Of a stretch of DNA of 64,000 bases, positions 1 to 64,000 are shown in pieces (positions within the stretch are counted from its first letter, which is position 1; the number at the start of each line of letters is the position of its first letter). Below the pieces are notes generated by a model, which ran no database searches, had not been told where the DNA came from, and saw nothing but the letters and a program-made list of their open reading frames with translations. The translations under genes were made by a program, and so were the position numbers. This DNA comes from Chloroflexota bacterium (GTDB lineage Bacteria; Chloroflexota; Dehalococcoidia; Lucifugimonadales; Lucifugimonadaceae): contig JAQCHZ010000001.1 in NCBI GenBank assembly GCA_027618835.1, forward strand, positions 1 to 64,000, read 5' to 3'.

Positions 1-237
1 CTTTGAAAAATTTCAGGTGAGACAAGGTGATTTGAGGTTAGTTGGGGCAGACCGAAACATACCCCCATCCAGCTGCTTGAACTCCCCCCGTTTTACTATT
101 AATCAGGCTTGCAGAGTGTTAAGGTGCAAAGACAACAGGAGTCGCCGTTACAGCACTCGGTTAGTCGGTAAAGTCGATACGAAGTTGGTCTACTTCAACT
201 AGAGTAGGGTCAGCAAGTGGGCTGTTTACAGCACACA
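1..237. other. Left edge with no recognised gene
   Basis: I see no convincing coding region or RNA. Short open frames exist but match nothing I know and have no clear ribosome binding site. The stretch ends where the tRNA-derived repeat at 238 begins, so it may be the far flank of an integrated or rearranged element. Confidence 0.4.
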
Positions 238-293
238 ACTCATAATCGATTGATCGCAGGTTCAAGTCCTGCCGGGCCCACCAACTAACCGTT
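238..293 (+). repeat. Inverted copy of the tRNA 3' half (att-like)
   Basis: These 56 nt match the 3' part of the tRNA at 876-952, from inside the anticodon loop through the CCA end and 10 nt beyond, with one mismatch at 253. The tRNA copy occupies 866-921 on the minus strand, so the two copies are inverted. No matching tRNA 5' half lies upstream of 238, so this is not a second tRNA gene. A 3'-half tRNA duplicate beside a tyrosine recombinase is typical of an attachment site. The inverted orientation is not what simple integration gives and suggests a later inversion or an assembly join. Confidence 0.75.
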
Positions 294-814
294 GACCAGT
301 CTTTCCGTCTACCCAGACGCTTGAGTTGTCCCAATCAGGGATGCTCATTGAGACGAGTTCACTCTCTCGCACTCCGGTGTCGAACAACACTGAGATGATG
401 GCGTGATTGCGTACGCCTTCCTTCGTAGAGACACGACACCATGCAATCAGCTTTCACCTCATCAACTGTGTAAGTAGGCTGTGGAGTGACCCGAAACTTT
501 GTGAGGCGGACAGGTCTACTTGGGTCACTGGTCAGTTCACCTTCATTGATTAGGAACTTGAAGAACCTGCCCAGTCCGATCTGTACTGCATGAATGGTCT
601 TTGGTGACAGTTGGCCCGTCAGCGATCTGACAAATTTCCTAATGTCATCGGAGGTGACTGATTTGGGGTCTACGGGTCGAGAGAATTCCCATAACCTTCT
701 AGTGTCACGGAGGTAGCAAGAGATGGTGTGTGGGCGTAGTCCATCAGCCTTCAAAGACAGATCAAATGACTCAAACATACGATCTTGAACGAGTGGTCTA
801 ACGGCGTTTTTCAC
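294..814 (-). pseudogene. Broken tyrosine recombinase (phage-type integrase)
   Basis: The minus-strand frame from 814 encodes a SAM-like N-terminal DNA-binding domain (about residues 10-110, with SLKADGLRPHTISCYLRDTR and KTIHAVQIGLGRFFKFL). Around 415-430 the frame shifts. The other frame continues with EGVRNHAIISVLFDTGVRES, which carries the first catalytic Arg of the tyrosine recombinase fold. It then runs straight into the tRNA-like repeat at 293 and ends at a TGA inside it. The C-terminal half with the H-x-x-R, H and Tyr residues is absent. It begins 52 nt from the tRNA CCA end in the usual integrase-tRNA arrangement. Family assignment is firm from the sequence; inactivity is inferred. 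Confidence 0.8.
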
Positions 815-875
815 GGTTTTACTCCTAAGCTAAGGAGTCGTCGAAACAGCTATGTTCAACCTGAAAACGGTTAGT

Positions 876-952
876 TGGTGGGCCCGGCAGGACTTGAACC
901 TGCGACCAATCGATTATGAGTCGATTGCTCTAACCAACTGAGCTACGGGCCC
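876..952 (-). tRNA. tRNA with CAT anticodon (Met elongator or Ile2)
   Basis: The reverse strand folds as a full cloverleaf: 7-bp acceptor stem GGGCCCG/CGGGCCC, D arm GCTCAGTTGGTTAGAGC, anticodon loop CTCATAA between ATCGA/TCGAT stems, variable loop TGGTC, T arm GCAGG TTCAAGT CCTGC, discriminator A and an encoded CCA. The anticodon is CAT. The first pair is G-C, so it is not a typical initiator tRNA. Elongator Met and lysidine-modified Ile2 cannot be separated by eye. Its 3' half is repeated in inverted orientation at 238-293. Confidence 0.95.
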
Positions 953-1160
953 CCGATAAGCGGTGAGGCGGTGCGGTTGCACTGCGACCAACACGCTTGG
1001 GCGACATTGATTCTCTCACGATAACCACCCTGAGTAACACTCCAATCGAATCACACCTCTAGTTATTTCGAAAACCATTGTGTGAACTAATCGCCATTGG
1101 TAAACTCTCTGCCGACAGCACGCCCACTAAGAATCATTTCGATCCACGAGGTCACTCCGC

Positions 1161-1721
1161 ATGTCGCACGTCATCAAATTCAGCTCCTTGCCCAAGCACT
1201 CTCGCTGGCTGCTCTTAGCACTCCTCGTAGGTGCCCTGTCGCTGGCAATGGCTTGCGGATCATCGGACTCGGACTCTGATTCAGACGGAACCGGAGACGC
1301 AGCGGCACCAGCGGCAGATGCCGCAGACGACGCCCTCGCAGAAGTGTCACGTGTCCTCAGCCCCGATAAGACCCTAACGTTCGAAGACTACGTGGCAGCG
1401 GGATGGAAGAAATCCAAGCAGTTCGACACCGATACCGTGCCGGAAGCAACCGACATTTGGTACGGATTCTTCAATGCGAAAGACATCGAAGTTCGCTTCT
1501 ACGATTCGCACGAGGTCGCCAAAACTGCCGGATTCGATAATGCGGCGGAAGCTATCGACCAAAGCTTCCGCGAGGGCGGTCAGTTCGGTTCAAGCAACCG
1601 TGGCGCAGGTTCGTCGGCCGTCACGAAATACAAGGCGTTCGCCGTGGTCGGAAACACCGTGATGCTCTGTGAACAGTCGGTCGATTCGTGCATAGCCCTC
1701 GCCGATGTTATCGGCGGCTAA
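1161..1721 (+). CDS. Lipoprotein of unknown function
   Basis: The 186-aa product starts with a lipoprotein signal peptide: charged N-region, hydrophobic LLLALLVGALSLAMA and lipobox cysteine at residue 32. A low-complexity Ser/Asp and Ala/Asp linker (about 33-60) follows, as is common after a lipidated cysteine. The folded part (about 70-186) is rich in aromatic and acidic residues and has one late cysteine pair (near CEQSVDSC). I do not recognise the domain. It should be anchored on the outer face of the cytoplasmic membrane. It stands alone, with a tRNA upstream on the other strand and convergent membrane-protein genes downstream. Confidence 0.75.
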   Translation: MSHVIKFSSLPKHSRWLLLALLVGALSLAMACGSSDSDSDSDGTGDAAAPAADAADDALAEVSRVLSPDKTLTFEDYVAAGWKKSKQFDTDTVPEATDIWYGFFNAKDIEVRFYDSHEVAKTAGFDNAAEAIDQSFREGGQFGSSNRGAGSSAVTKYKAFAVVGNTVMLCEQSVDSCIALADVIGG

Positions 1722-1758
1722 CCTAACGGGGCACCCCACAGTCGCTCGCCGGTCGCGC

Positions 1759-2553
1759 CTAAGCACCCGATTCTGGAAACACGGGCTCTCGCAGTGCTGC
1801 GTCCGGAGGCTGCACAAGTCTGTCGAATAGAAATTGGTGAATACCAAGCGACCCTGAGTGAACCGCAAACAACGCTATTACCGCCAGCACTACATTCAAA
1901 GTTAGAGCTTTCGTCAGGTGCGCCGAACTCCGCAATCCGCCAGCGAGTTTGACTCCGACCAATCCAATCAAAATCATTCCTGCCGCCGGCCAAATTCCAC
2001 GTTCCATCCCAGTTATTACGTAGGAAAACGTGGCGAATCCCCAGCCAAAGCCCTGGACCAGCGAAATTGAATCACTGTGCGGTATCTGTGCATCGGTGAT
2101 CGACATCCCAGTTGCTTCTAGCACCAAAATGTTTATCGGAATCAGAACTCCGAGTAGCCCAGTTAACAGGGCCGCGTAGCAAAGACCTATCAATACGTAC
2201 ATCGAAGCTATGAACGATCGTCGATAGTACGTCCCTGCCCATACGGCCACCCAAGATGCAATCGCACCAGCAATCAATCCAGACGGGGCTAGCTTCAGGA
2301 ATCCGGCGAGGTTCAGGCTGAACACGTCGTAACTCGCTCGTTGCCACGGTTGCGATGCTTGCGACACTCGGTCGATCAATTCGGGAATGGCGATTCGAGT
2401 CGACACATCGATGTACAGCGCAATCAATCCTACTGCGATGCCCAACGGCAGCAGCGCCCACATCAACCGTCGATTTAGCGCGTTTTCTAAACCTTTAAGC
2501 GCTTTCTCCATCGCAAACTGATCGTCGAGGGATTTCTCGAGTAACTGTTCCAT
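1759..2553 (-). CDS. Multi-pass membrane protein, paralog of next gene
   Basis: The product has an N-terminal soluble stretch with a basic end (LNRRLMW) and about six hydrophobic segments, including LLPLGIAVGLIALYI, LIAGAIASWVAVWAGTYY, VLIGLCYAALLTGLLGVLI and VVLAVIALFAVHSGSLG. I do not recognise the family. It is clearly related to the upstream gene: shared landmarks are LxPxNxxxLxxTGM, the ITGM...IW block and G-LGI-x-x-LFD near the C-terminus. The open frame extends to 2601, but the Met at 2553 has a GGAG motif about 5 nt upstream while the 2601 Met has none, so I prefer 264 aa. Both genes run in the same direction about 115 nt apart. Confidence 0.65.
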   Translation of the reverse strand: MEQLLEKSLDDQFAMEKALKGLENALNRRLMWALLPLGIAVGLIALYIDVSTRIAIPELIDRVSQASQPWQRASYDVFSLNLAGFLKLAPSGLIAGAIASWVAVWAGTYYRRSFIASMYVLIGLCYAALLTGLLGVLIPINILVLEATGMSITDAQIPHSDSISLVQGFGWGFATFSYVITGMERGIWPAAGMILIGLVGVKLAGGLRSSAHLTKALTLNVVLAVIALFAVHSGSLGIHQFLFDRLVQPPDAALREPVFPESGA

Positions 2554-2667
2554 ATCTGCTCCGATAAACGCAGATGATTCATGTTGTACAGGCGACAACA
2601 TGAATGAACATACAGCATTACGGAATTAGTCACATACAGAAGTGCAATTCAGTTGAGACGGAAGCTT

Positions 2668-3513
2668 CTAGCCGGTTTTTGTGATTCGGAACGAATCGAA
2701 CAGCATTTCGAAAATGCCGAGAGGACCGAACATTACAACCCAAACCACAACCAGACTCACCGCTGAAGTAATCGCCAGCGAACGAATCAAACTAAAACTG
2801 TCGCTGTTGGGACCGTTGAATTTGAACACACCGGCCGCAAGCAGTACCGAAGCGGCGCCGCCCCAAATAGCCTGCTTCATGCCTGTCATCGCATAAGTCA
2901 ACACGAAGAACGGAGTGCTCCAGATCCACGATGAAAATGCTTCACCAGCGGTGCTCTCCGAGAACGTCAGGCCGGTTATATCCAGAAGGAAAAGGTTGGC
3001 CGGTAGCAATGTACTTACCAATAGAGGCATAGTGACAGCGAAGATGATCGCGGTCATGAAATACGGGAGGATACGACCTTCCCTACCAGCTACTGAAGTG
3101 GCAATCAATCCTGCAATGAACATTGAAACTCCACCACCAATAATTGGGGCGAGTGAAAGTTTCAAGATGTGCGAGAAATTGGGACGCTCAAGCACGTACC
3201 GCCAGTCAGCATCGTCGATTGCTACAACAATATTGATGTACTGAACGATGAGGGCCATTGATATGCCGAACGGAATAATCGCAATAGCCATGCCCATGCG
3301 CCGACGTCGATCTTCTTCGAATCGATCTTCCTCGACGCGATCTCGTTGTACGTAGCTCTGGCGGAACGACGATGGCAGATCTGTTGGATGGTTGGTTTGC
3401 ATTGAATCAACGATAGCACTTACACTCGGGAAGTAGCTGTCAGATTCATGGCTAAATAAGTGACCTACGTCGGCATTAAATTCGGCTTTTTTTGCTCTCT
3501 GTAATCCGACCAT
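2668..3513 (-). CDS. Multi-pass membrane protein, paralog of previous gene
   Basis: Up to 281 aa. A hydrophilic N-terminal region of about 70 residues ends in a highly charged stretch (RDRVEEDRFEEDRRRR), followed by about six membrane segments. The membrane part aligns by eye with the downstream neighbour, including LLPANLFLLDITG and YAMTGMKQAIW. The start is uncertain: the 3513 Met has no visible ribosome binding site, and Met codons about 38 and 73 residues further in are alternatives. No enzymatic motif or substrate hint is visible. The pair looks like an old tandem duplication of an undescribed membrane family. Confidence 0.6.
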   Translation of the reverse strand: MVGLQRAKKAEFNADVGHLFSHESDSYFPSVSAIVDSMQTNHPTDLPSSFRQSYVQRDRVEEDRFEEDRRRRMGMAIAIIPFGISMALIVQYINIVVAIDDADWRYVLERPNFSHILKLSLAPIIGGGVSMFIAGLIATSVAGREGRILPYFMTAIIFAVTMPLLVSTLLPANLFLLDITGLTFSESTAGEAFSSWIWSTPFFVLTYAMTGMKQAIWGGAASVLLAAGVFKFNGPNSDSFSLIRSLAITSAVSLVVVWVVMFGPLGIFEMLFDSFRITKTG

Positions 3514-3632
3514 CTGGCGCCAACTGATGTGCTCAACGCTTCTTCGCTGCTACACTCCGCCCGATTCGCAATTTAAACGGTCATACAACCTTTGCTGAAA
3601 CCAAGCGCCAATTAAAACAAGGGCAACTCTCG

Positions 3633-4733
3633 ATGAAGATCACAGATGTACGACTGGAAATGTTCAAATGGCCACGGGCTATTCCGATCACTAATGGTCT
3701 GTATACGTACACCCACAATTTACTGAACATCGTTGTGATCGACACCGATGATCCCGACATTCAGGGAATCGGTCTCGCCGGTGGCATCGAGGCAACACCT
3801 GAAGTCGGACTGGCGTTCGTCGAACACTTCAAGAAGGGTCTGATCGGACAAGACCCGCTTAACAACGAGGCACTTTGGCACGCCATGTGGCGACCCAAGC
3901 TGGTTGGTCGACGCGGAATTTCAACCCGCATCATCGGTGGTATCGATATCGCCCTTTGGGACATCAAGGGCAAAGTCGCAAATATGCCCGTCTACAAGTT
4001 GCTCGGTGGCTTCACCAACAAGGTCGATACCTACATCGCTGGCGGCTACTACGAAGAAGGCAAAGGCCTCAAAGAGCTTGCTAATGAGATGGAAGATAAC
4101 GTCGAACTTGGCGCACGGGCTGTGAAGATCAAGGTCGGCGCAGTATCGATCAACGAAGACATCGAACGAGTGCGAGTTTGTCGAGAAACTATCGGACCTG
4201 ATGTTCGTTTGATGGTCGACGCCAACAACGCTTACCGGCACTACCAGGCGATCGAATTCGCTCGAAAAGCCGAACAATATGATCTGTTCTGGTTTGAAGA
4301 ACCAGTGGAGCCCGACGACTACATTGGCCAAGCGGAGATCACCCGCGCAACTTCTGTGCCCATCGCCGCTGGTGAGAACGAATACACCCGCTACGGCTTC
4401 AGGGACATGATCAACGCCCGAGCCGTGGATATTCTTCAGCCCGATGCATTGATTCTCGGCGGAATCACTGAATTTATGAAAGTAGCGGCGCTTGCTCAGG
4501 CGAACGATCTCGATGTCGCCCCGCACGGTGCTCAAGAGGTTCACATACACCTCGTTGCCGCTATTCCGAACGGTCTCATCCTCGAGTACTACCGCGAGTC
4601 GGTGAACCCGATGCACGGCAAAGTCTGGGAGCACGAACTGGTAATCGAGGACGGATACGTCATCGCCCCCGAGTTACCCGGACTAGGACTGACCCCAAAA
4701 TGGGACACGCTTGCTGAATACAGGGTTGGATAA
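3633..4733 (+). CDS. Enolase-superfamily enzyme, mandelate racemase type
   Basis: A 366-aa member of the mandelate racemase/muconate lactonizing enzyme group. Residues 1-115 form the capping domain; the barrel carries the catalytic set. Visible are K165-x-K167 (KIKVG), metal ligands D196 (VDANNAY), E222 (FEEPVEPD) and E248 (AGENEYTR), and an H298/D271 pair (APHG; LQPDALILGG) typical of mandelate racemase-type acid sugar dehydratases or racemases. The likely reaction is proton abstraction next to a carboxylate of a sugar acid or similar; the substrate cannot be read. It resembles the gene at 62296-63408 more closely than the one at 53644. The next gene on this strand begins a molybdenum hydroxylase set. 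Confidence 0.9.
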   Translation: MKITDVRLEMFKWPRAIPITNGLYTYTHNLLNIVVIDTDDPDIQGIGLAGGIEATPEVGLAFVEHFKKGLIGQDPLNNEALWHAMWRPKLVGRRGISTRIIGGIDIALWDIKGKVANMPVYKLLGGFTNKVDTYIAGGYYEEGKGLKELANEMEDNVELGARAVKIKVGAVSINEDIERVRVCRETIGPDVRLMVDANNAYRHYQAIEFARKAEQYDLFWFEEPVEPDDYIGQAEITRATSVPIAAGENEYTRYGFRDMINARAVDILQPDALILGGITEFMKVAALAQANDLDVAPHGAQEVHIHLVAAIPNGLILEYYRESVNPMHGKVWEHELVIEDGYVIAPELPGLGLTPKWDTLAEYRVG

Positions 4734-4840
4734 GGCGTACAATCTCGCCCGAACGAGCGTTTTTGTCTGCGTCATTTCTGTAACAACGAAATCACGCAGG
4801 CACAAGCAATCGCACGCAAATATTGGAGTAGCACGGACGA

Positions 4841-5692
4841 ATGCCGAATTTTGATTACGAAGCGCCAACCTCGCTAGCGAGTGCGCTTGAGCTATTAGCC
4901 CGCCCCGGCGAGGTGCGACCGCTCTCGGGCGGCACCGACATCATCGACCAGCTGAAGAGCAACCGACGTCATGCCGATCTCGTTGTCGACTTAAAGCGAG
5001 TTCCGGAACTGCTTACCCTGGAATCGAACGGCTCAGGCTTGCGAATCGGATCCGCCGTGTCGTGCACTGAAGTTCACAAGTACACAGCGGAAAAGGGCGG
5101 CTTCCCTGCCCTCTCAGAATCGACCGAACTTGTCGGTTCGATTCATATTCAGAACCGTGCAACCGTCGGCGGCAACCTATGTAACGCCGCTCCATCTGCC
5201 GACACGATTCCCGCTCTCCTCATCCACGAAGCGGTCGCACACACTGCTAACGCTTCAGGTGGACGCGAAATACCGCTGATAGATTTCTTTGCGGGTCCGG
5301 GTCAAACTGTTCTTGAAAAGGGCGAAATTCTCAAAGAGCTCGTGCTTCCTGCCCCTTCGAACAATACTGCTTCGGCTTACTTGCGATTCATTCCACGAAA
5401 CGAGATGGACATCGCAGTCGCCGGTGTGGGATGACTCATTGAGGTCGATCCCTCTACCAAGGTCGTCACCAAAGCTCGAATCGCTCTTGCATCTGTAGCA
5501 CCGACTCCAGTTCGGGCATATGCAGCGGAAGAGTTCCTCGAAGGCACCGTGATCGATGCAGCGGCGATCGACAAGACGGCCGACCTAGCTGTCGGTTCCG
5601 CCGTTCCGATCACCGACGTACGTGGATCAGCCGAATACCGAAAAGAATTGATCCGAGTTCTCACGAAACGAACTCTAAATATCTGCCTGTAG
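4841..5692 (+). pseudogene. CoxM-like FAD subunit with in-frame TGA
   Basis: Read through one TGA at 5432-5434, this frame encodes 283 codons, the normal size for the FAD-binding medium subunit of aerobic CO dehydrogenase/xanthine dehydrogenase-type enzymes. The N-terminal FAD motifs are present: LSGGTDIIDQLK near residue 28 and RATVGGNLCNAAPSADT near residue 107. The C-terminal CO-dehydrogenase flavoprotein domain (SVAPTPVRAYAAEEFLEG, then DVRGSAEYRKELIRVLTKR) continues in the same frame after the stop. The stop sits at GVG-stop-LIEVD, not at a redox residue, so a nonsense mutation or base error is likelier than selenocysteine. The FeS subunit gene starts 12 nt downstream. No catalytic large subunit is present in the window. 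Confidence 0.8.
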
Positions 5693-5704
5693 CGACTCGC
5701 CTAA

Positions 5705-6181
5705 ATGAGCAAGAAACAGATCAAAACTACAGTGAACGGTGTTGATCACGAAATTCTCGTTGATTCAACTTGGACGCTTCTCGAAACTCTTCGAGATCAG
5801 CTGAAGCTGACAGGAACTAAAGAAGGCTGCTCAAACGGCAACTGCGGTGCTTGCACCGTGATGGTCGATGGCAAGTCGTCGTGCTCATGCCTCATTCTCG
5901 CACCTGAAATCAACGGTCGGGAAGTAACAACCGTCGAAGGTCTCGCCGACCACGGCCATCTCTCGCCGGTTCAGGACGCATTTGTAGAAAACTCTGGACT
6001 TCAGTGTGGCTTCTGCACACCGGGTTTCATGATCGCAACAACAGCGTTGCTCAACGAAAACCCGCATCCCAGCGAGAACGAAATTCGACTCAAGCTGGCA
6101 GGCAACCTTTGTCGCTGCACCGGCTACGACAAGATCGTTCGTTCTGTTCAAGATGCAGCCGAACGCCTAAGCAAAGCTTAA
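5705..6181 (+). CDS. [2Fe-2S] small subunit of a molybdenum hydroxylase (CoxS-like)
   Basis: The 158-aa product has the two-domain layout of CoxS/XdhA-type electron-transfer subunits. The N-terminal plant-ferredoxin-like domain binds one [2Fe-2S] cluster through C42, C47, C50 and C62. The C-terminal helical domain binds the second through C101, C104, C136 and C138 ([10 protein letters not shown] and [10 protein letters not shown]). It passes electrons from the molybdenum centre to the FAD subunit. It directly follows the FAD subunit gene, as in many CO-dehydrogenase-family operons, but the molybdopterin-binding large subunit is not next to it. XdhC and a MobA-like gene lie 1.7 kb downstream. 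Confidence 0.92.
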
Positions 6182-6220
6182 GTTTGAATTCGTTGGCAGT
6201 TAGCCCGTCGGCCTAAGCTC

Positions 6221-6490
6221 TCACGACCCCAGTGCGTGCTCGCGCTCGCCTGTTTCTAGAGCTGTTTGGATGCTCTTGATCAACCGTTTTGCCGACTCAG
6301 CGCTGATCTCGACAGCAACACGTCCTTCGGGCTTGTCGTGATTCTTCACGAAGTCGATCACAAATGCGTGATCCAAGGGTGCGTCGTATGGGTGATCGTA
6401 GTAGACGTTCGCCTGGGCAAGCTTGAACCAGCCATCAGGACCTTTCGCCGAACCTTCCATCTCTGCTTTTTCGATAATCCAAGTACACAT
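6221..6490 (-). CDS. Small DUF6295-like protein
   Basis: An 89-aa protein starting MCTWIIEKAEMEGSAKGPDG with a conserved-looking core (GWFKLAQANVYYDHPYDAP, then HAFVIDFV) and a helical C-terminus (AVEISAESAKRLIKSIQTAL). The pattern fits the small uncharacterised DUF6295 family as I remember it. There is no signal peptide or membrane segment, so it is probably cytoplasmic. It faces the molybdenum hydroxylase genes and diverges from the small gene at 6646. Biochemical function is unknown. Confidence 0.7.
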   Translation of the reverse strand: MCTWIIEKAEMEGSAKGPDGWFKLAQANVYYDHPYDAPLDHAFVIDFVKNHDKPEGRVAVEISAESAKRLIKSIQTALETGEREHALGS

Positions 6491-6645
6491 TTACATTCTC
6501 TTTCTAAAAATTGAATCTAATCCAGATTCAATGCATCTCATATGTCCGGCGAGTCAGTACATTTGCCAGAAGATTTTTATTTCTTTTAATCGATTTTTAT
6601 CGATCATCAGATCGAGACAATGATGCCCTCCAAAGGAGCTCTCAA

Positions 6646-6891
6646 ATGGCGATGACGATTCCTTGTGCTGATATGGGATACTCCTGCGGTTACGGAGTTT
6701 CTGGTGATTCGATGGATCAGATCCTTAGCGGAATCAAGCATCATTCGCTGGAGTTTCACGACTACACCTAAGAAGAACTCGAAAAAATCGATGCTGTCGA
6801 GCAGTTGAAAGGTGCAATTCGCCAAGCATCACGCCCTGGCGAATCTCGTACTCCACGCGACGAGAGCGACCGAAACATCGTTCCCCATTAG
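6646..6891 (+). pseudogene. DUF1059-like small protein with in-frame TAA
   Basis: A strong ribosome binding site (AAAGGAG, 7 nt before the ATG) precedes MAMTIPCADMGYSCGYGVSG, which has the C-x-D-[ML]-G-x-x-C signature of small DUF1059 proteins. After 41 codons comes TAA at 6769-6771 (EFHDYT-stop-EELEKIDAVEQLKGAI). The same frame continues 39 more codons with acidic, helix-like content to a TAG at 6889. The DUF1059 core is about 55-60 residues, so the stop probably removes its last part. Alternatively the protein simply ends at residue 41. Function of the family is not known to me. Confidence 0.55.
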
Positions 6892-6893
6892 GT

Positions 6894-7639
6894 TCAAAGC
6901 TTCGCTCCGAAGAACTTGAACACCTCGGCCCATGCTTCTTTAGCTTGGACCGGTCGAAACCCGGGTCGATCAGTCGCGAAGAAGCCGTGTCCAGCTCCTT
7001 CGTAACGATGAAACTCGTAGTCAACACCATGCTTCTTTAGTTCCGATTCAGTCGCGTCAACTTGTTCAGGAGTTGGCGCCCCATCGTCCTGACCAAATAT
7101 GCCAAGAATAGGAATCGATATGTTCGGCGTGTAGTCGATCGGCGCAACGGGTTGCAGCTCAGTTATATCCTCGGGCTTTGCTATTACGCGCCCACCCCAG
7201 CAATCCACGCAGCGTCGATCGTGTCCATACGCCCTGCTGCGAGATACGTCTGGCGACCACCCGAGCAGAATCCGATCATCCTGGTTTTACCTGAGTAATA
7301 AGGCAACCGACTCAGATACGTAGCAGAACCTTCTGCGTCTCCAATAAACCGATCGTCGGGAACTCCCCCTGCCGATCGTGAAATAGCCGCCGCATCGTCT
7401 GGAGCAGCGTCAGGAGCCTCCCGGTAGTGGAGATTCGGCATAACTGCTACGTAGCCATGGTGAGCAAAACGACGAGTGATCTCTTTCGTTGCTTCGTCCC
7501 AGCCTGGCATGTGATGAATCACAATTACGCCCGGATAAGGTCCATGTCCAAGTGGTCGAGCCATATACGCGTTGATAATGTCGCCATTGGCACCCGGATA
7601 TGTGAGCGTCTCAGCGAGCAAACCTTCGTAATTTGGCAT
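6894..7639 (-). pseudogene. Dienelactone hydrolase family protein with a frameshift
   Basis: The frame from 7639 encodes the first 147 residues of an alpha/beta hydrolase of the dienelactone hydrolase family, with nucleophile elbow GFCSGG (C125) and the early IHHMPGWDEATKEITRRFA block. Near 7205 the frame is lost. The overlapping frame (VDCWGGRVIA onward to 6894) gives the rest, including the Asp (FGQDDGAPTP) and His (GAGHGFF) of the Cys-His-Asp triad. A single missing base joins DAA to VDCWGG cleanly. Total length when repaired is about 248 aa, normal for the family. It could be a true pseudogene or a sequencing error. Substrates of the family are lactones and esters. Confidence 0.85.
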
Positions 7640-7697
7640 TCAGCCCTCCTGCACGTATTACCCAACGATCTGAGTTGTTCATTGGCGAAAATCGGAC

Positions 7698-7746
7698 ATT
7701 ACCACATACTCGACCGAAAGCAGGATTCATACTTGAATGTGGTAAT
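7698..7746. repeat. 10-bp perfect inverted repeat
   Basis: ATTACCACAT (7698-7707) and ATGTGGTAAT (7737-7746) are perfect inverted arms separated by 29 nt. They lie in the intergenic space between the divergent dienelactone hydrolase and XdhC-like genes. They could be paired operator half-sites or a weak hairpin; nothing in the sequence decides. Confidence 0.4.
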
Positions 7747-7853
7747 CTGGTTCCCATGCAGAATCGACGACCTCAGTAAAATTGCGTAAGCATCTTCGGG
7801 GTCGTAACCCGCATCTAATCCGTACACAACTTCAACTAAACGCCGAGTAACAA

Positions 7854-9023
7854 ATGGAACAGGTATTTCGAGCCGCATCCGATGAAATAACGGCTGGTAA
7901 CGACATGGTTGTCGCAACCGTAGTCAAAACCTCCGGTTCAACGCCACAGAAACCAGGCGCAAAGCTGCTCGTCCGAGCCGATGGCTCAGGCGTGGGCACG
8001 CTGGGCGGCGGTTGCGTCGAAGGTGACATTTGGTTCGCGTCGTCACAGTTGCTGTCGAGTGGCGGGGTCGCTGAAATGCGCGACTACGAACTCAATGAAG
8101 AACTTGCAGCTGAAGACGGACTCGTTTGCGGTGGCACGATGTACTTCTTGCTCGACCCGCTACGCAAGTCAGATTCTTCGAATCCTGCCAAAGATTTCAA
8201 CAAAGAAGTCATCGCCGCCTACGAGGGTGGAGCACCAGTTGCGGTCGCCAGTCTGATGAAAGCTCCCGACGGTTCAGGACTTCCTGTCGGCGCAAAGTTA
8301 TTGATCCGTGAGAACGGATCTACTTCTGGCTCGCTCGGCGACGAAAAGCTCGACTCGAACGCCATAAACAACGCTCGTAACCTTATGGCGATGGGCAAGA
8401 ACGACTACATCACGGCCGAATCAGGTGCGGAGTACTTCGTCGAGGCATACACCACTCCTCCGACTCTCGTTCTCGCCGGTGGCGGTCATGTTTCCAAGGC
8501 GATCGCAGGAATCGCTTCGTCTCTCGGTTTCCGCATATTCATAATCGACGACCGTGAAGATTTCTCTAATCCAACTCGCTTCCCTGAAGCCGAACAGACG
8601 ATTGTTTCCGACTACGGATCAGCCTTCAAGAAGCTACCAATCGGAACAAACTCGTTCATCGTGATCGCAACTCGCGGTCATCGCTACGACGCGTCGGCGA
8701 CTGCGGCAGCAATGCGAACATCGGCCAGTTACGTCGGGCTGCTCGGCAGCAAGCGAAAGACAATTCTCATATTTGAAGAACTGTTCGCCGATGGCTTCAC
8801 TATGGAAGAAGTCCAAAACGTGCGCTCCCCTATCGGTCTGAACATTTCGGCGAGAACTCCTGAAGAAATCGCTCTTTCGATCATGGCCGAAATCGTTGGA
8901 TTCCGACTCGGAGGCGATGGCGGAACCCTCAAGCTCAACCAACGCCTCATCGATAAAGCTGCCGAAAAGGCAGACCTTCGCCCAGAAAAAGCCTCGACCG
9001 CCGAAGCTGTAGGCGCTGACTAG
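7854..9023 (+). CDS. XdhC/CoxF family molybdenum-enzyme maturation protein
   Basis: The 389-aa product has the N-terminal XdhC_CoxI domain (VVATVVKTSGSTPQKPGAKL then GTLGGGCVEGDI, about 20-60) and a C-terminal Rossmann-type domain (LVLAGGGHVSKAIAGIASSL near 205; FIIDDREDFSNPTRFPEA). It ends in a glycine-rich AEIVGFRLGGDGG helix. Members bind molybdenum cofactor and support its sulfuration and insertion into xanthine- or CO-dehydrogenase-type enzymes. It lies 1 nt from the MobA-like gene, so the two are almost surely co-transcribed. They fit the nearby hydroxylase subunits, though the catalytic subunit they would serve is not in the window. Confidence 0.9.
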   Translation: MEQVFRAASDEITAGNDMVVATVVKTSGSTPQKPGAKLLVRADGSGVGTLGGGCVEGDIWFASSQLLSSGGVAEMRDYELNEELAAEDGLVCGGTMYFLLDPLRKSDSSNPAKDFNKEVIAAYEGGAPVAVASLMKAPDGSGLPVGAKLLIRENGSTSGSLGDEKLDSNAINNARNLMAMGKNDYITAESGAEYFVEAYTTPPTLVLAGGGHVSKAIAGIASSLGFRIFIIDDREDFSNPTRFPEAEQTIVSDYGSAFKKLPIGTNSFIVIATRGHRYDASATAAAMRTSASYVGLLGSKRKTILIFEELFADGFTMEEVQNVRSPIGLNISARTPEEIALSIMAEIVGFRLGGDGGTLKLNQRLIDKAAEKADLRPEKASTAEAVGAD

Positions 9024-9024
9024 C

Positions 9025-9648
9025 GTGCCGAGCTACAACGCGGTCGGCATCATTCTTGCAGCAGGTGAATCCAGCCGAATGGGCAGTCCGAAAGGCCTGC
9101 TGGAATGGCGTGGAACGACCCTGCTTGAGTACCAGATGAACTCGCTGCTGCAAGGCGGATGCGACAAGGTCGTAGTCGTTACCGGCAAGTACGACGCCGA
9201 AATGGCCCCGTTGCTTAAGGATCGTCCAGGCATCATCAGGGCGTACAACCCGAAATATCTCGAAGGCAAAACAACCTCGATCAAAGCCGGAGTCTGGGAA
9301 CTGCCCGACGACATCCACTCGATCGTCCTACTGGCAGTAGACCAGCCACGCCCTGCATGGGTGATAGAGAAAGTACTGAGGCTTCACACCGACTTCAGTG
9401 CAGATGTCACGTCCCCCAGATTCGATGGGCACGGCGGTCACCCGCTAGTTTTCGACGCACAACTCCGCTCCGATCTGATGAATATCACGGAAGAAGACCA
9501 AGGTGTTCGTGCGATTTTCCTCAAGCCCGATCTCGATCACCACAGGGTGAAATTCGACTCAGCCATCGTCCGACTCGACATCAACACACCTGAAGCCTAC
9601 GAAAATGCGCTGGCTTCCTACGCTGAACTAGCGAAATCGAAGTTGTAA
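9025..9648 (+). CDS. MobA/MocA-like molybdenum cofactor nucleotidyltransferase
   Basis: 207 aa from a GTG start immediately after the XdhC stop. The N-terminal nucleotide-binding signature LAAGESSRMGSPKGLLEW (about residue 11) is the hallmark of MobA-like NTP transferases. VVVVTGKYDAEM and LLAVDQPRPAW (metal-binding Asp region) and HGGHPLVF follow as in MocA, the CTP:molybdopterin cytidylyltransferase. Coupling with XdhC favours a MocA-type role making molybdopterin cytosine dinucleotide for hydroxylase-family enzymes; GTP specificity cannot be excluded. The product should be cytoplasmic. Confidence 0.85.
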   Translation: MPSYNAVGIILAAGESSRMGSPKGLLEWRGTTLLEYQMNSLLQGGCDKVVVVTGKYDAEMAPLLKDRPGIIRAYNPKYLEGKTTSIKAGVWELPDDIHSIVLLAVDQPRPAWVIEKVLRLHTDFSADVTSPRFDGHGGHPLVFDAQLRSDLMNITEEDQGVRAIFLKPDLDHHRVKFDSAIVRLDINTPEAYENALASYAELAKSKL

Positions 9649-9651
9649 GAT

Positions 9652-10026
9652 GTGGCGATCATGTCGTGCCCAACACCGGTTCGTGAAAAACACTGGGTAA
9701 AACCGCTCTACTGGCCAGCTGCGATATTCCTTGGAATTCCAGCGTTAGCTGTATGGGCACTTTTCCACTTGTCGGCACTGGAATTCGCGTGCGCTTGCAC
9801 CCCAATAGACGCTCCTGCGTGGGCAGCTGACGCAAGATATATGGGCGCAATTTTGACCGGTGTGCCCATCCTAATCGCCGATTGGTTTGTAATCTGGAAA
9901 TACCGCGATTTCAAGCGCAAAGAAAAATGGGAAAAGAAGTACACGGAAGAACACACTCCCTGGTACGCAAAGACCGGCGAGGATCGACCCAAGGGTCCGA
10001 TAAAAAACAAATACTATGAGCCTTAG
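9652..10026 (+). CDS. Small membrane protein of unknown function
   Basis: 124 aa if the GTG at 9652 is used; the ATG at 9661 is an alternative. Two hydrophobic segments (WPAAIFLGIPALAVWALFHL and MGAILTGVPILIADWFVIW) flank a loop containing a C-A-C pair. The C-terminal 45 residues are strongly charged (FKRKEKWEKKYTEEHT) and probably cytoplasmic. The family is unknown to me. It follows the MobA-like gene by 3 nt and overlaps the next gene by 11 nt, so it sits within the same transcription unit. Confidence 0.6.
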   Translation: MAIMSCPTPVREKHWVKPLYWPAAIFLGIPALAVWALFHLSALEFACACTPIDAPAWAADARYMGAILTGVPILIADWFVIWKYRDFKRKEKWEKKYTEEHTPWYAKTGEDRPKGPIKNKYYEP

Positions 10027-11254
10027 CGATATCGCCCCAAATTCACCAAAATTACCTAATTCCACTGGGCCAAAATCTCTCGATGAAGCACGTCTGTTCC
10101 TTCAATCAGATGGCATTGATGGCTGGCTCACAAGAGACTATCGCTACACAAACCCTGTCTTCGAAGCAGCACTCGGACGGCGTGTCGAGCGACTAACCCG
10201 ACCCGTGTGGTTATGGATCCCAGCCAACGGCGAACCGCAGCTACTTGCCCACGAAGTCGACATCGAGCACTTCCCTAGCGACTCGCCGCGGGTGACCGCT
10301 TACGGCAATCGACTGCAGATGATCGCTGGACTCAAGGCTGGGCTACGCGGTTCGAAGACCGTTGCGATGGAATACTCGCCGCTCTACGAACTGCCGAGAG
10401 TGGGCCGAGTCGACGCCGGAACTATCGAACTGATTCGATCGTTGGGCGTGGAAGTAGTGCCTTCTGGTGACGTGATCCAGTATGCAACTGAACGATGGAC
10501 CGCTGAGCAACTGCAATCTCATTTCTTCGCTGTCGATGCTCTCGACAATATCGTGAAACAGACATTCAAGTTCGTTGGTGAAAACATCCGCTGGGCGCTC
10601 ACCGAGCACGATATCGCCGAGCACATCCGTGGTCGCTTCGATCGTGCCGGACTCGAATGGGATGACGGCCCATCCGTATCGTTCAACGAGCATTCGTCGA
10701 TTCCGCACTACGATCCTCAACCCGGCGAGTCGGCAGTGATTCGGCGCGAAGGTTGGCTGTTAATCGACCTGTGGGCGCGCAAAAAAACTTCTGCCGAAGG
10801 CGAACGAAATATCTCCGCCGACATCACGTGGACTGCCAAGCTCGGCGAACCGCCCAATGCGAAGCAGTTGGAAGTGTTCAACGCCGTAACTGCCGCAAGA
10901 GACACCGCGTTTGAACTCCTCGAAAATCGTGTTCTTGAGGGCGACAATCCGCAGGGCTGGGAGATCGACCGGGCTGCTCGAGATGTGATCGACAAGGCAG
11001 GGTACGGCGAATTCTTCATACACCGACTCGGTCATTCTCTCGGCTACGAAGTTCATTCGAACGGGGTAAACCTCGACGACTGGGAGACGCACGACACTCG
11101 TACGGTCATCAACGGTGTCGGAGTGACCATCGAACCCGGTATCTACTTACCTGAGTTCGGCGTCCGCTCGGAAATGGACGTATACCTCGGCGAAGACGGG
11201 CCCGAAATCACCGGCAAACGCCAAACCGAAATCGTGCAGATAGAGACGAGTTAG
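10016..11254 (+). CDS. M24 family metallopeptidase (Xaa-Pro aminopeptidase-like)
   Basis: 412 aa with a creatinase-like N-terminal domain (about 1-165) and a C-terminal pita-bread domain. The five metal ligands are visible: D251 (LLIDLWA), D269 (ISADITW), H340 (HRLGHSLG), E373 (TIEPGIY) and E386 (VRSEMDV). This is the complete M24 set, so it should be an active two-metal hydrolase, probably removing residues from proline-containing peptides or acting on a related amide. There is no signal peptide. It overlaps the small membrane protein gene by 11 nt. Confidence 0.9.
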   Translation: MSLSDIAPNSPKLPNSTGPKSLDEARLFLQSDGIDGWLTRDYRYTNPVFEAALGRRVERLTRPVWLWIPANGEPQLLAHEVDIEHFPSDSPRVTAYGNRLQMIAGLKAGLRGSKTVAMEYSPLYELPRVGRVDAGTIELIRSLGVEVVPSGDVIQYATERWTAEQLQSHFFAVDALDNIVKQTFKFVGENIRWALTEHDIAEHIRGRFDRAGLEWDDGPSVSFNEHSSIPHYDPQPGESAVIRREGWLLIDLWARKKTSAEGERNISADITWTAKLGEPPNAKQLEVFNAVTAARDTAFELLENRVLEGDNPQGWEIDRAARDVIDKAGYGEFFIHRLGHSLGYEVHSNGVNLDDWETHDTRTVINGVGVTIEPGIYLPEFGVRSEMDVYLGEDGPEITGKRQTEIVQIETS

Positions 11255-11287
11255 CTTCCGCAGAGTTCTACAGCCGCCCACATCAGA

Positions 11288-11400
11288 TTTCCCGACGAAG
11301 AAGGGATCTGGCGGGTTGTCGCTAAAGTCGCCCAAAGTCTCCACAGACACTCGCTATCGAGCAATCCCCCGCCCCAGATCCCTCGGAGGCACTCGGGAAA
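11288..11400. repeat. Intergenic imperfect inverted repeat, type A
   Basis: TTTCCCGA...GGGATCTGG on the left (11288-11315) pairs with CCAGATCCC...TCGGGAAA on the right (11368-11400), enclosing a variable centre. It lies between convergent genes (M24 peptidase and Ldh_2 protein). The same architecture and bases recur at 17827-17941, so this is a dispersed, MITE- or BIME-like hairpin element rather than a chance terminator. Confidence 0.7.
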
Positions 11401-11466
11401 TCGGTACGAACTGACATCCCGTTGTGTCCAGCTCACATTTCGGGCGGGCAATTCTCATCCAGTGCT

Positions 11467-12546
11467 TTAAATCACAACCGCAACGCCAACCTCGGCTGCT
11501 CTCGCCTTGATCGCTGCGTACTGACCGTTCTCGACGGGCACTCCGTTCGCTAGGCGATCATCCATGGAATCAGCTTCGGGGTCTCCGGGCACCAAAACCC
11601 GATCTGCACCGGGCAACGTTGGCGTAGCGTGAAGCTCACGAATCATGTCGTCCATCATCGATTTGAAATCTTCGACATCCCTGAACCGTGCGATATCGAT
11701 CGCCATAACCCAGCTCATATTCTCGCCACGGTCCAGCTGATTACTGAATCCTCCGCCAGATAGAACACCACACAAAATATCGACCATCACAGCGAGTCCG
11801 TAGCCCTTGTGCGAGCCCTGTTCACGGGTGTTGCCAAGCGGATTCAACGCCCAATCGTCGTTTTCGCCGTCAGGCGGCTCAGTAATTTCGCCACCATCCG
11901 GCACGCTCACTCCCCATCCAACGGGAATCGGAACGCCGATTCTACGAGCCAGCCCTACCTTGCCGCTAGCAACCGTCGAAGTCGCCATATCCAGAAAGAA
12001 ATCTCGTTCTTCGCCAGCGGGTGCTGCGAATCCAATCGGATTAGTTCCCAACATCTTCTTCGCACCCAGCGCAGGTCGAACTGCCGGTGCGGCAGTCGTC
12101 ATCGACATGCCGATCATGTCGTGCTCAAGAGCCATAGAGGCGTAGTAGGCGACCATCCCAACGTGGTGACCATCTTTGATGCTCACCATCCCAAGCCCGT
12201 GCTTCTTAGCCTTCGCAATCGCCATTTCCATCGCTTCATACGCAGAAACAAGCCCAATGCCATTCCCACCACTCACAAGCGCAGTCGTTTCCGATTCTCT
12301 GATGACTGTAGTCTGCTGCGGAACTGTGTACACGCCATCCTCAGCATTTTTCGAATAGCCAACAACGTTCGCGACACCATGGGTGTCGACGCCGCGTACG
12401 CTCGCTGCAACAAGAACTTTTGCCGCTATTTCAGCGTGTCGCTCTGTCGTTCCTACGGCTCGAAATATCGAAGACAACTGAGTCTGCAAGTCGTCGGCAG
12501 GGACACGAGTCGAATTGGAGTCGTTGAGTTTTACGTTATTGGCCAT
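11467..12546 (-). CDS. Ldh_2 family NAD(P)-dependent dehydrogenase, copy 1
   Basis: 359 aa, the usual length for the malate/L-lactate/L-sulfolactate dehydrogenase family that is unrelated to classical LDH. Visible family blocks are VRGVDTHGV (catalytic His), GHHVGMVAYYA, GTNPIGFAAPAG, LDMATSTVASGK (cofactor site) and GSHKGYGLAVMVDILCG. It would oxidise a 2-hydroxy acid or reduce the keto acid; the substrate is not readable. Its ATG overlaps the stop of the upstream copy by 1 nt, so the two are translationally coupled. The two proteins are close paralogs over their whole length. Confidence 0.9.
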   Translation of the reverse strand: MANNVKLNDSNSTRVPADDLQTQLSSIFRAVGTTERHAEIAAKVLVAASVRGVDTHGVANVVGYSKNAEDGVYTVPQQTTVIRESETTALVSGGNGIGLVSAYEAMEMAIAKAKKHGLGMVSIKDGHHVGMVAYYASMALEHDMIGMSMTTAAPAVRPALGAKKMLGTNPIGFAAPAGEERDFFLDMATSTVASGKVGLARRIGVPIPVGWGVSVPDGGEITEPPDGENDDWALNPLGNTREQGSHKGYGLAVMVDILCGVLSGGGFSNQLDRGENMSWVMAIDIARFRDVEDFKSMMDDMIRELHATPTLPGADRVLVPGDPEADSMDDRLANGVPVENGQYAAIKARAAEVGVAVVI

Positions 12547-13640
12547 TAGATGAACACCTCAACACCTAGCTGAGCCGCTTTAGCACGCATCTCGTCATAT
12601 TGTCCGTTCTCGACAGGTACTCCGTTAACCGATCGGTCGTCCTCGAAATCAGCCTCTGGATCGCCAGCGACAAGTACTCCGTCTTCCCCAGGCATTGGAG
12701 GCGTGGCGTGAAGCTCCCGCACCATGTCGTCCATCATCGATTTGAAATCATCAACGTCCCTGAACTTGGCGATATCGATCGCCATCGTCCATGTCATGTT
12801 TTCTCCGCCTGCTAGCTGCGCTCCGAATCCGCCTCCGGAAAGCACACCACACAAAATGTCGACCATTACTCCGAGTCCGTAGCCCTTATGTGCCCCTTGT
12901 TCACGAGTGCCGCCTAGCGGGTTCATCGCCCAATCTTCTCCCCTATCGCCACGAGGTTCGGTTAGTGGCTCTCCCTCAGCGGTTACAGCCCATCCGACCG
13001 GCATCTGCACTCCGAGTCGCTTTGCAAGCCCTATCTTGCCGCTGGCGATTGTCGAAGTAGCCATATCTAAGATGAAGTCACGCTCTTCGCCAGCAGGAGC
13101 ACCAAACGCTATTGGGTTCGTACCGACTCTCGGTCTTGCGCCTAACGCAGGTCGCACGCTTCGGCTGGCGTTGGTCATCGCCATTCCAATCATGTTTTCT
13201 GCGACCGCCATCATCGGGTAGTAGCCGACCATGCCGATGTGGTGACCGTTGCGAATTGTGGTCATACCGATGCCGAGGTCTCGAGCCTTGGCAATCGATA
13301 TTTCCATTCCTTGATGAGCCGCAACAAAGCCGAGTCCATTTCCGCAATCCAGAAGTGCGGTCGATTCCGTTTCAGTGATGATTTCAACGGTCTGAGGAAC
13401 GGTGTAGTTGCCTGACTCGATCGATTCGGCATATCGAACGGCGTTTCCAACACCGTGCGTTTCAACACCTCGCAGGCTCGAAGACACCAGTATTTTTGCT
13501 GTGATATCAGCGTGCTCAGCCGGTGTGCCAACGCCCTGCAATATTGCAGAAACCTGCCTGTGTAAATCGTCGGCAGGGATGCGAATTGAGTTTGAATCGT
13601 TAAGTTTTAAATAGTCGAGTGCCACAGAAGTTTCTTTCAT
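12546..13640 (-). CDS. Ldh_2 family NAD(P)-dependent dehydrogenase, copy 2
   Basis: 364 aa from the ATG at 13640. The open frame reaches 13886, but the extra 82 residues are unlike the family and cross a repeat, so I reject them. The same blocks as copy 1 are present: LRGVETHGVGN, GHHIGMVGYYP, LDMATSTIASGK and GAHKGYGLGVMVDILCG. The N-termini of the two products match (LKLNDSNS-RIPADDL), showing a recent tandem duplication. A split in substrate or cofactor range between copies is plausible but not visible. Confidence 0.9.
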   Translation of the reverse strand: MKETSVALDYLKLNDSNSIRIPADDLHRQVSAILQGVGTPAEHADITAKILVSSSLRGVETHGVGNAVRYAESIESGNYTVPQTVEIITETESTALLDCGNGLGFVAAHQGMEISIAKARDLGIGMTTIRNGHHIGMVGYYPMMAVAENMIGMAMTNASRSVRPALGARPRVGTNPIAFGAPAGEERDFILDMATSTIASGKIGLAKRLGVQMPVGWAVTAEGEPLTEPRGDRGEDWAMNPLGGTREQGAHKGYGLGVMVDILCGVLSGGGFGAQLAGGENMTWTMAIDIAKFRDVDDFKSMMDDMVRELHATPPMPGEDGVLVAGDPEADFEDDRSVNGVPVENGQYDEMRAKAAQLGVEVFI

Positions 13641-13742
13641 GCTGATGCCAGTCCGCCGCCCTTCGACAGACCTTCCGGCGGCGAGTGTACGTGAGCAAAT
13701 ACCGCTATGTCGGGAGTAGCGCGCGTCGAGAGCACACAACTT

Positions 13743-13849
13743 GTCATTGCGGGCATAGTGATCCAAAATGTGTGCTTTTGTCGACAGCTTTTCAGTTTGG
13801 CTCACTATGCCCATTGCGAGGAACGAATAATGAATGACGTGGCAATCAG
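13743..13849. repeat. Intergenic repeat, type B (GTCATTGCGA...GGCAATCAG)
   Basis: The stretch starts GTCATTGCGGGCATAGTGA and contains the inverted arms GGGCATAGTGA (13751-13761) and TCACTATGCCC (13802-13812). It closes with a unit running from CATTGCGAGG at 13812 to GTGGCAATCAG at 13849. The same end motifs recur at 61284-61315 and 61403-61441. It fills most of the 327-nt gap between the Ldh_2 and ornithine cyclodeaminase-like genes, where I see no gene. Confidence 0.65.
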
Positions 13850-13967
13850 CCACCAGAGCTACGCTCCCTACTTGCAAGCCAGCCACGAACCTAAGACATC
13901 ACCGTCACAACACCAATACCCAACACCACCGAAGATCCCTCCACCTTGGTCGGGATGTCGATCCAAC

Positions 13968-14921
13968 CTAAGCCAACTCAGTCCCGACCCCGCGCTCTAG
14001 CGCTAGTTCGTAGAGTCGCCCGCATACTGCCAGATCCTCAAACGCTACGCCCTGGGATTCGAACAAGGTGGTATCGGTATCGGCGTTACGAGCGGTTCGT
14101 AAGCCTCCGACGATCTGGTCCAGTTGCACCATCGACTCCCAAGCGAAGTGGCCTACTTCGACAGCACGCATCAGCTCGCCGCACTCTATCTTCGTCTGAT
14201 CGATATCGTCACAAGCAACCAGATCTGCCTTCACGATCGCTGCGGTATCCAGCTCCCTCTTCATCCACGAATTGTTCCCTGCAGCATTGATGTGCATTCC
14301 AGGCTCGACCATATCGCCGGTTATCACCGGTTCGACCGAGCTAGTCACCGCAACCAACACATCCATTCCTTCAGCGGCGGCTTCCTTGGAATCGACCGCA
14401 ACTACGTTCACACCAAGTCGTTCTCTCATTAAAGAAGCAAACTTCTCTCGTTTCTCGGCGGTACGAGAAAACACTTTCACATCTTTGATATCTCGAACTG
14501 CACAAACTGCTTCGAGTTGCGTCTGCGCCTGGTAGCCAGAACCGATAATTCCAACCGACGAAGCATTCTCACGCGCCATGTATTTCGTGGCGATTCCTGA
14601 GGCAGCGCCCGTACGAATTTGCCCCATCCGCCCCGCTCCGATCAACGCTAGCAATCCTTCGCCGTTCGTGCCGTAGAGCGTTACTCGGAAGTCGCCGTTG
14701 ACGTACGACTTATGCCCTGCCCAACCCTTTTCAGGCCACGTTGCCGCCATAAAGTTCATCGAGCCGTTGCCCGCTGATAATCGATGTCGAGGTTCGTTGC
14801 GAACTTCACCAGCCGACCTCGCCCTGAACACCTCATCCAACGCTTCAAGCGCCAGATTCATGTCCAACATATCGTTCACTTCAGCTTCGGTTATGTACAG
14901 TCGTTTTACGGCGTTTGGCAT
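13968..14921 (-). CDS. Ornithine cyclodeaminase / mu-crystallin family protein
   Basis: 317 aa, normal for the family. K71 (WAGHKSYVNG) is the conserved lysine of the substrate pocket. Residues around 123 form the NAD-binding Rossmann start (VGIIGSGYQAQTQLEAVCAV), followed by FSRTAEKREKFA. The family includes ornithine cyclodeaminase, alanine dehydrogenase and ketimine reductases. No feature here picks one, so amino-acid or imine reductase/deaminase is as far as the sequence goes. It is a single gene facing the HAD dehalogenase. Confidence 0.88.
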   Translation of the reverse strand: MPNAVKRLYITEAEVNDMLDMNLALEALDEVFRARSAGEVRNEPRHRLSAGNGSMNFMAATWPEKGWAGHKSYVNGDFRVTLYGTNGEGLLALIGAGRMGQIRTGAASGIATKYMARENASSVGIIGSGYQAQTQLEAVCAVRDIKDVKVFSRTAEKREKFASLMRERLGVNVVAVDSKEAAAEGMDVLVAVTSSVEPVITGDMVEPGMHINAAGNNSWMKRELDTAAIVKADLVACDDIDQTKIECGELMRAVEVGHFAWESMVQLDQIVGGLRTARNADTDTTLFESQGVAFEDLAVCGRLYELALERGVGTELA

Positions 14922-15088
14922 TGTTTGAATATTCCTAAATGGAGTGTTGAACGGGATTCAATTCAGTGAAATCACCGCTCATTCGGCGAGTCTGATCTGG
15001 ACAGATCGGCGCGGGCAACTAGAATACCGCTCGTCGGGTCGCTTGCGACATTTTTATTTAGACAGATCATGATCGATGGAGGTGCCAA

Positions 15089-15805
15089 ATGAGCAAAAGC
15101 CAAATCAAAGCCCTCGTGTTCGACGTATTCGGCACGGTTGTTGATTGGCGCACTTCGATATCTCGACAGGCAGCCGAACTAGGCACAAAGCACGGGGTCG
15201 AAGCCGACTGGAACAAGTTCGCTGACGATTGGCGCGCTGGCTACGGCGTGGGAATGGCAAAGGTGAACTCGGGCGAAGATGAATGGAAAATCGTCGACCA
15301 AATTCACCGAGAACGACTCGAAGTAATCCTCGACGAGTACGGATTTCCGGCGATCGATGACGCTGAACTCACAGAATTCAATAAAGCCTGGCACCGACTC
15401 GATGGCTGGCCAGATTCGACCGATGGCCTACTTCGACTAAAGTCGAAATACATCATTGCCTCGCTGTCGAACGGCAATACCGCTCTCCTCACGAACATGG
15501 CAAAGTACGCCAACCTGCCTTGGGACGCCGTGCTTTCGGCCGAACTCACCGGCAAGTACAAAACGCACCCACGCGCCTACACGAAAACTGCTGAACTACT
15601 CGGACTCGAATACGATGAAGTGATGCTGGTCGCGGCACATAACGGAGATCTACGCGGGGCGATAAATGCTGGTCTCAAAGCAGCGTTGGTCACCCGACCC
15701 GATGAATACGGCGATGCGAAACAGCCCGATCTCGAACCGGAACCGGACTTCGACTACTTCGCCAAAGATTTCCACGACCTCGCAGACCAGTTAGGCTGCT
15801 CCTAA
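15089..15805 (+). CDS. Haloacid dehalogenase, type II-like
   Basis: 238 aa with HAD motif I at FDVFGTVVDW (nucleophile D12), motif II at IIASLSNGNTALL, the motif III lysine in GKYKTHPRAY and a motif IV region at VMLVAAHNGDLRGA. The FDVFGTVVDWR-S start and the AAHNGDL block match L-2-haloacid dehalogenases rather than phosphatases. It would cleave carbon-halogen bonds of 2-haloacids, although some relatives act on other small substrates. The ribosome binding site GGAGG lies about 7 nt before the ATG. Confidence 0.85.
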   Translation: MSKSQIKALVFDVFGTVVDWRTSISRQAAELGTKHGVEADWNKFADDWRAGYGVGMAKVNSGEDEWKIVDQIHRERLEVILDEYGFPAIDDAELTEFNKAWHRLDGWPDSTDGLLRLKSKYIIASLSNGNTALLTNMAKYANLPWDAVLSAELTGKYKTHPRAYTKTAELLGLEYDEVMLVAAHNGDLRGAINAGLKAALVTRPDEYGDAKQPDLEPEPDFDYFAKDFHDLADQLGCS

Positions 15806-15940
15806 AGAACCCAATGCCCACAACCCGAAACGGAAAGAACCTTCATTTCAGGATTCATAGCAACGCTCTGAAATGAAAAAAACCGAAACGGACCAATTGA
15901 TCAATTCAGGCCTAAAAAGCCCCACGCTGAAAGAGAAACA

Positions 15941-16810
15941 ATGAGCTGGAAATTTGAAGATGCGGCGCCGGTAATCGGCTCGATAACCGAGGGTAACGTC
16001 TGGAACGGCGAAACCTTGCTCTACTCCAACATCGCCATGAACCGCATCATGTCGCTCGACGTCAACTCCCGGCTTGTCGAGGTATGGCGAGAAAACACCG
16101 AAGGCACAAACGGCCTCAACTACGACAGTGAAGGTCGGTTGTTCGGTTGCTCTGGAGACGGTAGACAAATTGTTCGATTCGACCCGAACGGCCAGACTGT
16201 GACAATCGCTGATCGCGTCGATGGACGACGAATCAACTCGCCAAACGATCTTGCAATTACGCCGTCTGGATCGATCTACTTCTCCGACCGCGTCGGCGAT
16301 GTCAGCCCGGACAACGGAATCACCTACTCAGCGATCATTTCAGCCGAACCGCAAGACGATGGCAGCTACAAAACAACTCGTCGCACGTTCGATACCAGCA
16401 TGCCGAATGGGCTTCTTTTCTCGGCTGACTACAAGACGCTTTATGTAGCACAAAGCGACTACGGCGCAAGCGAAGATCGCCATCTGCGAGCCTACCCAGT
16501 GAATGACGACGGTTCGCTCGGCGAGTACGATCTACTTCATGATTTCGGTCCTCATCGCGGTATCGACGGCATGACGCTTTCGAGTGAGGGCAACATCGTC
16601 GCCTGCACTGGCTGGGAGCTATCTGGCCCCGGCGGCATGATTACTGTCTTCGACCCCAAAGGTCGAATCATCGAAACCCACCCAACTCCAGCGCAACGTC
16701 CAACCAACTGCACATTCGTGGGCGAAGACCTCTACGTATCGTCGATCGAAGGCCACTGCCTCGTCGCCCGCAACACCGGCATGACCGGTCATCTGTTGTG
16801 GCCTAACTAG
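15941..16810 (+). CDS. SMP-30/gluconolactonase family protein, copy 1
   Basis: 289 aa forming a six-bladed propeller of the SMP-30/LRE type. Metal-site blocks are visible: SITEGNVWNG (first Glu), INSPNDLAITPSGSIYFSD (Asn) and GIDGMTLSSEGN (Asp). The family hydrolyses sugar lactones such as gluconolactone with a divalent metal. It is followed 77 nt later by a paralog with the same block order. Together with the sugar-acid type enolase-family genes this suggests oxidative sugar or sugar-acid breakdown; the true substrate is unknown. Confidence 0.88.
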   Translation: MSWKFEDAAPVIGSITEGNVWNGETLLYSNIAMNRIMSLDVNSRLVEVWRENTEGTNGLNYDSEGRLFGCSGDGRQIVRFDPNGQTVTIADRVDGRRINSPNDLAITPSGSIYFSDRVGDVSPDNGITYSAIISAEPQDDGSYKTTRRTFDTSMPNGLLFSADYKTLYVAQSDYGASEDRHLRAYPVNDDGSLGEYDLLHDFGPHRGIDGMTLSSEGNIVACTGWELSGPGGMITVFDPKGRIIETHPTPAQRPTNCTFVGEDLYVSSIEGHCLVARNTGMTGHLLWPN

Positions 16811-16887
16811 AGCCGTTATCGATTTCAATCTCACAAAACGACCACCACTGGCAGCAACTTCTCACGCTGAAAAGAAAACAAACAAAT

Positions 16888-17784
16888 ATGACAGATGATT
16901 GGAAATGGACCAAGATCGCAGATCATGACACGTTGACCGAGGGGCCAGTGTGGGACGGATCCGGGCTCCTCTATAACGAATGCCACGCAAGCACTACGTT
17001 TCGCTGGGACCCTAAAACCAACGAAAGCACAGTCTGGCGTACGAACACCGGCCAGACAAACGGTATGACTTTCGACCGTCAGGGTCAGCTTTTCTGCTGT
17101 GAGGGTGGCGCCCACCGGGTCACCAAGATCAACACAGAAGAACCCAACGCTGAGCCGCTCGTAATCAGCGACGCTTACAAGGGCGAAACGATGAACTGGC
17201 CAAACGATATCGCCGTCGATCAAAAAGGCAGGGTCTATTTCACCGACCCCAACTACACGGGCGGCCCCGGCAATCTTGGTCACGAATCGGTCTACATGGC
17301 TGAGCACACGTTCGGCGGCAACTGGAACACCATGCGAGTCACCTTCGACACGCACAAGCCAAATGGTGTGTTGTTCTCGATTGACCAAAAGACGCTGTTT
17401 GTCGCCGATACTCCGAACCAACCTGAAGATCCCAAACGCCTACTGGCATACCCGGTTAACGAAGACGGAACTCTTGGCGATAGTCAGGTGCTGCACGATT
17501 TCGGTTGGGGTCGAAGCATCGACGGAATGACGCTGACTTCGGCAGGAACAATTCTTGCCACGGCAGGTTCTTCATCTGGCGGTCCGGGTCCGATGATCTA
17601 CGAATTCGAGGCTTCAGGTCGAGTCGTTCGCACGCATCCAGCACCTGCTGATAATCCAACCAACTGCACGTTTGGCGGCTCATCGCTTTCAACGTTGTTC
17701 GTAACGTTCATGGGCGGCGAGGTCTACCAAGTCGACGACGTCGGACACACGGGTCAACTCGCCTATCCGCAGAGGCGATTCTAG
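16888..17784 (+). CDS. SMP-30/gluconolactonase family protein, copy 2
   Basis: 298 aa, paralogous to the upstream gene along its whole length. Blocks are TLTEGPVWDGSGLL, MNWPNDIAVDQKGRVYFTDP and SIDGMTLTSAGT, giving the same predicted Glu/Asn/Asp metal ligands. It keeps the canonical FTDPNYTGG stretch of plant and bacterial lactonases better than copy 1 does. Neither copy shows a signal peptide, so both are probably cytoplasmic. The tandem arrangement implies duplication and possible specialisation. Confidence 0.88.
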   Translation: MTDDWKWTKIADHDTLTEGPVWDGSGLLYNECHASTTFRWDPKTNESTVWRTNTGQTNGMTFDRQGQLFCCEGGAHRVTKINTEEPNAEPLVISDAYKGETMNWPNDIAVDQKGRVYFTDPNYTGGPGNLGHESVYMAEHTFGGNWNTMRVTFDTHKPNGVLFSIDQKTLFVADTPNQPEDPKRLLAYPVNEDGTLGDSQVLHDFGWGRSIDGMTLTSAGTILATAGSSSGGPGPMIYEFEASGRVVRTHPAPADNPTNCTFGGSSLSTLFVTFMGGEVYQVDDVGHTGQLAYPQRRF

Positions 17785-17826
17785 AGAGCAGTCACAGGAA
17801 TACTCATCGACTCCTGCCACCAGTGG

Positions 17827-17941
17827 ATTTTCCGACGAAAGAGGGATCTGGTGCGGAGAGGGGGGGCGCGTGCTCGGTGATTGCTTGCTGATGAGCAACT
17901 AGCGCGACCCCAACCCCAGATCCCTCGGATGCACTCGGGAA
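17827..17941. repeat. Intergenic imperfect inverted repeat, type A (second copy)
   Basis: The same end structure as 11288-11400: TTTTCCGACGAAAGAGGGAT on the left and CCCCAGATCCCTCGG plus CACTCGGGA on the right, around an unrelated centre. The arms are close in sequence to the first copy while the loops differ, which fits a dispersed hairpin element. Confidence 0.7.
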
Positions 17942-18036
17942 GTCAGATGTTGGTACGTGTCGGTTAGAGGTGAAGTCGATCGTTCCCCTCTCAGATGCAC
18001 TCGGTAAGTCGAATTTTGGCACTTGTCGGTTAAAGG
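17921..18036. repeat. Two imperfect direct repeats of about 50 bp
   Basis: Unit 1 (about 17921-17970) and unit 2 (about 17986-18036) share GATGCACTCGG-AAGTC, a TTGG-AC-TGTCGGTTA block and a closing A-AGG. Unit 1 overlaps the right arm of the type A repeat, so the element seems to have been partly duplicated. This lies in the 377-nt gap after the second SMP-30 gene, in which I see no coding region. Confidence 0.55.
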
Positions 18037-18053
18037 TACCAAGGCGACCACGC

Positions 18054-18083
18054 CCCCTCTCCCTCCCTTTTGAGGGAGAGGGG
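18054..18083. repeat. 12-bp perfect hairpin, type C
   Basis: CCCCTCTCCCTC (18054-18065) and GAGGGAGAGGGG (18072-18083) form a perfect 12-bp stem with a 6-nt loop. A run of T is missing on either side, so it is not a classic intrinsic terminator, although it sits between convergent genes. A similar but shorter pyrimidine/purine palindrome is at 45239-45258. Confidence 0.6.
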
Positions 18084-18161
18084 AGTCACAACAATTCTCA
18101 CTGGCTCAATCCGACCGATTCAGAATCGATCCGACCTGCCGTAGGAAAAGTGCCCTTGGCA

Positions 18162-19208
18162 CTATTTGCTGAAGCTTGAGTCGTAGGCATCTGCCGCAAC
18201 GAGCGAATCGTCGAGCAAGTCCTGCGCCTTCATCCATTCAACAAGCGATTCCCAGCGGCTGTCGTCGAACGAACCAACCGGTGCGCCTTCCGACTTCCAA
18301 AGCGGAGCCAATAGCTCAACACCTTCACGGTCGGTAGGCTCGTCGATTTCTGCTTCCAGATTTAGAGCAAGCATCGTGTCGACCGAACCCTGAGGATCGT
18401 CGGCAGCCTGTGCATAGCCCTTGTTGAACGCTCGAACGAATCGCTCAACCAGCTCTGGATTATTCGCAATGTTGTCTTCCGAAGTTACGAGAACCAGCTC
18501 GTAGTAGTTCGGAACACCCCACTCGCTCGGGTAGAGAACATTGGTCTCAAAGCCATCGTTGCCCATGATGATCGACTCGTAAGTCCAGTAAACGCCAATA
18601 ATTGCGTCAACTTCGCCAGCCATCAAACCAGGGCCAACGCTCCACCCGAGATCGACAACTTCGACATCGTCAATCGAAACGCCGTCAGCTTCAAGCATAG
18701 TTGCCAGCATTGCGTCGTTCCAAGGCAGACCCGGCGTACCGACCTTCTTGCCAGCGAGCTGAGCTGGAGTCTCGATTCCAGATGACTTCAGCGTCATGAT
18801 CGAATTGAGAGGTTGCTGAACGATTCCCGCAACAGCCACAACAGGAACACCCTCTTGACGAGCCTGAAGTAGGTCCGGCTGGTAGTAGAAAGCGAAATCG
18901 CTTTGGCCCGTAGCAACCAGACCCAAAATCGCAGCAGGGTCAGCAGGTGGCTCGACCGTTACATTAAGGTTTTCGGCGGCGAAATAGCCTTTGTCGACAG
19001 CTTCGTAAACTCCAACGTGGTTGGCGTTCTGGAACCAATCGAGCGTTACTACAACGTCGTCAGGTTCTGGGATTGCCGTTGGCGGCACCGACGTTGCTGT
19101 CGACGGGCCAGCTGTCGGCTCAACAGCCACGGTCGGCTCCACTTCGCTCGAACAAGCGACGATCGCGATCGACGCAAATATTGCTACTAGTAGCATTAAT
19201 TTCTTCAT
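18162..19208 (-). CDS. thiY: ABC transporter substrate-binding lipoprotein (ThiY/NMT1-like)
   Basis: 348 aa with a lipoprotein signal peptide and lipobox cysteine C19 (IVACSS). A Pro/Thr-rich linker leads to the NMT1/THI5-like fold. VVTLDWFQNANHVGVYEAVD and GYFAAENLNVTVEPP are the typical opening of pyrimidine-precursor binding proteins. It should bind a thiamine precursor such as a hydroxymethylpyrimidine derivative outside the membrane and deliver it to the permease. It is the last gene of a three-gene operon overlapping the permease by 4 nt, behind a TPP riboswitch. The symbol reflects function by analogy; the exact ligand is inferred. Confidence 0.85.
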   Translation of the reverse strand: MKKLMLLVAIFASIAIVACSSEVEPTVAVEPTAGPSTATSVPPTAIPEPDDVVVTLDWFQNANHVGVYEAVDKGYFAAENLNVTVEPPADPAAILGLVATGQSDFAFYYQPDLLQARQEGVPVVAVAGIVQQPLNSIMTLKSSGIETPAQLAGKKVGTPGLPWNDAMLATMLEADGVSIDDVEVVDLGWSVGPGLMAGEVDAIIGVYWTYESIIMGNDGFETNVLYPSEWGVPNYYELVLVTSEDNIANNPELVERFVRAFNKGYAQAADDPQGSVDTMLALNLEAEIDEPTDREGVELLAPLWKSEGAPVGSFDDSRWESLVEWMKAQDLLDDSLVAADAYDSSFSK

Positions 19209-20008
19209 GAATCTCCTAGACGAATAACTCTATTCGCAGTCGGTGGGTACTTTTTGAGCATCCACTTTTCCGTGGCGACGACCGCTGCGAACAGCGCCAT
19301 CGCCAATATTGAGAGCACAACTATTGCGGCGAAAACTCTCGCCGTCTGAAACTGACCGCCAGCAATTTTCATCATCCAACCAAGTCCTGCGCTCGACCCG
19401 AACCATTCGCCGATAACCGCTCCAATTACGGAAACGACAGCAGCGACTTTTAGCCCTGCGAAGAAATTTGGTAGAGCCGACGGAATCATCAGTTTGCGAA
19501 ATATCTGAAACGGCGATGCCCCGAGCGTTCGGAACATGTCGACCATTTCTTGATCGACTGAACGGAGGCCAGCAACCAGACTGATGACGATTGGGAAGAA
19601 CGTGAACAGCACAATCACTATCACCTTCGAAGTGATGTCGGTTCCCACCCAAATGATCAATAACGGAGCAAGAGTGATGATCGGAATCGTCTGCGAAGTG
19701 ATGATGAGCGGGTAAACAGTTCGTTCAACCGTGCGTGACCAAATAATCCCTGAAGACAACCCGCCAGCAAGCACTATCGATATGGAGAACCCAAGCAAGG
19801 TTTCCGCAGCGGTGACACGGGCGTGTTTCATCAAGAATCCGAACGAATCACCTATCTCTGCAGCGATCACACTCGGAGGCGGGAGCAGCCAATGCTGAAC
19901 GTCCATTACATCAACGAGAACTTCCCAAGCAACGATTAGGGCTAGGGTCACTGCAACGGCCGGAATCCACTCGATTAGAGCCTTTTTAATCGATCCAGAA
20001 GTGTTCAT
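19205..20008 (-). CDS. thiX: ABC transporter permease (ThiX-like)
   Basis: 267 aa with about six membrane segments and the BPD_transp_1 coupling-helix signature (MFRTLGASPFQIFRKLMIPS, EAA loop) near residue 165. GLKVAAVVSVIGAVIGEWFG follows, as in SsuC/TauC/ThiX-type permeases. It forms the membrane channel for the substrate-binding and ATPase proteins encoded on either side. It overlaps both neighbours by 4 nt, indicating tight translational coupling. Confidence 0.9.
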   Translation of the reverse strand: MNTSGSIKKALIEWIPAVAVTLALIVAWEVLVDVMDVQHWLLPPPSVIAAEIGDSFGFLMKHARVTAAETLLGFSISIVLAGGLSSGIIWSRTVERTVYPLIITSQTIPIITLAPLLIIWVGTDITSKVIVIVLFTFFPIVISLVAGLRSVDQEMVDMFRTLGASPFQIFRKLMIPSALPNFFAGLKVAAVVSVIGAVIGEWFGSSAGLGWMMKIAGGQFQTARVFAAIVVLSILAMALFAAVVATEKWMLKKYPPTANRVIRLGDS

Positions 20009-20823
20009 CGAACGACCTCCTGGCGACTCAATAGATCGAGGATTCCGGTGCGAATTTGGATAACCTCTGGCGACGTAGAAATATCTGTCGAATTCGTTAT
20101 TGCTTCGACATTCACTTCGATATCGGCAACAATCCGACCCGGATTTGGTGCCATAACCAGGATTCGATCCGCCAGCAGAATCGCTTCATCAACATCGTGC
20201 GTAACCAACACCACCGCTTTGTCGGCGGTAGCGAGAACATTCAACAGCCACTGCTGTAAAGATCGCCGAGTGATAGCGTCGAGCGCGCCAAACGGTTCAT
20301 CGAGCAGCAGGACGGGGTTGTCCGGCAACACGGCTCGCAGAAGAGCAACGCGCTGGCGCATTCCGCCCGAAAGCTGCCACGGCATGTGATCCAGCACATC
20401 AGCGATGTCGAACAGCTCGGCAAGTTTTTCGACCCGCTCGTTTGATTCGGCTGTATTGACCCCGTTTAACTCAAGTCCGAGTCGGCTGTTTTCAGCGACA
20501 GTCCGCCACGGAAGCAGTAAATCTTTCTGCTGCATGTACGAAACATTGCCAAGCCGCTCAGCTCGACCAACAAGACCATTCGTATTGATGGAACCTTCTC
20601 GAACTTCAAGCACGCCGGAAATCAGATTGAGCAACGTGCTTTTGCCACATCCGGAAGGGCCCACCAGTGCAACAAACTCGCCGCGTCCGACCGAAAGGCT
20701 CACGTCGTCGAGGATCGAAGCATTATCGTAATCGAATCCAACGCCTGAAACTTTGAGCAACGCGTTTTCAGAATCAACATTGCTGTTGTTCGAAAATTCT
20801 TGTTGATGTGAGGCCTGGCTCAT
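20005..20823 (-). CDS. thiZ: ABC transporter ATP-binding protein (ThiZ-like)
   Basis: 272 aa with a complete nucleotide-binding domain: Walker A GPSGCGKSTLL, signature LSGGMRQRVALLRA, Walker B PVLLLDEPFGALD and the switch histidine in VTHDVDEAI. It belongs to the nitrate/sulfonate/taurine/thiamine-precursor class. It is the first gene of the operon and lies directly downstream of the TPP riboswitch, which is what identifies the transported ligand class. Confidence 0.9.
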   Translation of the reverse strand: MSQASHQQEFSNNSNVDSENALLKVSGVGFDYDNASILDDVSLSVGRGEFVALVGPSGCGKSTLLNLISGVLEVREGSINTNGLVGRAERLGNVSYMQQKDLLLPWRTVAENSRLGLELNGVNTAESNERVEKLAELFDIADVLDHMPWQLSGGMRQRVALLRAVLPDNPVLLLDEPFGALDAITRRSLQQWLLNVLATADKAVVLVTHDVDEAILLADRILVMAPNPGRIVADIEVNVEAITNSTDISTSPEVIQIRTGILDLLSRQEVVR

Positions 20824-20889
20824 CGTCGTTTGATCGCTACCAGTTAGATTGTTCTACTGGGTAATCGACGCTTGGATGAGGCACACGAG

Positions 20890-20985
20890 CCGTTTTCCTA
20901 CGCTGGAATTACCCAGATCAGGTTCAAGGGTTGGCAGAATTAGCGTCTGCCCTCTCAGCCCGGCTACCCGAGCTCCCCACGTGTT
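20890..20985 (-). promoter_or_regulatory. TPP riboswitch (THI element)
   Basis: On the minus strand the element reads GTGGGGAGCTCGGG, then the conserved GCTGAGAGGG, then ACCCTTGAACCTGATCTGGG, then TAATTCCAGCGTAGGAAAA. These are the pyrimidine-sensor and pyrophosphate-sensor helices of the thiamine pyrophosphate riboswitch. It ends about 70 nt before the ATPase start, so it should reduce expression of the transporter operon when TPP is plentiful. The expression platform is not obvious to the eye. Confidence 0.95.
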
Positions 20986-21176
20986 ACTGAAATTGATGTC
21001 AGAACACTAGCGAAGCAATGCCTCGCATATTGCAAGTGTTGCAATCAATGATCGGTATGTCAAATCCGCTAGTTTTAGCTCACGATGATGGGTTTGCGGC
21101 TATACCAAGCGGCAGCTAGAATGCCCCTATTCCAGTTCGGAAATACTGTAAGTCGCATAGGAAATCGCCGAAGGTT

Positions 21177-22046
21177 TTGGCAACAAATTCGCTCTCTCCA
21201 AAAGAAAACTTCGCCAGAGCAATAAGATGCCCTGACGATGAGATAAACCTTGGCGCGGCAGCGCTATACGCGGCTTCAAGCGAATTTCCCGATCTTGATG
21301 TCATCGCCTACCAGGGCCGTATCGCTCAGTTTGGTACGAGGGTCAAGGATTCACTAGCAGCTGACTACACGAACTTCGAGTTCGTAGAATCGATGCACGA
21401 AGTTTTATTCGGTAAGGCTGGATTTACCGGTGATACGAAAGACTATTTCGACCCCGGCAACAGCCACCTCAACGAGGTCATCGACCGCCTAAAAGGTAAC
21501 CCAGTAACTCTTTCGATTTTCTACATCGAGGTTGCACGAGTTGCCGGAGAGAAGGTACGAGGCATATCGCTTCGCAAACACTTCGTCGTTGTAGTCGGAA
21601 CCGGTGAAGATCGCATATATGTCGATCCGTTCCACGGCGGTGGGCTTCTTTCACGTAAAGAGTGCATCACTAACATTCTGGGCAAGGACAATATCAAGAA
21701 TGGCGACTTCGACGAACTCGAGCGTAAATACCTAAAACCTACGTCAAACAGAGCGATTCTGCGTCGACAGATGAGCAACCTCAAAGTTGCGCATGAAAAG
21801 CACAAGCAATACGAACTGGCGCTCTCGGCATCTGAACGAATTCAGCTTGTCGATCCGACAAACCTTCGCAATCTCAGCGAACTCGCCCATCTACAGACCA
21901 AAGTCGGAAACTTCGGCGACGCTGTAGATTCGCTTACCCAGTTCCTTGAACGGGCACCTGCTGGATCGAACACAGAGCAGGCTGAAAGCGCTCTCCGCAA
22001 GCTAAAGGCGCTCACAACGCGCGGCAGCGAAGATTCGTCCGACTAG
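21177..22046 (+). CDS. SirB1-like transglutaminase-fold protein
   Basis: 289 aa from a TTG start. DYFDPGNSHLNEVIDRLKGN followed by PVTLSIFYIEVARVAG is the characteristic core of SirB1 proteins (transglutaminase-like superfamily), and LRKHFVVVVGTGEDRIYVDPFHGG gives the His and Asp region. The usual active-site cysteine of transglutaminases is not evident here, as in SirB1 proteins generally. The C-terminal 90 residues are helical repeats (TPR-like: ERIQLVDPTNLRNLSELAHL). Biochemical role is unknown. Confidence 0.8.
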   Translation: MATNSLSPKENFARAIRCPDDEINLGAAALYAASSEFPDLDVIAYQGRIAQFGTRVKDSLAADYTNFEFVESMHEVLFGKAGFTGDTKDYFDPGNSHLNEVIDRLKGNPVTLSIFYIEVARVAGEKVRGISLRKHFVVVVGTGEDRIYVDPFHGGGLLSRKECITNILGKDNIKNGDFDELERKYLKPTSNRAILRRQMSNLKVAHEKHKQYELALSASERIQLVDPTNLRNLSELAHLQTKVGNFGDAVDSLTQFLERAPAGSNTEQAESALRKLKALTTRGSEDSSD

Positions 22047-22164
22047 ACAATTGGCGGTCAGCCACGAAACCGCTGCGCAAAACCTGACGTATTCTCTATT
22101 GGTTACCTGAACGGCTAGACGTATTCGCGCACGGCAAATACATGCACGGTCGGTCGGGTCCTGA

Positions 22165-22758
22165 TTGGACGAGGTGTACCGCTTGAATTACCAGGGATTA
22201 GAAGATCTGGAATTGCTTGCGAAGATCGGTGAACAAGATCGACAGGCTCTCGCTGCGTTGTACGACAGGTACGGACGGCGGGTATTTGCGCTCGCAGTCC
22301 GAATGCTCAACGACCCTCTCGGCTCGGAAGAAGTCACCCAGGATGTATTCATGAGCGTGTGGCGGCGCGGAGCCTCATACACATCGAAGAAAGGCAAGTT
22401 CACTACTTGGCTGTTCTCGATTACCCACAACAGGACGATCGACGAACTCAGAAAACGAAGACGCGATCGAAGTCGCGAAAATGCCGATATTGACGATCAT
22501 CTGAACATCCAATCGGGCGACATTTCGCCAGCGGATGCGGCGGTCGCTCGATATGAGTACGCGAAAATCCGTGCAGCCATGGAAAGACTGCCGGTAGAAC
22601 AAAAAAGTGTGGTTGAGCTCTCTTATTTCAAAGGGCTAACCCAAACGGAAATTGCAACGAAAACTGGCCAACCGCTCGGCACGGTCAAAACACGAATGCG
22701 GTTGGCACTGAAAAAGTTACGCACGGCACTTAGTGCTGAAATGGGCGCGCAATCATGA
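22165..22758 (+). CDS. ECF sigma factor, SigK-like
   Basis: 197 aa from a TTG start. Region 2 is seen at LAALYDRYGRRVFALAVRML and EEVTQDVFMSVWRRG, with the -10 recognition helix in TTWLFSITHNRTIDELRKRR. Region 4 is at LPVEQKSVVELSYFKGLTQT and AEIA-like helix-turn-helix EIATKTGQPLGTVKTRMRLA. The stop overlaps the ATG of the anti-sigma gene by 4 nt. The pair resembles SigK/RskA systems, in which a membrane anti-sigma holds the sigma factor until an envelope or redox signal; the signal here is unknown. Confidence 0.92.
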   Translation: MDEVYRLNYQGLEDLELLAKIGEQDRQALAALYDRYGRRVFALAVRMLNDPLGSEEVTQDVFMSVWRRGASYTSKKGKFTTWLFSITHNRTIDELRKRRRDRSRENADIDDHLNIQSGDISPADAAVARYEYAKIRAAMERLPVEQKSVVELSYFKGLTQTEIATKTGQPLGTVKTRMRLALKKLRTALSAEMGAQS

Positions 22759-23804
22759 CCGAAACTAAAGACAGTATGGAATCGAACGATAATTTGGATC
22801 CGAGGTTCGAAAACCTTGCGGGCTACGTTCTTGGCGCACTTGACCACGCCGACGAACGATCAGCCGTAGAAAATCTCATCGAAAACGATCCCGAGGTTCA
22901 AGCTGAATTTGAAGAGCTATCGGAAGCAGCCAATCTTTTGGCGACATCTGTACCCCCGGTTGAGCCTCCCGCCAGCTTGAAGACTCGAATCATGGATATG
23001 GCTGGCCAAGGTACTCCTTCACGGTTGGTAGAAATCGTAAATATGTACCAGAAACAGGGTGGTCGATCAGGTCCTCCTTGGTGGCGACGCGCTTTCCAAT
23101 CAGGATTAGCAGTTTCAGCCGCAGCAGCCGTTCTAGTAGTCGTTGTCGGCAGTGCTCTGAGCTATCAGAACAACCAACTTGGCAACGAGATCGACACGTT
23201 GCGAGCCAACCTCGCCACAGAATCAGTGGTAGTCGCTAATCTGCAGACTGAGCTCTCGACAACGTTGAGCGACTCTGAAAACCGAGTCGCCACGATGAAA
23301 TCTGAAATTAAAGTGATGGAAGATGATTTCGGTGCAATCACTGAAATGGTCGTCCATCAAGAAGAAATGGTCTCCCAACTTGGTATCGTCAATAACGCCC
23401 TTCGGCAAGCGCTAAGTGACCAAAACTGGCTCACGTATGTCTCGACGAAAGAGGGCTACCAAGTCGAAAGCTGGCTTGCGAGCAACGCCCAGCAGGTGAC
23501 ATCAACGGAACCCACAGCGTCCGGACTCATCGCCGTCCGAATAGTCGGCAATGAAGCAGTATTCCAAGTTCACGGACTTCCACAGCCGCAATCCGGATAC
23601 GCGTATACGCTCTGGCTCATGGGTAATGGTGATCCACAACCCATAGCTCAATTTGCTGTGAGCGAAATTGGATCAGCGACAATCGCATTCTTGTTGCCAC
23701 AACCACTTCAGTTCTACTCAAGCGTTGTGGTCACTCAGGAACGAGTGGACGGAATTGGAGTCGATCCGACCGGAACCATGGTTCTGTTTGCACAGACCAA
23801 CTGA
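22755..23804 (+). CDS. RskA-like membrane anti-sigma factor
   Basis: 349 aa. The N-terminal cytoplasmic domain (about 1-80; NLAGYVLGALDHADERSAVE) has the helical shape of anti-sigma domains but no H-x3-C-x2-C zinc site. A single membrane segment follows (LAVSAAAAVLVVVVGSALSY, near residue 125), then a coiled-coil stretch of about 70 residues and a C-terminal anti-sigma-K domain (VHGLPQPQSGYAYTLWLMGN). It should sequester the adjacent sigma factor and be destroyed by proteolysis on stress. Confidence 0.88.
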   Translation: MTETKDSMESNDNLDPRFENLAGYVLGALDHADERSAVENLIENDPEVQAEFEELSEAANLLATSVPPVEPPASLKTRIMDMAGQGTPSRLVEIVNMYQKQGGRSGPPWWRRAFQSGLAVSAAAAVLVVVVGSALSYQNNQLGNEIDTLRANLATESVVVANLQTELSTTLSDSENRVATMKSEIKVMEDDFGAITEMVVHQEEMVSQLGIVNNALRQALSDQNWLTYVSTKEGYQVESWLASNAQQVTSTEPTASGLIAVRIVGNEAVFQVHGLPQPQSGYAYTLWLMGNGDPQPIAQFAVSEIGSATIAFLLPQPLQFYSSVVVTQERVDGIGVDPTGTMVLFAQTN

Positions 23805-23896
23805 TCGGCCCTGTCAACAACGCTGGGAATACATAAACTTCGAACTGCCGCGCGGATCGAAGCTGCGCGGTTGACGAAGATTGTGAGTTGATCTCA

Positions 23897-24019
23897 ATGA
23901 CTACCGATTCAGACACGAAGATCTGGGCGTGCGACCGCTGCGACGCGGAGCTAGTCGATCTTCATTGCAAACTGCGATGTGATAGCTGCGGATTCATGCG
24001 AGATTGCAGCGATCCTTAA
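23897..24019 (+). CDS. Small zinc-ribbon protein, 40 aa
   Basis: MTTDSDTKIWACDRCDAELV followed by DLHCKLRCDSCGFMRDCSDP. It has two CxxC pairs plus an extra CxxxC and closes with the CSDP tail seen in small uncharacterised zinc-ribbon proteins. The ATG lies about 90 nt after the anti-sigma stop. Conservation of the cysteine spacing makes it a likely real gene despite its size. A role in redox or metal sensing linked to the sigma/anti-sigma pair is only a guess from position. Confidence 0.6.
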   Translation: MTTDSDTKIWACDRCDAELVDLHCKLRCDSCGFMRDCSDP

Positions 24020-24094
24020 GCCACGTTCTTCTCATTCTCCAAATCGTCATTTAGATGTAATGTGAACGTTCGATCCTAAGCCGCAATCTCGAAT

Positions 24095-24829
24095 ATGATC
24101 CAACTTCATTTCCGAATATCACCATTGAAATCATTTGTCGCAATGGCTGCACTCCTGCTGTTGGTTTCACTCTCGGTTGCCTGCTCAACATCAGAGCCGA
24201 CGCCAGTGACAAATACAGCGCCTCAATTCACGGCCACTGAAGTCGTCGACCTCTCTAAAACGTCGATGGGAAACCTTGAGAGTTTCAGCTTTCAACTAAC
24301 CCACGATTCAGGTTACACGACACTTTCCGGGGCGCTGCAATTAACTCGTGCAGGCGGATTTGTAGCGACCAACGGACTCGACCTCGAAGCAGAAGCCAAC
24401 ATCGGGCGAGCATTCGTCCGCGTCGAAGCCGTCGTCATCGGTGAGCAAACATGGATGACCAATCCTCTCACCGGTGTGTGGTCCGAAATCGCCCCTGAAG
24501 ACAGCCCGTTCGCATTTCTTGATCCCGTGAAGCTCGTCGCCGACATTCTTGGCGATACCCAACAGACGGCGTATCCGGCTAACGATCAATCGAGCAGCGA
24601 TGACACCGAGATATCGGGCTTGATTTCAGCAAAATCTCTCGCAGCCCTCGTAGGATCAGTCGATCCTGATGCTACCCCTAACGTATTGCTCACGATAGAT
24701 CCAACATCAAATCTTCTAAAAAAGATCGTTATTTCCGGCGTCGTTCAAGCTGAAGATGAGCCGGGGACGATCAGAGTGATAACTCTCTCGAAATTCGACG
24801 AGCCATCAACTCTAGAACCACCGATCTAA
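24095..24829 (+). CDS. LppX/LprG-like lipoprotein
   Basis: 244 aa with a lipoprotein signal and lipobox cysteine C30 (LSVACSTS). The mature part shows the LolA/LppX-type half-barrel pattern: SMGNLESFSFQLTHDSGYTT, LEAEANIGRAFVRVEAVVIG and TWMTNPLTGVWSEIAPEDSP, ending VLLTIDPTSNLLKKIVISG. Members bind acylated lipids in a hydrophobic cavity. The MFS exporter gene begins 3 nt downstream, the same arrangement as mycobacterial lprG-p55 (Rv1411c-Rv1410c), where lipoprotein and transporter act together in lipid export. Confidence 0.75.
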   Translation: MIQLHFRISPLKSFVAMAALLLLVSLSVACSTSEPTPVTNTAPQFTATEVVDLSKTSMGNLESFSFQLTHDSGYTTLSGALQLTRAGGFVATNGLDLEAEANIGRAFVRVEAVVIGEQTWMTNPLTGVWSEIAPEDSPFAFLDPVKLVADILGDTQQTAYPANDQSSSDDTEISGLISAKSLAALVGSVDPDATPNVLLTIDPTSNLLKKIVISGVVQAEDEPGTIRVITLSKFDEPSTLEPPI

Positions 24830-24832
24830 CCT

Positions 24833-26302
24833 ATGTTCACTAGGCTTCGGCAAATAGTTTCGCCCTACAAGCTGCTGCTACCGCTCTGCTTTGGCGTGTT
24901 CATCGCTGCCGACGATCAAACAGTGGTCGTCACCCTTCTGCCCGACATGCTTGCTGATTTGCGAGTAGGAGTTAGTGAACTCGACCGTGCATCATGGTCG
25001 ATAACCGGTTATCTCATCGGCTACACAGCCGCGATGCCGCTCATGGGTCGCCTGTCAGACAGAACGGGCTATCGAACAGCGTTCTTGCTGGCGATGGCGG
25101 TATTCACGCTTGGCTCTGCGCTCGTTGCGATATCACCCGATATTCCCCGACTCCTCTACGGCGGCGCACCCGAATACAACTGGCTTATCGGCACCAGAGT
25201 CTTCCAAGCAATCGGGGGTGGCGCGGTTATTCCGATTTCTATCGCCGCCGCTGGACAACTTGTCGATGGCAAGCACCGCGCCATTGCCTACGGCTTGATC
25301 GGTGCAAGTGCAGAAGCAGGGGGTGTCTTCGGCCCACTTTGGGGTGGCGGCATCACGACGTGGCTATCGTGGGAATGGGCGTTTTGGCTGAACATTCCGT
25401 TGACCATCGTCGCGTCGATCTGGATCATGCGGAATCCGCCGGGCAAGCGAAACAAGGTGAAGGTCGATATCCCGACAGCGATGATTTTTGCTGCCGGTCT
25501 GTCTACGCTTGCGATCGGACTCGTCAGAATCGGCGATCCTGACTTACTGATGGCTGGTGCATTGGCAATCACTGCGGTTCTAGCCGTTCTACTCGTCGTA
25601 ACGAATAATCGGTCGCAAGATCCGTTGTTCCCGCCATCGCTATTCAAACTACCGTCGTTCAACTTCTCTAATACTACGCATTTTCTAATTGGCGCTGTGT
25701 TGATTATCGGAATGGTGACTGTTCCGCTGATGGCAGCGTCGGTGTTTGGAAAATCTCCGCTTGAAGGCGGGCTTCAACTTCTCCGCATGACACTGGCAAT
25801 CGGCGTAGGAGCGGTGATCGGCGGGGTACTGACCCAACGTTGGGGAGCGAGACTTCCTTCGATAGCGGGGCTGATTATTACGACCGCCGGATTCCTGCTC
25901 TTGTCGAGTTGGGCTGTGGATATCGCTGAACCCGCGCTCACGATCCACCTGGCAATCACCGGGCTTGGACTTGGGTTGTTGGTCTCCCCCATCGCCGAAA
26001 CCGCCTTATTTGGTGTTCAGGACGATCAGAGAGGAGCCGCTTCCGCGCTATTGAGCGTTTCCCGGATGGTCGGTATGACTGCTGGTCTCGCGGCGATGAC
26101 TGCACTAGGCACGGTGCAATTTCACGAATTGGTCGCCGACGTTCCTGCGTTCTCTCTCGATCCCGAAGTGCAGCAGCAGATCATCGATAGCGCCACAGAT
26201 GCAGGCGTGAAAGTGTTCACCCGTTTCTATCTTTATGGAGCGATCTTATCTGCAGTAGCGTTAGTCCCAGCATGGTTCATGACCAGAACTAAGGCCACCT
26301 AG
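24833..26302 (+). CDS. MFS transporter, DHA2/P55-like
   Basis: 489 aa with about 14 membrane segments. It has motif A (GYTAAMPLMGRLSDRTGYRT) between segments 2 and 3 and motif D1-like FIAADDQTVVVTLLPDML in segment 1 with two adjacent acidic residues, as in proton-driven DHA2 exporters. Pairing with the LprG-like lipoprotein points to lipid or drug export. Its TAG stop overlaps the stop of the convergent ThyX-like gene (shared CTAG at 26299-26302). Confidence 0.88.
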   Translation: MFTRLRQIVSPYKLLLPLCFGVFIAADDQTVVVTLLPDMLADLRVGVSELDRASWSITGYLIGYTAAMPLMGRLSDRTGYRTAFLLAMAVFTLGSALVAISPDIPRLLYGGAPEYNWLIGTRVFQAIGGGAVIPISIAAAGQLVDGKHRAIAYGLIGASAEAGGVFGPLWGGGITTWLSWEWAFWLNIPLTIVASIWIMRNPPGKRNKVKVDIPTAMIFAAGLSTLAIGLVRIGDPDLLMAGALAITAVLAVLLVVTNNRSQDPLFPPSLFKLPSFNFSNTTHFLIGAVLIIGMVTVPLMAASVFGKSPLEGGLQLLRMTLAIGVGAVIGGVLTQRWGARLPSIAGLIITTAGFLLLSSWAVDIAEPALTIHLAITGLGLGLLVSPIAETALFGVQDDQRGAASALLSVSRMVGMTAGLAAMTALGTVQFHELVADVPAFSLDPEVQQQIIDSATDAGVKVFTRFYLYGAILSAVALVPAWFMTRTKAT

Positions 26303-27918
26303 TCAGCCGGTGCCGAAGCCTGTCGCTTCTTCTCGGCGCTACGCTCTGCTTCGAGTCGCTCAAGATCGTACGAACCGTGATCGACGTAGGTCATCGCGTC
26401 GGCAAGAGCTTTGTGCCCTGCCTTATCGCGAATCAGATTGTGCATAATTTGGCACACCCGCCGATAGTCCGGATGTCCCTGCTGAGCGGTCCGAAGTTCC
26501 AGCAAATGGAACGCCTCTCGAACGTTGAACTGCATCGAATATCGGAGCTTGAAACCGAACGGTACAACGTACTGAGATACGTCGGAACCGTGCTCATCGA
26601 GAACGGTCTGATGGAATTCGCTCATACGACCCATCGCATCGTCCCACCGCTGAGTCCAGCCGACCTCTTCGATCGCAGGTGGGGTTGAGTAGCCGTGCTT
26701 CACGCCCAACCGCTGCCAATCGATAGTCATCATTCGGTGACGCTGTAAATCTCGGAAACTACCGAAGTCGGATAGAACATCGAAGCGATAGAACGATCGT
26801 TCCATACCTCGTCCGGGCTTGTGTCTTCGATTCTGGCGATCACCGGCGTATGAGCGAAGCACTTCCGCCTTGTCGGCATCGCTCATATCGTTGACGATGG
26901 CTTGCAGCTGCGTGTCGGGAAGATCGGAGTGGGCGTATAAAGCAGCCGCTGCAATCTTGTTTTCAGCGTCGTGATCCCATTCAACCAACGTGACTTCATC
27001 GATTCCGTCAGGTTCAGCATCGATGCTTGAAGCGATACGCTCCATAGCATCATGGTTCTCTTGGAAATAATCCGACCACACGCCGCCACGATCTGGCAGA
27101 TCAACTCGCTTCAAGAACGACGGAATTACTTTGCGAAGTTCTTCCAACATCATCTGGGCATAGTCACGGACTTCTTCCAGCGGATGACTGTTCATTCGAA
27201 TCAGCATCGACTCGTAAGCTTGTCCTGATCCGAAAATACCAACGTTCGATGTCGTCGCAGCTGGCAATAATCCACGAGCCGAATCGCACGCCTTGGCGCG
27301 TATCGAAGCGGTGTAGATAAATTTAGAATCGCCGTCCTGACGAGGGAACTGATTTTCGAAGTACGGCGCACAGACGTGGACTAGCTCCGAATACTCGTCG
27401 AACAACCAATCCATCGTCTTTGTATATTCGCCAGCAAGAGGGCCAGTCGCAATCTCTGGTGGAGAGATGTAGCGATACTGATCGCCAAGCTTCTGATCGT
27501 AATAGATGTACCGAGTCGACTGCTCAAGGTATGCAGCGAGCCGGCCCCACTCCAGCACTTTGGTCAGAATGTTCGATGCCTGCTCACAGGCGATGTGCGC
27601 TCCACCTAGTTGAGCAACCGAGTCATCGCCATACTGAGAGAACACTCGGTCGTACAGACCTTCGGCACGATTGAGCGACACCAGCTGTTGGCGATCAGAA
27701 TCTTCCGCCAGCTCTTCGATCGGCACTTCCGGCTGATCGTAAAATTCATCAAGAAACAGACGACGCAGTGATTTAGGTGATCGACTATAGCGTGCGAATA
27801 GCGCCCCTTTTACCACCTCTGGAAGGTTGATAAGAGCGAAGACAGGATCATCAATGTTCGTGAAGAACCGGCTTAGTACCGCCCGTTCCTCAGTGCTAAA
27901 TGTTTCCAGTACGTACAT
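26299..27918 (-). CDS. Double-length ThyX-like protein
   Basis: 539 aa, about twice a normal flavin-dependent thymidylate synthase. The N-half has ThyX landmarks: EQSTRYIYYDQK (131-142) in the position of the dUMP/FAD loop and KACDSARGLLPAATTSNVG, with ESMLIRMNSHPLEEVRDYAQ. The C-half has RHRMMTIDWQRLG (393-405), a variant of the RHRxxS motif, and ends FHLLELRTAQQGHPDYRRVC. Each half therefore keeps only part of the catalytic set. Whether it makes dTMP or does something else is open; no other thymidylate synthase is in the window. It is convergent with the MFS gene. Confidence 0.8.
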   Translation of the reverse strand: MYVLETFSTEERAVLSRFFTNIDDPVFALINLPEVVKGALFARYSRSPKSLRRLFLDEFYDQPEVPIEELAEDSDRQQLVSLNRAEGLYDRVFSQYGDDSVAQLGGAHIACEQASNILTKVLEWGRLAAYLEQSTRYIYYDQKLGDQYRYISPPEIATGPLAGEYTKTMDWLFDEYSELVHVCAPYFENQFPRQDGDSKFIYTASIRAKACDSARGLLPAATTSNVGIFGSGQAYESMLIRMNSHPLEEVRDYAQMMLEELRKVIPSFLKRVDLPDRGGVWSDYFQENHDAMERIASSIDAEPDGIDEVTLVEWDHDAENKIAAAALYAHSDLPDTQLQAIVNDMSDADKAEVLRSYAGDRQNRRHKPGRGMERSFYRFDVLSDFGSFRDLQRHRMMTIDWQRLGVKHGYSTPPAIEEVGWTQRWDDAMGRMSEFHQTVLDEHGSDVSQYVVPFGFKLRYSMQFNVREAFHLLELRTAQQGHPDYRRVCQIMHNLIRDKAGHKALADAMTYVDHGSYDLERLEAERSAEKKRQASAPAD

Positions 27919-28029
27919 CGTTCGTGGCCTATCAACTGCCCCGCAATAAAGCAGGGAGTTTGATGTTCGTTGTTACGTGACCGCCGATCAAGCGACGATC
28001 ACATATTGATCATAAATTCGAGCCAGTGC

Positions 28030-29280
28030 CTACAGCATGAGGCGAGCAGGGTTTTCCAGTGCCTTCTGGAACTCACCCATCAGAATCGCAGCCTCGGCAC
28101 CGTCACCAACGCGGTGATCTGCCGAGATCGTGGCGTTCATGGTCTTGCCAATTACGATCTCACCGTCTTTGACAATTGGCTTTTCTTTTACTGCGCCCAC
28201 AGCGATGATTCCTGCGTTTGGCGGAACGATTATCGCTGCGAAGGTATCGGTTGCGAACATACCGAGGTTCGACGTACCGAACGTACCAGCGGTCATCTCG
28301 GACTGAGTCAGCGAACCGCCTTCGCCACGAGCCCGTTTACCAAGATCACGAACCGCTCGAGAAATTTCGATCAGCGACATGTTTTGGATGCCTATAACCG
28401 CAGGGACGATCAAACCTTCTTCAAGCGCAATCGCCACACCAAGGTTGATGTCGGCGTGACCGATGAGCTTGTCGCCATCGAACGAAGAGTTCCACTTCGG
28501 GTGCTTCAGCAATGCGATAGCTACCGCCCGCAGCACCATGTCGTTTACAGATACACGTTCACCATCATCTACCAATGCCTCGTTGAGCTGCGCTCGGAAG
28601 GTCATTGCAGGGCCCATGTTTACTTCGTGCGTCACGTAGTAGTGCGGACTCTCTGTCTTCGACTTGACGGTGACTCGAGCAATCGCTTGTCGCATCGACG
28701 ACAAAGGCGTATCCGAGCCGTCCATTACAACCGCAGCACGACCGCCTGAGGCAGCGAACGCAGGTGAAGGAGTGAAATTGTCTACGTCAGTCTTGGTAAT
28801 TCGTCCGCCAGGTCCAGTTCCCGGAACTGCGGCGATATCAATACCCTTTTCCTCGGCGAGCTTACGAGCGATGGGGGAAGCCTTTACTCGGCCGCCCGGT
28901 GCTGCGGCCACTGGAGCAGGTGCAGGAGTCGGTGCTGCCTGTTGAACAGGCGCCGGAGCAGGAGTAGCAGAAACAGGTTCAGCTTCGGATTTAGGAGCTT
29001 CAGCAGCAGGAACCGCTTCGGCAACTTCAGTAATCTCATCACCAGCGTCACCAATGAACGCAATAACCGTTCCAACCTGTACGAGTGTTCCCTCAGGAAC
29101 GACTATCTTGCGGAGGAGACCTTCGGCGTACGCTTCCATCTCGACAACTGTCTTGTCGGTCTCGATCTCTGCGAGTTTATCCCCACGGCTAACCGAATCG
29201 CCTTCGGCTTTTAGCCATTTGGCGATGGTGCCCTCGGTCATGTCGGCACCCATTGAAGGCATAGTCACTTCGCTGATCAA
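28030..29280 (-). CDS. pdhC: 2-oxo acid dehydrogenase E2 (dihydrolipoamide acetyltransferase)
   Basis: I place the start at TTG 29280, which has a GGAG motif 8 nt upstream and begins the protein right at the lipoyl domain (ISEVTMPSMGADMTEG). The open frame extends to 29388 without a better site. Layout: lipoyl domain 1-80 with lipoyl lysine K43 (ETDKTVVEM), Ala/Pro linker, peripheral-subunit-binding domain (ASPIARKLAEEKGIDIAAVP) and catalytic domain with DHRVGDG near the C-terminus. It transfers acetyl groups to CoA in the pyruvate dehydrogenase complex with E1 alpha and beta encoded upstream. RsgA lies between. Confidence 0.9.
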   Translation of the reverse strand: MISEVTMPSMGADMTEGTIAKWLKAEGDSVSRGDKLAEIETDKTVVEMEAYAEGLLRKIVVPEGTLVQVGTVIAFIGDAGDEITEVAEAVPAAEAPKSEAEPVSATPAPAPVQQAAPTPAPAPVAAAPGGRVKASPIARKLAEEKGIDIAAVPGTGPGGRITKTDVDNFTPSPAFAASGGRAAVVMDGSDTPLSSMRQAIARVTVKSKTESPHYYVTHEVNMGPAMTFRAQLNEALVDDGERVSVNDMVLRAVAIALLKHPKWNSSFDGDKLIGHADINLGVAIALEEGLIVPAVIGIQNMSLIEISRAVRDLGKRARGEGGSLTQSEMTAGTFGTSNLGMFATDTFAAIIVPPNAGIIAVGAVKEKPIVKDGEIVIGKTMNATISADHRVGDGAEAAILMGEFQKALENPARLML

Positions 29281-29438
29281 ATTCGGACTCCTGCGGGAAC
29301 GATTGGCTTGTAAAAATCGTTGGTTTGGCGCACTTGCCATACGGGTCGCAAAAGACCCGTTGATAGAGGTTACACAAGAATTCGACAAAGATGCTAAAAA
29401 ATGCCGATCATTCAGCAGTCTCTAGCCGTTTTCTGTCA

Positions 29439-30638
29439 TCACGATTTCTTGCGTTTTTCCGCTTTAGTGCGCTGCCGGTTCGTCTTCGCCACTACCTTCA
29501 TTTTTCGCTGATGTTCGGTTTTGGCAGTAGCATCATGCTTAGTTTCTTCAACCTGAAGCTCACGCCCCATACGGGTATACGAATCAAACCGAGTTTGTGA
29601 GATATCGCCGTTGGCGATCGCCTCAGCGATTGTGCAGCCAGGCTCGCCACCGTGACCGCAGTCACTGAATCGACACTTCCACATATATTCTTCGACATCT
29701 GAGAAAGTTTTTGCCAAGGCATCTTCGCTGCCCGACACGAGCCCAATCGTCCTAATGCCGGGAGTATCGATCAGCACTCCGCCATTGGGAAGCCGCAGCA
29801 ACTGGCGAGTGACCGTCGTGTGTCGACCTCGTGTGTCAGATTCGCGAATCTCGGCGGTCTCCATCGCTTGTTGCCCCATCAGCAGGTTCACTAAAGTCGA
29901 TTTCCCGACTCCTGAGGCGCCAATCAAAACGACAGTAGATCCGGCTTCAGTGAATTTCCGAAGCGGTTCGATACCGTCGCCAGTTATGCCGCTAGCTGCA
30001 ACAACCTCGACACCCGGAGCCGATTCTTTCGCCTGTGCGATAGATCCTGTGGGGTCTTCTCCCTCTTCAAGAAGGTCGATCTTCGTAATAACCACAACCG
30101 GCGTTGCACCGCTTCCCCAAACCAGAGCTATCTCACGTTCGAGTCGGCTTGGGTTGAAATACGTCGCCGCCTGAACGACAAACACGGTGTTGATATTGGA
30201 AGCGAGGACCTGCTCATCGCCCTGCTCTTTGCCTCGCATAACTCGTTTTCTGCTGAGTAGAGAGATCCGTGGAAGAACGAGTTCGAGTTCGTCGGGGTTT
30301 TGATCTTCTCCCGGGCGAACCAGAACCCAATCACCGACGGTCGGCTGGGCTGGCTCGATTTCAAATTCATCTTTATGAGCAATACGAGCAAACGTGCTGA
30401 CTGCTCGATAGTCGATCGACGCGGTCTGAACGAACGTCGATATGCCGTCGACTCTCGTAACTCGTCCGGGGACAAGCTCAGCGTCTTTGGCGATTATCAA
30501 TGTGAGCTGTTCGCTCGCCGCTTCGGTAAGACCGAAAGGAATCAGACCTGAGAGATCGATATTGCCTGAAGACGAGCCTGAGGGAGTAGATGAGGATTCA
30601 GAAATGTCTAGATTGTCTTCTGGAGAGAAAGTGTTCAA
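29439..30638 (-). CDS. rsgA: Ribosome small-subunit GTPase RsgA
   Basis: 399 aa with the circularly permuted GTPase order: G4 TKIDLL before G1 GASGVGKSTLVNLLMG and G3 DTPGIRTIG. The OB-fold is N-terminal (PGRVTRVDGISTFV) and the zinc knuckle C-terminal (CRFSDCGHGGEPGC). It checks late maturation of the 30S subunit. The lysine-rich tail (TNRQRTKAEKRKKS) is typical. It sits between the E1 and E2 genes of pyruvate dehydrogenase on the same strand, an odd place; gaps on both sides suggest its own promoter. Confidence 0.95.
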   Translation of the reverse strand: MNTFSPEDNLDISESSSTPSGSSSGNIDLSGLIPFGLTEAASEQLTLIIAKDAELVPGRVTRVDGISTFVQTASIDYRAVSTFARIAHKDEFEIEPAQPTVGDWVLVRPGEDQNPDELELVLPRISLLSRKRVMRGKEQGDEQVLASNINTVFVVQAATYFNPSRLEREIALVWGSGATPVVVITKIDLLEEGEDPTGSIAQAKESAPGVEVVAASGITGDGIEPLRKFTEAGSTVVLIGASGVGKSTLVNLLMGQQAMETAEIRESDTRGRHTTVTRQLLRLPNGGVLIDTPGIRTIGLVSGSEDALAKTFSDVEEYMWKCRFSDCGHGGEPGCTIAEAIANGDISQTRFDSYTRMGRELQVEETKHDATAKTEHQRKMKVVAKTNRQRTKAEKRKKS

Positions 30639-30975
30639 CGTGGGTATTCCTTAAAGCACACAAAGCACTCGGGGAAATCTTCCGGACGTCTGAACATAGA
30701 TATCTAGATCAGAGAAACGTTCGACTGGCCTGAGTTGGTTTCGGCTTCAAAGCTGGGCGCGACAAGGGGGAGATCGAATTCATGAACATTCATTGAAACG
30801 TGCCTCCCTATGCGCCAAGTCGCCAAAGTGTTGGAACTGGCCTAGTCGTAGTAAAAATCACTCTAGCTGAACGAATCTTACAGGGTTACCGAAAATAGAT
30901 CAGATCAACTCACAAGAATTAGTGAGAGCTTTACGCAATAGGAGCAATGAGTCGAACTACCAGCACAAACGTACT
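30639..30975. other. Gene-free gap between E1 beta and RsgA
   Basis: 337 nt with no supported gene. It holds a weak CTCAC/GTGAG hairpin near 30911-30929 without a T-run, and a fragment resembling the CACTCGGG-AA end of the type A repeat near 30665. It may carry the rsgA promoter; no clear -10/-35 pair was picked. Confidence 0.35.
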
Positions 30976-31953
30976 TTACAGTCCGTAGCCTTCGGCGACT
31001 GCTGCTAGCACGTCGTCGGCATCGGTGAGCACTTCTTGTTCGAGACCACGGTTATACGGCCAAGGAACGTCGACTGATCCGACACGCATGACTGGACCGT
31101 CGAGCCATTCAAAAGCGGCTTGCTGAAGATCCGCGGTTACCTCTGCCATCACTCCACCTCTACGGCGTGCGTTGTCGACAACTACGACACGATTGGTCTT
31201 CTTAACCGAAGCAATAATGGCAACCATGTCGATAGGGGCCAGAGATCGCAAATCGATCACTTCGACCGAAACGCCTCGACCCTCAAGAGTGTCAGCAGCT
31301 TCGTTCACAGGGCGCATTCCGTATCCGTACGACACGAGAGTGATATCGCTGCCCTCACGAGTAACGTCGGCTTTGCCGATTTCGATCTCGTAATACTCGT
31401 CGGGAACTTCGCCCTTGGCTCCATAGAGCAAAGCCGGTTCTGCCATAAGCACCGGATTGTCGTCCTTGATCGCCGAGCGCATTAGACCTAGAGCGTCATA
31501 TGGCGTTGAAGGACAAACAACTTTCATGCCCGGAACTTCAGCGAGCCAAGTCTCAAAGCTCTGCGAGTGTGTGGCACCCAACTGAACTCCGGCACCTGTA
31601 GGTGCTCGAATGACCATTGGAACACTGATCTGGCCACCAGACATGTATCGCAGATTTGCCGCCATGTTCACGATTTGATCGAAGGCGACCAGCGTGAACG
31701 ACATCGACATGAACTCGACAATTGGTCGAAGTCCAGCTGCCGCAGCGCCAATACCTGCACCCAAGAACGCCTGCTCTGAAATGGGTGTGTCTTTGATTCG
31801 CTTTTCGCCAAACTTCTTCAGGAAGCCGTCGGTTACAGCGTAAGCACCACCGTACTCACCAATGTCTTCCCCCATGATGAACACACGTGGGTCGTTTTCG
31901 AGTGCTTCTTCAAGTCCTCGTTTTAGTGCTTCTCTTAGAACAATTTCTGGCAT
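30976..31953 (-). CDS. pdhB: Pyruvate dehydrogenase E1 beta subunit
   Basis: 325 aa, normal length. The N-terminal half binds TPP with E1 alpha (FIMGEDIGEYGGAYAVTDGF, Glu of the TPP site; IVEFMSMSFTLVAFDQI). The C-terminal transketolase-C domain is at VSVEVIDLRSLAPIDM. It forms the alpha2beta2 E1 decarboxylase that feeds acetyl groups to E2. The start is 5 nt after the E1 alpha stop, so the two are co-transcribed. Confidence 0.93.
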   Translation of the reverse strand: MPEIVLREALKRGLEEALENDPRVFIMGEDIGEYGGAYAVTDGFLKKFGEKRIKDTPISEQAFLGAGIGAAAAGLRPIVEFMSMSFTLVAFDQIVNMAANLRYMSGGQISVPMVIRAPTGAGVQLGATHSQSFETWLAEVPGMKVVCPSTPYDALGLMRSAIKDDNPVLMAEPALLYGAKGEVPDEYYEIEIGKADVTREGSDITLVSYGYGMRPVNEAADTLEGRGVSVEVIDLRSLAPIDMVAIIASVKKTNRVVVVDNARRRGGVMAEVTADLQQAAFEWLDGPVMRVGSVDVPWPYNRGLEQEVLTDADDVLAAVAEGYGL

Positions 31954-31958
31954 ATGAG

Positions 31959-33017
31959 TTAGGCGAGTACGTCGTTGTGGATTTCAGATAGTTTGGGCTC
32001 GGGGCTGTCTTCGGCAAATTTCACTGCAGTTGCCACGGCTTCATCGACAATCGCTTTGATCTCGGCGATCTGATCAGCGGTAGCCAGTCCCATTTCGATC
32101 AGCTTTGCGGGGAAAGTTACAACAGGGTCGCGCTCTTCCCACTCCTTGACCTCTTCCTGCCCACGGTATTTCTGACCGTCGGCGACTGAATGACCTCCGA
32201 AACGGAAAGTCTTAGCCTCAATGAACTGAGGACCGTCTCCGTTCCGAATGCGAGCAACAGCAAGTTCGGAGGCTTCTTTGACCGCGAGTACGTCCATGCC
32301 GTCTACTTCGGCTGCTGGAATACCGTAAGTCGCCATACCCGGGTAGAAGTCGATTCCACCAGCACGAACCCGTTCAATCGAAGAGCCCATTCCGTACATA
32401 TTGTTTTCGAGGAAGAACAGAATCGGCAGCTTCCAAATAGCCGCCAAGTTCATCGTCTCGTGGTACAAACCTTGGTTTGTCGATCCGTCGCCAAAGAAGC
32501 AAATAGTAAGTGCGTCGGTATCGTTGTACTGCTGCGCAAGTGCCAGACCTGCAGCGAGCGGTAGCTGCCCAGCGACGATAGCGTGACCGCCCATGAAGCC
32601 TTTTGCAGCATCGAACAGGTGCATCGACCCGCCTTTGCCTTTGGAAGTTCCGGTCGCTTTACCGAACAGTTCAGCCATTGCACGATTCACGTCGAGCCCA
32701 CGTGCCAAGGCGTGGCCATGATCTCGGTAGGCGCTAACAACGTAGTCGTCGTCACGCAGCGTTGAAATAGCTCCGACACCGGTGGCTTCTTGCCCAATGT
32801 AGAGGTGAAGGAACCCGCGAATCAGACCCTTAGAGTAATTCTCGCCACACGCCAACTCGAACTCGCGGATGAGGTACATCTGCCGGTAAAGATCAAGGTT
32901 GTCCGTCACGCCACTTACACCACTGTCGTCCAGACCCGAAGAACTGCTTTTTCTGTTCTTTGATAACTTCGCTTTTTTCGAAGAGGGTTTTACGCTGTAT
33001 TTCGTGGAACTTGCCAT
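31959..33017 (-). CDS. pdhA: Pyruvate dehydrogenase E1 alpha subunit
   Basis: 352 aa. A Lys/Ser-rich N-terminal tail of about 35 residues precedes the E1 alpha fold (YRQMYLIREFELACGENYS). The TPP/Mg motif is GDGSTNQGLYHETMNLAAIW, with a GHAIVAGQLPLAAGLALA region before it and the phosphorylation-loop-like FRFGGHSVADGQKYR. It catalyses decarboxylation of pyruvate, or possibly another 2-oxo acid, with E1 beta. Branched-chain specificity cannot be ruled out, but the E2 neighbour and sequence feel favour pyruvate. Confidence 0.92.
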   Translation of the reverse strand: MASSTKYSVKPSSKKAKLSKNRKSSSSGLDDSGVSGVTDNLDLYRQMYLIREFELACGENYSKGLIRGFLHLYIGQEATGVGAISTLRDDDYVVSAYRDHGHALARGLDVNRAMAELFGKATGTSKGKGGSMHLFDAAKGFMGGHAIVAGQLPLAAGLALAQQYNDTDALTICFFGDGSTNQGLYHETMNLAAIWKLPILFFLENNMYGMGSSIERVRAGGIDFYPGMATYGIPAAEVDGMDVLAVKEASELAVARIRNGDGPQFIEAKTFRFGGHSVADGQKYRGQEEVKEWEERDPVVTFPAKLIEMGLATADQIAEIKAIVDEAVATAVKFAEDSPEPKLSEIHNDVLA

Positions 33018-33136
33018 AAATTATCAGATGCGAGCAAACGTATTGTCGACGCCCAACAAACTACCTTGATCGTAACGCTGGCGTCAGCGGCGAAAACGTC
33101 ATTCTACCGCAATTTAGCGGAATCTCGAATGTGTTC

Positions 33137-34024
33137 TCAGTTTGTAGCAGCCAAATTTGCGGCCTTCAATACGTTTACCAACAACATTGCGATTGTCATC
33201 GGTCCAACACCACCCGGTACGGGAGTAATCGCTGAAGCGACTTCAGAAGCCCCGTCGAACTCAACGTCTCCGGTTAATCGGTAACCACGTTTGCGAGTCG
33301 AGTCCTCAACACGTGATACTCCGACATCGATAACCACTGCTCCCGGCTTTACCATGTCGGGAGTAATTGCCCCGGGAAATCCCGCTGCAGCAATCAAAAC
33401 ATCTGCTCGGCGAGTTTCGGCAGCGATGTCTTTGGTGCCTGTGTGACAAACCGTCACGGTCGAGTTGGCACCAACGCCCTTCTGCAAGAGAAGAGCGGTC
33501 AGTGGCATCCCGACGAGCTTGCTTCGACCGACGATTACGACCTGTGCACCGTTCATGTCAACGTTCTGTTCAACGAGCATTCGTTGGACGCCTAAGGGAG
33601 TTGCTGGTGCAAACCGAGGCTGACCAAGCATTAGAAGTCCGGCATTTTCCGGGTGAAGTCCGTCTACATCCTTCATCGGATCGATCGCATGAATGACCGC
33701 GTCTTCGTCAAGGTGCTTCGGCAACGGAAGCTGAACGAGAATTCCGTTCACGGCTGGGTCAGCGTTAAGACCTTCGACAATCGCGAGCAATTCTTCCTGA
33801 GTGATCGATGAATCACGAAGAATGGTCTCAGTTGCGATTCCAACCTTCTCGCAAGCACGTTCTTTTCCTTTAACGTATGAATGCGAAGCGGGATCGTCGC
33901 CGACCAGTACAACAGTTAAGCTAGGAATTGTTCCGTGTTGCTCTTTGAATTTTGCAACTCCGGCTGCGACTTCCTCATGAACCTTCGCGGCGACTTCTTT
34001 GCCTTCAATAATTCGTGCTGTCAC
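33137..34024 (-). CDS. folD: Methylenetetrahydrofolate dehydrogenase/cyclohydrolase
   Basis: 295 aa, the usual FolD length. Diagnostic blocks are SHSYVKGKERACEKVGIATE (catalytic Lys in YVKGK), GILVQLPLPKHLDE, VIVGRSKLVGMPLTALLLQK and PGGVGPMTIAMLL. It interconverts methylene-, methenyl- and formyl-tetrahydrofolate in the cytoplasm with NADP. It is a stand-alone gene divergent from acpS. Confidence 0.96.
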   Translation of the reverse strand: MTARIIEGKEVAAKVHEEVAAGVAKFKEQHGTIPSLTVVLVGDDPASHSYVKGKERACEKVGIATETILRDSSITQEELLAIVEGLNADPAVNGILVQLPLPKHLDEDAVIHAIDPMKDVDGLHPENAGLLMLGQPRFAPATPLGVQRMLVEQNVDMNGAQVVIVGRSKLVGMPLTALLLQKGVGANSTVTVCHTGTKDIAAETRRADVLIAAAGFPGAITPDMVKPGAVVIDVGVSRVEDSTRKRGYRLTGDVEFDGASEVASAITPVPGGVGPMTIAMLLVNVLKAANLAATN

Positions 34025-34188
34025 TTGTTATTAGCCTCCAGATCGAACTGACCTGATTAAGTTGGGAAGTTGCGGTGTCGAATTTCGTAATAGCGTCGAT
34101 AAATCGTAACCGAGAATTGTCTTAACAAGTATTATTACGAGCATCAATTGAACCCTACTCAACGGTTTCCACCGGAGGCGCTATCCAG

Positions 34189-34572
34189 ATGATCTACACA
34201 GGGATCGACTTAATCGAGATTCCCCGAGTCGCGGGCGTGCTGGAACGCTACCCTGAGCGATTTCTTGCGAAGGTCTTTACTGAGCGCGAACAACGATACG
34301 CCAAAGGACGCCCGCATCAGATAGCGAGTCGATTCGCCGCCAAAGAGGCGGTAATGAAGTTACTCGGCACCGGTGTACGCGGTGTTCCGTGGAAATCAAT
34401 TGAGGTAACTCGCAAACGAGGTGGGCCACCCGAAGTCATATTGCACGGCTCCGCGAAAGTTCGTGCCGAGAAGATGGGCATCACGAGAATCGCACTCAGC
34501 CTTTCCCACTCCCGTGAACTTGCCACGGCTTCTGCGGTTGGAGAAGCCAGAGACGACGCCTGGAAACCATGA
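34189..34572 (+). CDS. acpS: Holo-acyl-carrier-protein synthase
   Basis: 127 aa with both family motifs: GIDLIEIPRV (metal Asp, residue 7) and RFAAKEAVMKLLGTGVRGV (Glu and Lys). It moves the phosphopantetheine arm from CoA to acyl carrier protein. Its stop overlaps the start of nnrDE by 4 nt (ATGA). CoA biosynthesis genes follow, so the cluster makes and uses phosphopantetheine. Confidence 0.95.
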   Translation: MIYTGIDLIEIPRVAGVLERYPERFLAKVFTEREQRYAKGRPHQIASRFAAKEAVMKLLGTGVRGVPWKSIEVTRKRGGPPEVILHGSAKVRAEKMGITRIALSLSHSRELATASAVGEARDDAWKP

Positions 34573-36131
34573 AACTCGTAACTGTCGCCCAAATGCGAGC
34601 AATCGAGCAATCGTCTGTTGAAGCAGGCGTGTCGCTCGACCAGCTAATGGAGAACGCCGGATTGGCGGTCGCAGAAGCCGTTCGCGACGAATTCGGTAAA
34701 CACAGCGAACTATTCGGCAAGCGAATTACGATCTTTATCGGCGGCGGTAACAACGGAGCCGACGGATTGGTGGCGGGTCGATATCTGGCGAAATGGGGTG
34801 CGAGCGTCAACGCTGTTCTCTGTGCGACTAGAATTTCGCCCGATCCCAAGCAAGATTTGGCACTCGATTCCGGCGTGTCTGTCGTAGACACCACCGATGA
34901 TTTCGACACCGAAATGCTGAGGACTCTACTCGAATCAACCGATCTGATCATAGACGCCATTTTGGGAATCGGTTCATTACACGCTGTCGCAGAACCGCTG
35001 TCAGCAATCACGTTCGCCGCCGTCGAATCTGGCGTGCCTGTATTCGCCCTCGATCTACCGACGGGCCTAAATTCCGACACCGGTGAATTCGATCTCGCAG
35101 GCCTCCCAGCAGATCGCACACTCATGCTCGGCTACCCAAAGCTAGGACCAGCCATCGCTGCCGATCCATCGCTAACCGGGGAGGTTTCCGTTCTTGATAT
35201 CGGCATTCCTGAAGGTCTCGACTCACAGGTCAATACTGAACTAATCACCGAATCTGTCGCGGCGTCGCTTATTCCGGAACGACCGTTCAGTGGACACAAA
35301 GGTACGTTCGGTTCAACGCTCATAATCGGTGGCTCCAAGGACTATCTCGGAGCCGTAACGATAGCGACCGACGCTGCCACTCGATCTGGAGTCGGCCTAA
35401 CGTTTGTGGCAACGCCCGAACCCGCATACCGCCAAATCGCCGGAGATATCCGAGAGGCAATGTATCGATCACTGCCTGTAGACGGTAATAACGATATCCA
35501 AGCGGCGAAAGCGGCCAAATCGATTCACGAACTGGCTGCCAAATCCAGTTCAGTCACTATCGGTCCCGGTCTCGGCACATCTTCCCGGGTCAAACAATTC
35601 TTGTCGACTGTCCTTTCTGAAATCGACAACAACACGCCACTTGTGCTCGATGCTGATGCCCTGAACATCCTCTCGGCGACCCACATGTGGTGGGAGCGAT
35701 TTACCAACCCGGCCATCCTCACCCCTCATCCCGGCGAGATGGGTCGTCTGATGGGAATCACTTCCGTAGAAGTTCAAAACGACCGCCTGCGGATAGCTCA
35801 AGAAGCAGCGAATAAGTTCAACAAAATCGTCGTACTCAAAGGCGCTTCGACGCTTATTGCAGCCCCAGACGGACGGATTGCAGTTTCACCTTGGATCAAC
35901 ACCGGGCTCGCAAAGGGCGGCAGCGGTGATGTGCTCGCCGGGCTGCTCGGAGGGCTCGTCGCCCAACAACCCGACCAACTGTTCGAAATGGCTGCTCTAG
36001 CAGTATTCATTCACGGTTACGCTGCCGAATCCGCTCGACAGGATCTGGGCGAAACAGGCATGCGAGCCACCGATGTAATCGAACGCCTCGGATTGTTCTA
36101 CCGAGACGCTGTTCAACTCGATTTCAACTAA
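34569..36131 (+). CDS. nnr: Bifunctional NAD(P)HX epimerase/dehydratase
   Basis: 520 aa, a fusion of YjeF_N (about 1-210; IFIGGGNNGADGLVAGRYLA and DLPTGLNSDTGEF) and YjeF_C (about 225-515; NTGLAKGGSGDVLAGLLGGL with the catalytic Asp, and TPHPGEMGRLMG). It repairs hydrated NAD(P)H using ADP. The fusion is common in bacteria. It is coupled to acpS and followed by coaX and coaBC. Confidence 0.95.
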   Translation: MKLVTVAQMRAIEQSSVEAGVSLDQLMENAGLAVAEAVRDEFGKHSELFGKRITIFIGGGNNGADGLVAGRYLAKWGASVNAVLCATRISPDPKQDLALDSGVSVVDTTDDFDTEMLRTLLESTDLIIDAILGIGSLHAVAEPLSAITFAAVESGVPVFALDLPTGLNSDTGEFDLAGLPADRTLMLGYPKLGPAIAADPSLTGEVSVLDIGIPEGLDSQVNTELITESVAASLIPERPFSGHKGTFGSTLIIGGSKDYLGAVTIATDAATRSGVGLTFVATPEPAYRQIAGDIREAMYRSLPVDGNNDIQAAKAAKSIHELAAKSSSVTIGPGLGTSSRVKQFLSTVLSEIDNNTPLVLDADALNILSATHMWWERFTNPAILTPHPGEMGRLMGITSVEVQNDRLRIAQEAANKFNKIVVLKGASTLIAAPDGRIAVSPWINTGLAKGGSGDVLAGLLGGLVAQQPDQLFEMAALAVFIHGYAAESARQDLGETGMRATDVIERLGLFYRDAVQLDFN

Positions 36132-36215
36132 CTTCACACAAATTCGTCACTCCGCTGGAACCCATTCGCGTGTAATTAAGCGCGCATTTCGATGTCACAC
36201 TCTTATACTTGAGAA

Positions 36216-37004
36216 ATGGTGACATCCCTACTAGCTGTCGATATCGGCAATACGAACATCACGATTGGTGCATTCACCGATCAAGAACTGACCGCCACAT
36301 GGCGTTTGGCAACACGCGAAACTCGCACTATCGACGAGCAAGCATGGGCGCTCAAAGGCGTACTGCAATCTAAAGGCGTTGAGCCAAGTTCGTTCGACGC
36401 AGTAGTCATTTGCTCGGTTGTCCCTCCCCTAACGGAAGACTACGTTCATGCCCTATCAGCTGTAACCGAGGTGACACCTTTGGTTATTGGCCCCGGTGTT
36501 CGCACCGGCATAAGAATCCACTACGACCGAACTCAGGACGTCGGAGCCGACAGAATTGTCGACGCTGTCGCCGCGCATCAGTTGTATGGCGGGCCAATCG
36601 TTGTTGTCGACATCGGAACAGCTACCGTATTCGACGCAGTAACCGCCGAGGGTGATTACATCGGTGGAGCAATATCGCCTGGTATTGAAATAGCTGCCGA
36701 CGCTATGTTCCGCAATACTTCTCAACTACGACGAGTCGAATTGATCGCCCCAGACCGGGTGATCGGTCGCAGCACGGTGGCTTCGATGCAGTCAGGGTTC
36801 GTATTCGGATTCGCCGCATTGATTGAGGGTATGCTCGTTCGATTCAAAGCGGAACTGAATCCAGATGCTCCCGAAGATGTCACCGTAGTAGCTACGGGAG
36901 GCTTGGCAAATCTGATGGCCAAGCACACCGAGTCTTTCGATCATGTGAACCCTGAGTTGACCCTAGTGGGGCTTCGACTCGTTCACGAAATGAACAACGC
37001 CTAA
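36216..37004 (+). CDS. coaX: Type III pantothenate kinase
   Basis: 262 aa with the ASKHA fold motifs of CoaX: DIGNTNITIGAF (phosphate 1), VGADRIVDAVAAH, VVDIGTATVFDAVTAEGDYI (phosphate 2; Asp base) and GGAISPGIEIAADAMF. It phosphorylates pantothenate as the first step of CoA synthesis. The gene for the next steps, coaBC, starts 12 nt later. Confidence 0.95.
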   Translation: MVTSLLAVDIGNTNITIGAFTDQELTATWRLATRETRTIDEQAWALKGVLQSKGVEPSSFDAVVICSVVPPLTEDYVHALSAVTEVTPLVIGPGVRTGIRIHYDRTQDVGADRIVDAVAAHQLYGGPIVVVDIGTATVFDAVTAEGDYIGGAISPGIEIAADAMFRNTSQLRRVELIAPDRVIGRSTVASMQSGFVFGFAALIEGMLVRFKAELNPDAPEDVTVVATGGLANLMAKHTESFDHVNPELTLVGLRLVHEMNNA

Positions 37005-37015
37005 CCCGGCTTCAG

Positions 37016-38260
37016 GTGCCTGATATGTCGCCCGATATTAGCTCAAACCAACCGATCTCTCGACGTCCGCTAGAAGGCAAAAATGTCGTTCTTGGCGTGA
37101 CAGGTTCCATTGCCGCATACAAAGCCGCCGACATCGCCAGCAAGTTAGTTCAGGCCGGCGCGACTGTCGACGTGATAATGACGCCTGCGGCTACCGAATT
37201 CATTGGCACATCAACGTTCGCAGCACTCACACATCGACCCGTAACCACCGGTCTGTTCCAAGCAAACTCCGAACTCAGTATCGACCACGTGGCCCTCGCC
37301 TTACGCGCCGACTGCGTCTTGATAGCTCCTGCAACAGCAAACACCCTCGCAAAGCTCGCACTCGGTATAACCGACGACCCGCTGACGGCAACCGTGCTTG
37401 CCACCGAGGCACCAGTAATCGTTGCTCCAGCGATGGACGCCGATATGTTCGCAAGCCCATCGACACAACGGAACGTAAAAACGCTTATTGAAGACGGCGT
37501 TATTGTCGTTGGCCCAGCAGAAGGAAGACTTGCTTCTGGGCTTGTTGGTCAAGGTCGACTCGTCGAGACAGCGACACTGGTCGGGCTTGTGAGACAGGCA
37601 ATTGGCAGGAACGGCGATTACGCCGGGCGGCGGGTGATCGTTTCCGCTGGTGGCACCAAGCAACCGATCGACCCTGTGCGCTTCATCTCAAACCGATCGA
37701 CCGGCAAGATGGGATACGCAATCGCCGAAGCAGCTCGTGATCGCGGTGCGGATGTAACGCTCGTCACTGCGAGCGATCTTCCTGCGCCATCAGGTGTGAC
37801 TGTAGTAAACACTTCCACAGTCGCCGATATGCGTGATGCGATTCTCCCGATTTCCGCTGACGCCGATCTGCTCGTAATGGCTGCAGCAATATCCGATTTC
37901 ACTCCGACGGATGTTGCCGACCAAAAAATCAAGAAAAAGGTCGAAGGCAGTATGTCGCTCGAACTCACGAAGGTCGAAGACTTCATGCCCTTGGCTCAAG
38001 GTAAGAACTTGGTCAAAGTAGCATTCGCAGCTGAAACGAACGACCTCGAAGCTAATGCTCACGCAAAAGCCGCCCCGAAAGGTGCGGCGTTCGTTGTTGC
38101 AAATAACGTGAGCGAACCGGGAAGTGGATTCGGCACAGACACAAACAAAGTCACATTCGTCGATCCAGATGGCAACGCCGAACCACAATCGCTCATGAGC
38201 AAGCTCGATGTCGGGCATGCTATCCTCGATCGTGCGCTGTCGCACCTCTCGCAGGGCTAA
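37016..38260 (+). CDS. coaBC: Phosphopantothenoylcysteine synthetase/decarboxylase
   Basis: 414 aa. The N-terminal flavoprotein decarboxylase domain (CoaC) shows GVTGSIAAYKAADIASKLVQ and APAMDADMF. The C-terminal synthetase domain (CoaB) shows VSAGGTKQPIDPVRFISNRS, TGKMGYAIAEAARDRGADVT and the lysine-rich KIKK segment. The start is GTG 37016 or ATG 37025 in the same frame. It joins cysteine to phosphopantothenate and decarboxylates the product. Confidence 0.95.
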   Translation: MPDMSPDISSNQPISRRPLEGKNVVLGVTGSIAAYKAADIASKLVQAGATVDVIMTPAATEFIGTSTFAALTHRPVTTGLFQANSELSIDHVALALRADCVLIAPATANTLAKLALGITDDPLTATVLATEAPVIVAPAMDADMFASPSTQRNVKTLIEDGVIVVGPAEGRLASGLVGQGRLVETATLVGLVRQAIGRNGDYAGRRVIVSAGGTKQPIDPVRFISNRSTGKMGYAIAEAARDRGADVTLVTASDLPAPSGVTVVNTSTVADMRDAILPISADADLLVMAAAISDFTPTDVADQKIKKKVEGSMSLELTKVEDFMPLAQGKNLVKVAFAAETNDLEANAHAKAAPKGAAFVVANNVSEPGSGFGTDTNKVTFVDPDGNAEPQSLMSKLDVGHAILDRALSHLSQG

Positions 38261-38484
38261 CGAACAACACCAGTCCAACTTCTCGACCGCGGCCAAGCGA
38301 AGTGGAGAGACCTTCGGTGGGGAGGGCTCGGTCACCTGCATTCAGCGACCTTTCCGCAATTCAACCGTCGCTATACGTCCCAGATAGTTGCTTCTACCCT
38401 TAGAATATCCACATCAATCAATCCCCGATCATTGATACCGGCTCTCGTTGCCGGACGAAACCTGCAAGTAAACAAGGTGTCCAT

Positions 38485-38754
38485 ATGAGGCTGTACTGGA
38501 AGCAGAAGAAAAAAGGAATCGATTTAATCGTCGAGAACGATGAGGGTGATACCTTTTCGGTTGGCGGCGTACGAGACACTAAGCGCGGAATCGAAGCCCT
38601 CGCCAAAACGACCGGTTATGACCCGGGTCGAGCAGTCAAAGGTCTCGAATCTATCGAAGAAGGTCGTACCTTCGTTGAGCAGTTCGAGTCATGGCGCGAA
38701 TTCTTCCCCGGCGACGTCCTCTCGGTAGAGCCAGATATTCTCCCACTCGACTAA
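38485..38754 (+). CDS. Hypothetical protein, 89 aa
   Basis: MRLYWKQKKKGIDLIVENDE opens a small soluble protein with alternating charged and hydrophobic residues, a helix around RDTKRGIEALAKTTGYDP and an acidic, Phe-rich end (FESWREFFPGDVLSVE). No family is recognised. It has normal codon texture for the window, an ATG about 220 nt from coaBC, and is followed by the RraA-like gene 32 nt later. Confidence 0.6.
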   Translation: MRLYWKQKKKGIDLIVENDEGDTFSVGGVRDTKRGIEALAKTTGYDPGRAVKGLESIEEGRTFVEQFESWREFFPGDVLSVEPDILPLD

Positions 38755-38786
38755 TAGACCAAAACATCCGGATCGAACGCCCACCC

Positions 38787-39473
38787 ATGAAAACAATCGA
38801 CCAGTCGATTCTCGACACTCTCGCTGAATACGATTCAGCCACGGTTCAGAACGCAGGAATTTTAGTCCGAGGCTATGTTCACGCAAACGACGACTACACC
38901 GATCCGAGCGTTCGTGAATACATCTCACCGGGTGATAAACCGGCTGTAGGTTACGCACTCACTTCGACGTGGACTCCCCTTTCGGGTGAGCAGAGCGATG
39001 GCTATTTGCGTACCGACTACTTCGATTCAATTGCGAAGGCGAACGTCCCTGTGATCGTCGTGCAACAAGACATCGACAAGCCCGCAAACCGCGGAGCTAT
39101 CATCGGCGATGGCATGGCATTTCAAATGAAAGCACTCGGTGCTGTTGGCGCTCTAGTTGAAGGCAACGCCCGCGATATTCCCGGTATCGAGCAAGCTGGA
39201 TTGCCCCTTTGGGCTACAGGACGCGTGCCGGGACACGGTCCGTTCAACATGATGGAACATGAAGTGACGGTTACCGTTGCGAGTCTGACGATCAACCCAG
39301 GAGACATTCTGGTTTGCGACGCAGATGGCGCAACTCGGGTCTCAGTCGACGAAGCGGCCGATGTCGCCAAGATGTGTACCGAAGTCCGCGCCAAAGAAGG
39401 CGCACTTCACAAGTTCTTCTCAGTCCCTAATTTCACTTTGGACAATTGGGAAGAATGGAAGTCCAAGAGCTAG
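38787..39473 (+). CDS. RraA-like family protein
   Basis: 228 aa from ATG 38787. The open frame reaches back to 38691, but those 32 residues overlap the previous gene and are Arg/Pro-rich, so I drop them. The family core is visible: YDSATVQNAGILVRGYV, GDGMAFQMKALGAVGALVEG, NARDIPGIEQAGLPLWATGR and NPGDILVCDADGATRV. Relatives include RNase E regulators and metal-dependent HMG/oxaloacetate-type aldolases. In a catabolic genome an aldolase or decarboxylase role is more likely than RNase regulation, but this is inference. Confidence 0.82.
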   Translation: MKTIDQSILDTLAEYDSATVQNAGILVRGYVHANDDYTDPSVREYISPGDKPAVGYALTSTWTPLSGEQSDGYLRTDYFDSIAKANVPVIVVQQDIDKPANRGAIIGDGMAFQMKALGAVGALVEGNARDIPGIEQAGLPLWATGRVPGHGPFNMMEHEVTVTVASLTINPGDILVCDADGATRVSVDEAADVAKMCTEVRAKEGALHKFFSVPNFTLDNWEEWKSKS

Positions 39474-39489
39474 CGGTTCTTCCACGATC

Positions 39490-39527
39490 AAAAAAAGACC
39501 GGAGCCTTTTCAGACTCCGGTCTTTTC
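39490..39527. terminator. Bidirectional intrinsic terminator
   Basis: AGACCGGAG (39496-39504) pairs with CTCCGGTCT (39515-39523) around a 10-nt loop. T-runs follow on both strands (TTTT on plus, seven T on minus). It separates the convergent RraA-like and valS genes and should stop both. Confidence 0.88.
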
Positions 39528-39564
39528 CAATTAACTAACGATTCAAAGAACCTAAACCACTCGC

Positions 39565-42219
39565 CTACTTCTTCTCTGGAGCTTCAGCCACTTCAATCTG
39601 AGCCGTGTATCGCCAATCAGCCGTCGGTGTGCCTTTGGCAAAGCCGATCGTCTCCGCTCCACCTGCCGCTGCAACGTCATCAAGCACAAGTCGCAAATCC
39701 GACTCGCCAACTTCGTCAGCCTCTAGAACCAAGCTCAGCAGCTCACGATTCAAGCTCACGCCGCTCTCGCTCTTCGCCTTGCGTATAGCTGAGATAGCGT
39801 CACAGGCAGCTTGGAACGATCCAGCGACTTCGGGAGCAGGAATCGAATCAAACTCTTCAGGAGTGGGCCATGGCGCTTTGTGAATCGAAGGGTGACCCGT
39901 TTCCTCAGCAAATACCCAGCTCCAAACTTCATCAGTAATTGTCGGAACAATCGGAGCGAACAATCGCAGAACCACGTTCAGACCCAGTCGCAAAGTCGCA
40001 ACTGCCGACGCCCTACCCGCAGGATCGTCTTCCGAGCGTGAGCGTCGTTTTAGAAGCTCGATGTAGTTGTCGGTAAACGCACCCCAGAAAAACTTTTCAG
40101 TCCCCTGCAACGCAACCGAGAATTCGAATTTTTCAAATGCCTCACCAGCAGATCGAACAACCTCTTTGAGCTCAGCAATAAACGCCCTATCAAGTTCGTT
40201 TACGATTGGACCATCATCGGCGGTCTGACCCAGTACGAACTTTCCTGCGTTATACAGTTTCGTGACCAGCTTGCCACCGATCTTGAATATCGCCTCATCG
40301 TGAGATGCATCTGTGCCGAGCTTGAACGAAGCCGACCAGTATCGAACGGCGTCCGCACCAAACCTGTCGAGCGTATCGACCGGAGTGACCACGTTTCCCT
40401 TCGACTTCGACATCTTCTTTCGATCTGGATCAAGCACCCAGCCGGAAAGGTTGATGTTGTGCCACGGAACCGATTCCTGGTGCAGCATCGCTTTGGCGAT
40501 CGTGTAGAACGCCCACGTTCGGATGATGTCGTGACCCTGTGGACGTACGTCCATCGGGAACAACGTGTTCATCTGATCGTCTTCGTCACCCCAGCGAGCA
40601 ACCGTTTGGGGGCTGAGCGACGAAGTGAACCAAGTGTCGAAAATGTCGGGTTCCCCGGCGAATCCACCAGCAACTCCCCGCTGACTCTCGTCGTAGCCCG
40701 GAGCTGCGACCGACTCTGGGTCGACCGGCAGCATGCCTGGTGTCGCAATGATCGCTTGGTCGTACTGCGGTTCACCCTGATCGTCGAGCGGGTACCAAAC
40801 TGGAATTGGAACACCAAAGTAACGCTGACGCGAAATGCACCAGTCGACGTTCAGATTCTCCGTCCAGTTTTCAAACCGCTTGCGCATAAACTCGGGGTGC
40901 CAGTTGATCTTGCGACCCATTTCGATCATCTGATCGGTTTTATCAAGCATCCTTACGAACCACTGGCGAGTTGTCAGATATTCAAGCGGACTGTCACCCT
41001 TCTCGTAGTATCGAACAGGGTGCTGAATCTGCTTGGGTTCATCCTGTAAAGGCGCTCCGTTTCCGGTCGCCGAGTTCGCAGGATCGCGCATGAGATCGAC
41101 AACCAGCAACTTAGCAGACGGTGTGCGCTTGCCAACTATCGCCTGGTAGTTCTCGTTCGCCTTATCAGGATTTGTGCTCGCCCAGCCGTCGTCTCCGCCG
41201 AAATTATGATCGAGAATACGACCGTTTCGACCCAGTATTTGTCGAAGCTCAAGTCCCTCTTCACGCCACCATGCAACGTCAGTCTGGTCCCCAAAGGTAC
41301 AAACCATCAGAATTCCGGTTCCCTTTTCAGGATCGGCTTCGGTGCTAGGGAAGATCGGTACTTTGGCGAAGAATCCAGGTGTAATTGCGTGCTTGCCGAA
41401 TAGCCCTTTAAACCGCTCGTCGTCAGGGTGAGCCGTAATGCCCACGCAAGCGGCTAGCAATTCAGGTCGAGTAGTCGAAATCACGAAACTCTTTACCGGT
41501 GCGTCCTCTTCAAACACGCCGAATTCTATGTCGTGATACGCCCCACCCTTTTCTCGATCTTCAACTTCAGCCTGTGCAACCGCTGTCTGGAAATCAACGT
41601 CCCACATGGTCGGAGATTCGAGTTGGTATACGTGGTTTTTCTCGTGAAGATCTAAGAAGCTTCGCTGAGCGATTCGACGGCTCTTGTCGTCGATAGTCGC
41701 GTACTCGTCGCCCCAGTCGATCGAGTAACCCATCCGATCGAACGTCTCTTTGAAAACAATCTCGTCCATCTCGGTTACAACACGACAAAGCTCAATAAAG
41801 TTTTGTCGGTTGATTACCAGCTGCCGGTCCTTTTTCAGACCCAACTCCGCCCGTTTGGCCTCAACGTCAAGATTTTCGATGTAAGGAATGTTTCGTTCAG
41901 CCCGTACAGAAAAATAGTTCTGAACCCGACGCTCCGTAGGAAGACCGTTGTCGTCCCAGCCCATCGGGTACGCAACGTTCATGCCCGTCATACGCTTGTA
42001 CCGCGCTATCAAATCCTGGTGGGTGTACGAGAAGATGTGCCCAATGTGCAACGATCCGCTAACGGTCGGAGGTGGTGAGTCGATTACGAACGACTTCTCG
42101 CGCGGCGCTGTAGGGTCGCGCTTTTCAACGCCCAACTCGCTCCAGCGTTTGCGCCAGTGCAGTTCACGCTCGTTAATATCAAAGCGTTTTGGAAGATCAC
42201 CGAACTCTATCGACTTCAC
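39565..42219 (-). CDS. valS: Valyl-tRNA synthetase
   Basis: 884 aa class I synthetase. The HIGH motif is at 58-61 (SGSLHIGHIFS) and the KMSKS loop at DRKKMSKSKGNVVTP. It has the CP1 editing insertion (STTRPELLAACVGITAHPDD) and the CISRQRYFGVPIPVWYPLDD zinc/active-site region. It is slightly shorter than many ValS and lacks an evident long C-terminal coiled coil. It charges tRNA-Val and removes mischarged Thr. A T-box leader upstream should control it by valine-tRNA charging. Confidence 0.97.
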   Translation of the reverse strand: MKSIEFGDLPKRFDINERELHWRKRWSELGVEKRDPTAPREKSFVIDSPPPTVSGSLHIGHIFSYTHQDLIARYKRMTGMNVAYPMGWDDNGLPTERRVQNYFSVRAERNIPYIENLDVEAKRAELGLKKDRQLVINRQNFIELCRVVTEMDEIVFKETFDRMGYSIDWGDEYATIDDKSRRIAQRSFLDLHEKNHVYQLESPTMWDVDFQTAVAQAEVEDREKGGAYHDIEFGVFEEDAPVKSFVISTTRPELLAACVGITAHPDDERFKGLFGKHAITPGFFAKVPIFPSTEADPEKGTGILMVCTFGDQTDVAWWREEGLELRQILGRNGRILDHNFGGDDGWASTNPDKANENYQAIVGKRTPSAKLLVVDLMRDPANSATGNGAPLQDEPKQIQHPVRYYEKGDSPLEYLTTRQWFVRMLDKTDQMIEMGRKINWHPEFMRKRFENWTENLNVDWCISRQRYFGVPIPVWYPLDDQGEPQYDQAIIATPGMLPVDPESVAAPGYDESQRGVAGGFAGEPDIFDTWFTSSLSPQTVARWGDEDDQMNTLFPMDVRPQGHDIIRTWAFYTIAKAMLHQESVPWHNINLSGWVLDPDRKKMSKSKGNVVTPVDTLDRFGADAVRYWSASFKLGTDASHDEAIFKIGGKLVTKLYNAGKFVLGQTADDGPIVNELDRAFIAELKEVVRSAGEAFEKFEFSVALQGTEKFFWGAFTDNYIELLKRRSRSEDDPAGRASAVATLRLGLNVVLRLFAPIVPTITDEVWSWVFAEETGHPSIHKAPWPTPEEFDSIPAPEVAGSFQAACDAISAIRKAKSESGVSLNRELLSLVLEADEVGESDLRLVLDDVAAAGGAETIGFAKGTPTADWRYTAQIEVAEAPEKK

Positions 42220-42261
42220 GATTTCTAATTCCTACTTGGTCTTATCGACCAATCTAACCGC

Positions 42262-42545
42262 CTGAAATTCAGGCAATAAAAAACCCATCCACATCAGAAG
42301 TAAACACTTCTTCAAAGGACGGGCTAACCGCGGTACCACCTTCGTTGAACGAAGCCGTATACAAACGACCACGAACCACTCAATTAGCTGTAACGGAGCA
42401 ACCGGGCGAACTTAGCAATTCCGACTTAGCCGAAACATTCAGTCCACCAGCTCGGAGACGACTTCACGATTGCAATGGTTCCGGTTCACACCAAACACCG
42501 GATCTCTTTGACCCTGCAAACACGCTACTACTTCTCGTCGAAGCT
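42262..42545 (-). promoter_or_regulatory. T-box leader of valS
   Basis: The minus strand carries the T-box core AAGGTGGTACCGCGG (about 42330-42345). Upstream is a stem I that opens GACGAGAAGTAGTA (loop-E AGTA) near 42526-42539 and contains the AGAGATCCGG stretch. On the 3' side of stem I, GAA is followed directly by GTC at 42462-42460, a valine codon in the specifier position. Uncharged tRNA-Val should favour the antiterminator and valS expression. The match of specifier to downstream gene makes the call strong. Confidence 0.92.
42280..42327 (-). terminator. valS leader terminator (T-box expression platform)
   Basis: On the minus strand CCCGTCC is followed by a stem around AAGTGTTTACTT, then GGATGGG and a run of six T. 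The 5' arm overlaps the downstream end of the T-box sequence, so terminator and antiterminator are mutually exclusive. Confidence 0.8.
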
Positions 42546-42604
42546 GATTCAATATCACATTTAGGCTAGCGGCAACTCAGTTCAATTGCAATGGCAAATA
42601 CTGC

Positions 42605-43420
42605 TTACGACTCAGCTGGAGCTTTCCGTGTACGTCGGCGTTTCTTGCTCATCTGACGGTGCATAGCATCCGCATGAACAAGCTTCCTCCGACGTACGTC
42701 ATTCTGACGCATTCGCTCTAATTTCGCCAAGCCCTTGCGCGTGTCACTAGCGATTTTTGCGGGATCGGATCGTTCCATTCGCAATTTGAATAACCAATAC
42801 GTGAAAGCATCTTCCGACCCTAGGGAATGTTCGTCTCGATGTCGCCCGGCGTCACGTGCCGACATAGAGCCGGCCTCTAACTTGAACACTTCCCAAAGCT
42901 GGTCACGAGTGTTGCCGTAGAGCGTTTCGTAAGCGAGTTCCAATGAATGGTCGCTTAGCGGCCGTCCAGCCCCTACTCGCCTGTGGGTGACTTCTTCCTC
43001 GACAGCCGTAACAAGCGACTGTTCCACCGTTACACCGTAGAAATACGAAAGATGTGCTCTTCCTTTGTCCACACCCACGGATCGCATGAAATCCGCTTCT
43101 TCGAAACCTGCAAACAAAACGGGTGCCGAAAGCCAATCCCACCACACGTCTTGATCGATCTCGGCTTCACATTCCCGGAGCAACCGCTTTGCAAGCAGTT
43201 GCCAATCAAACGCTTCGCCACCGATCAAATAAACGTATAGATCGTCGCCGACCTGCTCTTGTGCCGTTGGCCAAGCGGCGATTGCTTCGAGCACCGCCAG
43301 TTTCCATGCATCGCCAACCGGACCCACAAGTAGAACCTCAGATTTCAGACGCGAAATCATCTCTCCCGCGTCTTTTGGCGAAGAGTCTGTTTCGGTGCTT
43401 GTTTCTTTACTACTGACCAA
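42605..43420 (-). CDS. Conserved hypothetical protein, 271 aa
   Basis: No family recognised. The N-terminal 25 residues are Ser/Thr/Glu-rich and likely disordered. The middle is globular with many aromatics (EIDQDVWWDWLSAPVLFAGF; YFYGVTVEQSLVTAVEEEV). The C-terminal 70 residues are highly basic (RKGLAKLERMRQNDVRRRKL and MSKKRRRTRKAPAES), suggesting nucleic-acid contact. It overlaps the polX stop region by 11 nt on the same strand, so it is probably co-transcribed with polX. Confidence 0.65.
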   Translation of the reverse strand: MVSSKETSTETDSSPKDAGEMISRLKSEVLLVGPVGDAWKLAVLEAIAAWPTAQEQVGDDLYVYLIGGEAFDWQLLAKRLLRECEAEIDQDVWWDWLSAPVLFAGFEEADFMRSVGVDKGRAHLSYFYGVTVEQSLVTAVEEEVTHRRVGAGRPLSDHSLELAYETLYGNTRDQLWEVFKLEAGSMSARDAGRHRDEHSLGSEDAFTYWLFKLRMERSDPAKIASDTRKGLAKLERMRQNDVRRRKLVHADAMHRQMSKKRRRTRKAPAES

Positions 43421-45176
43421 GAGATTTATTGAATGCGTAGCGCTCTGATTTCGGGAGCGCCAGAAATGCCACTAGTTCGGCGTAATGAAGTGTGTTGATT
43501 ACGTGGCGGGCTTCAACCCAACCGCGAATCGCCGTACTAACCCCGAACCGCATGTTGTCGAATTGCCACGTTAGGTGCGAGTCGGTGTTAACTGCAAAGA
43601 TTACACCCATATCGACTGCCATTCGCACATGACCGGCTCTTAAATCGAGCCGGTCTGGCGACGCATTTATCTCCATCACTGTGCCTGTACGAACCGCTGC
43701 TTCGAGAACGGCGGCGATGTCGATCTCAACGGGTGATCGTTTGCCAAGCAGGCGCGCCGTTAGGTGGCAGATGATGTCGACGTGCGGACTCTCCATCGCA
43801 TCGATGACCCGTTGGGTCATCTTTGCGCTGTCCTGATCCATTCCAGAGTGAATAGAGGCAATGACGATGTCGAGATCGGCAAGCAATTCATCGCTGTAGT
43901 CGAGCGATCCGTCAGGCTTGATATCCATTTCGGTTCCCGCCAGCAACCTCATACTTGAAGACTCGGACAGTTCCCTAACGGCGGTGTTGTGGGCAATCAA
44001 CATGTCGGGACTAAGACCATTTGCAACAGTCGCACTCGGCGAATGATCGGTAATGGCGAGGTATTCCAATCCTCGCTTTTGAGCCACAGCTACCATCTCT
44101 TCCATTGGGTAGCGACCGTCCGACCAGTTCGTGTGCGAGTGCAGATCGCCCCGAATATCCGACTCTTTGAGAATATTGGCGAAATCTTGTTTGGCGGCTA
44201 GTTCGATCTCACCGGAATCTTCTCGCATTTGCGGTGGAACGAAGTTCAGACCCAGTCGTTCGTAGATGTCTTGCTCGGTTTGAATATCAGCTGAAGAGCT
44301 ATTTTCCGGATCAAGAAGTCCACTCGAACTAAGTGTCATGCCACGTTCGCTCGCCAGTGCTTCGAGACGAGTTCCGTGGGCGATCGACCCCGTTGCATAC
44401 ACAAGCACCGCAGCAAACGCCTCAGGCGTCACAACTGTGATCGAGAACTGAATCCCGTTCGTATCTGCGAACACAGCCGTGGATTCGTAATGGGCAACTA
44501 CATCACGAACATTTGAAAGCGTCGTGAACGCATCGATGACGCCTTTGAATTCGTCCTCCGGCACGCTGCAAACAAGATCGATATTGCCGATTAGTTCTGC
44601 CGCTCGTCGAACGCTTCCACCTACTTCGATATCTACGATGGTCCCGCACCGAGATTTCAGTTCGGCAATCACATCACTCGCCATCTGGGCAGCGTGTCCC
44701 AGTCCGATCCGGTTGCCTTGTTCAACACGCAGCTTGGTGTGTCGAAGTATCTGAGCAGCGCTCTTTTTACTGATTCTCGGCAAATTCTGAAACTCGCCCG
44801 ATTCAATCGACGCTTCTAGCTGCACGTAGTTGGAAATACCAAGCTCGGTAGCCGCCGTAACGGCAGTCTTGGGTCCTATTCCGGGAATTTGGACGAGTTC
44901 GAGGATTCCGTCGGGGAGTTCTTCGAGAAGTCCTTCCAACAGCCCAAGCCGCCCTGTTCGAGCAAGCTCCTGAGTCTTCTCGACTATCGCGTCGCCAAAC
45001 CCGGGAAGCCCGCCTAATTTCTCGGCGTCATCAGCGATGTCGGTGATCGGATACGGCAGACTATTGATCACATCGGCAGCCTTCGAATGAGCGCGTACTT
45101 TGAACACGTTCTCGCCCTTCGCCTGCATCAGCACAGCGACATCGGCGAACGCCTGAGAAATCGAGTTATTGTCCAT
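43410..45176 (-). CDS. polX: DNA polymerase X with PHP domain
   Basis: 588 aa, the usual bacterial PolX length. The N-terminal helix-hairpin-helix and polymerase beta-like part (about 1-310) shows GFGDAIVEKTQELARTGR, LVQIPGIGPKTA and the catalytic-site block GGSVRRAAELIGNIDLVCSV with its Asp pair. The C-terminal PHP domain has RGDLHSHTNWSDGRYPMEEM and LAITDHSPSA, then INASPDRLDLRAG, the metal-binding residues for 3'-5' exonuclease activity. The role is gap-filling DNA repair in the cytoplasm. Confidence 0.93.
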   Translation of the reverse strand: MDNNSISQAFADVAVLMQAKGENVFKVRAHSKAADVINSLPYPITDIADDAEKLGGLPGFGDAIVEKTQELARTGRLGLLEGLLEELPDGILELVQIPGIGPKTAVTAATELGISNYVQLEASIESGEFQNLPRISKKSAAQILRHTKLRVEQGNRIGLGHAAQMASDVIAELKSRCGTIVDIEVGGSVRRAAELIGNIDLVCSVPEDEFKGVIDAFTTLSNVRDVVAHYESTAVFADTNGIQFSITVVTPEAFAAVLVYATGSIAHGTRLEALASERGMTLSSSGLLDPENSSSADIQTEQDIYERLGLNFVPPQMREDSGEIELAAKQDFANILKESDIRGDLHSHTNWSDGRYPMEEMVAVAQKRGLEYLAITDHSPSATVANGLSPDMLIAHNTAVRELSESSSMRLLAGTEMDIKPDGSLDYSDELLADLDIVIASIHSGMDQDSAKMTQRVIDAMESPHVDIICHLTARLLGKRSPVEIDIAAVLEAAVRTGTVMEINASPDRLDLRAGHVRMAVDMGVIFAVNTDSHLTWQFDNMRFGVSTAIRGWVEARHVINTLHYAELVAFLALPKSERYAFNKSLGQ

Positions 45177-45482
45177 GGGCTACAGGATAACGGTCATCTC
45201 GGTATGGAGGGTGGCTGGATTCTTTCTCCCATCTAATTCCTTCTCCCTAGGAAGAAGGTTAGGTTGCGTGGGAATGCCAACGTTGCCTGTTCAGAATCGT
45301 CGATTCAGGGCAATTCTTGACTAAGTAACCTGAATAAATCGTTGAACATCGCAAACCATGCGAGTTCGATAACGTGAATCTAGTTCAGGGTGACGGTGAC
45401 TACGACGTCAGCCCAAACAACCGATAAAAAATGCCATGAAGCAGCAACTTACCGACTATGAACACAACCCTCTATCTCTCAT
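45177..45482. other. Gene-free gap between PolX and SecA with near-palindrome
   Basis: About 300 nt without a supported gene. At 45239-45258 lies the near-perfect palindrome CCTTCTCCCTAGGAAGAAGG, related in composition to the type C hairpin at 18054. It probably contains the polX promoter on the minus strand, which I did not resolve. Confidence 0.4.
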
Positions 45483-45502
45483 AAAAAGTGCCATCGGCAC
45501 CC
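45483..45502 (-). terminator. Intrinsic terminator after secA
   Basis: On the minus strand GTGCC-GAT-GGCAC forms a 5-bp stem followed by TTTTT, starting about 12 nt past the secA stop. A second GGCAC lies just upstream and could extend the structure. Confidence 0.6.
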
Positions 45503-45511
45503 GTCGGCACC

Positions 45512-48274
<2,763 letters not shown>

Positions 48275-48334
48275 ATACGGCTACTGGCTTACCACGAAAC
48301 ATCAACCAGATTAGAAGCATTCACCAATTACCAA

Positions 48335-49294
48335 CTAATTGATTGTGAACAGCTCTCCAACCGAGCGGCCTTCGTGGATTCGCCTGATCGCTTCTCCAAG
48401 AAGCGGTGCGATTGAAATTACTTTGATCTTTGAGTTTACTTTGTGTTCCATCAGAGGAACCGTGTCAGTTATTACCAATTCTTTGATATGTGGATTACCA
48501 GTAATACGGGATGATGCTTCCCCTGGCAGAACCCCGTGGGTTGCGACAACGTAAATATCGTTTGCTCCCCGCGCCGTGATCGCCTCTACAGCTGAGATTA
48601 CAGTTCCACCGGTACTTATCTCATCATCAAACAGAATTACCGGTCGATCTCCCACTTCACCAATTACGTTCATGCTCTCCACTCGGTCTTCATTGCCGAG
48701 ACGTCGTTTTTCCACGATCGCCAGAGGTGCGCTGATCGCATCCGCAAAGTAACGAGCCTTTTTCGATATTCCGATATCGACTGCAACAACCACAGGATCT
48801 TTGAGATTGTGCTGGATGAAATAGTTGACCAGCTTCGGCATCGCCGTCAGCTCGTCTACCGGCACTGCGAAGAACCCTTGCACCTGTCCAGCGTGCAAAT
48901 CGACCATGATGGCTCGATCGGCACCGGCTGTTTCAAGAAGATCGGCTATTAGTCGACCAGTAATCGGCACGCGTGGTTGGTCTTTTTTGTCGGTACGTGC
49001 ATAGCTGTAATAAGGAATTACTGCAGTGATACGACCAGCCGATGCCCGCTTGGCGGCATCGATCATTATCAACATTTCCATGATGTTGTCGTTCACCGGC
49101 TCGACATCAGACTGCACTATGAAAACGTCTTTTTGACGAACGTTTTCGAGAATCTTGACGAATGTGTTGTCGTTGGTGAACTTGAACACTTCGATCTTGC
49201 CGAGATCCTGCTGAAGGTAGTCGCAAATACTTTGCGCCAACGCTGGGTGTGAGTTCCCAGAGAAAATTACTGGATTTCCGTTAACTCTGTACAT
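48335..49294 (-). CDS. prs: Ribose-phosphate pyrophosphokinase
   Basis: 319 aa from ATG 49294; a TTG 3 nt earlier is possible. Family blocks are IMVDLHAGQVQGFFAVPVDE (flexible loop/PRPP region), PYYSYARTDKKDQPRVPITG (ATP loop) and DDEISTGGTVISAVEAI (PRPP-binding site). It makes PRPP for nucleotides, histidine and tryptophan. The start overlaps the enoyl-CoA hydratase stop by 1 nt. Confidence 0.96.
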   Translation of the reverse strand: MYRVNGNPVIFSGNSHPALAQSICDYLQQDLGKIEVFKFTNDNTFVKILENVRQKDVFIVQSDVEPVNDNIMEMLIMIDAAKRASAGRITAVIPYYSYARTDKKDQPRVPITGRLIADLLETAGADRAIMVDLHAGQVQGFFAVPVDELTAMPKLVNYFIQHNLKDPVVVAVDIGISKKARYFADAISAPLAIVEKRRLGNEDRVESMNVIGEVGDRPVILFDDEISTGGTVISAVEAITARGANDIYVVATHGVLPGEASSRITGNPHIKELVITDTVPLMEHKVNSKIKVISIAPLLGEAIRRIHEGRSVGELFTIN

Positions 49295-50109
49295 CAAATC
49301 CCCTTGAACCTTGGAAGTCGTTTTTCACGATGCGCAGCCATACCTTCAACATGATCTTCAGAGGATAACGTGATTGCCTCGGCTGCGGCAGACATTTCGA
49401 GGGAAGTTTCAAGATCCATCGACATTCCGCGCCGCATCATCGTCTTGGCGAGGCGAATAGCGATAGGTGGGCCTGCGGCGATACGGTGCGCCATCTTCTC
49501 GGCAGTAGCGATCAGTTCGTCTTCAGATACGACGTTGTTCAGGAATCCGAGCGATAACGCCTCGTCGACTTCCATGAAATTCCCCATGTACATAAGCTCA
49601 GCAGCTTTTGCCGACCCGAATAATCGGGGATAGAGCCACGTTCCACCGTAACCGGGGAATAGACCAACGTGGATGTAGGCGGCCATGAAACGCGCCGATT
49701 CGGCAGCGACTCTAATGTCGCACACACAGGCAAGATCAAACCCGGCTCCAACTGCTGGACCATTGATGGCAGCAATCACCGGTTTTTCCATCTTGTAGAT
49801 ACCAAGAATGACTCTTTGAGCAAGCTTGAATCCACGTCGCAAATCTTCAGAGCCGCCAAGGCCCGGTTTGTGGGGGCCGTCACCCGATCCGCCAGTCATT
49901 TCGTCGGTGTCAGCACCCGAGCAGAAAGCACGTCCAGCGCCCGTAACGATGACAGCACGGATGAAATCATCAACCGCTACGCTATCGAGAATATCGGCAA
50001 GCGATTCGAGCAATTCGTTGCTTAGGGAGTTCAATCGCTCGGGGCGATTTAGCGTGATCGTAGCGAATCCGAGTTCGCTATTTACATCAAGATTCACGCT
50101 TTGAGTCAT
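49294..50109 (-). CDS. Enoyl-CoA hydratase/isomerase family protein
   Basis: 271 aa from ATG 50109 (MTQSVNLDVNSELGFATITL). The open frame runs to 50268, but the 53 extra residues are unlike crotonases. AFCSGADTDEM forms the first oxyanion-hole segment and INGPAVGAGFDLACVCDIRV the second. The usual Glu pair of hydratases is not clear-cut, so isomerase or other crotonase chemistry on an acyl-CoA is equally possible. It is coupled to prs, probably by chance of operon layout. Confidence 0.88.
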   Translation of the reverse strand: MTQSVNLDVNSELGFATITLNRPERLNSLSNELLESLADILDSVAVDDFIRAVIVTGAGRAFCSGADTDEMTGGSGDGPHKPGLGGSEDLRRGFKLAQRVILGIYKMEKPVIAAINGPAVGAGFDLACVCDIRVAAESARFMAAYIHVGLFPGYGGTWLYPRLFGSAKAAELMYMGNFMEVDEALSLGFLNNVVSEDELIATAEKMAHRIAAGPPIAIRLAKTMMRRGMSMDLETSLEMSAAAEAITLSSEDHVEGMAAHREKRLPRFKGI

Positions 50110-50307
50110 CGGGGCCTCGGCACTGAAATGTCGCAGAAATTTGTGCCGGAATTCTAGCACCGAGCTGTGAACGGATATGCGCGAGCTAATGCTGATCTCG
50201 AGTTGATTCGAAACACACGTCGCAACTACTCTTCCACGCCTATGCGAATTTAAGAGGCAGGTTGGCACATCGCGAAAATCGTGGGATGACCAGTTTCGAC
50301 GATATTA

Positions 50308-50499
50308 TTACGATGCCTGTTGTACTGAATGAATGATCGGCACAACCGGCGTCATACGAGGTGTAAGCAAACGAGACGCCATCTCTGGTGAGAGGTCTTT
50401 CGAAAACCCACTCTGCAGACACTTAAGAAATGTTCCATGAGTGTCGCCATCGGCATTAATATCGCCGCTGCATCGCGCGCAAGATTTCAAATACAGCAT
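50308..50499 (-). CDS. Small zinc-ribbon-like protein, 63 aa
   Basis: MLYLKSCARCSGDINADGDT followed by HGTFLKCLQSGFSKDL has the look of a short zinc ribbon, CxxC then C-x-x-[C]. The fourth ligand is serine (AGT codon) where cysteine is expected. There is only a weak purine-rich ribosome site upstream. The remaining 27 residues are featureless. It may be real, decayed or spurious. The rest of the 550-nt space between the hydratase and the Spx/ArsC-like gene shows no other gene. Confidence 0.45.
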   Translation of the reverse strand: MLYLKSCARCSGDINADGDTHGTFLKCLQSGFSKDLSPEMASRLLTPRMTPVVPIIHSVQQAS

Positions 50500-50658
50500 T
50501 CCAGGACTCTTTCCTGTTATTCGGGATTAGTTGAGTAGTCCAAAAATGTTATCCCTAGGCCTAAACCTTTCAGACTGTCCTAACCGATACCAGATATGCG
50601 TGCAAGCACTCAAATCTTCGAGCCTTTGGTTCATTGCCAGTCTGTCGGACGATTCGGA

Positions 50659-51006
50659 TCAAATTAGTTCGTCGTATGCGCCCTGCTTGAACCCAAACAC
50701 AATCTGATCGCCGTCAGTGAGTATTGGACGTCTGATCAACCGAGGCTGCTCCAGCATCAACTCGATAAGCTCGTCGTCGGTCGCTTTGCCGCGGAGTTCC
50801 CTAAACGGCTTTGAACTTGGACTCTTCCACGCAAACATTTCATCTATCGACGTAAGATCGCTCAGTTTTTTGATTTCGTCAGCCGAAAATTGTTCCTTGA
50901 AGAAATCACGAAATGCGTACTCTGTGTTAGATTCGTCGAGAGCCCGACGGGCTTTCTGGCACGTACTTCAACGAGACCAACAGTAAAACTTTAGTTCTTT
51001 AGACAC
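50659..51006 (-). CDS. Spx/ArsC-like thioredoxin-fold protein, candidate selenoprotein
   Basis: Starts at GTG 51006 with AGGAG about 7 nt upstream and encodes 115 codons with one internal TGA at 50970-50968. The product reads KELKFYCWSR-(TGA)-STCQKARRALDE, then FRDFFKEQFSADEIKKL, MFAWKSPSSKPFRELR and, near the end, PRLIRRPILTDGDQIVFGF. This is the ArsC/Spx family layout, in which the CxxC redox motif opens after the first beta strand. The TGA falls exactly on the first Cys of that motif (U-S-T-C). A 5-bp hairpin AGCCC-GTC-GGGCT begins 14 nt after the TGA, with its G-first loop 19 nt after, within the bacterial SECIS range. Insertion of selenocysteine is inferred; a TGC-to-TGA nonsense mutation is the alternative. 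Confidence 0.65.
50941..50953 (-). promoter_or_regulatory. Possible bacterial SECIS hairpin
   Basis: On the minus strand AGCCC-GTC-GGGCT forms a stem with a 3-nt loop starting with G, 19 nt after the in-frame TGA at 50968. Two further pairs form below after one mismatch. Bacterial SECIS elements are short hairpins just 3' of UGA with a G early in the apical loop, so position and form fit, but such small hairpins also arise by chance. Confidence 0.4.
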
Positions 51007-51117
51007 TCGCTACTCCTAGATGATGTGAACCAACTACAACTAAGCAAAGCATTACGCCACACTTATTGCTACCGTAACAATGTGCGAAGCCATCCAACGT
51101 TGCGAACTTGATGCTAG

Positions 51118-52548
51118 ATGACTCACCAGCCCGGCAACAACCCGCTCGACGTAGAAGAACGATCCTTACGATCGCTTTTTACGCGCGCTTTCGGTAAATC
51201 TCGCCCAGGGTCACCAAATCTTTCAAACCTGAGCATCTACGCGTTCGGACTTTCTGGAGTCTGGACTGGCATCGGTGCTGGCATACTGCCGTTCAAAGTG
51301 ATCGAAGCTCTAGAACTAGGCGACATATCGATACTCGGTTACGCCCTTGATAAAAACGGAGCGTTGGGATTAATTTCTCTGCTCGGACTAATCGTCGCCG
51401 CTGCCGCCCAGCTTGCGGCAGGGTCTCTCAGCGACCGTGATAAACGCCCAGGCAAACGACTGCTGTACCTGCTGATCGGCGGAATCGGCTTGGGTGTGAT
51501 GACAATTCTGTTCGGATTAACGAGTTCGTTTCTCACATTAATCCTTGCCATCGTCGGAATGCAGTTCTTTGGCAACTCTGCTCAAGGGCCAGCGAATGCG
51601 CTAATAATCGACCACGTTCCCGTCAACGAAAGAGGGGCTGCCGCAGGAGTATTGAACCTGTGGCGACTTCTAGGTGCAGGATCGATCACCGTAGTTGTTC
51701 TTCAGTTCATGGCGAGATATGACAAAGAAGACTCACCAGAGTGGCTATGGTATTCGATAGCACTTATGACCGTAGCAGTGGTGATAACCGTGCTCTGGAC
51801 TGTAATCACGAATCGACCACAAGACGGCTGGTTCATCCCAACGCTTAAAAAGAAGACATTGAATACGGTCGATTCTCCGGAACTTGTTGCCGAGACCGCC
51901 GCCGCCTCGAGATCAGGCATCAGTCGCAGCTATCTGGCATTTCTCGTAGCACTGGCGTTTGGTATTGCCGCCATGTCTTCGATGCAAATTTACGCCCTAT
52001 TCTTCTTGCAAGATGTCGTCGGGCTGGACAACCCAGCCGATGGAGCCGATTGGCTGGTAGTGGCAATCGTCGCAGCAGCAGCATTGACCGTTCTTCCAGC
52101 AGGGCGACTCGCCGATCGCTGGGGGCGAACTAGTTTATTTATACTCGCCGGTGCAGCTGGCGTAGTTTCTTCACTTCTTCTTTTGTTTGTCAGCTCGATA
52201 GGCCCGGTTCTCGCAATAGGCTTTGTCATCGGAATTTCAGTTGGACTGTTCATGACCCTTACGTGGGCTGTGGCGAACGACCTAGTGAGCCGATCTGCCG
52301 CAGCGAAAGAGCTTGGCTATACGAGCGTGGCGACCTTAATTGGAGCAGCTGGTGCACGATTCGCTGGGGTAGGAATCGACGAACTAAATGACGTATCCGA
52401 GAATCTCGGATACAAAATGATTCTCGTATCAGTTGCGATTTCATTCGCGCTCTCCGCTCTAATCCTCGCAAAAATTGCCAAAGATTCGAGCTTCACCGAG
52501 AGCACACATCCGAGCGACCCTATTGCAATGCTATCGGCATCCGACTGA
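51118..52548 (+). CDS. MFS transporter
   Basis: 476 aa with about 12 membrane segments and a long hydrophilic N-terminus of 40 residues. A motif A-like loop is seen at LAAGSLSDRDKRPGKRLLYL and again at PAGRLADRWGRTSLFILAG. The central loop (about 225-265) separates two six-helix halves. The substrate is unknown. It is divergent from the Spx/ArsC-like gene with 111 nt between starts. Confidence 0.85.
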   Translation: MTHQPGNNPLDVEERSLRSLFTRAFGKSRPGSPNLSNLSIYAFGLSGVWTGIGAGILPFKVIEALELGDISILGYALDKNGALGLISLLGLIVAAAAQLAAGSLSDRDKRPGKRLLYLLIGGIGLGVMTILFGLTSSFLTLILAIVGMQFFGNSAQGPANALIIDHVPVNERGAAAGVLNLWRLLGAGSITVVVLQFMARYDKEDSPEWLWYSIALMTVAVVITVLWTVITNRPQDGWFIPTLKKKTLNTVDSPELVAETAAASRSGISRSYLAFLVALAFGIAAMSSMQIYALFFLQDVVGLDNPADGADWLVVAIVAAAALTVLPAGRLADRWGRTSLFILAGAAGVVSSLLLLFVSSIGPVLAIGFVIGISVGLFMTLTWAVANDLVSRSAAAKELGYTSVATLIGAAGARFAGVGIDELNDVSENLGYKMILVSVAISFALSALILAKIAKDSSFTESTHPSDPIAMLSASD

Positions 52549-52694
52549 ATTTGATCAGAACCGATAAACGGTTCGGTCGTCGATATACTTAGGTTCACAC
52601 GGGCCGGCTCGCATCCTTCTGATCGACAAAACCTGCCTGCGCACACAGAGACGATTCTTACTAGCCCGAATTTCACAAGATAGGCCGCCAATAC

Positions 52695-53657
52695 ATGGAC
52701 GTGTATCTCGCCAGCCCCCGAGGCTTCTGCGCCGGAGTCGATCTAGCCGTCGATATCGTCGACCTTGCCATTCAGCAGTACGGCACACCGGTGTATGTGA
52801 AACACCAGATTGTCCACAATCCCAAAGTGGTCGCCGATGTCGAAGCGAAAGGCGCAATAACCGTCGAGAAGGTCGAAGAAGTTCCAGAAGGCGCTGTTGT
52901 TGTATTCTCTGCCCACGGTTCCCCGCCATCCGACTACGCCATCGCCAGAGAACGCAATCTCGTAGTTCTCGATGCCACCTGCCCTCTCGTTACTCGCGTT
53001 CATAACGAGGCGAAGAAGTACACCAAGGAAGGCAAGAAAATCGTTCTTGTCGGCCATATCGGGCATCAGGAAGTTATCGGAACCACCGGGCAAGCCGATA
53101 TGACCCTGATCGACGAACGGCAGGATTGGGAATTGCCCGATTGGGGTAGTGATGCCGAGGTCGCCGTACTGACCCAGACCACCCTCTCAGTGAACGACAC
53201 TGCTCTTGCTGTTGCAAAAATCAAGAAAAGCCACCCAAATGCCGTCGTTCGTGACGACATTTGCTATGCAACGACCAATCGCCAGGCTGCTGCAACAGAG
53301 CTTGCCGATATGACCGAGCTCGTACTCGTGATCGGCGCTCAAAGCAGTTCAAATTGCAATCGACTCAAAGACGTCGCCATCAAAAAAGGTGTGCCAGCGC
53401 ATCTCATCAACGGCCCAGAAGAACTCGATCGCTCATGGCTCCAAGGAGTCGAGAAGATCGGCATCACCTCAGGGGCATCCACTCCTGAAAAACAGGTGAA
53501 AGCCGTTATAGAGGCCATCTCGCCCGAAAATGTATACCGGGTTGGCACCGGCGAAGAAAGCATCACTTTCGCCATACCCCGAAATCTAAGAAATATGGTT
53601 GGCGATGGAATCCGTACCAACAACGAAGACGAGCTAATCCCCGATGAAAATAACTAG
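52695..53657 (+). CDS. ispH: 4-hydroxy-3-methylbut-2-enyl diphosphate reductase
   Basis: 320 aa. The three cluster cysteines are C12 (RGFCAGV), C96 (DATCPLVTRVH) and C190 (RDDICYATTNRQ). The catalytic E126 (GHQEVIGT) and T163 region (QTTLS) are present. It performs the last step of the MEP isoprenoid pathway through a [4Fe-4S] cluster. Its 3' end overlaps the following enolase-superfamily gene by 14 nt. Confidence 0.96.
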   Translation: MDVYLASPRGFCAGVDLAVDIVDLAIQQYGTPVYVKHQIVHNPKVVADVEAKGAITVEKVEEVPEGAVVVFSAHGSPPSDYAIARERNLVVLDATCPLVTRVHNEAKKYTKEGKKIVLVGHIGHQEVIGTTGQADMTLIDERQDWELPDWGSDAEVAVLTQTTLSVNDTALAVAKIKKSHPNAVVRDDICYATTNRQAAATELADMTELVLVIGAQSSSNCNRLKDVAIKKGVPAHLINGPEELDRSWLQGVEKIGITSGASTPEKQVKAVIEAISPENVYRVGTGEESITFAIPRNLRNMVGDGIRTNNEDELIPDENN

Positions 53658-54765
53658 CGTCGAATGCCTTGTACTCGATGAAGAGTACCCATATGTTGTC
53701 CTTCACACTGACGAAGGAATAACAGGATTCGGCGAGTGTTTTCGCCGCGCTCCATACGTTTCGAAAGTTGCGATTGAGACAGTCTTCGCTCCTCTGGTAG
53801 TCGGCAGATCTCCCTTCGATTCGGAAGAGATTTGGGACAACATGTTCAAAGCTGGCGCCGTCGCTGGTCCCCCAGGGGCACTGCTCACCGCCGCAGCTGG
53901 AGTGGATATCGCTCTTTGGGATCTCAAAGGCAAAGCTCTAGGCACGCCTATCCACAACCTCATCGGCGGAAAGCGACGGGAAAAGATCAAGGTCTACGCT
54001 AGTTCGCTTGCCCGCGACATGGCCCCAAAGGACGAAGCACTCCGTGTCGCAAAATTCCGCGACGAGGGCTACTCCGCTTACAAGCTGCACTCCGCCATTC
54101 CCGGCAAGATCGACGATCCCAGAGATTTGACGATCGAGACGGTAAAGGCCATCCGCGACGAAGTCGGATACGACATGGGGGTAATGGTCGACGTGAACAG
54201 CGCCTATTCAGTGCACCACGCTATAGAGATAGGTCGCCAACTTGAAGATCTCGGCGTGTTCCACTTCGAAGAGCCTGTGCACATCAGGAACTACGCTGGC
54301 ATGGCCGAAGTGGCCGATGCTCTCGACATTCCTATCGCTTCCGGAGAAAACTCCTTCACCCGTTGGGAGCACCTGACTCTCATTCGTGAAGGGCGACCCG
54401 ATATCGTTCAACCCGACGTCGTAAAAGTTGGCGGAATCACCGAATTTTTGAAGATCGAAGCCGTATTGACCGCTCACGGTGCAACGATGACGACGCACAA
54501 CACGCAGCCCTACGGTTCGACTGCTGCGCACGCTCACCTGCTCGCGCCAAGCAACAATTTCCCGTATGCCCAGGAATACAACATCGAGGAAGTCGGTATT
54601 CGAGATAACGATTCGATTCTCGATACGCCTTATGAAGTTGAGGACGGATTCATCAGGATCCCCGACGGCCCTGGACTCGGACTCGACTACAACCTAGAAA
54701 AAATGCGAGCACGAAGCAGCGACAAACCCTCGCAACTCTCCGACGTATGGGGGCACATGCAGTAG
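53644..54765 (+). CDS. Enolase-superfamily enzyme with K-x-H motif
   Basis: 373 aa. Barrel residues: a K-x-H pair (AYKLHS) where the other two paralogs in this window have K-x-K, metal ligands in VMVDVNSAYS, HFEEPVHIRN and ASGENSFTR, and a His in TTHNTQPYGS with Asp in VQPDVVKVGG. The N-terminal capping domain starts MKITSVECLVLDEEYPYVVL. Loss of the second lysine suggests a different stereochemistry or reaction, such as dehydration by one base. It is translationally linked to ispH by overlap but functionally unrelated. Confidence 0.88.
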   Translation: MKITSVECLVLDEEYPYVVLHTDEGITGFGECFRRAPYVSKVAIETVFAPLVVGRSPFDSEEIWDNMFKAGAVAGPPGALLTAAAGVDIALWDLKGKALGTPIHNLIGGKRREKIKVYASSLARDMAPKDEALRVAKFRDEGYSAYKLHSAIPGKIDDPRDLTIETVKAIRDEVGYDMGVMVDVNSAYSVHHAIEIGRQLEDLGVFHFEEPVHIRNYAGMAEVADALDIPIASGENSFTRWEHLTLIREGRPDIVQPDVVKVGGITEFLKIEAVLTAHGATMTTHNTQPYGSTAAHAHLLAPSNNFPYAQEYNIEEVGIRDNDSILDTPYEVEDGFIRIPDGPGLGLDYNLEKMRARSSDKPSQLSDVWGHMQ

Positions 54766-54772
54766 TCGGGCG

Positions 54773-56101
54773 CTACCCTCGCTCTTCGGCCGAGAATCCT
54801 GTGATTAATTTCGGCCATTTCAATACTGCAAGCACGAGCGCTATCAACCCGACAATTGCGTAGCCCGTGATCGTGGATGGCACACCGTGTTGCTCGATCA
54901 ACCAGCCTCCGATCACCAATCCCATCGGCAAACCGTACACCGCTAACATTCGGATGCCCATCACCCGCCCACGCATTTCGAATTTGGTGAAGGTCATCAG
55001 CACTACCGACATCGAAATCATACAGAAGCTGATCGACGCTCCTATCAATGCCAGAAGCGGTAAACCCATGGCATTCGAATTGGTCTGAGCAAACAAAATC
55101 AGCAGCACATACCAAATGACCATCGTGATCATCATGAATCGCTCGGGTCGGAGCGAATTAACGACTGCCGCCATCAACATCGATCCCGCCAACGCACCTA
55201 TTGCGAACACCGCAACCATCAACGCCAGTCCGTTTTCGTCGTGCTGGTAAACGTCTCTAGCAACCACGGGGAGTAGCCCGTTCGTAAGCGGAAACGCGGT
55301 CGCGTTAACCAGAAATGCGAGGAACATGATCGGCTGAATCACCGGCGAATCGACCATGTACCGCAGTCCCTGCTTCATCTCAGTAACAGGGTTAGCGCGT
55401 TTCACTGATATGTTCGATCTGACTGTGCTGATACCGAGAGCCATCAACACGCTCAACGAATAGAAAATCGTCACACCAACATACGCCCAGCCGAGCCCGA
55501 GTCTCGACAATAACGTCGCACCTAACAACGCTCCAACGATACGTGCGGTGTCTTGAGTCGTCCTCGCCAATCCTGAAGCGTTCATCAACAGGTTTCGTGG
55601 CACGGTATCGGCGATTAGCGACTGCCCAAGAACGTTGTCAGCAGGCCTTAACATCCCGCCGATGCTGGCAATAACAAACACGTGCCACGGCTGAATCAGA
55701 TCGGTTGCAGCCAATATCAAAAGTGCTAACGCCGAAAGCCCCGCGCCCGTACGAAACACAATCAACAACACCTTCCGACTCATGCGGTCGGCTAGAACGC
55801 CGACTATCGGTGCGGTAAGCGTTCCCGAAAATCGCAATGCACCAAGCAACCCCACCAAGAACGGAGAGTCGGTTGCGACAAGGATGTACCAACCAAGGAT
55901 CAGAGTTTCCATCTCCGAACCCCAAGTGGTCATCGCATCTGCCGACCATTGGAATCGAAAACTTCGGATCTTGAATGCAGCGAACGGGCTTATTTTTGCG
56001 TTCGGCTCTTGAGTGGCCGAAGTTGGACGTTGCTCAGTGCTCAAGATATTGGCGACATCGATCTCTGAGAGCTCTGACAGATCTTCCAAATGTATGAACA
56101 A
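54773..56101 (-). CDS. MFS transporter, MFS_3/enterobactin-exporter type
   Basis: 442 aa with about 12 membrane segments after a 60-residue hydrophilic N-terminus. FRWQ-like opening (SFRFQWSADAMTTWGSEMET) and LTAPIVGVLADRMSRKVLLI (motif A) are typical of the MFS_3 exporters. GMLRPADNVLGQSLIADTVP lies in the second loop. The substrate is unknown. It is convergent with the enolase-superfamily gene and divergent from the DUF192 gene. Confidence 0.85.
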   Translation of the reverse strand: MFIHLEDLSELSEIDVANILSTEQRPTSATQEPNAKISPFAAFKIRSFRFQWSADAMTTWGSEMETLILGWYILVATDSPFLVGLLGALRFSGTLTAPIVGVLADRMSRKVLLIVFRTGAGLSALALLILAATDLIQPWHVFVIASIGGMLRPADNVLGQSLIADTVPRNLLMNASGLARTTQDTARIVGALLGATLLSRLGLGWAYVGVTIFYSLSVLMALGISTVRSNISVKRANPVTEMKQGLRYMVDSPVIQPIMFLAFLVNATAFPLTNGLLPVVARDVYQHDENGLALMVAVFAIGALAGSMLMAAVVNSLRPERFMMITMVIWYVLLILFAQTNSNAMGLPLLALIGASISFCMISMSVVLMTFTKFEMRGRVMGIRMLAVYGLPMGLVIGGWLIEQHGVPSTITGYAIVGLIALVLAVLKWPKLITGFSAEERG

Positions 56102-56127
56102 CGAAATTCGTCAGTTACCATCGATCT

Positions 56128-56748
56128 ATGAAAAATCCTATCTGCAACGCGAACGTCGCCTTATTCGCCCTAGTGACGGCTGCAAGTATCGCACTTCTTG
56201 CGGCTTGTTCGACGAGCGTACAAGAGCCACCGACCCCAACACCGGTAGTTCTACCGTCTCCGGGCGCGTTTATTGACTCAGCAGATTGCAGCGATCTTGA
56301 GTACGGATATCTGGGTCAGTCGAAGGTGACCGTAAGTTTGGGTGATCTCGACCTGAAAGTAATCGTTGAAATCGCCGACGATCCAAGTGAACGAGCACAG
56401 GGGCTGATGTGCCGTGAGTCGATACCCGCAGGAACCGGTATGTTCTTCTACTACCCGGAGCCGAAAACAATAGGATTTTGGATGTACAACACTTACGTAC
56501 CGATCGACATCCTGTACATCGAGCGTTCACACAATGTAGCCGATAAAATCACCATGACCCCGTGCCTCCGTGACGGTCTAAGCGACGGGAATTGGCAAGT
56601 GAAGTGCGCCACTGAAGCAACCAACTACGTGCCGAAAGGCGAGTGGATCACCGCATTGGAACTCCCGGCGGGCTGGCTCGAATCAAACGACATTTCAGAT
56701 GCCGATATATATGACGTAAAGGTCAACTGGCTGACAGTGGCCGACTAG
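56128..56748 (+). CDS. DUF192 lipoprotein
   Basis: 206 aa. Lipoprotein signal with C27 (LLAACSTS), Pro/Thr-rich linker, then the DUF192 core: EIADDPSERAQGLMCRESIP, GTGMFFYYPEPKTIGFWMYN and TYVPIDILYIERSHNV. The fold is a small beta structure found across bacteria and archaea with no settled function. A pair of added cysteines (TPCLRDG and VKCATEA) may form a disulfide outside the cell. Confidence 0.85.
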   Translation: MKNPICNANVALFALVTAASIALLAACSTSVQEPPTPTPVVLPSPGAFIDSADCSDLEYGYLGQSKVTVSLGDLDLKVIVEIADDPSERAQGLMCRESIPAGTGMFFYYPEPKTIGFWMYNTYVPIDILYIERSHNVADKITMTPCLRDGLSDGNWQVKCATEATNYVPKGEWITALELPAGWLESNDISDADIYDVKVNWLTVAD

Positions 56749-56798
56749 ATTTCAACTTCGTATCAAGCAACGAGAACGAACAAGGAAACGCACGAGAA

Positions 56799-58778
56799 TT
56801 GGCTAATAGCAAGCAAAAAGCACTTCTGGCAGTAATCGACGGACTTGGATTCAGCCGTGGACGGTCAAAAGCGGTAGTCGATGCCGCGTGGTCTCAACTC
56901 GACCAGAACGATCAAGAACTTATAGTCTCGGCCGTAGAGCGAATCGGACACGACGCCACATGGGCGAAGAACCTGCTGTACCCAGTTCACGTTGAATCGC
57001 TCGAAGCCGATACGCCGACTCGTGACGCCCTCACGTGGATCAGCGATCTCCAAACTTGCCGAGGATTCCTGAACGCTGATCTGATCGAACGCATCGATTC
57101 GCTTGTCGAATCCGTCGCTGAAGAACAGCGATATGTTCCGTGGGCTTCAGCAGCCCGCAATCTTTGGTCGCTACGAAACTCCAATCTTTCTATACCAACA
57201 AGTGCCTCTGGCATCTGGGCTGGATTCGAGGATCTCGACCCAGCAGTTCAGGGCAACTCCGAAACCGGGCATCAACAGATCGGCAACACGGAACTCGCTC
57301 CGCAACTCCCGCTTAAGATCACCAACTCAATCAACACTGGCGAGTTCTTCGAAAATCCTGCATTTAACAGCACGATAACTAGAGCCAAAGAACGTGGATC
57401 GACGATCAATTTTTGTTTCCTCCTATCAGGAGTAGGTGGTGGCGATGGACGGGTCCACAGCGCTTGGAATCATCTGGAAGCTTTCCTAGAGTTATTGTTC
57501 GTCCGGCATGGAATCTCGCCCAAAAAGGTTCAAATGCAGGCGATTCTCGACGGTCGTGATTCAGCCGCCAATAGTTCTATCGTCGCCGTAAACGGTTCAG
57601 GTGATTTCGTCGGTCAACTGCAAACGCTTCTATCGAAATACAATGCCGAGTCGTCACTCGCTTGGCTTGTCGGACGCTCGACGGCTATGGACCGTGACTA
57701 CAGAGAAGCTCCCGCCAAAGCCGACTTCGACCTGCTGACTGGCAGCGTGGGTCAACGAGTCGCCGATATCGCCGCAGCTCGATCGATCATCTCGGCAACC
57801 CACGATTCAGGCAAAACAGATCAGGACATCCCGCCGATAGCGGTTCTCAAAACCGACGGATCTGTGCCATCGATCGCCGTCAACGATGCCTTTATTGATC
57901 TAAATTTCCGTTCAGATCGACAACGATCAAAAATCGGTTCTCTCGCGGGCGCACGCCTGTTCCTCGAATCCGAAGGTGATTCGCGCGGGCGAAAATGGGA
58001 CGGTTCATGGATAGACCACAACCTCAATCTCGATATTTGTGCAATCGCCGAATATCACCCGATTTTCGAGTCTGATTACGGTATATCAGTCGCCTTCCAA
58101 ACCGAACCTCACTCGGCAAATTTTCTTGCGCAGTGGACAAAAACAGTCGGCGATGATGAATACACACTGGTTGCAGAAAGCGTTAAGTCGTCCCACATGG
58201 GTTACTTCTTCCGCGGCCGACGTGAAGATCCGGTTAACGGTGCAAACGAAGCTCGTTTCGTCACACCATCACACGGCGAAGAGGATGGCGTAAAGACCGA
58301 CACTGACTTCTACCTTCACCCTGGTATGCGAGCCAAAGAAGTGACCGTTGATGTCGTAAAGGCAATCGAAAAAGGCACGTCTCGGTTGATCTGCTGCAAC
58401 ATTGCCGCCCCCGACATGGTGGGACACCTTCTACCAGCGCGCTATGAAGAAGCCAAAGCCGCTTATCGTGCAGCAGCCGACTCTCTTGTCGAAATGGCAG
58501 AAGCGGCTAAAAACGCCGGAACCTTTATCGTCATTACGTCCGACCACGGCAATATCGAAGACGACACTTCCGCTCATTCGGTCAACGATGTGCTGACGAC
58601 GATCATTCGGCCCGATGGTGCTCAGTCTGCCGTCGGCATACCTGTATTCCAAGCAAGGCTCTTCGATGTCGCCCCCACGGTGCTCGAACTAATAGGTGCT
58701 TATCAGGTGCAAAAAGACACTACAGCATCGGCCCCCCCCGAACGTTTCACGGGCAGACCGTTGGTCGCCCCAGGGTGA
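56799..58778 (+). CDS. gpmI: Cofactor-independent phosphoglycerate mutase, long form
   Basis: 659 aa from a TTG start, about 150 residues longer than usual GpmI. Alkaline-phosphatase-superfamily residues are present: AVIDGLGFSR (metal Asp), the phosphate-accepting Ser in VQGNSETGHQQIG, APDMVGHLLPARY and ITSDHGNIEDDT (Asp-His). The extra length lies mainly between the first Asp and the serine motif (residues about 20-150). Domain B shows QAILDGRDSAAN and GRSTAMDRDYREAPAKADFD. It should interconvert 2- and 3-phosphoglycerate; a related phosphotransfer reaction is possible given the insertion and the TG in GNSETGH. Confidence 0.85.
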   Translation: MANSKQKALLAVIDGLGFSRGRSKAVVDAAWSQLDQNDQELIVSAVERIGHDATWAKNLLYPVHVESLEADTPTRDALTWISDLQTCRGFLNADLIERIDSLVESVAEEQRYVPWASAARNLWSLRNSNLSIPTSASGIWAGFEDLDPAVQGNSETGHQQIGNTELAPQLPLKITNSINTGEFFENPAFNSTITRAKERGSTINFCFLLSGVGGGDGRVHSAWNHLEAFLELLFVRHGISPKKVQMQAILDGRDSAANSSIVAVNGSGDFVGQLQTLLSKYNAESSLAWLVGRSTAMDRDYREAPAKADFDLLTGSVGQRVADIAAARSIISATHDSGKTDQDIPPIAVLKTDGSVPSIAVNDAFIDLNFRSDRQRSKIGSLAGARLFLESEGDSRGRKWDGSWIDHNLNLDICAIAEYHPIFESDYGISVAFQTEPHSANFLAQWTKTVGDDEYTLVAESVKSSHMGYFFRGRREDPVNGANEARFVTPSHGEEDGVKTDTDFYLHPGMRAKEVTVDVVKAIEKGTSRLICCNIAAPDMVGHLLPARYEEAKAAYRAAADSLVEMAEAAKNAGTFIVITSDHGNIEDDTSAHSVNDVLTTIIRPDGAQSAVGIPVFQARLFDVAPTVLELIGAYQVQKDTTASAPPERFTGRPLVAPG

Positions 58779-58983
58779 AGTAACCCGGCTCCACTCGGTA
58801 CAAACCTCGGTTGAGTTTGGGTGTGGACGCACAAGATGTGTGCTACCCCCACTTGACTGGGTGTCGGAGCATTGTAACTTCTGGTGTATCGGTCTTCCGA
58901 AAGACCTACATAACGAGGACGGTGAATCGCCAGCATGAGGCTGATGATTCACCGACACCAGACCGGCCCGAGTAGTACATCTA

Positions 58984-59601
58984 ATGGTTTCACGAGCAGA
59001 AACGAATAGCCCAGGATTGCGATACGTATCGATCGCTGATGATCTGCAAAAACAGATCGAATCAGGCGTGGTCAATCATGGCGACCGTCTGCCAAGCCAG
59101 CACGTTATGGCAAAACAGTACGGTGTTTCGCTCACAACCCTTCGCTCGGCGGTAGATCTTCTAGAACAACGAGGTTTAGTCCGATCTGCTCATGGACTAG
59201 GAACATTCGCACAATCGCCCGAAGCGAATCCCAAAGTACTGCTAGTTGATAATGATCCCCAAGTGGTCGATCTACTCACGGCAATACTCGAAGGCTAAGA
59301 CCTCACCGTATCCAGCGCTGGTACAGCTGTTTAAGGAATTGCAAAACTCGAAACTTCAACGTTCCAAGCAATATTTCTCGACATAATCATGCCCGGCGGA
59401 ACTGGCATCGACTTGCTCAAAGCAGTCGAACTACAGGGCATAAAAACCCCGGTCGTACTGGTAACAGGTGTAGGTGACGCCAACCTGATAGATGAAGCGA
59501 TGGATCATGGGCCTATCACCCTTATCCGCAAGCCGATTCGAGTAAAGCAAGTGCGTCAGGTTCTCGAAGTTCTCGGCGTTCACAAACAGGCGAAGGTCTA
59601 G
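58984..59601 (+). pseudogene. GntR-type HTH fused to a receiver domain, two in-frame TAA
   Basis: Residues 1-75 form a GntR winged helix (IADDLQKQIESGVVNHGDRL; QYGVSLTTLRSAVDLLEQRG). A response-regulator receiver follows in the same frame: VLLVDNDPQVVDLLTAILEG, phospho-acceptor Asp in AIFLDIIMPGGTGIDLL, Thr in PVVLVTG and Lys in LIRKPIRV. TAA codons interrupt it at 59296-59298 and 59332-59334 between receiver strands. A GntR-receiver fusion is unusual. With two stops the receiver would not be made as one chain, so I call it a decayed gene. Confidence 0.8.
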
Positions 59602-59611
59602 GCACAAACCA

Positions 59612-60348
59612 TTGAGTACTGAGAACCGACAAGTAGTAGTGTCCCACGCGGCAGCCCATAAGTTTGAACTTATTTGACGCATATCTTCCGGTTTGGCTCA
59701 CGATCTAAACGGGCCGATAGGCATCGCTCTAGGATTTCCTGAACTTGCTAAAGAAGCAATCGATGCTTCAACCTCTCCCGATCTTGCTCAGGCCGACACA
59801 AGCAAGGTACGCGGCTATTTAGAGATGAATCTGCGAGTCTTCGAGCTCGTGACATCTCTCGTGGAATCTGGAGCTTCGCAAAAGCGGAGCCCGTAACCAT
59901 CGAAAATATCGACATTGTTGAAGGACTCGAAACTGTGCAGCATCTAACGGCATCCGCTGTCAAAGTTGCACAGATCGACGTTGCCAGACGAGAAGATCCT
60001 GCTGCTCTTGGTGAAGCTTTTTGCTAAGCCGATTCATCGCTCTGCCAGAAAATACTGGTTGAACTCTTTCTATCGTCACCCGAATCAATCCCGGGCGGTG
60101 GATTAATCGTCTGGCAGATCATTGCCGCCGATGATGGTTCAATTGAGATTGATCTCGTAACCGAGCCATGGAACGAAGTATCCACCAACGAGTGGGTAAT
60201 TCCCGAGTATATTCGGGAATCATTCAAAGATATGGGCGGCAACATAACAAGTGCCTCTCCAACGCCGGTCCAATCGCCGGCCGACACCACCCAAGAACTT
60301 ACCGGATGGAGGATCGTTGCGACTCTCCATCCGGTAAGTTCCGACTGA
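59612..60348 (+). pseudogene. Degenerate histidine-kinase-like gene
   Basis: Pieces of one reading can be joined. VVVSHAAAHKFELI, a TGA at 59675-59677, then RISSGLAHDLNGPIGIALGF, which is an H-box with the phospho-accepting His. A frame change near 59875 leads to AKAEPVTIENIDIVEGLETV, a TAA at 60025-60027, then ILVELFLSSPESIPGGGLIV and EPWNEVSTNEWVIPEYIRES up to a TGA at 60346. The tail resembles a worn ATPase domain without clear N, G1 or G2 boxes. The start is uncertain. The order sensor regulator, kinase, LuxR regulator suggests one former signalling system. Confidence 0.65.
60295..60341. repeat. 17-bp perfect hairpin at the end of the kinase remnant
   Basis: GAACTTACCGGATGGAG (60295-60311) and CTCCATCCGGTAAGTTC (60325-60341) are perfect inverted arms with a 13-nt loop. 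The structure overlaps the last codons of the kinase frame and is followed by TTTTAAA, so it could act as a terminator or be the footprint of a small hairpin element. Confidence 0.7.
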
Positions 60349-60408
60349 TTTTAAATAGACAACTGGTTCTGAGCGATTGCTCGCAATCAAACGCCTGAGG
60401 AGGCTGCT

Positions 60409-61148
60409 GTGACTACGGATTCTGTAGCAAAGAAAAACATTAAGGTTTTGATGATCGATGATCACGAGATCATGCGTCAGGCGTACGGTATGTTGACCCT
60501 GATATCGAGATCGTTGAATTTGCCGGCGATGGTCAGGAAGCACTCGTGCTTGCCGACACACTCGGACCAACCGTGGTAATCATGGACGGTCGAATGCCTC
60601 GACTCAACGGTGTAGATGCAGCTCGAATTATTCGAGAGAAGCACCCTGAAATGGCAATAGATCTGCTCTCAGCTTTCGACGAAGATGAGTTCGTTCGAGA
60701 ATTCCTAAAGGGCAACGTCAGAGGCAAAGCATATTTGCTGAAGCAGTCGCTACAGAGCCTTTCTGACCTAGTACAGGCAGTGAAGGATGTCGCTGAATGT
60801 AAGACCTACCTCGCCAGCGAAATCGTTGCGAAGCTTGCAGGCACCCAGAACAGTCGTGAGAGCCAGTTCCGTTCAGAACTGACAGAGCGTGAACGTGAAG
60901 TTCTCGACTGTATGGCTCGCGGACTATCTAACGCAGCAATTGCTGAAGAACTGTTCATCCAGCCTCGAACGGTTGAACGAAACATCGGATTGATCTTCTC
61001 GAATATGCGACTACAACCTCAACCCAAAGCTCATGCTCGTGTCCAGGCAGTACTTGCGTACCTCTCAGACACAGGTCAACTGAAAGAGGGCTCGAAAGCA
61101 ACCGAAGGCGAAGGATCAATGATCGGCGCCATCGGAATGATGGGCTAG
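60409..61148 (+). pseudogene. LuxR-type response regulator with a frameshift
   Basis: A strong ribosome site (GAGGAGG) precedes GTG 60409. The first frame gives IKVLMIDDHEIMRQAYGML, the acidic pocket of a receiver. The frame changes near 60490-60500, and the next frame gives IVEFAGDGQEALVLADTLGP, Asp in VVIMDGRMPRLNGVDAARII, and a C-terminal LuxR HTH (LTEREREVLDCMARGLSNAA and PRTVERNIGLIFSNM). One missing base would repair it. NarL-family regulators of this size are about 215-240 aa. A strong terminator follows. Confidence 0.85.
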
Positions 61149-61211
61149 ACATCTCCCCTGCCCCGCAAGGCAAAGTCTTAGTTCAAAAGCTCATACAGCC
61201 CCCCAGACGCG

Positions 61212-61250
61212 AGAAAGCCTCCTAGACCCACAGGAGGCTTTCTTATTTAA
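61212..61250 (+). terminator. Intrinsic terminator after the LuxR regulator
   Basis: AGAAAGCCTCCT (61212-61223) pairs with AGGAGGCTTTCT (61232-61243), a 12-bp perfect stem with an 8-nt loop, followed by TATTT on the plus strand. It closes the signalling cluster. Confidence 0.85.
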
Positions 61251-61283
61251 TGCAGAGAGCAGTCGCCACATACATCGCCGATT

Positions 61284-61441
61284 GTCATTGCGATGAGGCA
61301 CGATCTGGCAATCAGCAACGCCAAGCAACGCTATGACCGAATGTGAACGAGCAACAGGCTTTGCGAACAGTAACCAGATAGCCAACAGCGAAGCTAAGTC
61401 GACTGATTGCCACGGCGTCCTATCGGGCTTCTCGCAATGAC
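61284..61441. repeat. Pair of inverted type B repeats
   Basis: GTCATTGCGA...GGCAATCAG at 61284-61315 and its inverted relative CTGATTGCC...TCGCAATGAC at 61403-61441 flank about 87 nt of unrelated sequence, a MITE-like layout with inverted ends. The same unit is at 13743-13849. It occupies most of the 342-nt gap before the SDR gene, which otherwise holds only the terminator at 61212. Confidence 0.7.
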
Positions 61442-61490
61442 AGCGTCGAACGAACTAGGCAATAAAACTGTCCAGCAAGAACAACTACAC

Positions 61491-62261
61491 CTACCAGGCG
61501 ATCTCGCCGCCATCGATAACAAGCTCGGTCCCGGTTACCCACCCAGCTTCGTCGGAAGCCAAATAAAGTATTCCGTACGCAATATCGATTGGCAATCCGA
61601 GTCGACCCATAGGCGTCATCGCCAAACGGGCGTCACGTATCTCTTTTTGAGAGTGAATGTCGAGAGTCATCGGCGTATCGGTAAAGCCGGGATGAACTGA
61701 GTTCACACGAATATTATCTGGGGCGTACTGAACCGCTGCCGCCTTACTGAATGTCCGCGCCGCGCCTTTTGAAGCGTGATACGCAGCACCCATAGGTGAT
61801 CCAACAATCCCGAAGATCGACGAAACGTTCACTACCGAACCGCCGCCGTTCTTCCTCATCGCTGGAATAGCGGTCTTAGTTCCGAGCATGACAGAGGTCG
61901 AGTTCACTGCGAACACGGTGTCCCAATTTTCGACGATCGTGTCTTCGACGGTCGCCCTACCCTTTGCCCCAGACATCCCGGCGTTGTTGACCACGATATC
62001 GAGTCGGCCCCATTTCGCCATCGTCTCGTCGACAACCTCGATCCATCGACTCTCTTGAGTGACGTCGAGCTTGCGATACATTGCGACTTCACCGTTCTGG
62101 TTCAGTTCAGCTTCAAGCGCATTACCTTTGGTGTCGTCGATATCGGCAATTACCACCCGAGCGCCCTGATCGACGAACAACCGCGAAGTAGCTTCGCCAA
62201 TACCGGATGCTCCTCCGGTAACGATTGCTGCTTTTCCTTCAAGACGATTACCTGAAGACAT
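61491..62261 (-). CDS. Short-chain dehydrogenase/reductase
   Basis: 256 aa classical SDR: cofactor motif TGGASGIG (15-22), NNAG (92-95), catalytic S147/S148, Y161 and K165 (AAYHASKGA). An Asp at the end of strand 2 (VVIADIDD) favours NAD over NADP. It resembles glucose-dehydrogenase/3-oxoacyl reductase-like members, but the substrate is not readable. It lies 34 nt downstream of the amber-containing enolase-family gene on the same strand, so they may form a catabolic operon. Confidence 0.9.
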   Translation of the reverse strand: MSSGNRLEGKAAIVTGGASGIGEATSRLFVDQGARVVIADIDDTKGNALEAELNQNGEVAMYRKLDVTQESRWIEVVDETMAKWGRLDIVVNNAGMSGAKGRATVEDTIVENWDTVFAVNSTSVMLGTKTAIPAMRKNGGGSVVNVSSIFGIVGSPMGAAYHASKGAARTFSKAAAVQYAPDNIRVNSVHPGFTDTPMTLDIHSQKEIRDARLAMTPMGRLGLPIDIAYGILYLASDEAGWVTGTELVIDGGEIAW

Positions 62262-62295
62262 TTTTAGTTCCTTAATTGTTATAGCGGGTCAGATA

Positions 62296-63408
62296 TCAGT
62301 CAATCACGTTATTTTTCAGTGAGTCAGGGTTAATCTCTAATCCCAGCCCTGGTCGATCCGCAAACGGTTTCCAAGTGCCGTCATCACCATAAGGCGGCAC
62401 TTCCGTCCACCAAACACTTTGGCTTTTTTCATCTGCTCCGAGAACTTCAACGACTTTGAGATTTGGGGTTGCCATCGCACAGTGCAAATGAACTAGCGAA
62501 ACGGCGTGTGGAGCGACCGGCAAGTTAAACGCATCGGCCATGGCAGCCACCTTCATCCATTCGGTAATGCCTGTAACCCGATGGACGTCTGGCTGGACAA
62601 TATCCACACCTCCGGCCATCAGCAAGTCCCTGAAGCCGTACTTGGTGTACTCATGCTCGCCCGTAGCCACAGGAATCGTAGTGGACTGTGAAATCTGAGC
62701 CAAACCAGGAATATCGTCAGCCAGCACAGGCTCTTCGAACCACCCCACATCGAATTGCTCGAATATCTTCGACATCTTTATCGCCTGCTTGGCGTAGTAC
62801 CCGTTATTGGCATCGACGTATATCTCGACATCGTCACCAACTGCCTTTCGAACGGCGGCAAGACGTGCGATATCTTCTCGTTCTGATCGACCGAAATCCT
62901 TGCCAACTTTCATCTTCACCCGAGGAATTCCCCGCTCAACGTACCCCATCTGCTCGGCGACCAATTCACCTTCTGAATAGTTCGTCCAACCACCCGACCC
63001 GTAAATCGGAACCGTCTCATGCGCCGGACCCAGTAATCGGTAAATAGGCTGATTCAGTACCTTTCCCTTCAAATCCCACAACGCAATGTCGATAGCAGCT
63101 ATAGCCTGAAAAGCCACGCCCTTACGACCAATACCACGCACTTGCCAGTACATATCCTGCCAGAGCTTCTCGACCATGAACGGATCCTGACCGACCAACA
63201 CGCCGTCCAGACTGTCGTGAATCACCGTCTAAATAGATCGGTGTCCCGGTGCATACCCGAGTCCAATCGTGCCTTCATCCGTATGGATGTGAACGAACAG
63301 CTGGCTCTTGCCTCTAGCATTCGGATCGATAGCCGGAATCGTTGCATCCTGAATCACGTACCCGTCAGGGTCGTGCAGCATCGTCGTTGTGATCTTTGTA
63401 ATTTTCAT
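62296..63408 (-). pseudogene. Enolase-superfamily gene with in-frame TAG
   Basis: From ATG 63408 the frame gives 59 residues of a normal capping domain (MKITKITTTMLHDPDGYVIQ; DEGTIGLGYAPGHRSI). A TAG at 63231-63229 follows, then 310 residues in the same frame with all catalytic motifs: K-x-K in RVKMKVG, VDANNGYY, WFEEPVLADD, ATGEHEYTK and VAPHAVS with Asp in VQPDVHRV. The barrel closely resembles the gene at 3633. A C-to-T change of CAG would explain the stop. A GTG at 63225 could in principle restart translation, but the product would lack part of the cap. Confidence 0.82.
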
Positions 63409-63592
63409 GCGGGTCCTGACATTGGTTCTGATCGATTCTGAGCGACAGAGTACGCCGGTTGCCCGAAATTGTGTATATCCATCATTGGAGATTTGATCGA
63501 CGATCGAGTTGATTCCTATATGCATCTCAACGCGAATGGTCGTACTCTTCTTGCTTCTACTCCCATCGCAACCCGCAATTTAGTCCTACTCA

Positions 63593-64000
63593 ATGACCAC
63601 CGAAAATCCAACCGGCTCGAAGTCTCGAACCGGGCGCGTCTTTTACGGCTGGTGGGTGGCAGTTGCCGGTGCGATGAACATGGTTGTCAGCTCTGGGCCA
63701 ACGTTCCAAGCGGCGAGCACGCTGTTCAGAGCCATTGAAGACGAATTCGGCTGGTCACGTGCAGTGATAACCGGAGTCGCTTCGTTCGGTCGATTCGGCG
63801 GTGCCTTGCTTGGCCCCCTCGAAGGCTGGCTCACCGACAGGTTCGGCACAGGGAAAATGGTCGTCGCCGGTTTTGCCATTGGTGGCGCCGGACTCATCTT
63901 TTACTCCCGACTTCACGGGCCATATCAGTACTACGCCGCTTACTTCATAATTTCGCTCGGATTCTCTATTGGCGGTTTCGTGCCTTCGATGGCGGCGGTC
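63593..64000 (+). CDS. MFS transporter, N-terminal part (runs off the window)
   Basis: ATG 63593 opens 136 codons with no stop before the window ends. RTGRVFYGWWVAVAGAMNMV begins segment 1; FRAIEDEFGWSRAVITGVAS and LEGWLTDRFGTGKMVVAGFA (motif A) are typical of the oxalate/formate or monocarboxylate-type MFS branch. At least four membrane segments are visible. Divergent from the enolase-superfamily gene, it could import that pathway's carboxylate substrate, which is a guess from position. Confidence 0.85.
   Translation, partial: MTTENPTGSKSRTGRVFYGWWVAVAGAMNMVVSSGPTFQAASTLFRAIEDEFGWSRAVITGVASFGRFGGALLGPLEGWLTDRFGTGKMVVAGFAIGGAGLIFYSRLHGPYQYYAAYFIISLGFSIGGFVPSMAAV

Follow-up and report, generated by a model that had tools for sequence, protein, structure and literature searches.

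The locus raises the question of whether an in-frame TGA near the start of a short ArsC/Spx-type reading frame is a selenocysteine (Sec) codon or the mark of a damaged gene. The frame lies within a 64,000-nucleotide stretch of contig JAQCHZ010000001.1 (assembly GCA_027618835.1, positions 1 to 64,000), referred to here as the window. The SAR202 cluster is abundant and ranks among the major lineages of the dark ocean. The closest named relatives of the host were SAR202 Chloroflexota of Candidatus Lucifugimonas, which is placed in Dehalococcoidia, SAR202 cluster, and Candidatus Lucifugimonas marina JH1073 (CP046147.1) carried the gene at 80% identity.

An ArsC/Spx-family frame with an internal TGA codon

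The putative selenoprotein gene was located on the minus strand at positions 50659–51006 and would encode 115 residues, Sec13 included, followed by a stop codon. Direct reading of the sequence identified an AGGAG ribosome-binding site (51013–51017) 6 nt 5' of the GTG start codon (51004–51006). The GTG opens a run of 12 codons, which is followed by the in-frame TGA (50968–50970), 102 further codons and the terminal stop TGA (50661–50659). In the alignment of genes from the same genus (n = 18), the start codon was GTG in ten, ATG in four and TTG in four. The internal TGA occupies the first position of a CxxC motif (YCWSR-U-STC, i.e. U-S-T-C). The second Cys of this motif is encoded by a TGC codon (50959–50961) as Cys16, the presumed resolving cysteine of the resulting UxxC centre, which was invariant in the alignments made and was replaced by Ser in a single locus (L051) belonging to neither alignment.

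The homology to the ArsC family runs across the TGA, as the match to Pfam PF03960 covered residues 8–113 (E = 3.8e-16, 59.6 bits versus a cut-off of 24). The earlier note, made from the sequence alone, was thus correct regarding the coordinates of the gene, the GTG start, the ribosome site, the codon runs, the replacement of the first Cys by TGA and the ArsC/Spx homology in one frame; the strand, which it had left unstated, is minus. This gene was the sole PF03960 match in the host genome (88.94% complete). The list of open reading frames of the window under translation table 11 contained no frame of 70 or more residues for it, so the only ArsC-family member of this genome would easily be missed by gene callers.

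Conservation of the TGA codon in relatives

The set of relatives comprised 60 genomes, with the host genome included, and the ArsC/Spx-type gene was present in 43 of them. The earlier note had proposed to establish whether the aligned codon of orthologs is TGA or TGC. Forty-two relatives could be compared at this site, and the codon was TGA in 41 of them and TGC in one (locus L052 of genome G028); in the remaining gene-bearing genome (G003), the site fell past the contig end. Neither TAA nor TAG was reported at this site among the gene-bearing relatives of the 60 genomes searched. An in-frame TGA 12 codons from a start is unremarkable by itself; since it is conserved in nearly all relatives with the site, it reflects more than chance.

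The same pattern extended to wider sets. Across the 95 loci that include the site, TGA was present in 80 and a Cys codon in 15. Of the loci considered, L109 was left out as a duplicate of the window, L126 gave no match and L048 lacked the site. Among the 24 named loci, the 13 close ones had TGA, the complete chromosome CP046147.1 being one of these records; TGC or TGT was present in the other 11, which are distant and include nine from Nitrospira. The 13 close named loci (L059–L071) partly come from the same genomes as other loci, as L061 and L032 (genome G013) share identical coordinates, and they are therefore not independent counts. Since L061 is the CP046147.1 record and G013 belongs to the genus of the window, the host falls within Candidatus Lucifugimonas or beside it. 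When 400 Chloroflexota genomes were searched with alignment A4 as the query, at least 137 matched at E ≤ 1e-3, many of them weakly and over a short stretch. Among the matches listed, 45 rows reached E ≤ 1e-20, of which 41 contained one TGA and four contained none; the position of the TGA was confirmed on the loci that were fetched, and the other rows provide a TGA count alone. The four rows without TGA corresponded to three Cys genes (G243, G286 and G356) and to one piece of the gene in G312, the other piece of which contained the TGA.

The window itself offered an internal control. It contained 101 open reading frames split by TGA; the best 60 of the 101 were judged by eye, and one of them, a CoxM-like frame (4841–5689, plus strand) with a TGA at 5432, was compared across genomes. 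Pfam placed FAD_binding_5 before this stop and CO_deh_flav_C after it. The stop was found in the host genome only among the 21 genomes searched, and the frame was open in all 12 of the other genomes of the same genus. The CoxM-like TGA is therefore private and, judging by this comparison, represents either a nonsense mutation or a sequence error, which sets it apart in nature from the TGA of the ArsC-type gene and indicates that the comparison distinguishes the two cases. The earlier claim that the window holds genes with true nonsense mutations accordingly agreed with the CoxM-like frame as far as a private change is concerned, and the alternative raised there, a mutated TGC in the ArsC-type gene, is excluded, as the TGA in that gene is conserved.

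The single Cys-type gene among the relatives (L052, positions 1531–1578 in G028) is an apparent replacement of Sec by Cys. No hairpin signal was detected downstream of its Cys codon (hairpin score of 7.0), yet the 45 nt folded well otherwise (−16.9 kcal/mol), and the genome retains selA.

The SECIS-like hairpin and the selenocysteine machinery

Bacterial SECIS elements are hairpins located just after the UGA, with a loop that has a leading G. A hairpin of this kind was located at positions 50938–50956 of the minus strand, where bases +12, +13 and +15 to +19 after the UGA pair with +23 to +27, +29 and +30. Its stem (AGCCC-GUC-GGGCU) closes a GUC triloop (50948–50946), which is placed 19 nt downstream of the UGA, with G as its first base. 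The single-sequence fold of the 66 nt holding the hairpin was not exceptional (z = −0.45), and the hairpin was therefore revealed by comparison only. An Rfam search of 601 bases around the gene gave no match.

The order-level alignment consisted of 24 UGA genes from outside the genus of the window, with a stem formed by +16 to +22 and +28 to +34; the Cys sequence L052 was left out of alignment A1. In this stem, 89.9% of the cells were paired, and four pairs were changed on both sides, with 12 such cells versus a shuffle mean of 3.2. Neither the share of paired cells nor the covariation score was reached in any of 500 shuffles, and the stem in register (89.9% paired, score 0.327) surpassed all slid versions, which did not go beyond 68.5% and 0.209. 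Two measures were weak: the four doubly changed pairs were reached by 29 of 500 shuffles, with two slid versions having five, and the nine further pair types were reached by 47 of 500. RNAalifold, run without a given structure, recovered six of the seven order-level pairs and added one covarying pair (A-U in nine sequences, C-G in nine), leaving a triloop. The genus stem (n = 18), located four bases closer to the UGA, had 99.2% of its cells paired, and its score was reached by three of 500 shuffles. Synonymous conservation within the genus was highest at codons +4 to +9 among all six-codon windows of the gene. A fixed hairpin score averaged 17.3 after the UGA versus 11.2 elsewhere in the same genes for 65 distinct UGA sequences, and 9.6 versus 10.0, i.e. 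no excess, for 14 Cys homologs; identical downstream stretches were merged to obtain these numbers, and the score limits follow the bacterial SECIS rule given above. The p-values for both synonymous conservation and the hairpin score treat related sequences as independent. The hairpin described in the earlier note was thus present as stated, and the SECIS search suggested there yielded a SECIS-like hairpin with compensatory changes. The register of the hairpin differed by genus, with the loop starting at +20 in the genus of the window and near +24 in the majority of the other order-level sequences; L050 and L054 had another arrangement.

The host genome (2.4 Mb in 41 contigs, 88.94% complete) contained selA (513 bits versus a cut-off of 268), selB (318 versus 242), selD (366 versus 125), whose frame holds one TGA, and a tRNA-Sec (66.4 versus 47; anticodon tca), all above the curated cut-offs. 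A tRNA-Ser also scored just above the cut-off of the tRNA-Sec model (48.4 bits), and ARAGORN distinguished the two. The Sec system that the earlier note had surmised for this organism is thus encoded in the same genome as the gene. The SelD gene itself (L016, contig C41 of the host genome), with its TGA in the context CAGUAGK, is a selenoprotein candidate as well.

Among the relatives, selA was present in 42 of the 43 genomes with the ArsC/Spx-type gene versus 11 of the 17 without it (Fisher p = 0.0014, with relatedness ignored). In the phylum set, all 41 genomes with a strong TGA row had selA at E = 7.6e-147 or better (matched by hand). Of the genomes with Cys genes, G286 and G356 had selA, and G243 was absent among the selA matches listed. 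One genome with the UGA gene (G026, 86% complete) gave no selA over the cut-off. This co-occurrence is supportive but weak evidence, because the genomes are related and because selA is common in the phylum. selA was above its cut-off in 321 of the 400 sampled Chloroflexota genomes, and Sec use looks widespread in Chloroflexota.

Taken together, the comparisons make it very probable that the gene encodes a selenoprotein whose UGA is decoded as Sec. A pseudogene or an assembly error, in which TGC was mutated or misread to TGA, has a negligible probability: the private TGA of the CoxM-like gene indicates that such changes occur in this window, and the conservation of the ArsC-type TGA, both in the relatives and in the 13 named records that include CP046147.1, refutes this explanation. 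It is equally hard to credit that UGA is recoded as Trp or that a plain stop is read through without selenium. The in-frame TGA is all that this reading has in its favour, and it is opposed by the use of TGA as the terminal stop in seven of the 18 genus genes, by the restriction of the site to TGA and Cys codons in the 95 loci and by the presence of a tRNA-Sec with anticodon tca. UGA would instead be translated as Sec by means of the cell's own SelA, SelB, SelD and tRNA-Sec, with decoding directed by the hairpin.

Protein family, predicted role and known counterparts

Besides PF03960, the protein passed the cut-off of TIGR01617 (arsC_related, Spx/MgsR family; 80.2 versus 75.05 bits). It remained below the cut-offs of three Spx-specific NCBIfam models (44.4, 39.2 and 36.4 bits versus 123, 159 and 152) and of TIGR00014, arsenate reductase of the glutaredoxin type (34.7 versus 106.05 bits). 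The AlphaFold2 model had a mean pLDDT of 80.8 and a pTM of 0.72, with a weak C-terminal block. Its best Foldseek match was Spx in an activation complex (7f75_G, E = 3.6e-8), followed by 2kok (ArsC-related) and other ArsC/Spx entries. In alignment A4 (37 sequences), the invariant positions were the Sec/Cys position, the second Cys, the RP of an RRP motif, one Leu and one Gly. Two other assignments were rejected. A plain glutaredoxin was disfavoured by PF00462 (22.3 versus 22.9 bits) and by the rank of the first glutaredoxin in the Foldseek list (E = 1.7e-2). The family NF041106 was passed by none of the 400 Chloroflexota genomes and not by the protein studied here (38.1 bits versus 85); the search nonetheless pointed to distant UGA homologs.

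The Pfam-identified neighbours of the gene were SecA, ribose-phosphate pyrophosphokinase, enoyl-CoA hydratase, an MFS transporter and LytB/IspH. Each of secA, prs, enoyl-CoA hydratase, MFS and LytB was matched in 12 of the 13 named genus loci (one hydratase match was short), and outside the family one of 16 loci (L085) had any of them. These named neighbours suggest no substrate or function for the gene.

The product is predicted to consist of a single domain of ArsC/Spx fold that carries a UxxC redox centre. A substrate in oxidised form (disulfide, peroxide or oxyanion) would be attacked by the Sec13 selenolate. Cys16 would then resolve the intermediate, giving a selenenyl sulfide, and the Sec13-Cys16 pair would be reset by thioredoxin or a comparable reductant. 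The protein may thus serve as a general redox enzyme of SAR202 Chloroflexota rather than as a dedicated arsenate reductase. The joint statement that it is a selenoprotein and also has a thioredoxin-coupled oxidoreductase role is likely to be right.

Two other roles were considered for the product. A selenium-dependent arsenate reductase of the glutaredoxin/ArsC class is doubtful. The protein belongs to the Pfam ArsC family and its Sec13 aligns with the first Cys of the Nitrospira homologs, all 22 members of whose alignment matched TIGR00014 at E ≤ 0.001; the protein itself, however, fell far below the cut-off of that model, and no ars gene was present among the named neighbours at the locus. 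A seleno-Spx, i.e. a regulator that binds the RNA polymerase alpha subunit and uses Sec13-Cys16 as a fast redox switch, is improbable. The passed TIGR01617 cut-off, the best Foldseek match and the conserved arginine of the RRP motif argue for it, and the failure of all three Spx-specific models argues against it. Furthermore, the position of Spx Gly52, counted from Cys10 of the printed Spx chain, fell in an alignment gap of the protein, and the RpoA of the host had Leu opposite a Tyr of the Bacillus chain 1z3e_B; this Tyr, the sole one in the aligned stretch, is taken to be Tyr263. Both Gly52, needed for binding of the alpha-CTD, and alpha Tyr263 are described in PMC2801614 as part of the contact between Spx and the polymerase. 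The interface known from Spx is thus lacking in both partners. A SAR202 seleno-Spx that senses oxidants by Sec13-Cys16 and acts on transcription via an interface unlike that of Bacillus Spx is more improbable still; if a seleno-Spx did exist, it would constitute a selenium-based transcription regulator in SAR202. The designation Spx-like given in the earlier note therefore stands for sequence family and fold and is not supported for the role of RNA polymerase regulator. Compared with Bacillus Spx, the predicted redox enzyme shares the fold, the position of the CxxC and the RRP motif, but Sec replaces Cys10 and both contact residues are absent.

Selenoproteins of this type have been listed before. 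'Arsenate reductase 2' (cd03032, UxxC) was represented by 42 Sec sequences in the Global Ocean Sampling selenoproteome of 2008 (PMC2398784), and cd03032 is the ArsC_Spx entry according to PMC8755942; thus, the protein type was already known from seawater metagenomes. The likeness, based on the description given there, consists of a marine origin, the ArsC/Spx subfamily and UxxC. In contrast to the gene studied here, 'Arsenate reductase 2' is known from metagenome reads, and the terms Spx, Chloroflexi and SAR202 occur zero times in the main text of PMC2398784. The 'Arsenate reductase-like protein' (COG1393, UxxC) in a table of the review PMC9312934 shares the ArsC family and UxxC by its description. 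NF041106 (ArsC_rel_Se_1, ArsC family (seleno)protein) likewise represents a Sec-containing ArsC relative, but the protein matches it weakly. The selenoproteins of Desulfotalea and Desulfuromonas described in PMC1794560 are ArsC-like with Sec too, but belong to Deltaproteobacteria. SelA and SelB have been mentioned in sponge symbionts in the text of PMC5649159. In the open-licence literature, supplements aside, no description of an ArsC/Spx-type selenoprotein in SAR202 was found. The presented data suggest that, in an ArsC/Spx-type gene, UGA is read as Sec by SAR202 and by many further members of Chloroflexota, and a UxxC selenoprotein known from seawater reads can thereby be assigned to a host group and placed in its genomic context. 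Two features of the family lend themselves to study, namely the shifts in SECIS register and the Cys versions that lack the hairpin signal.
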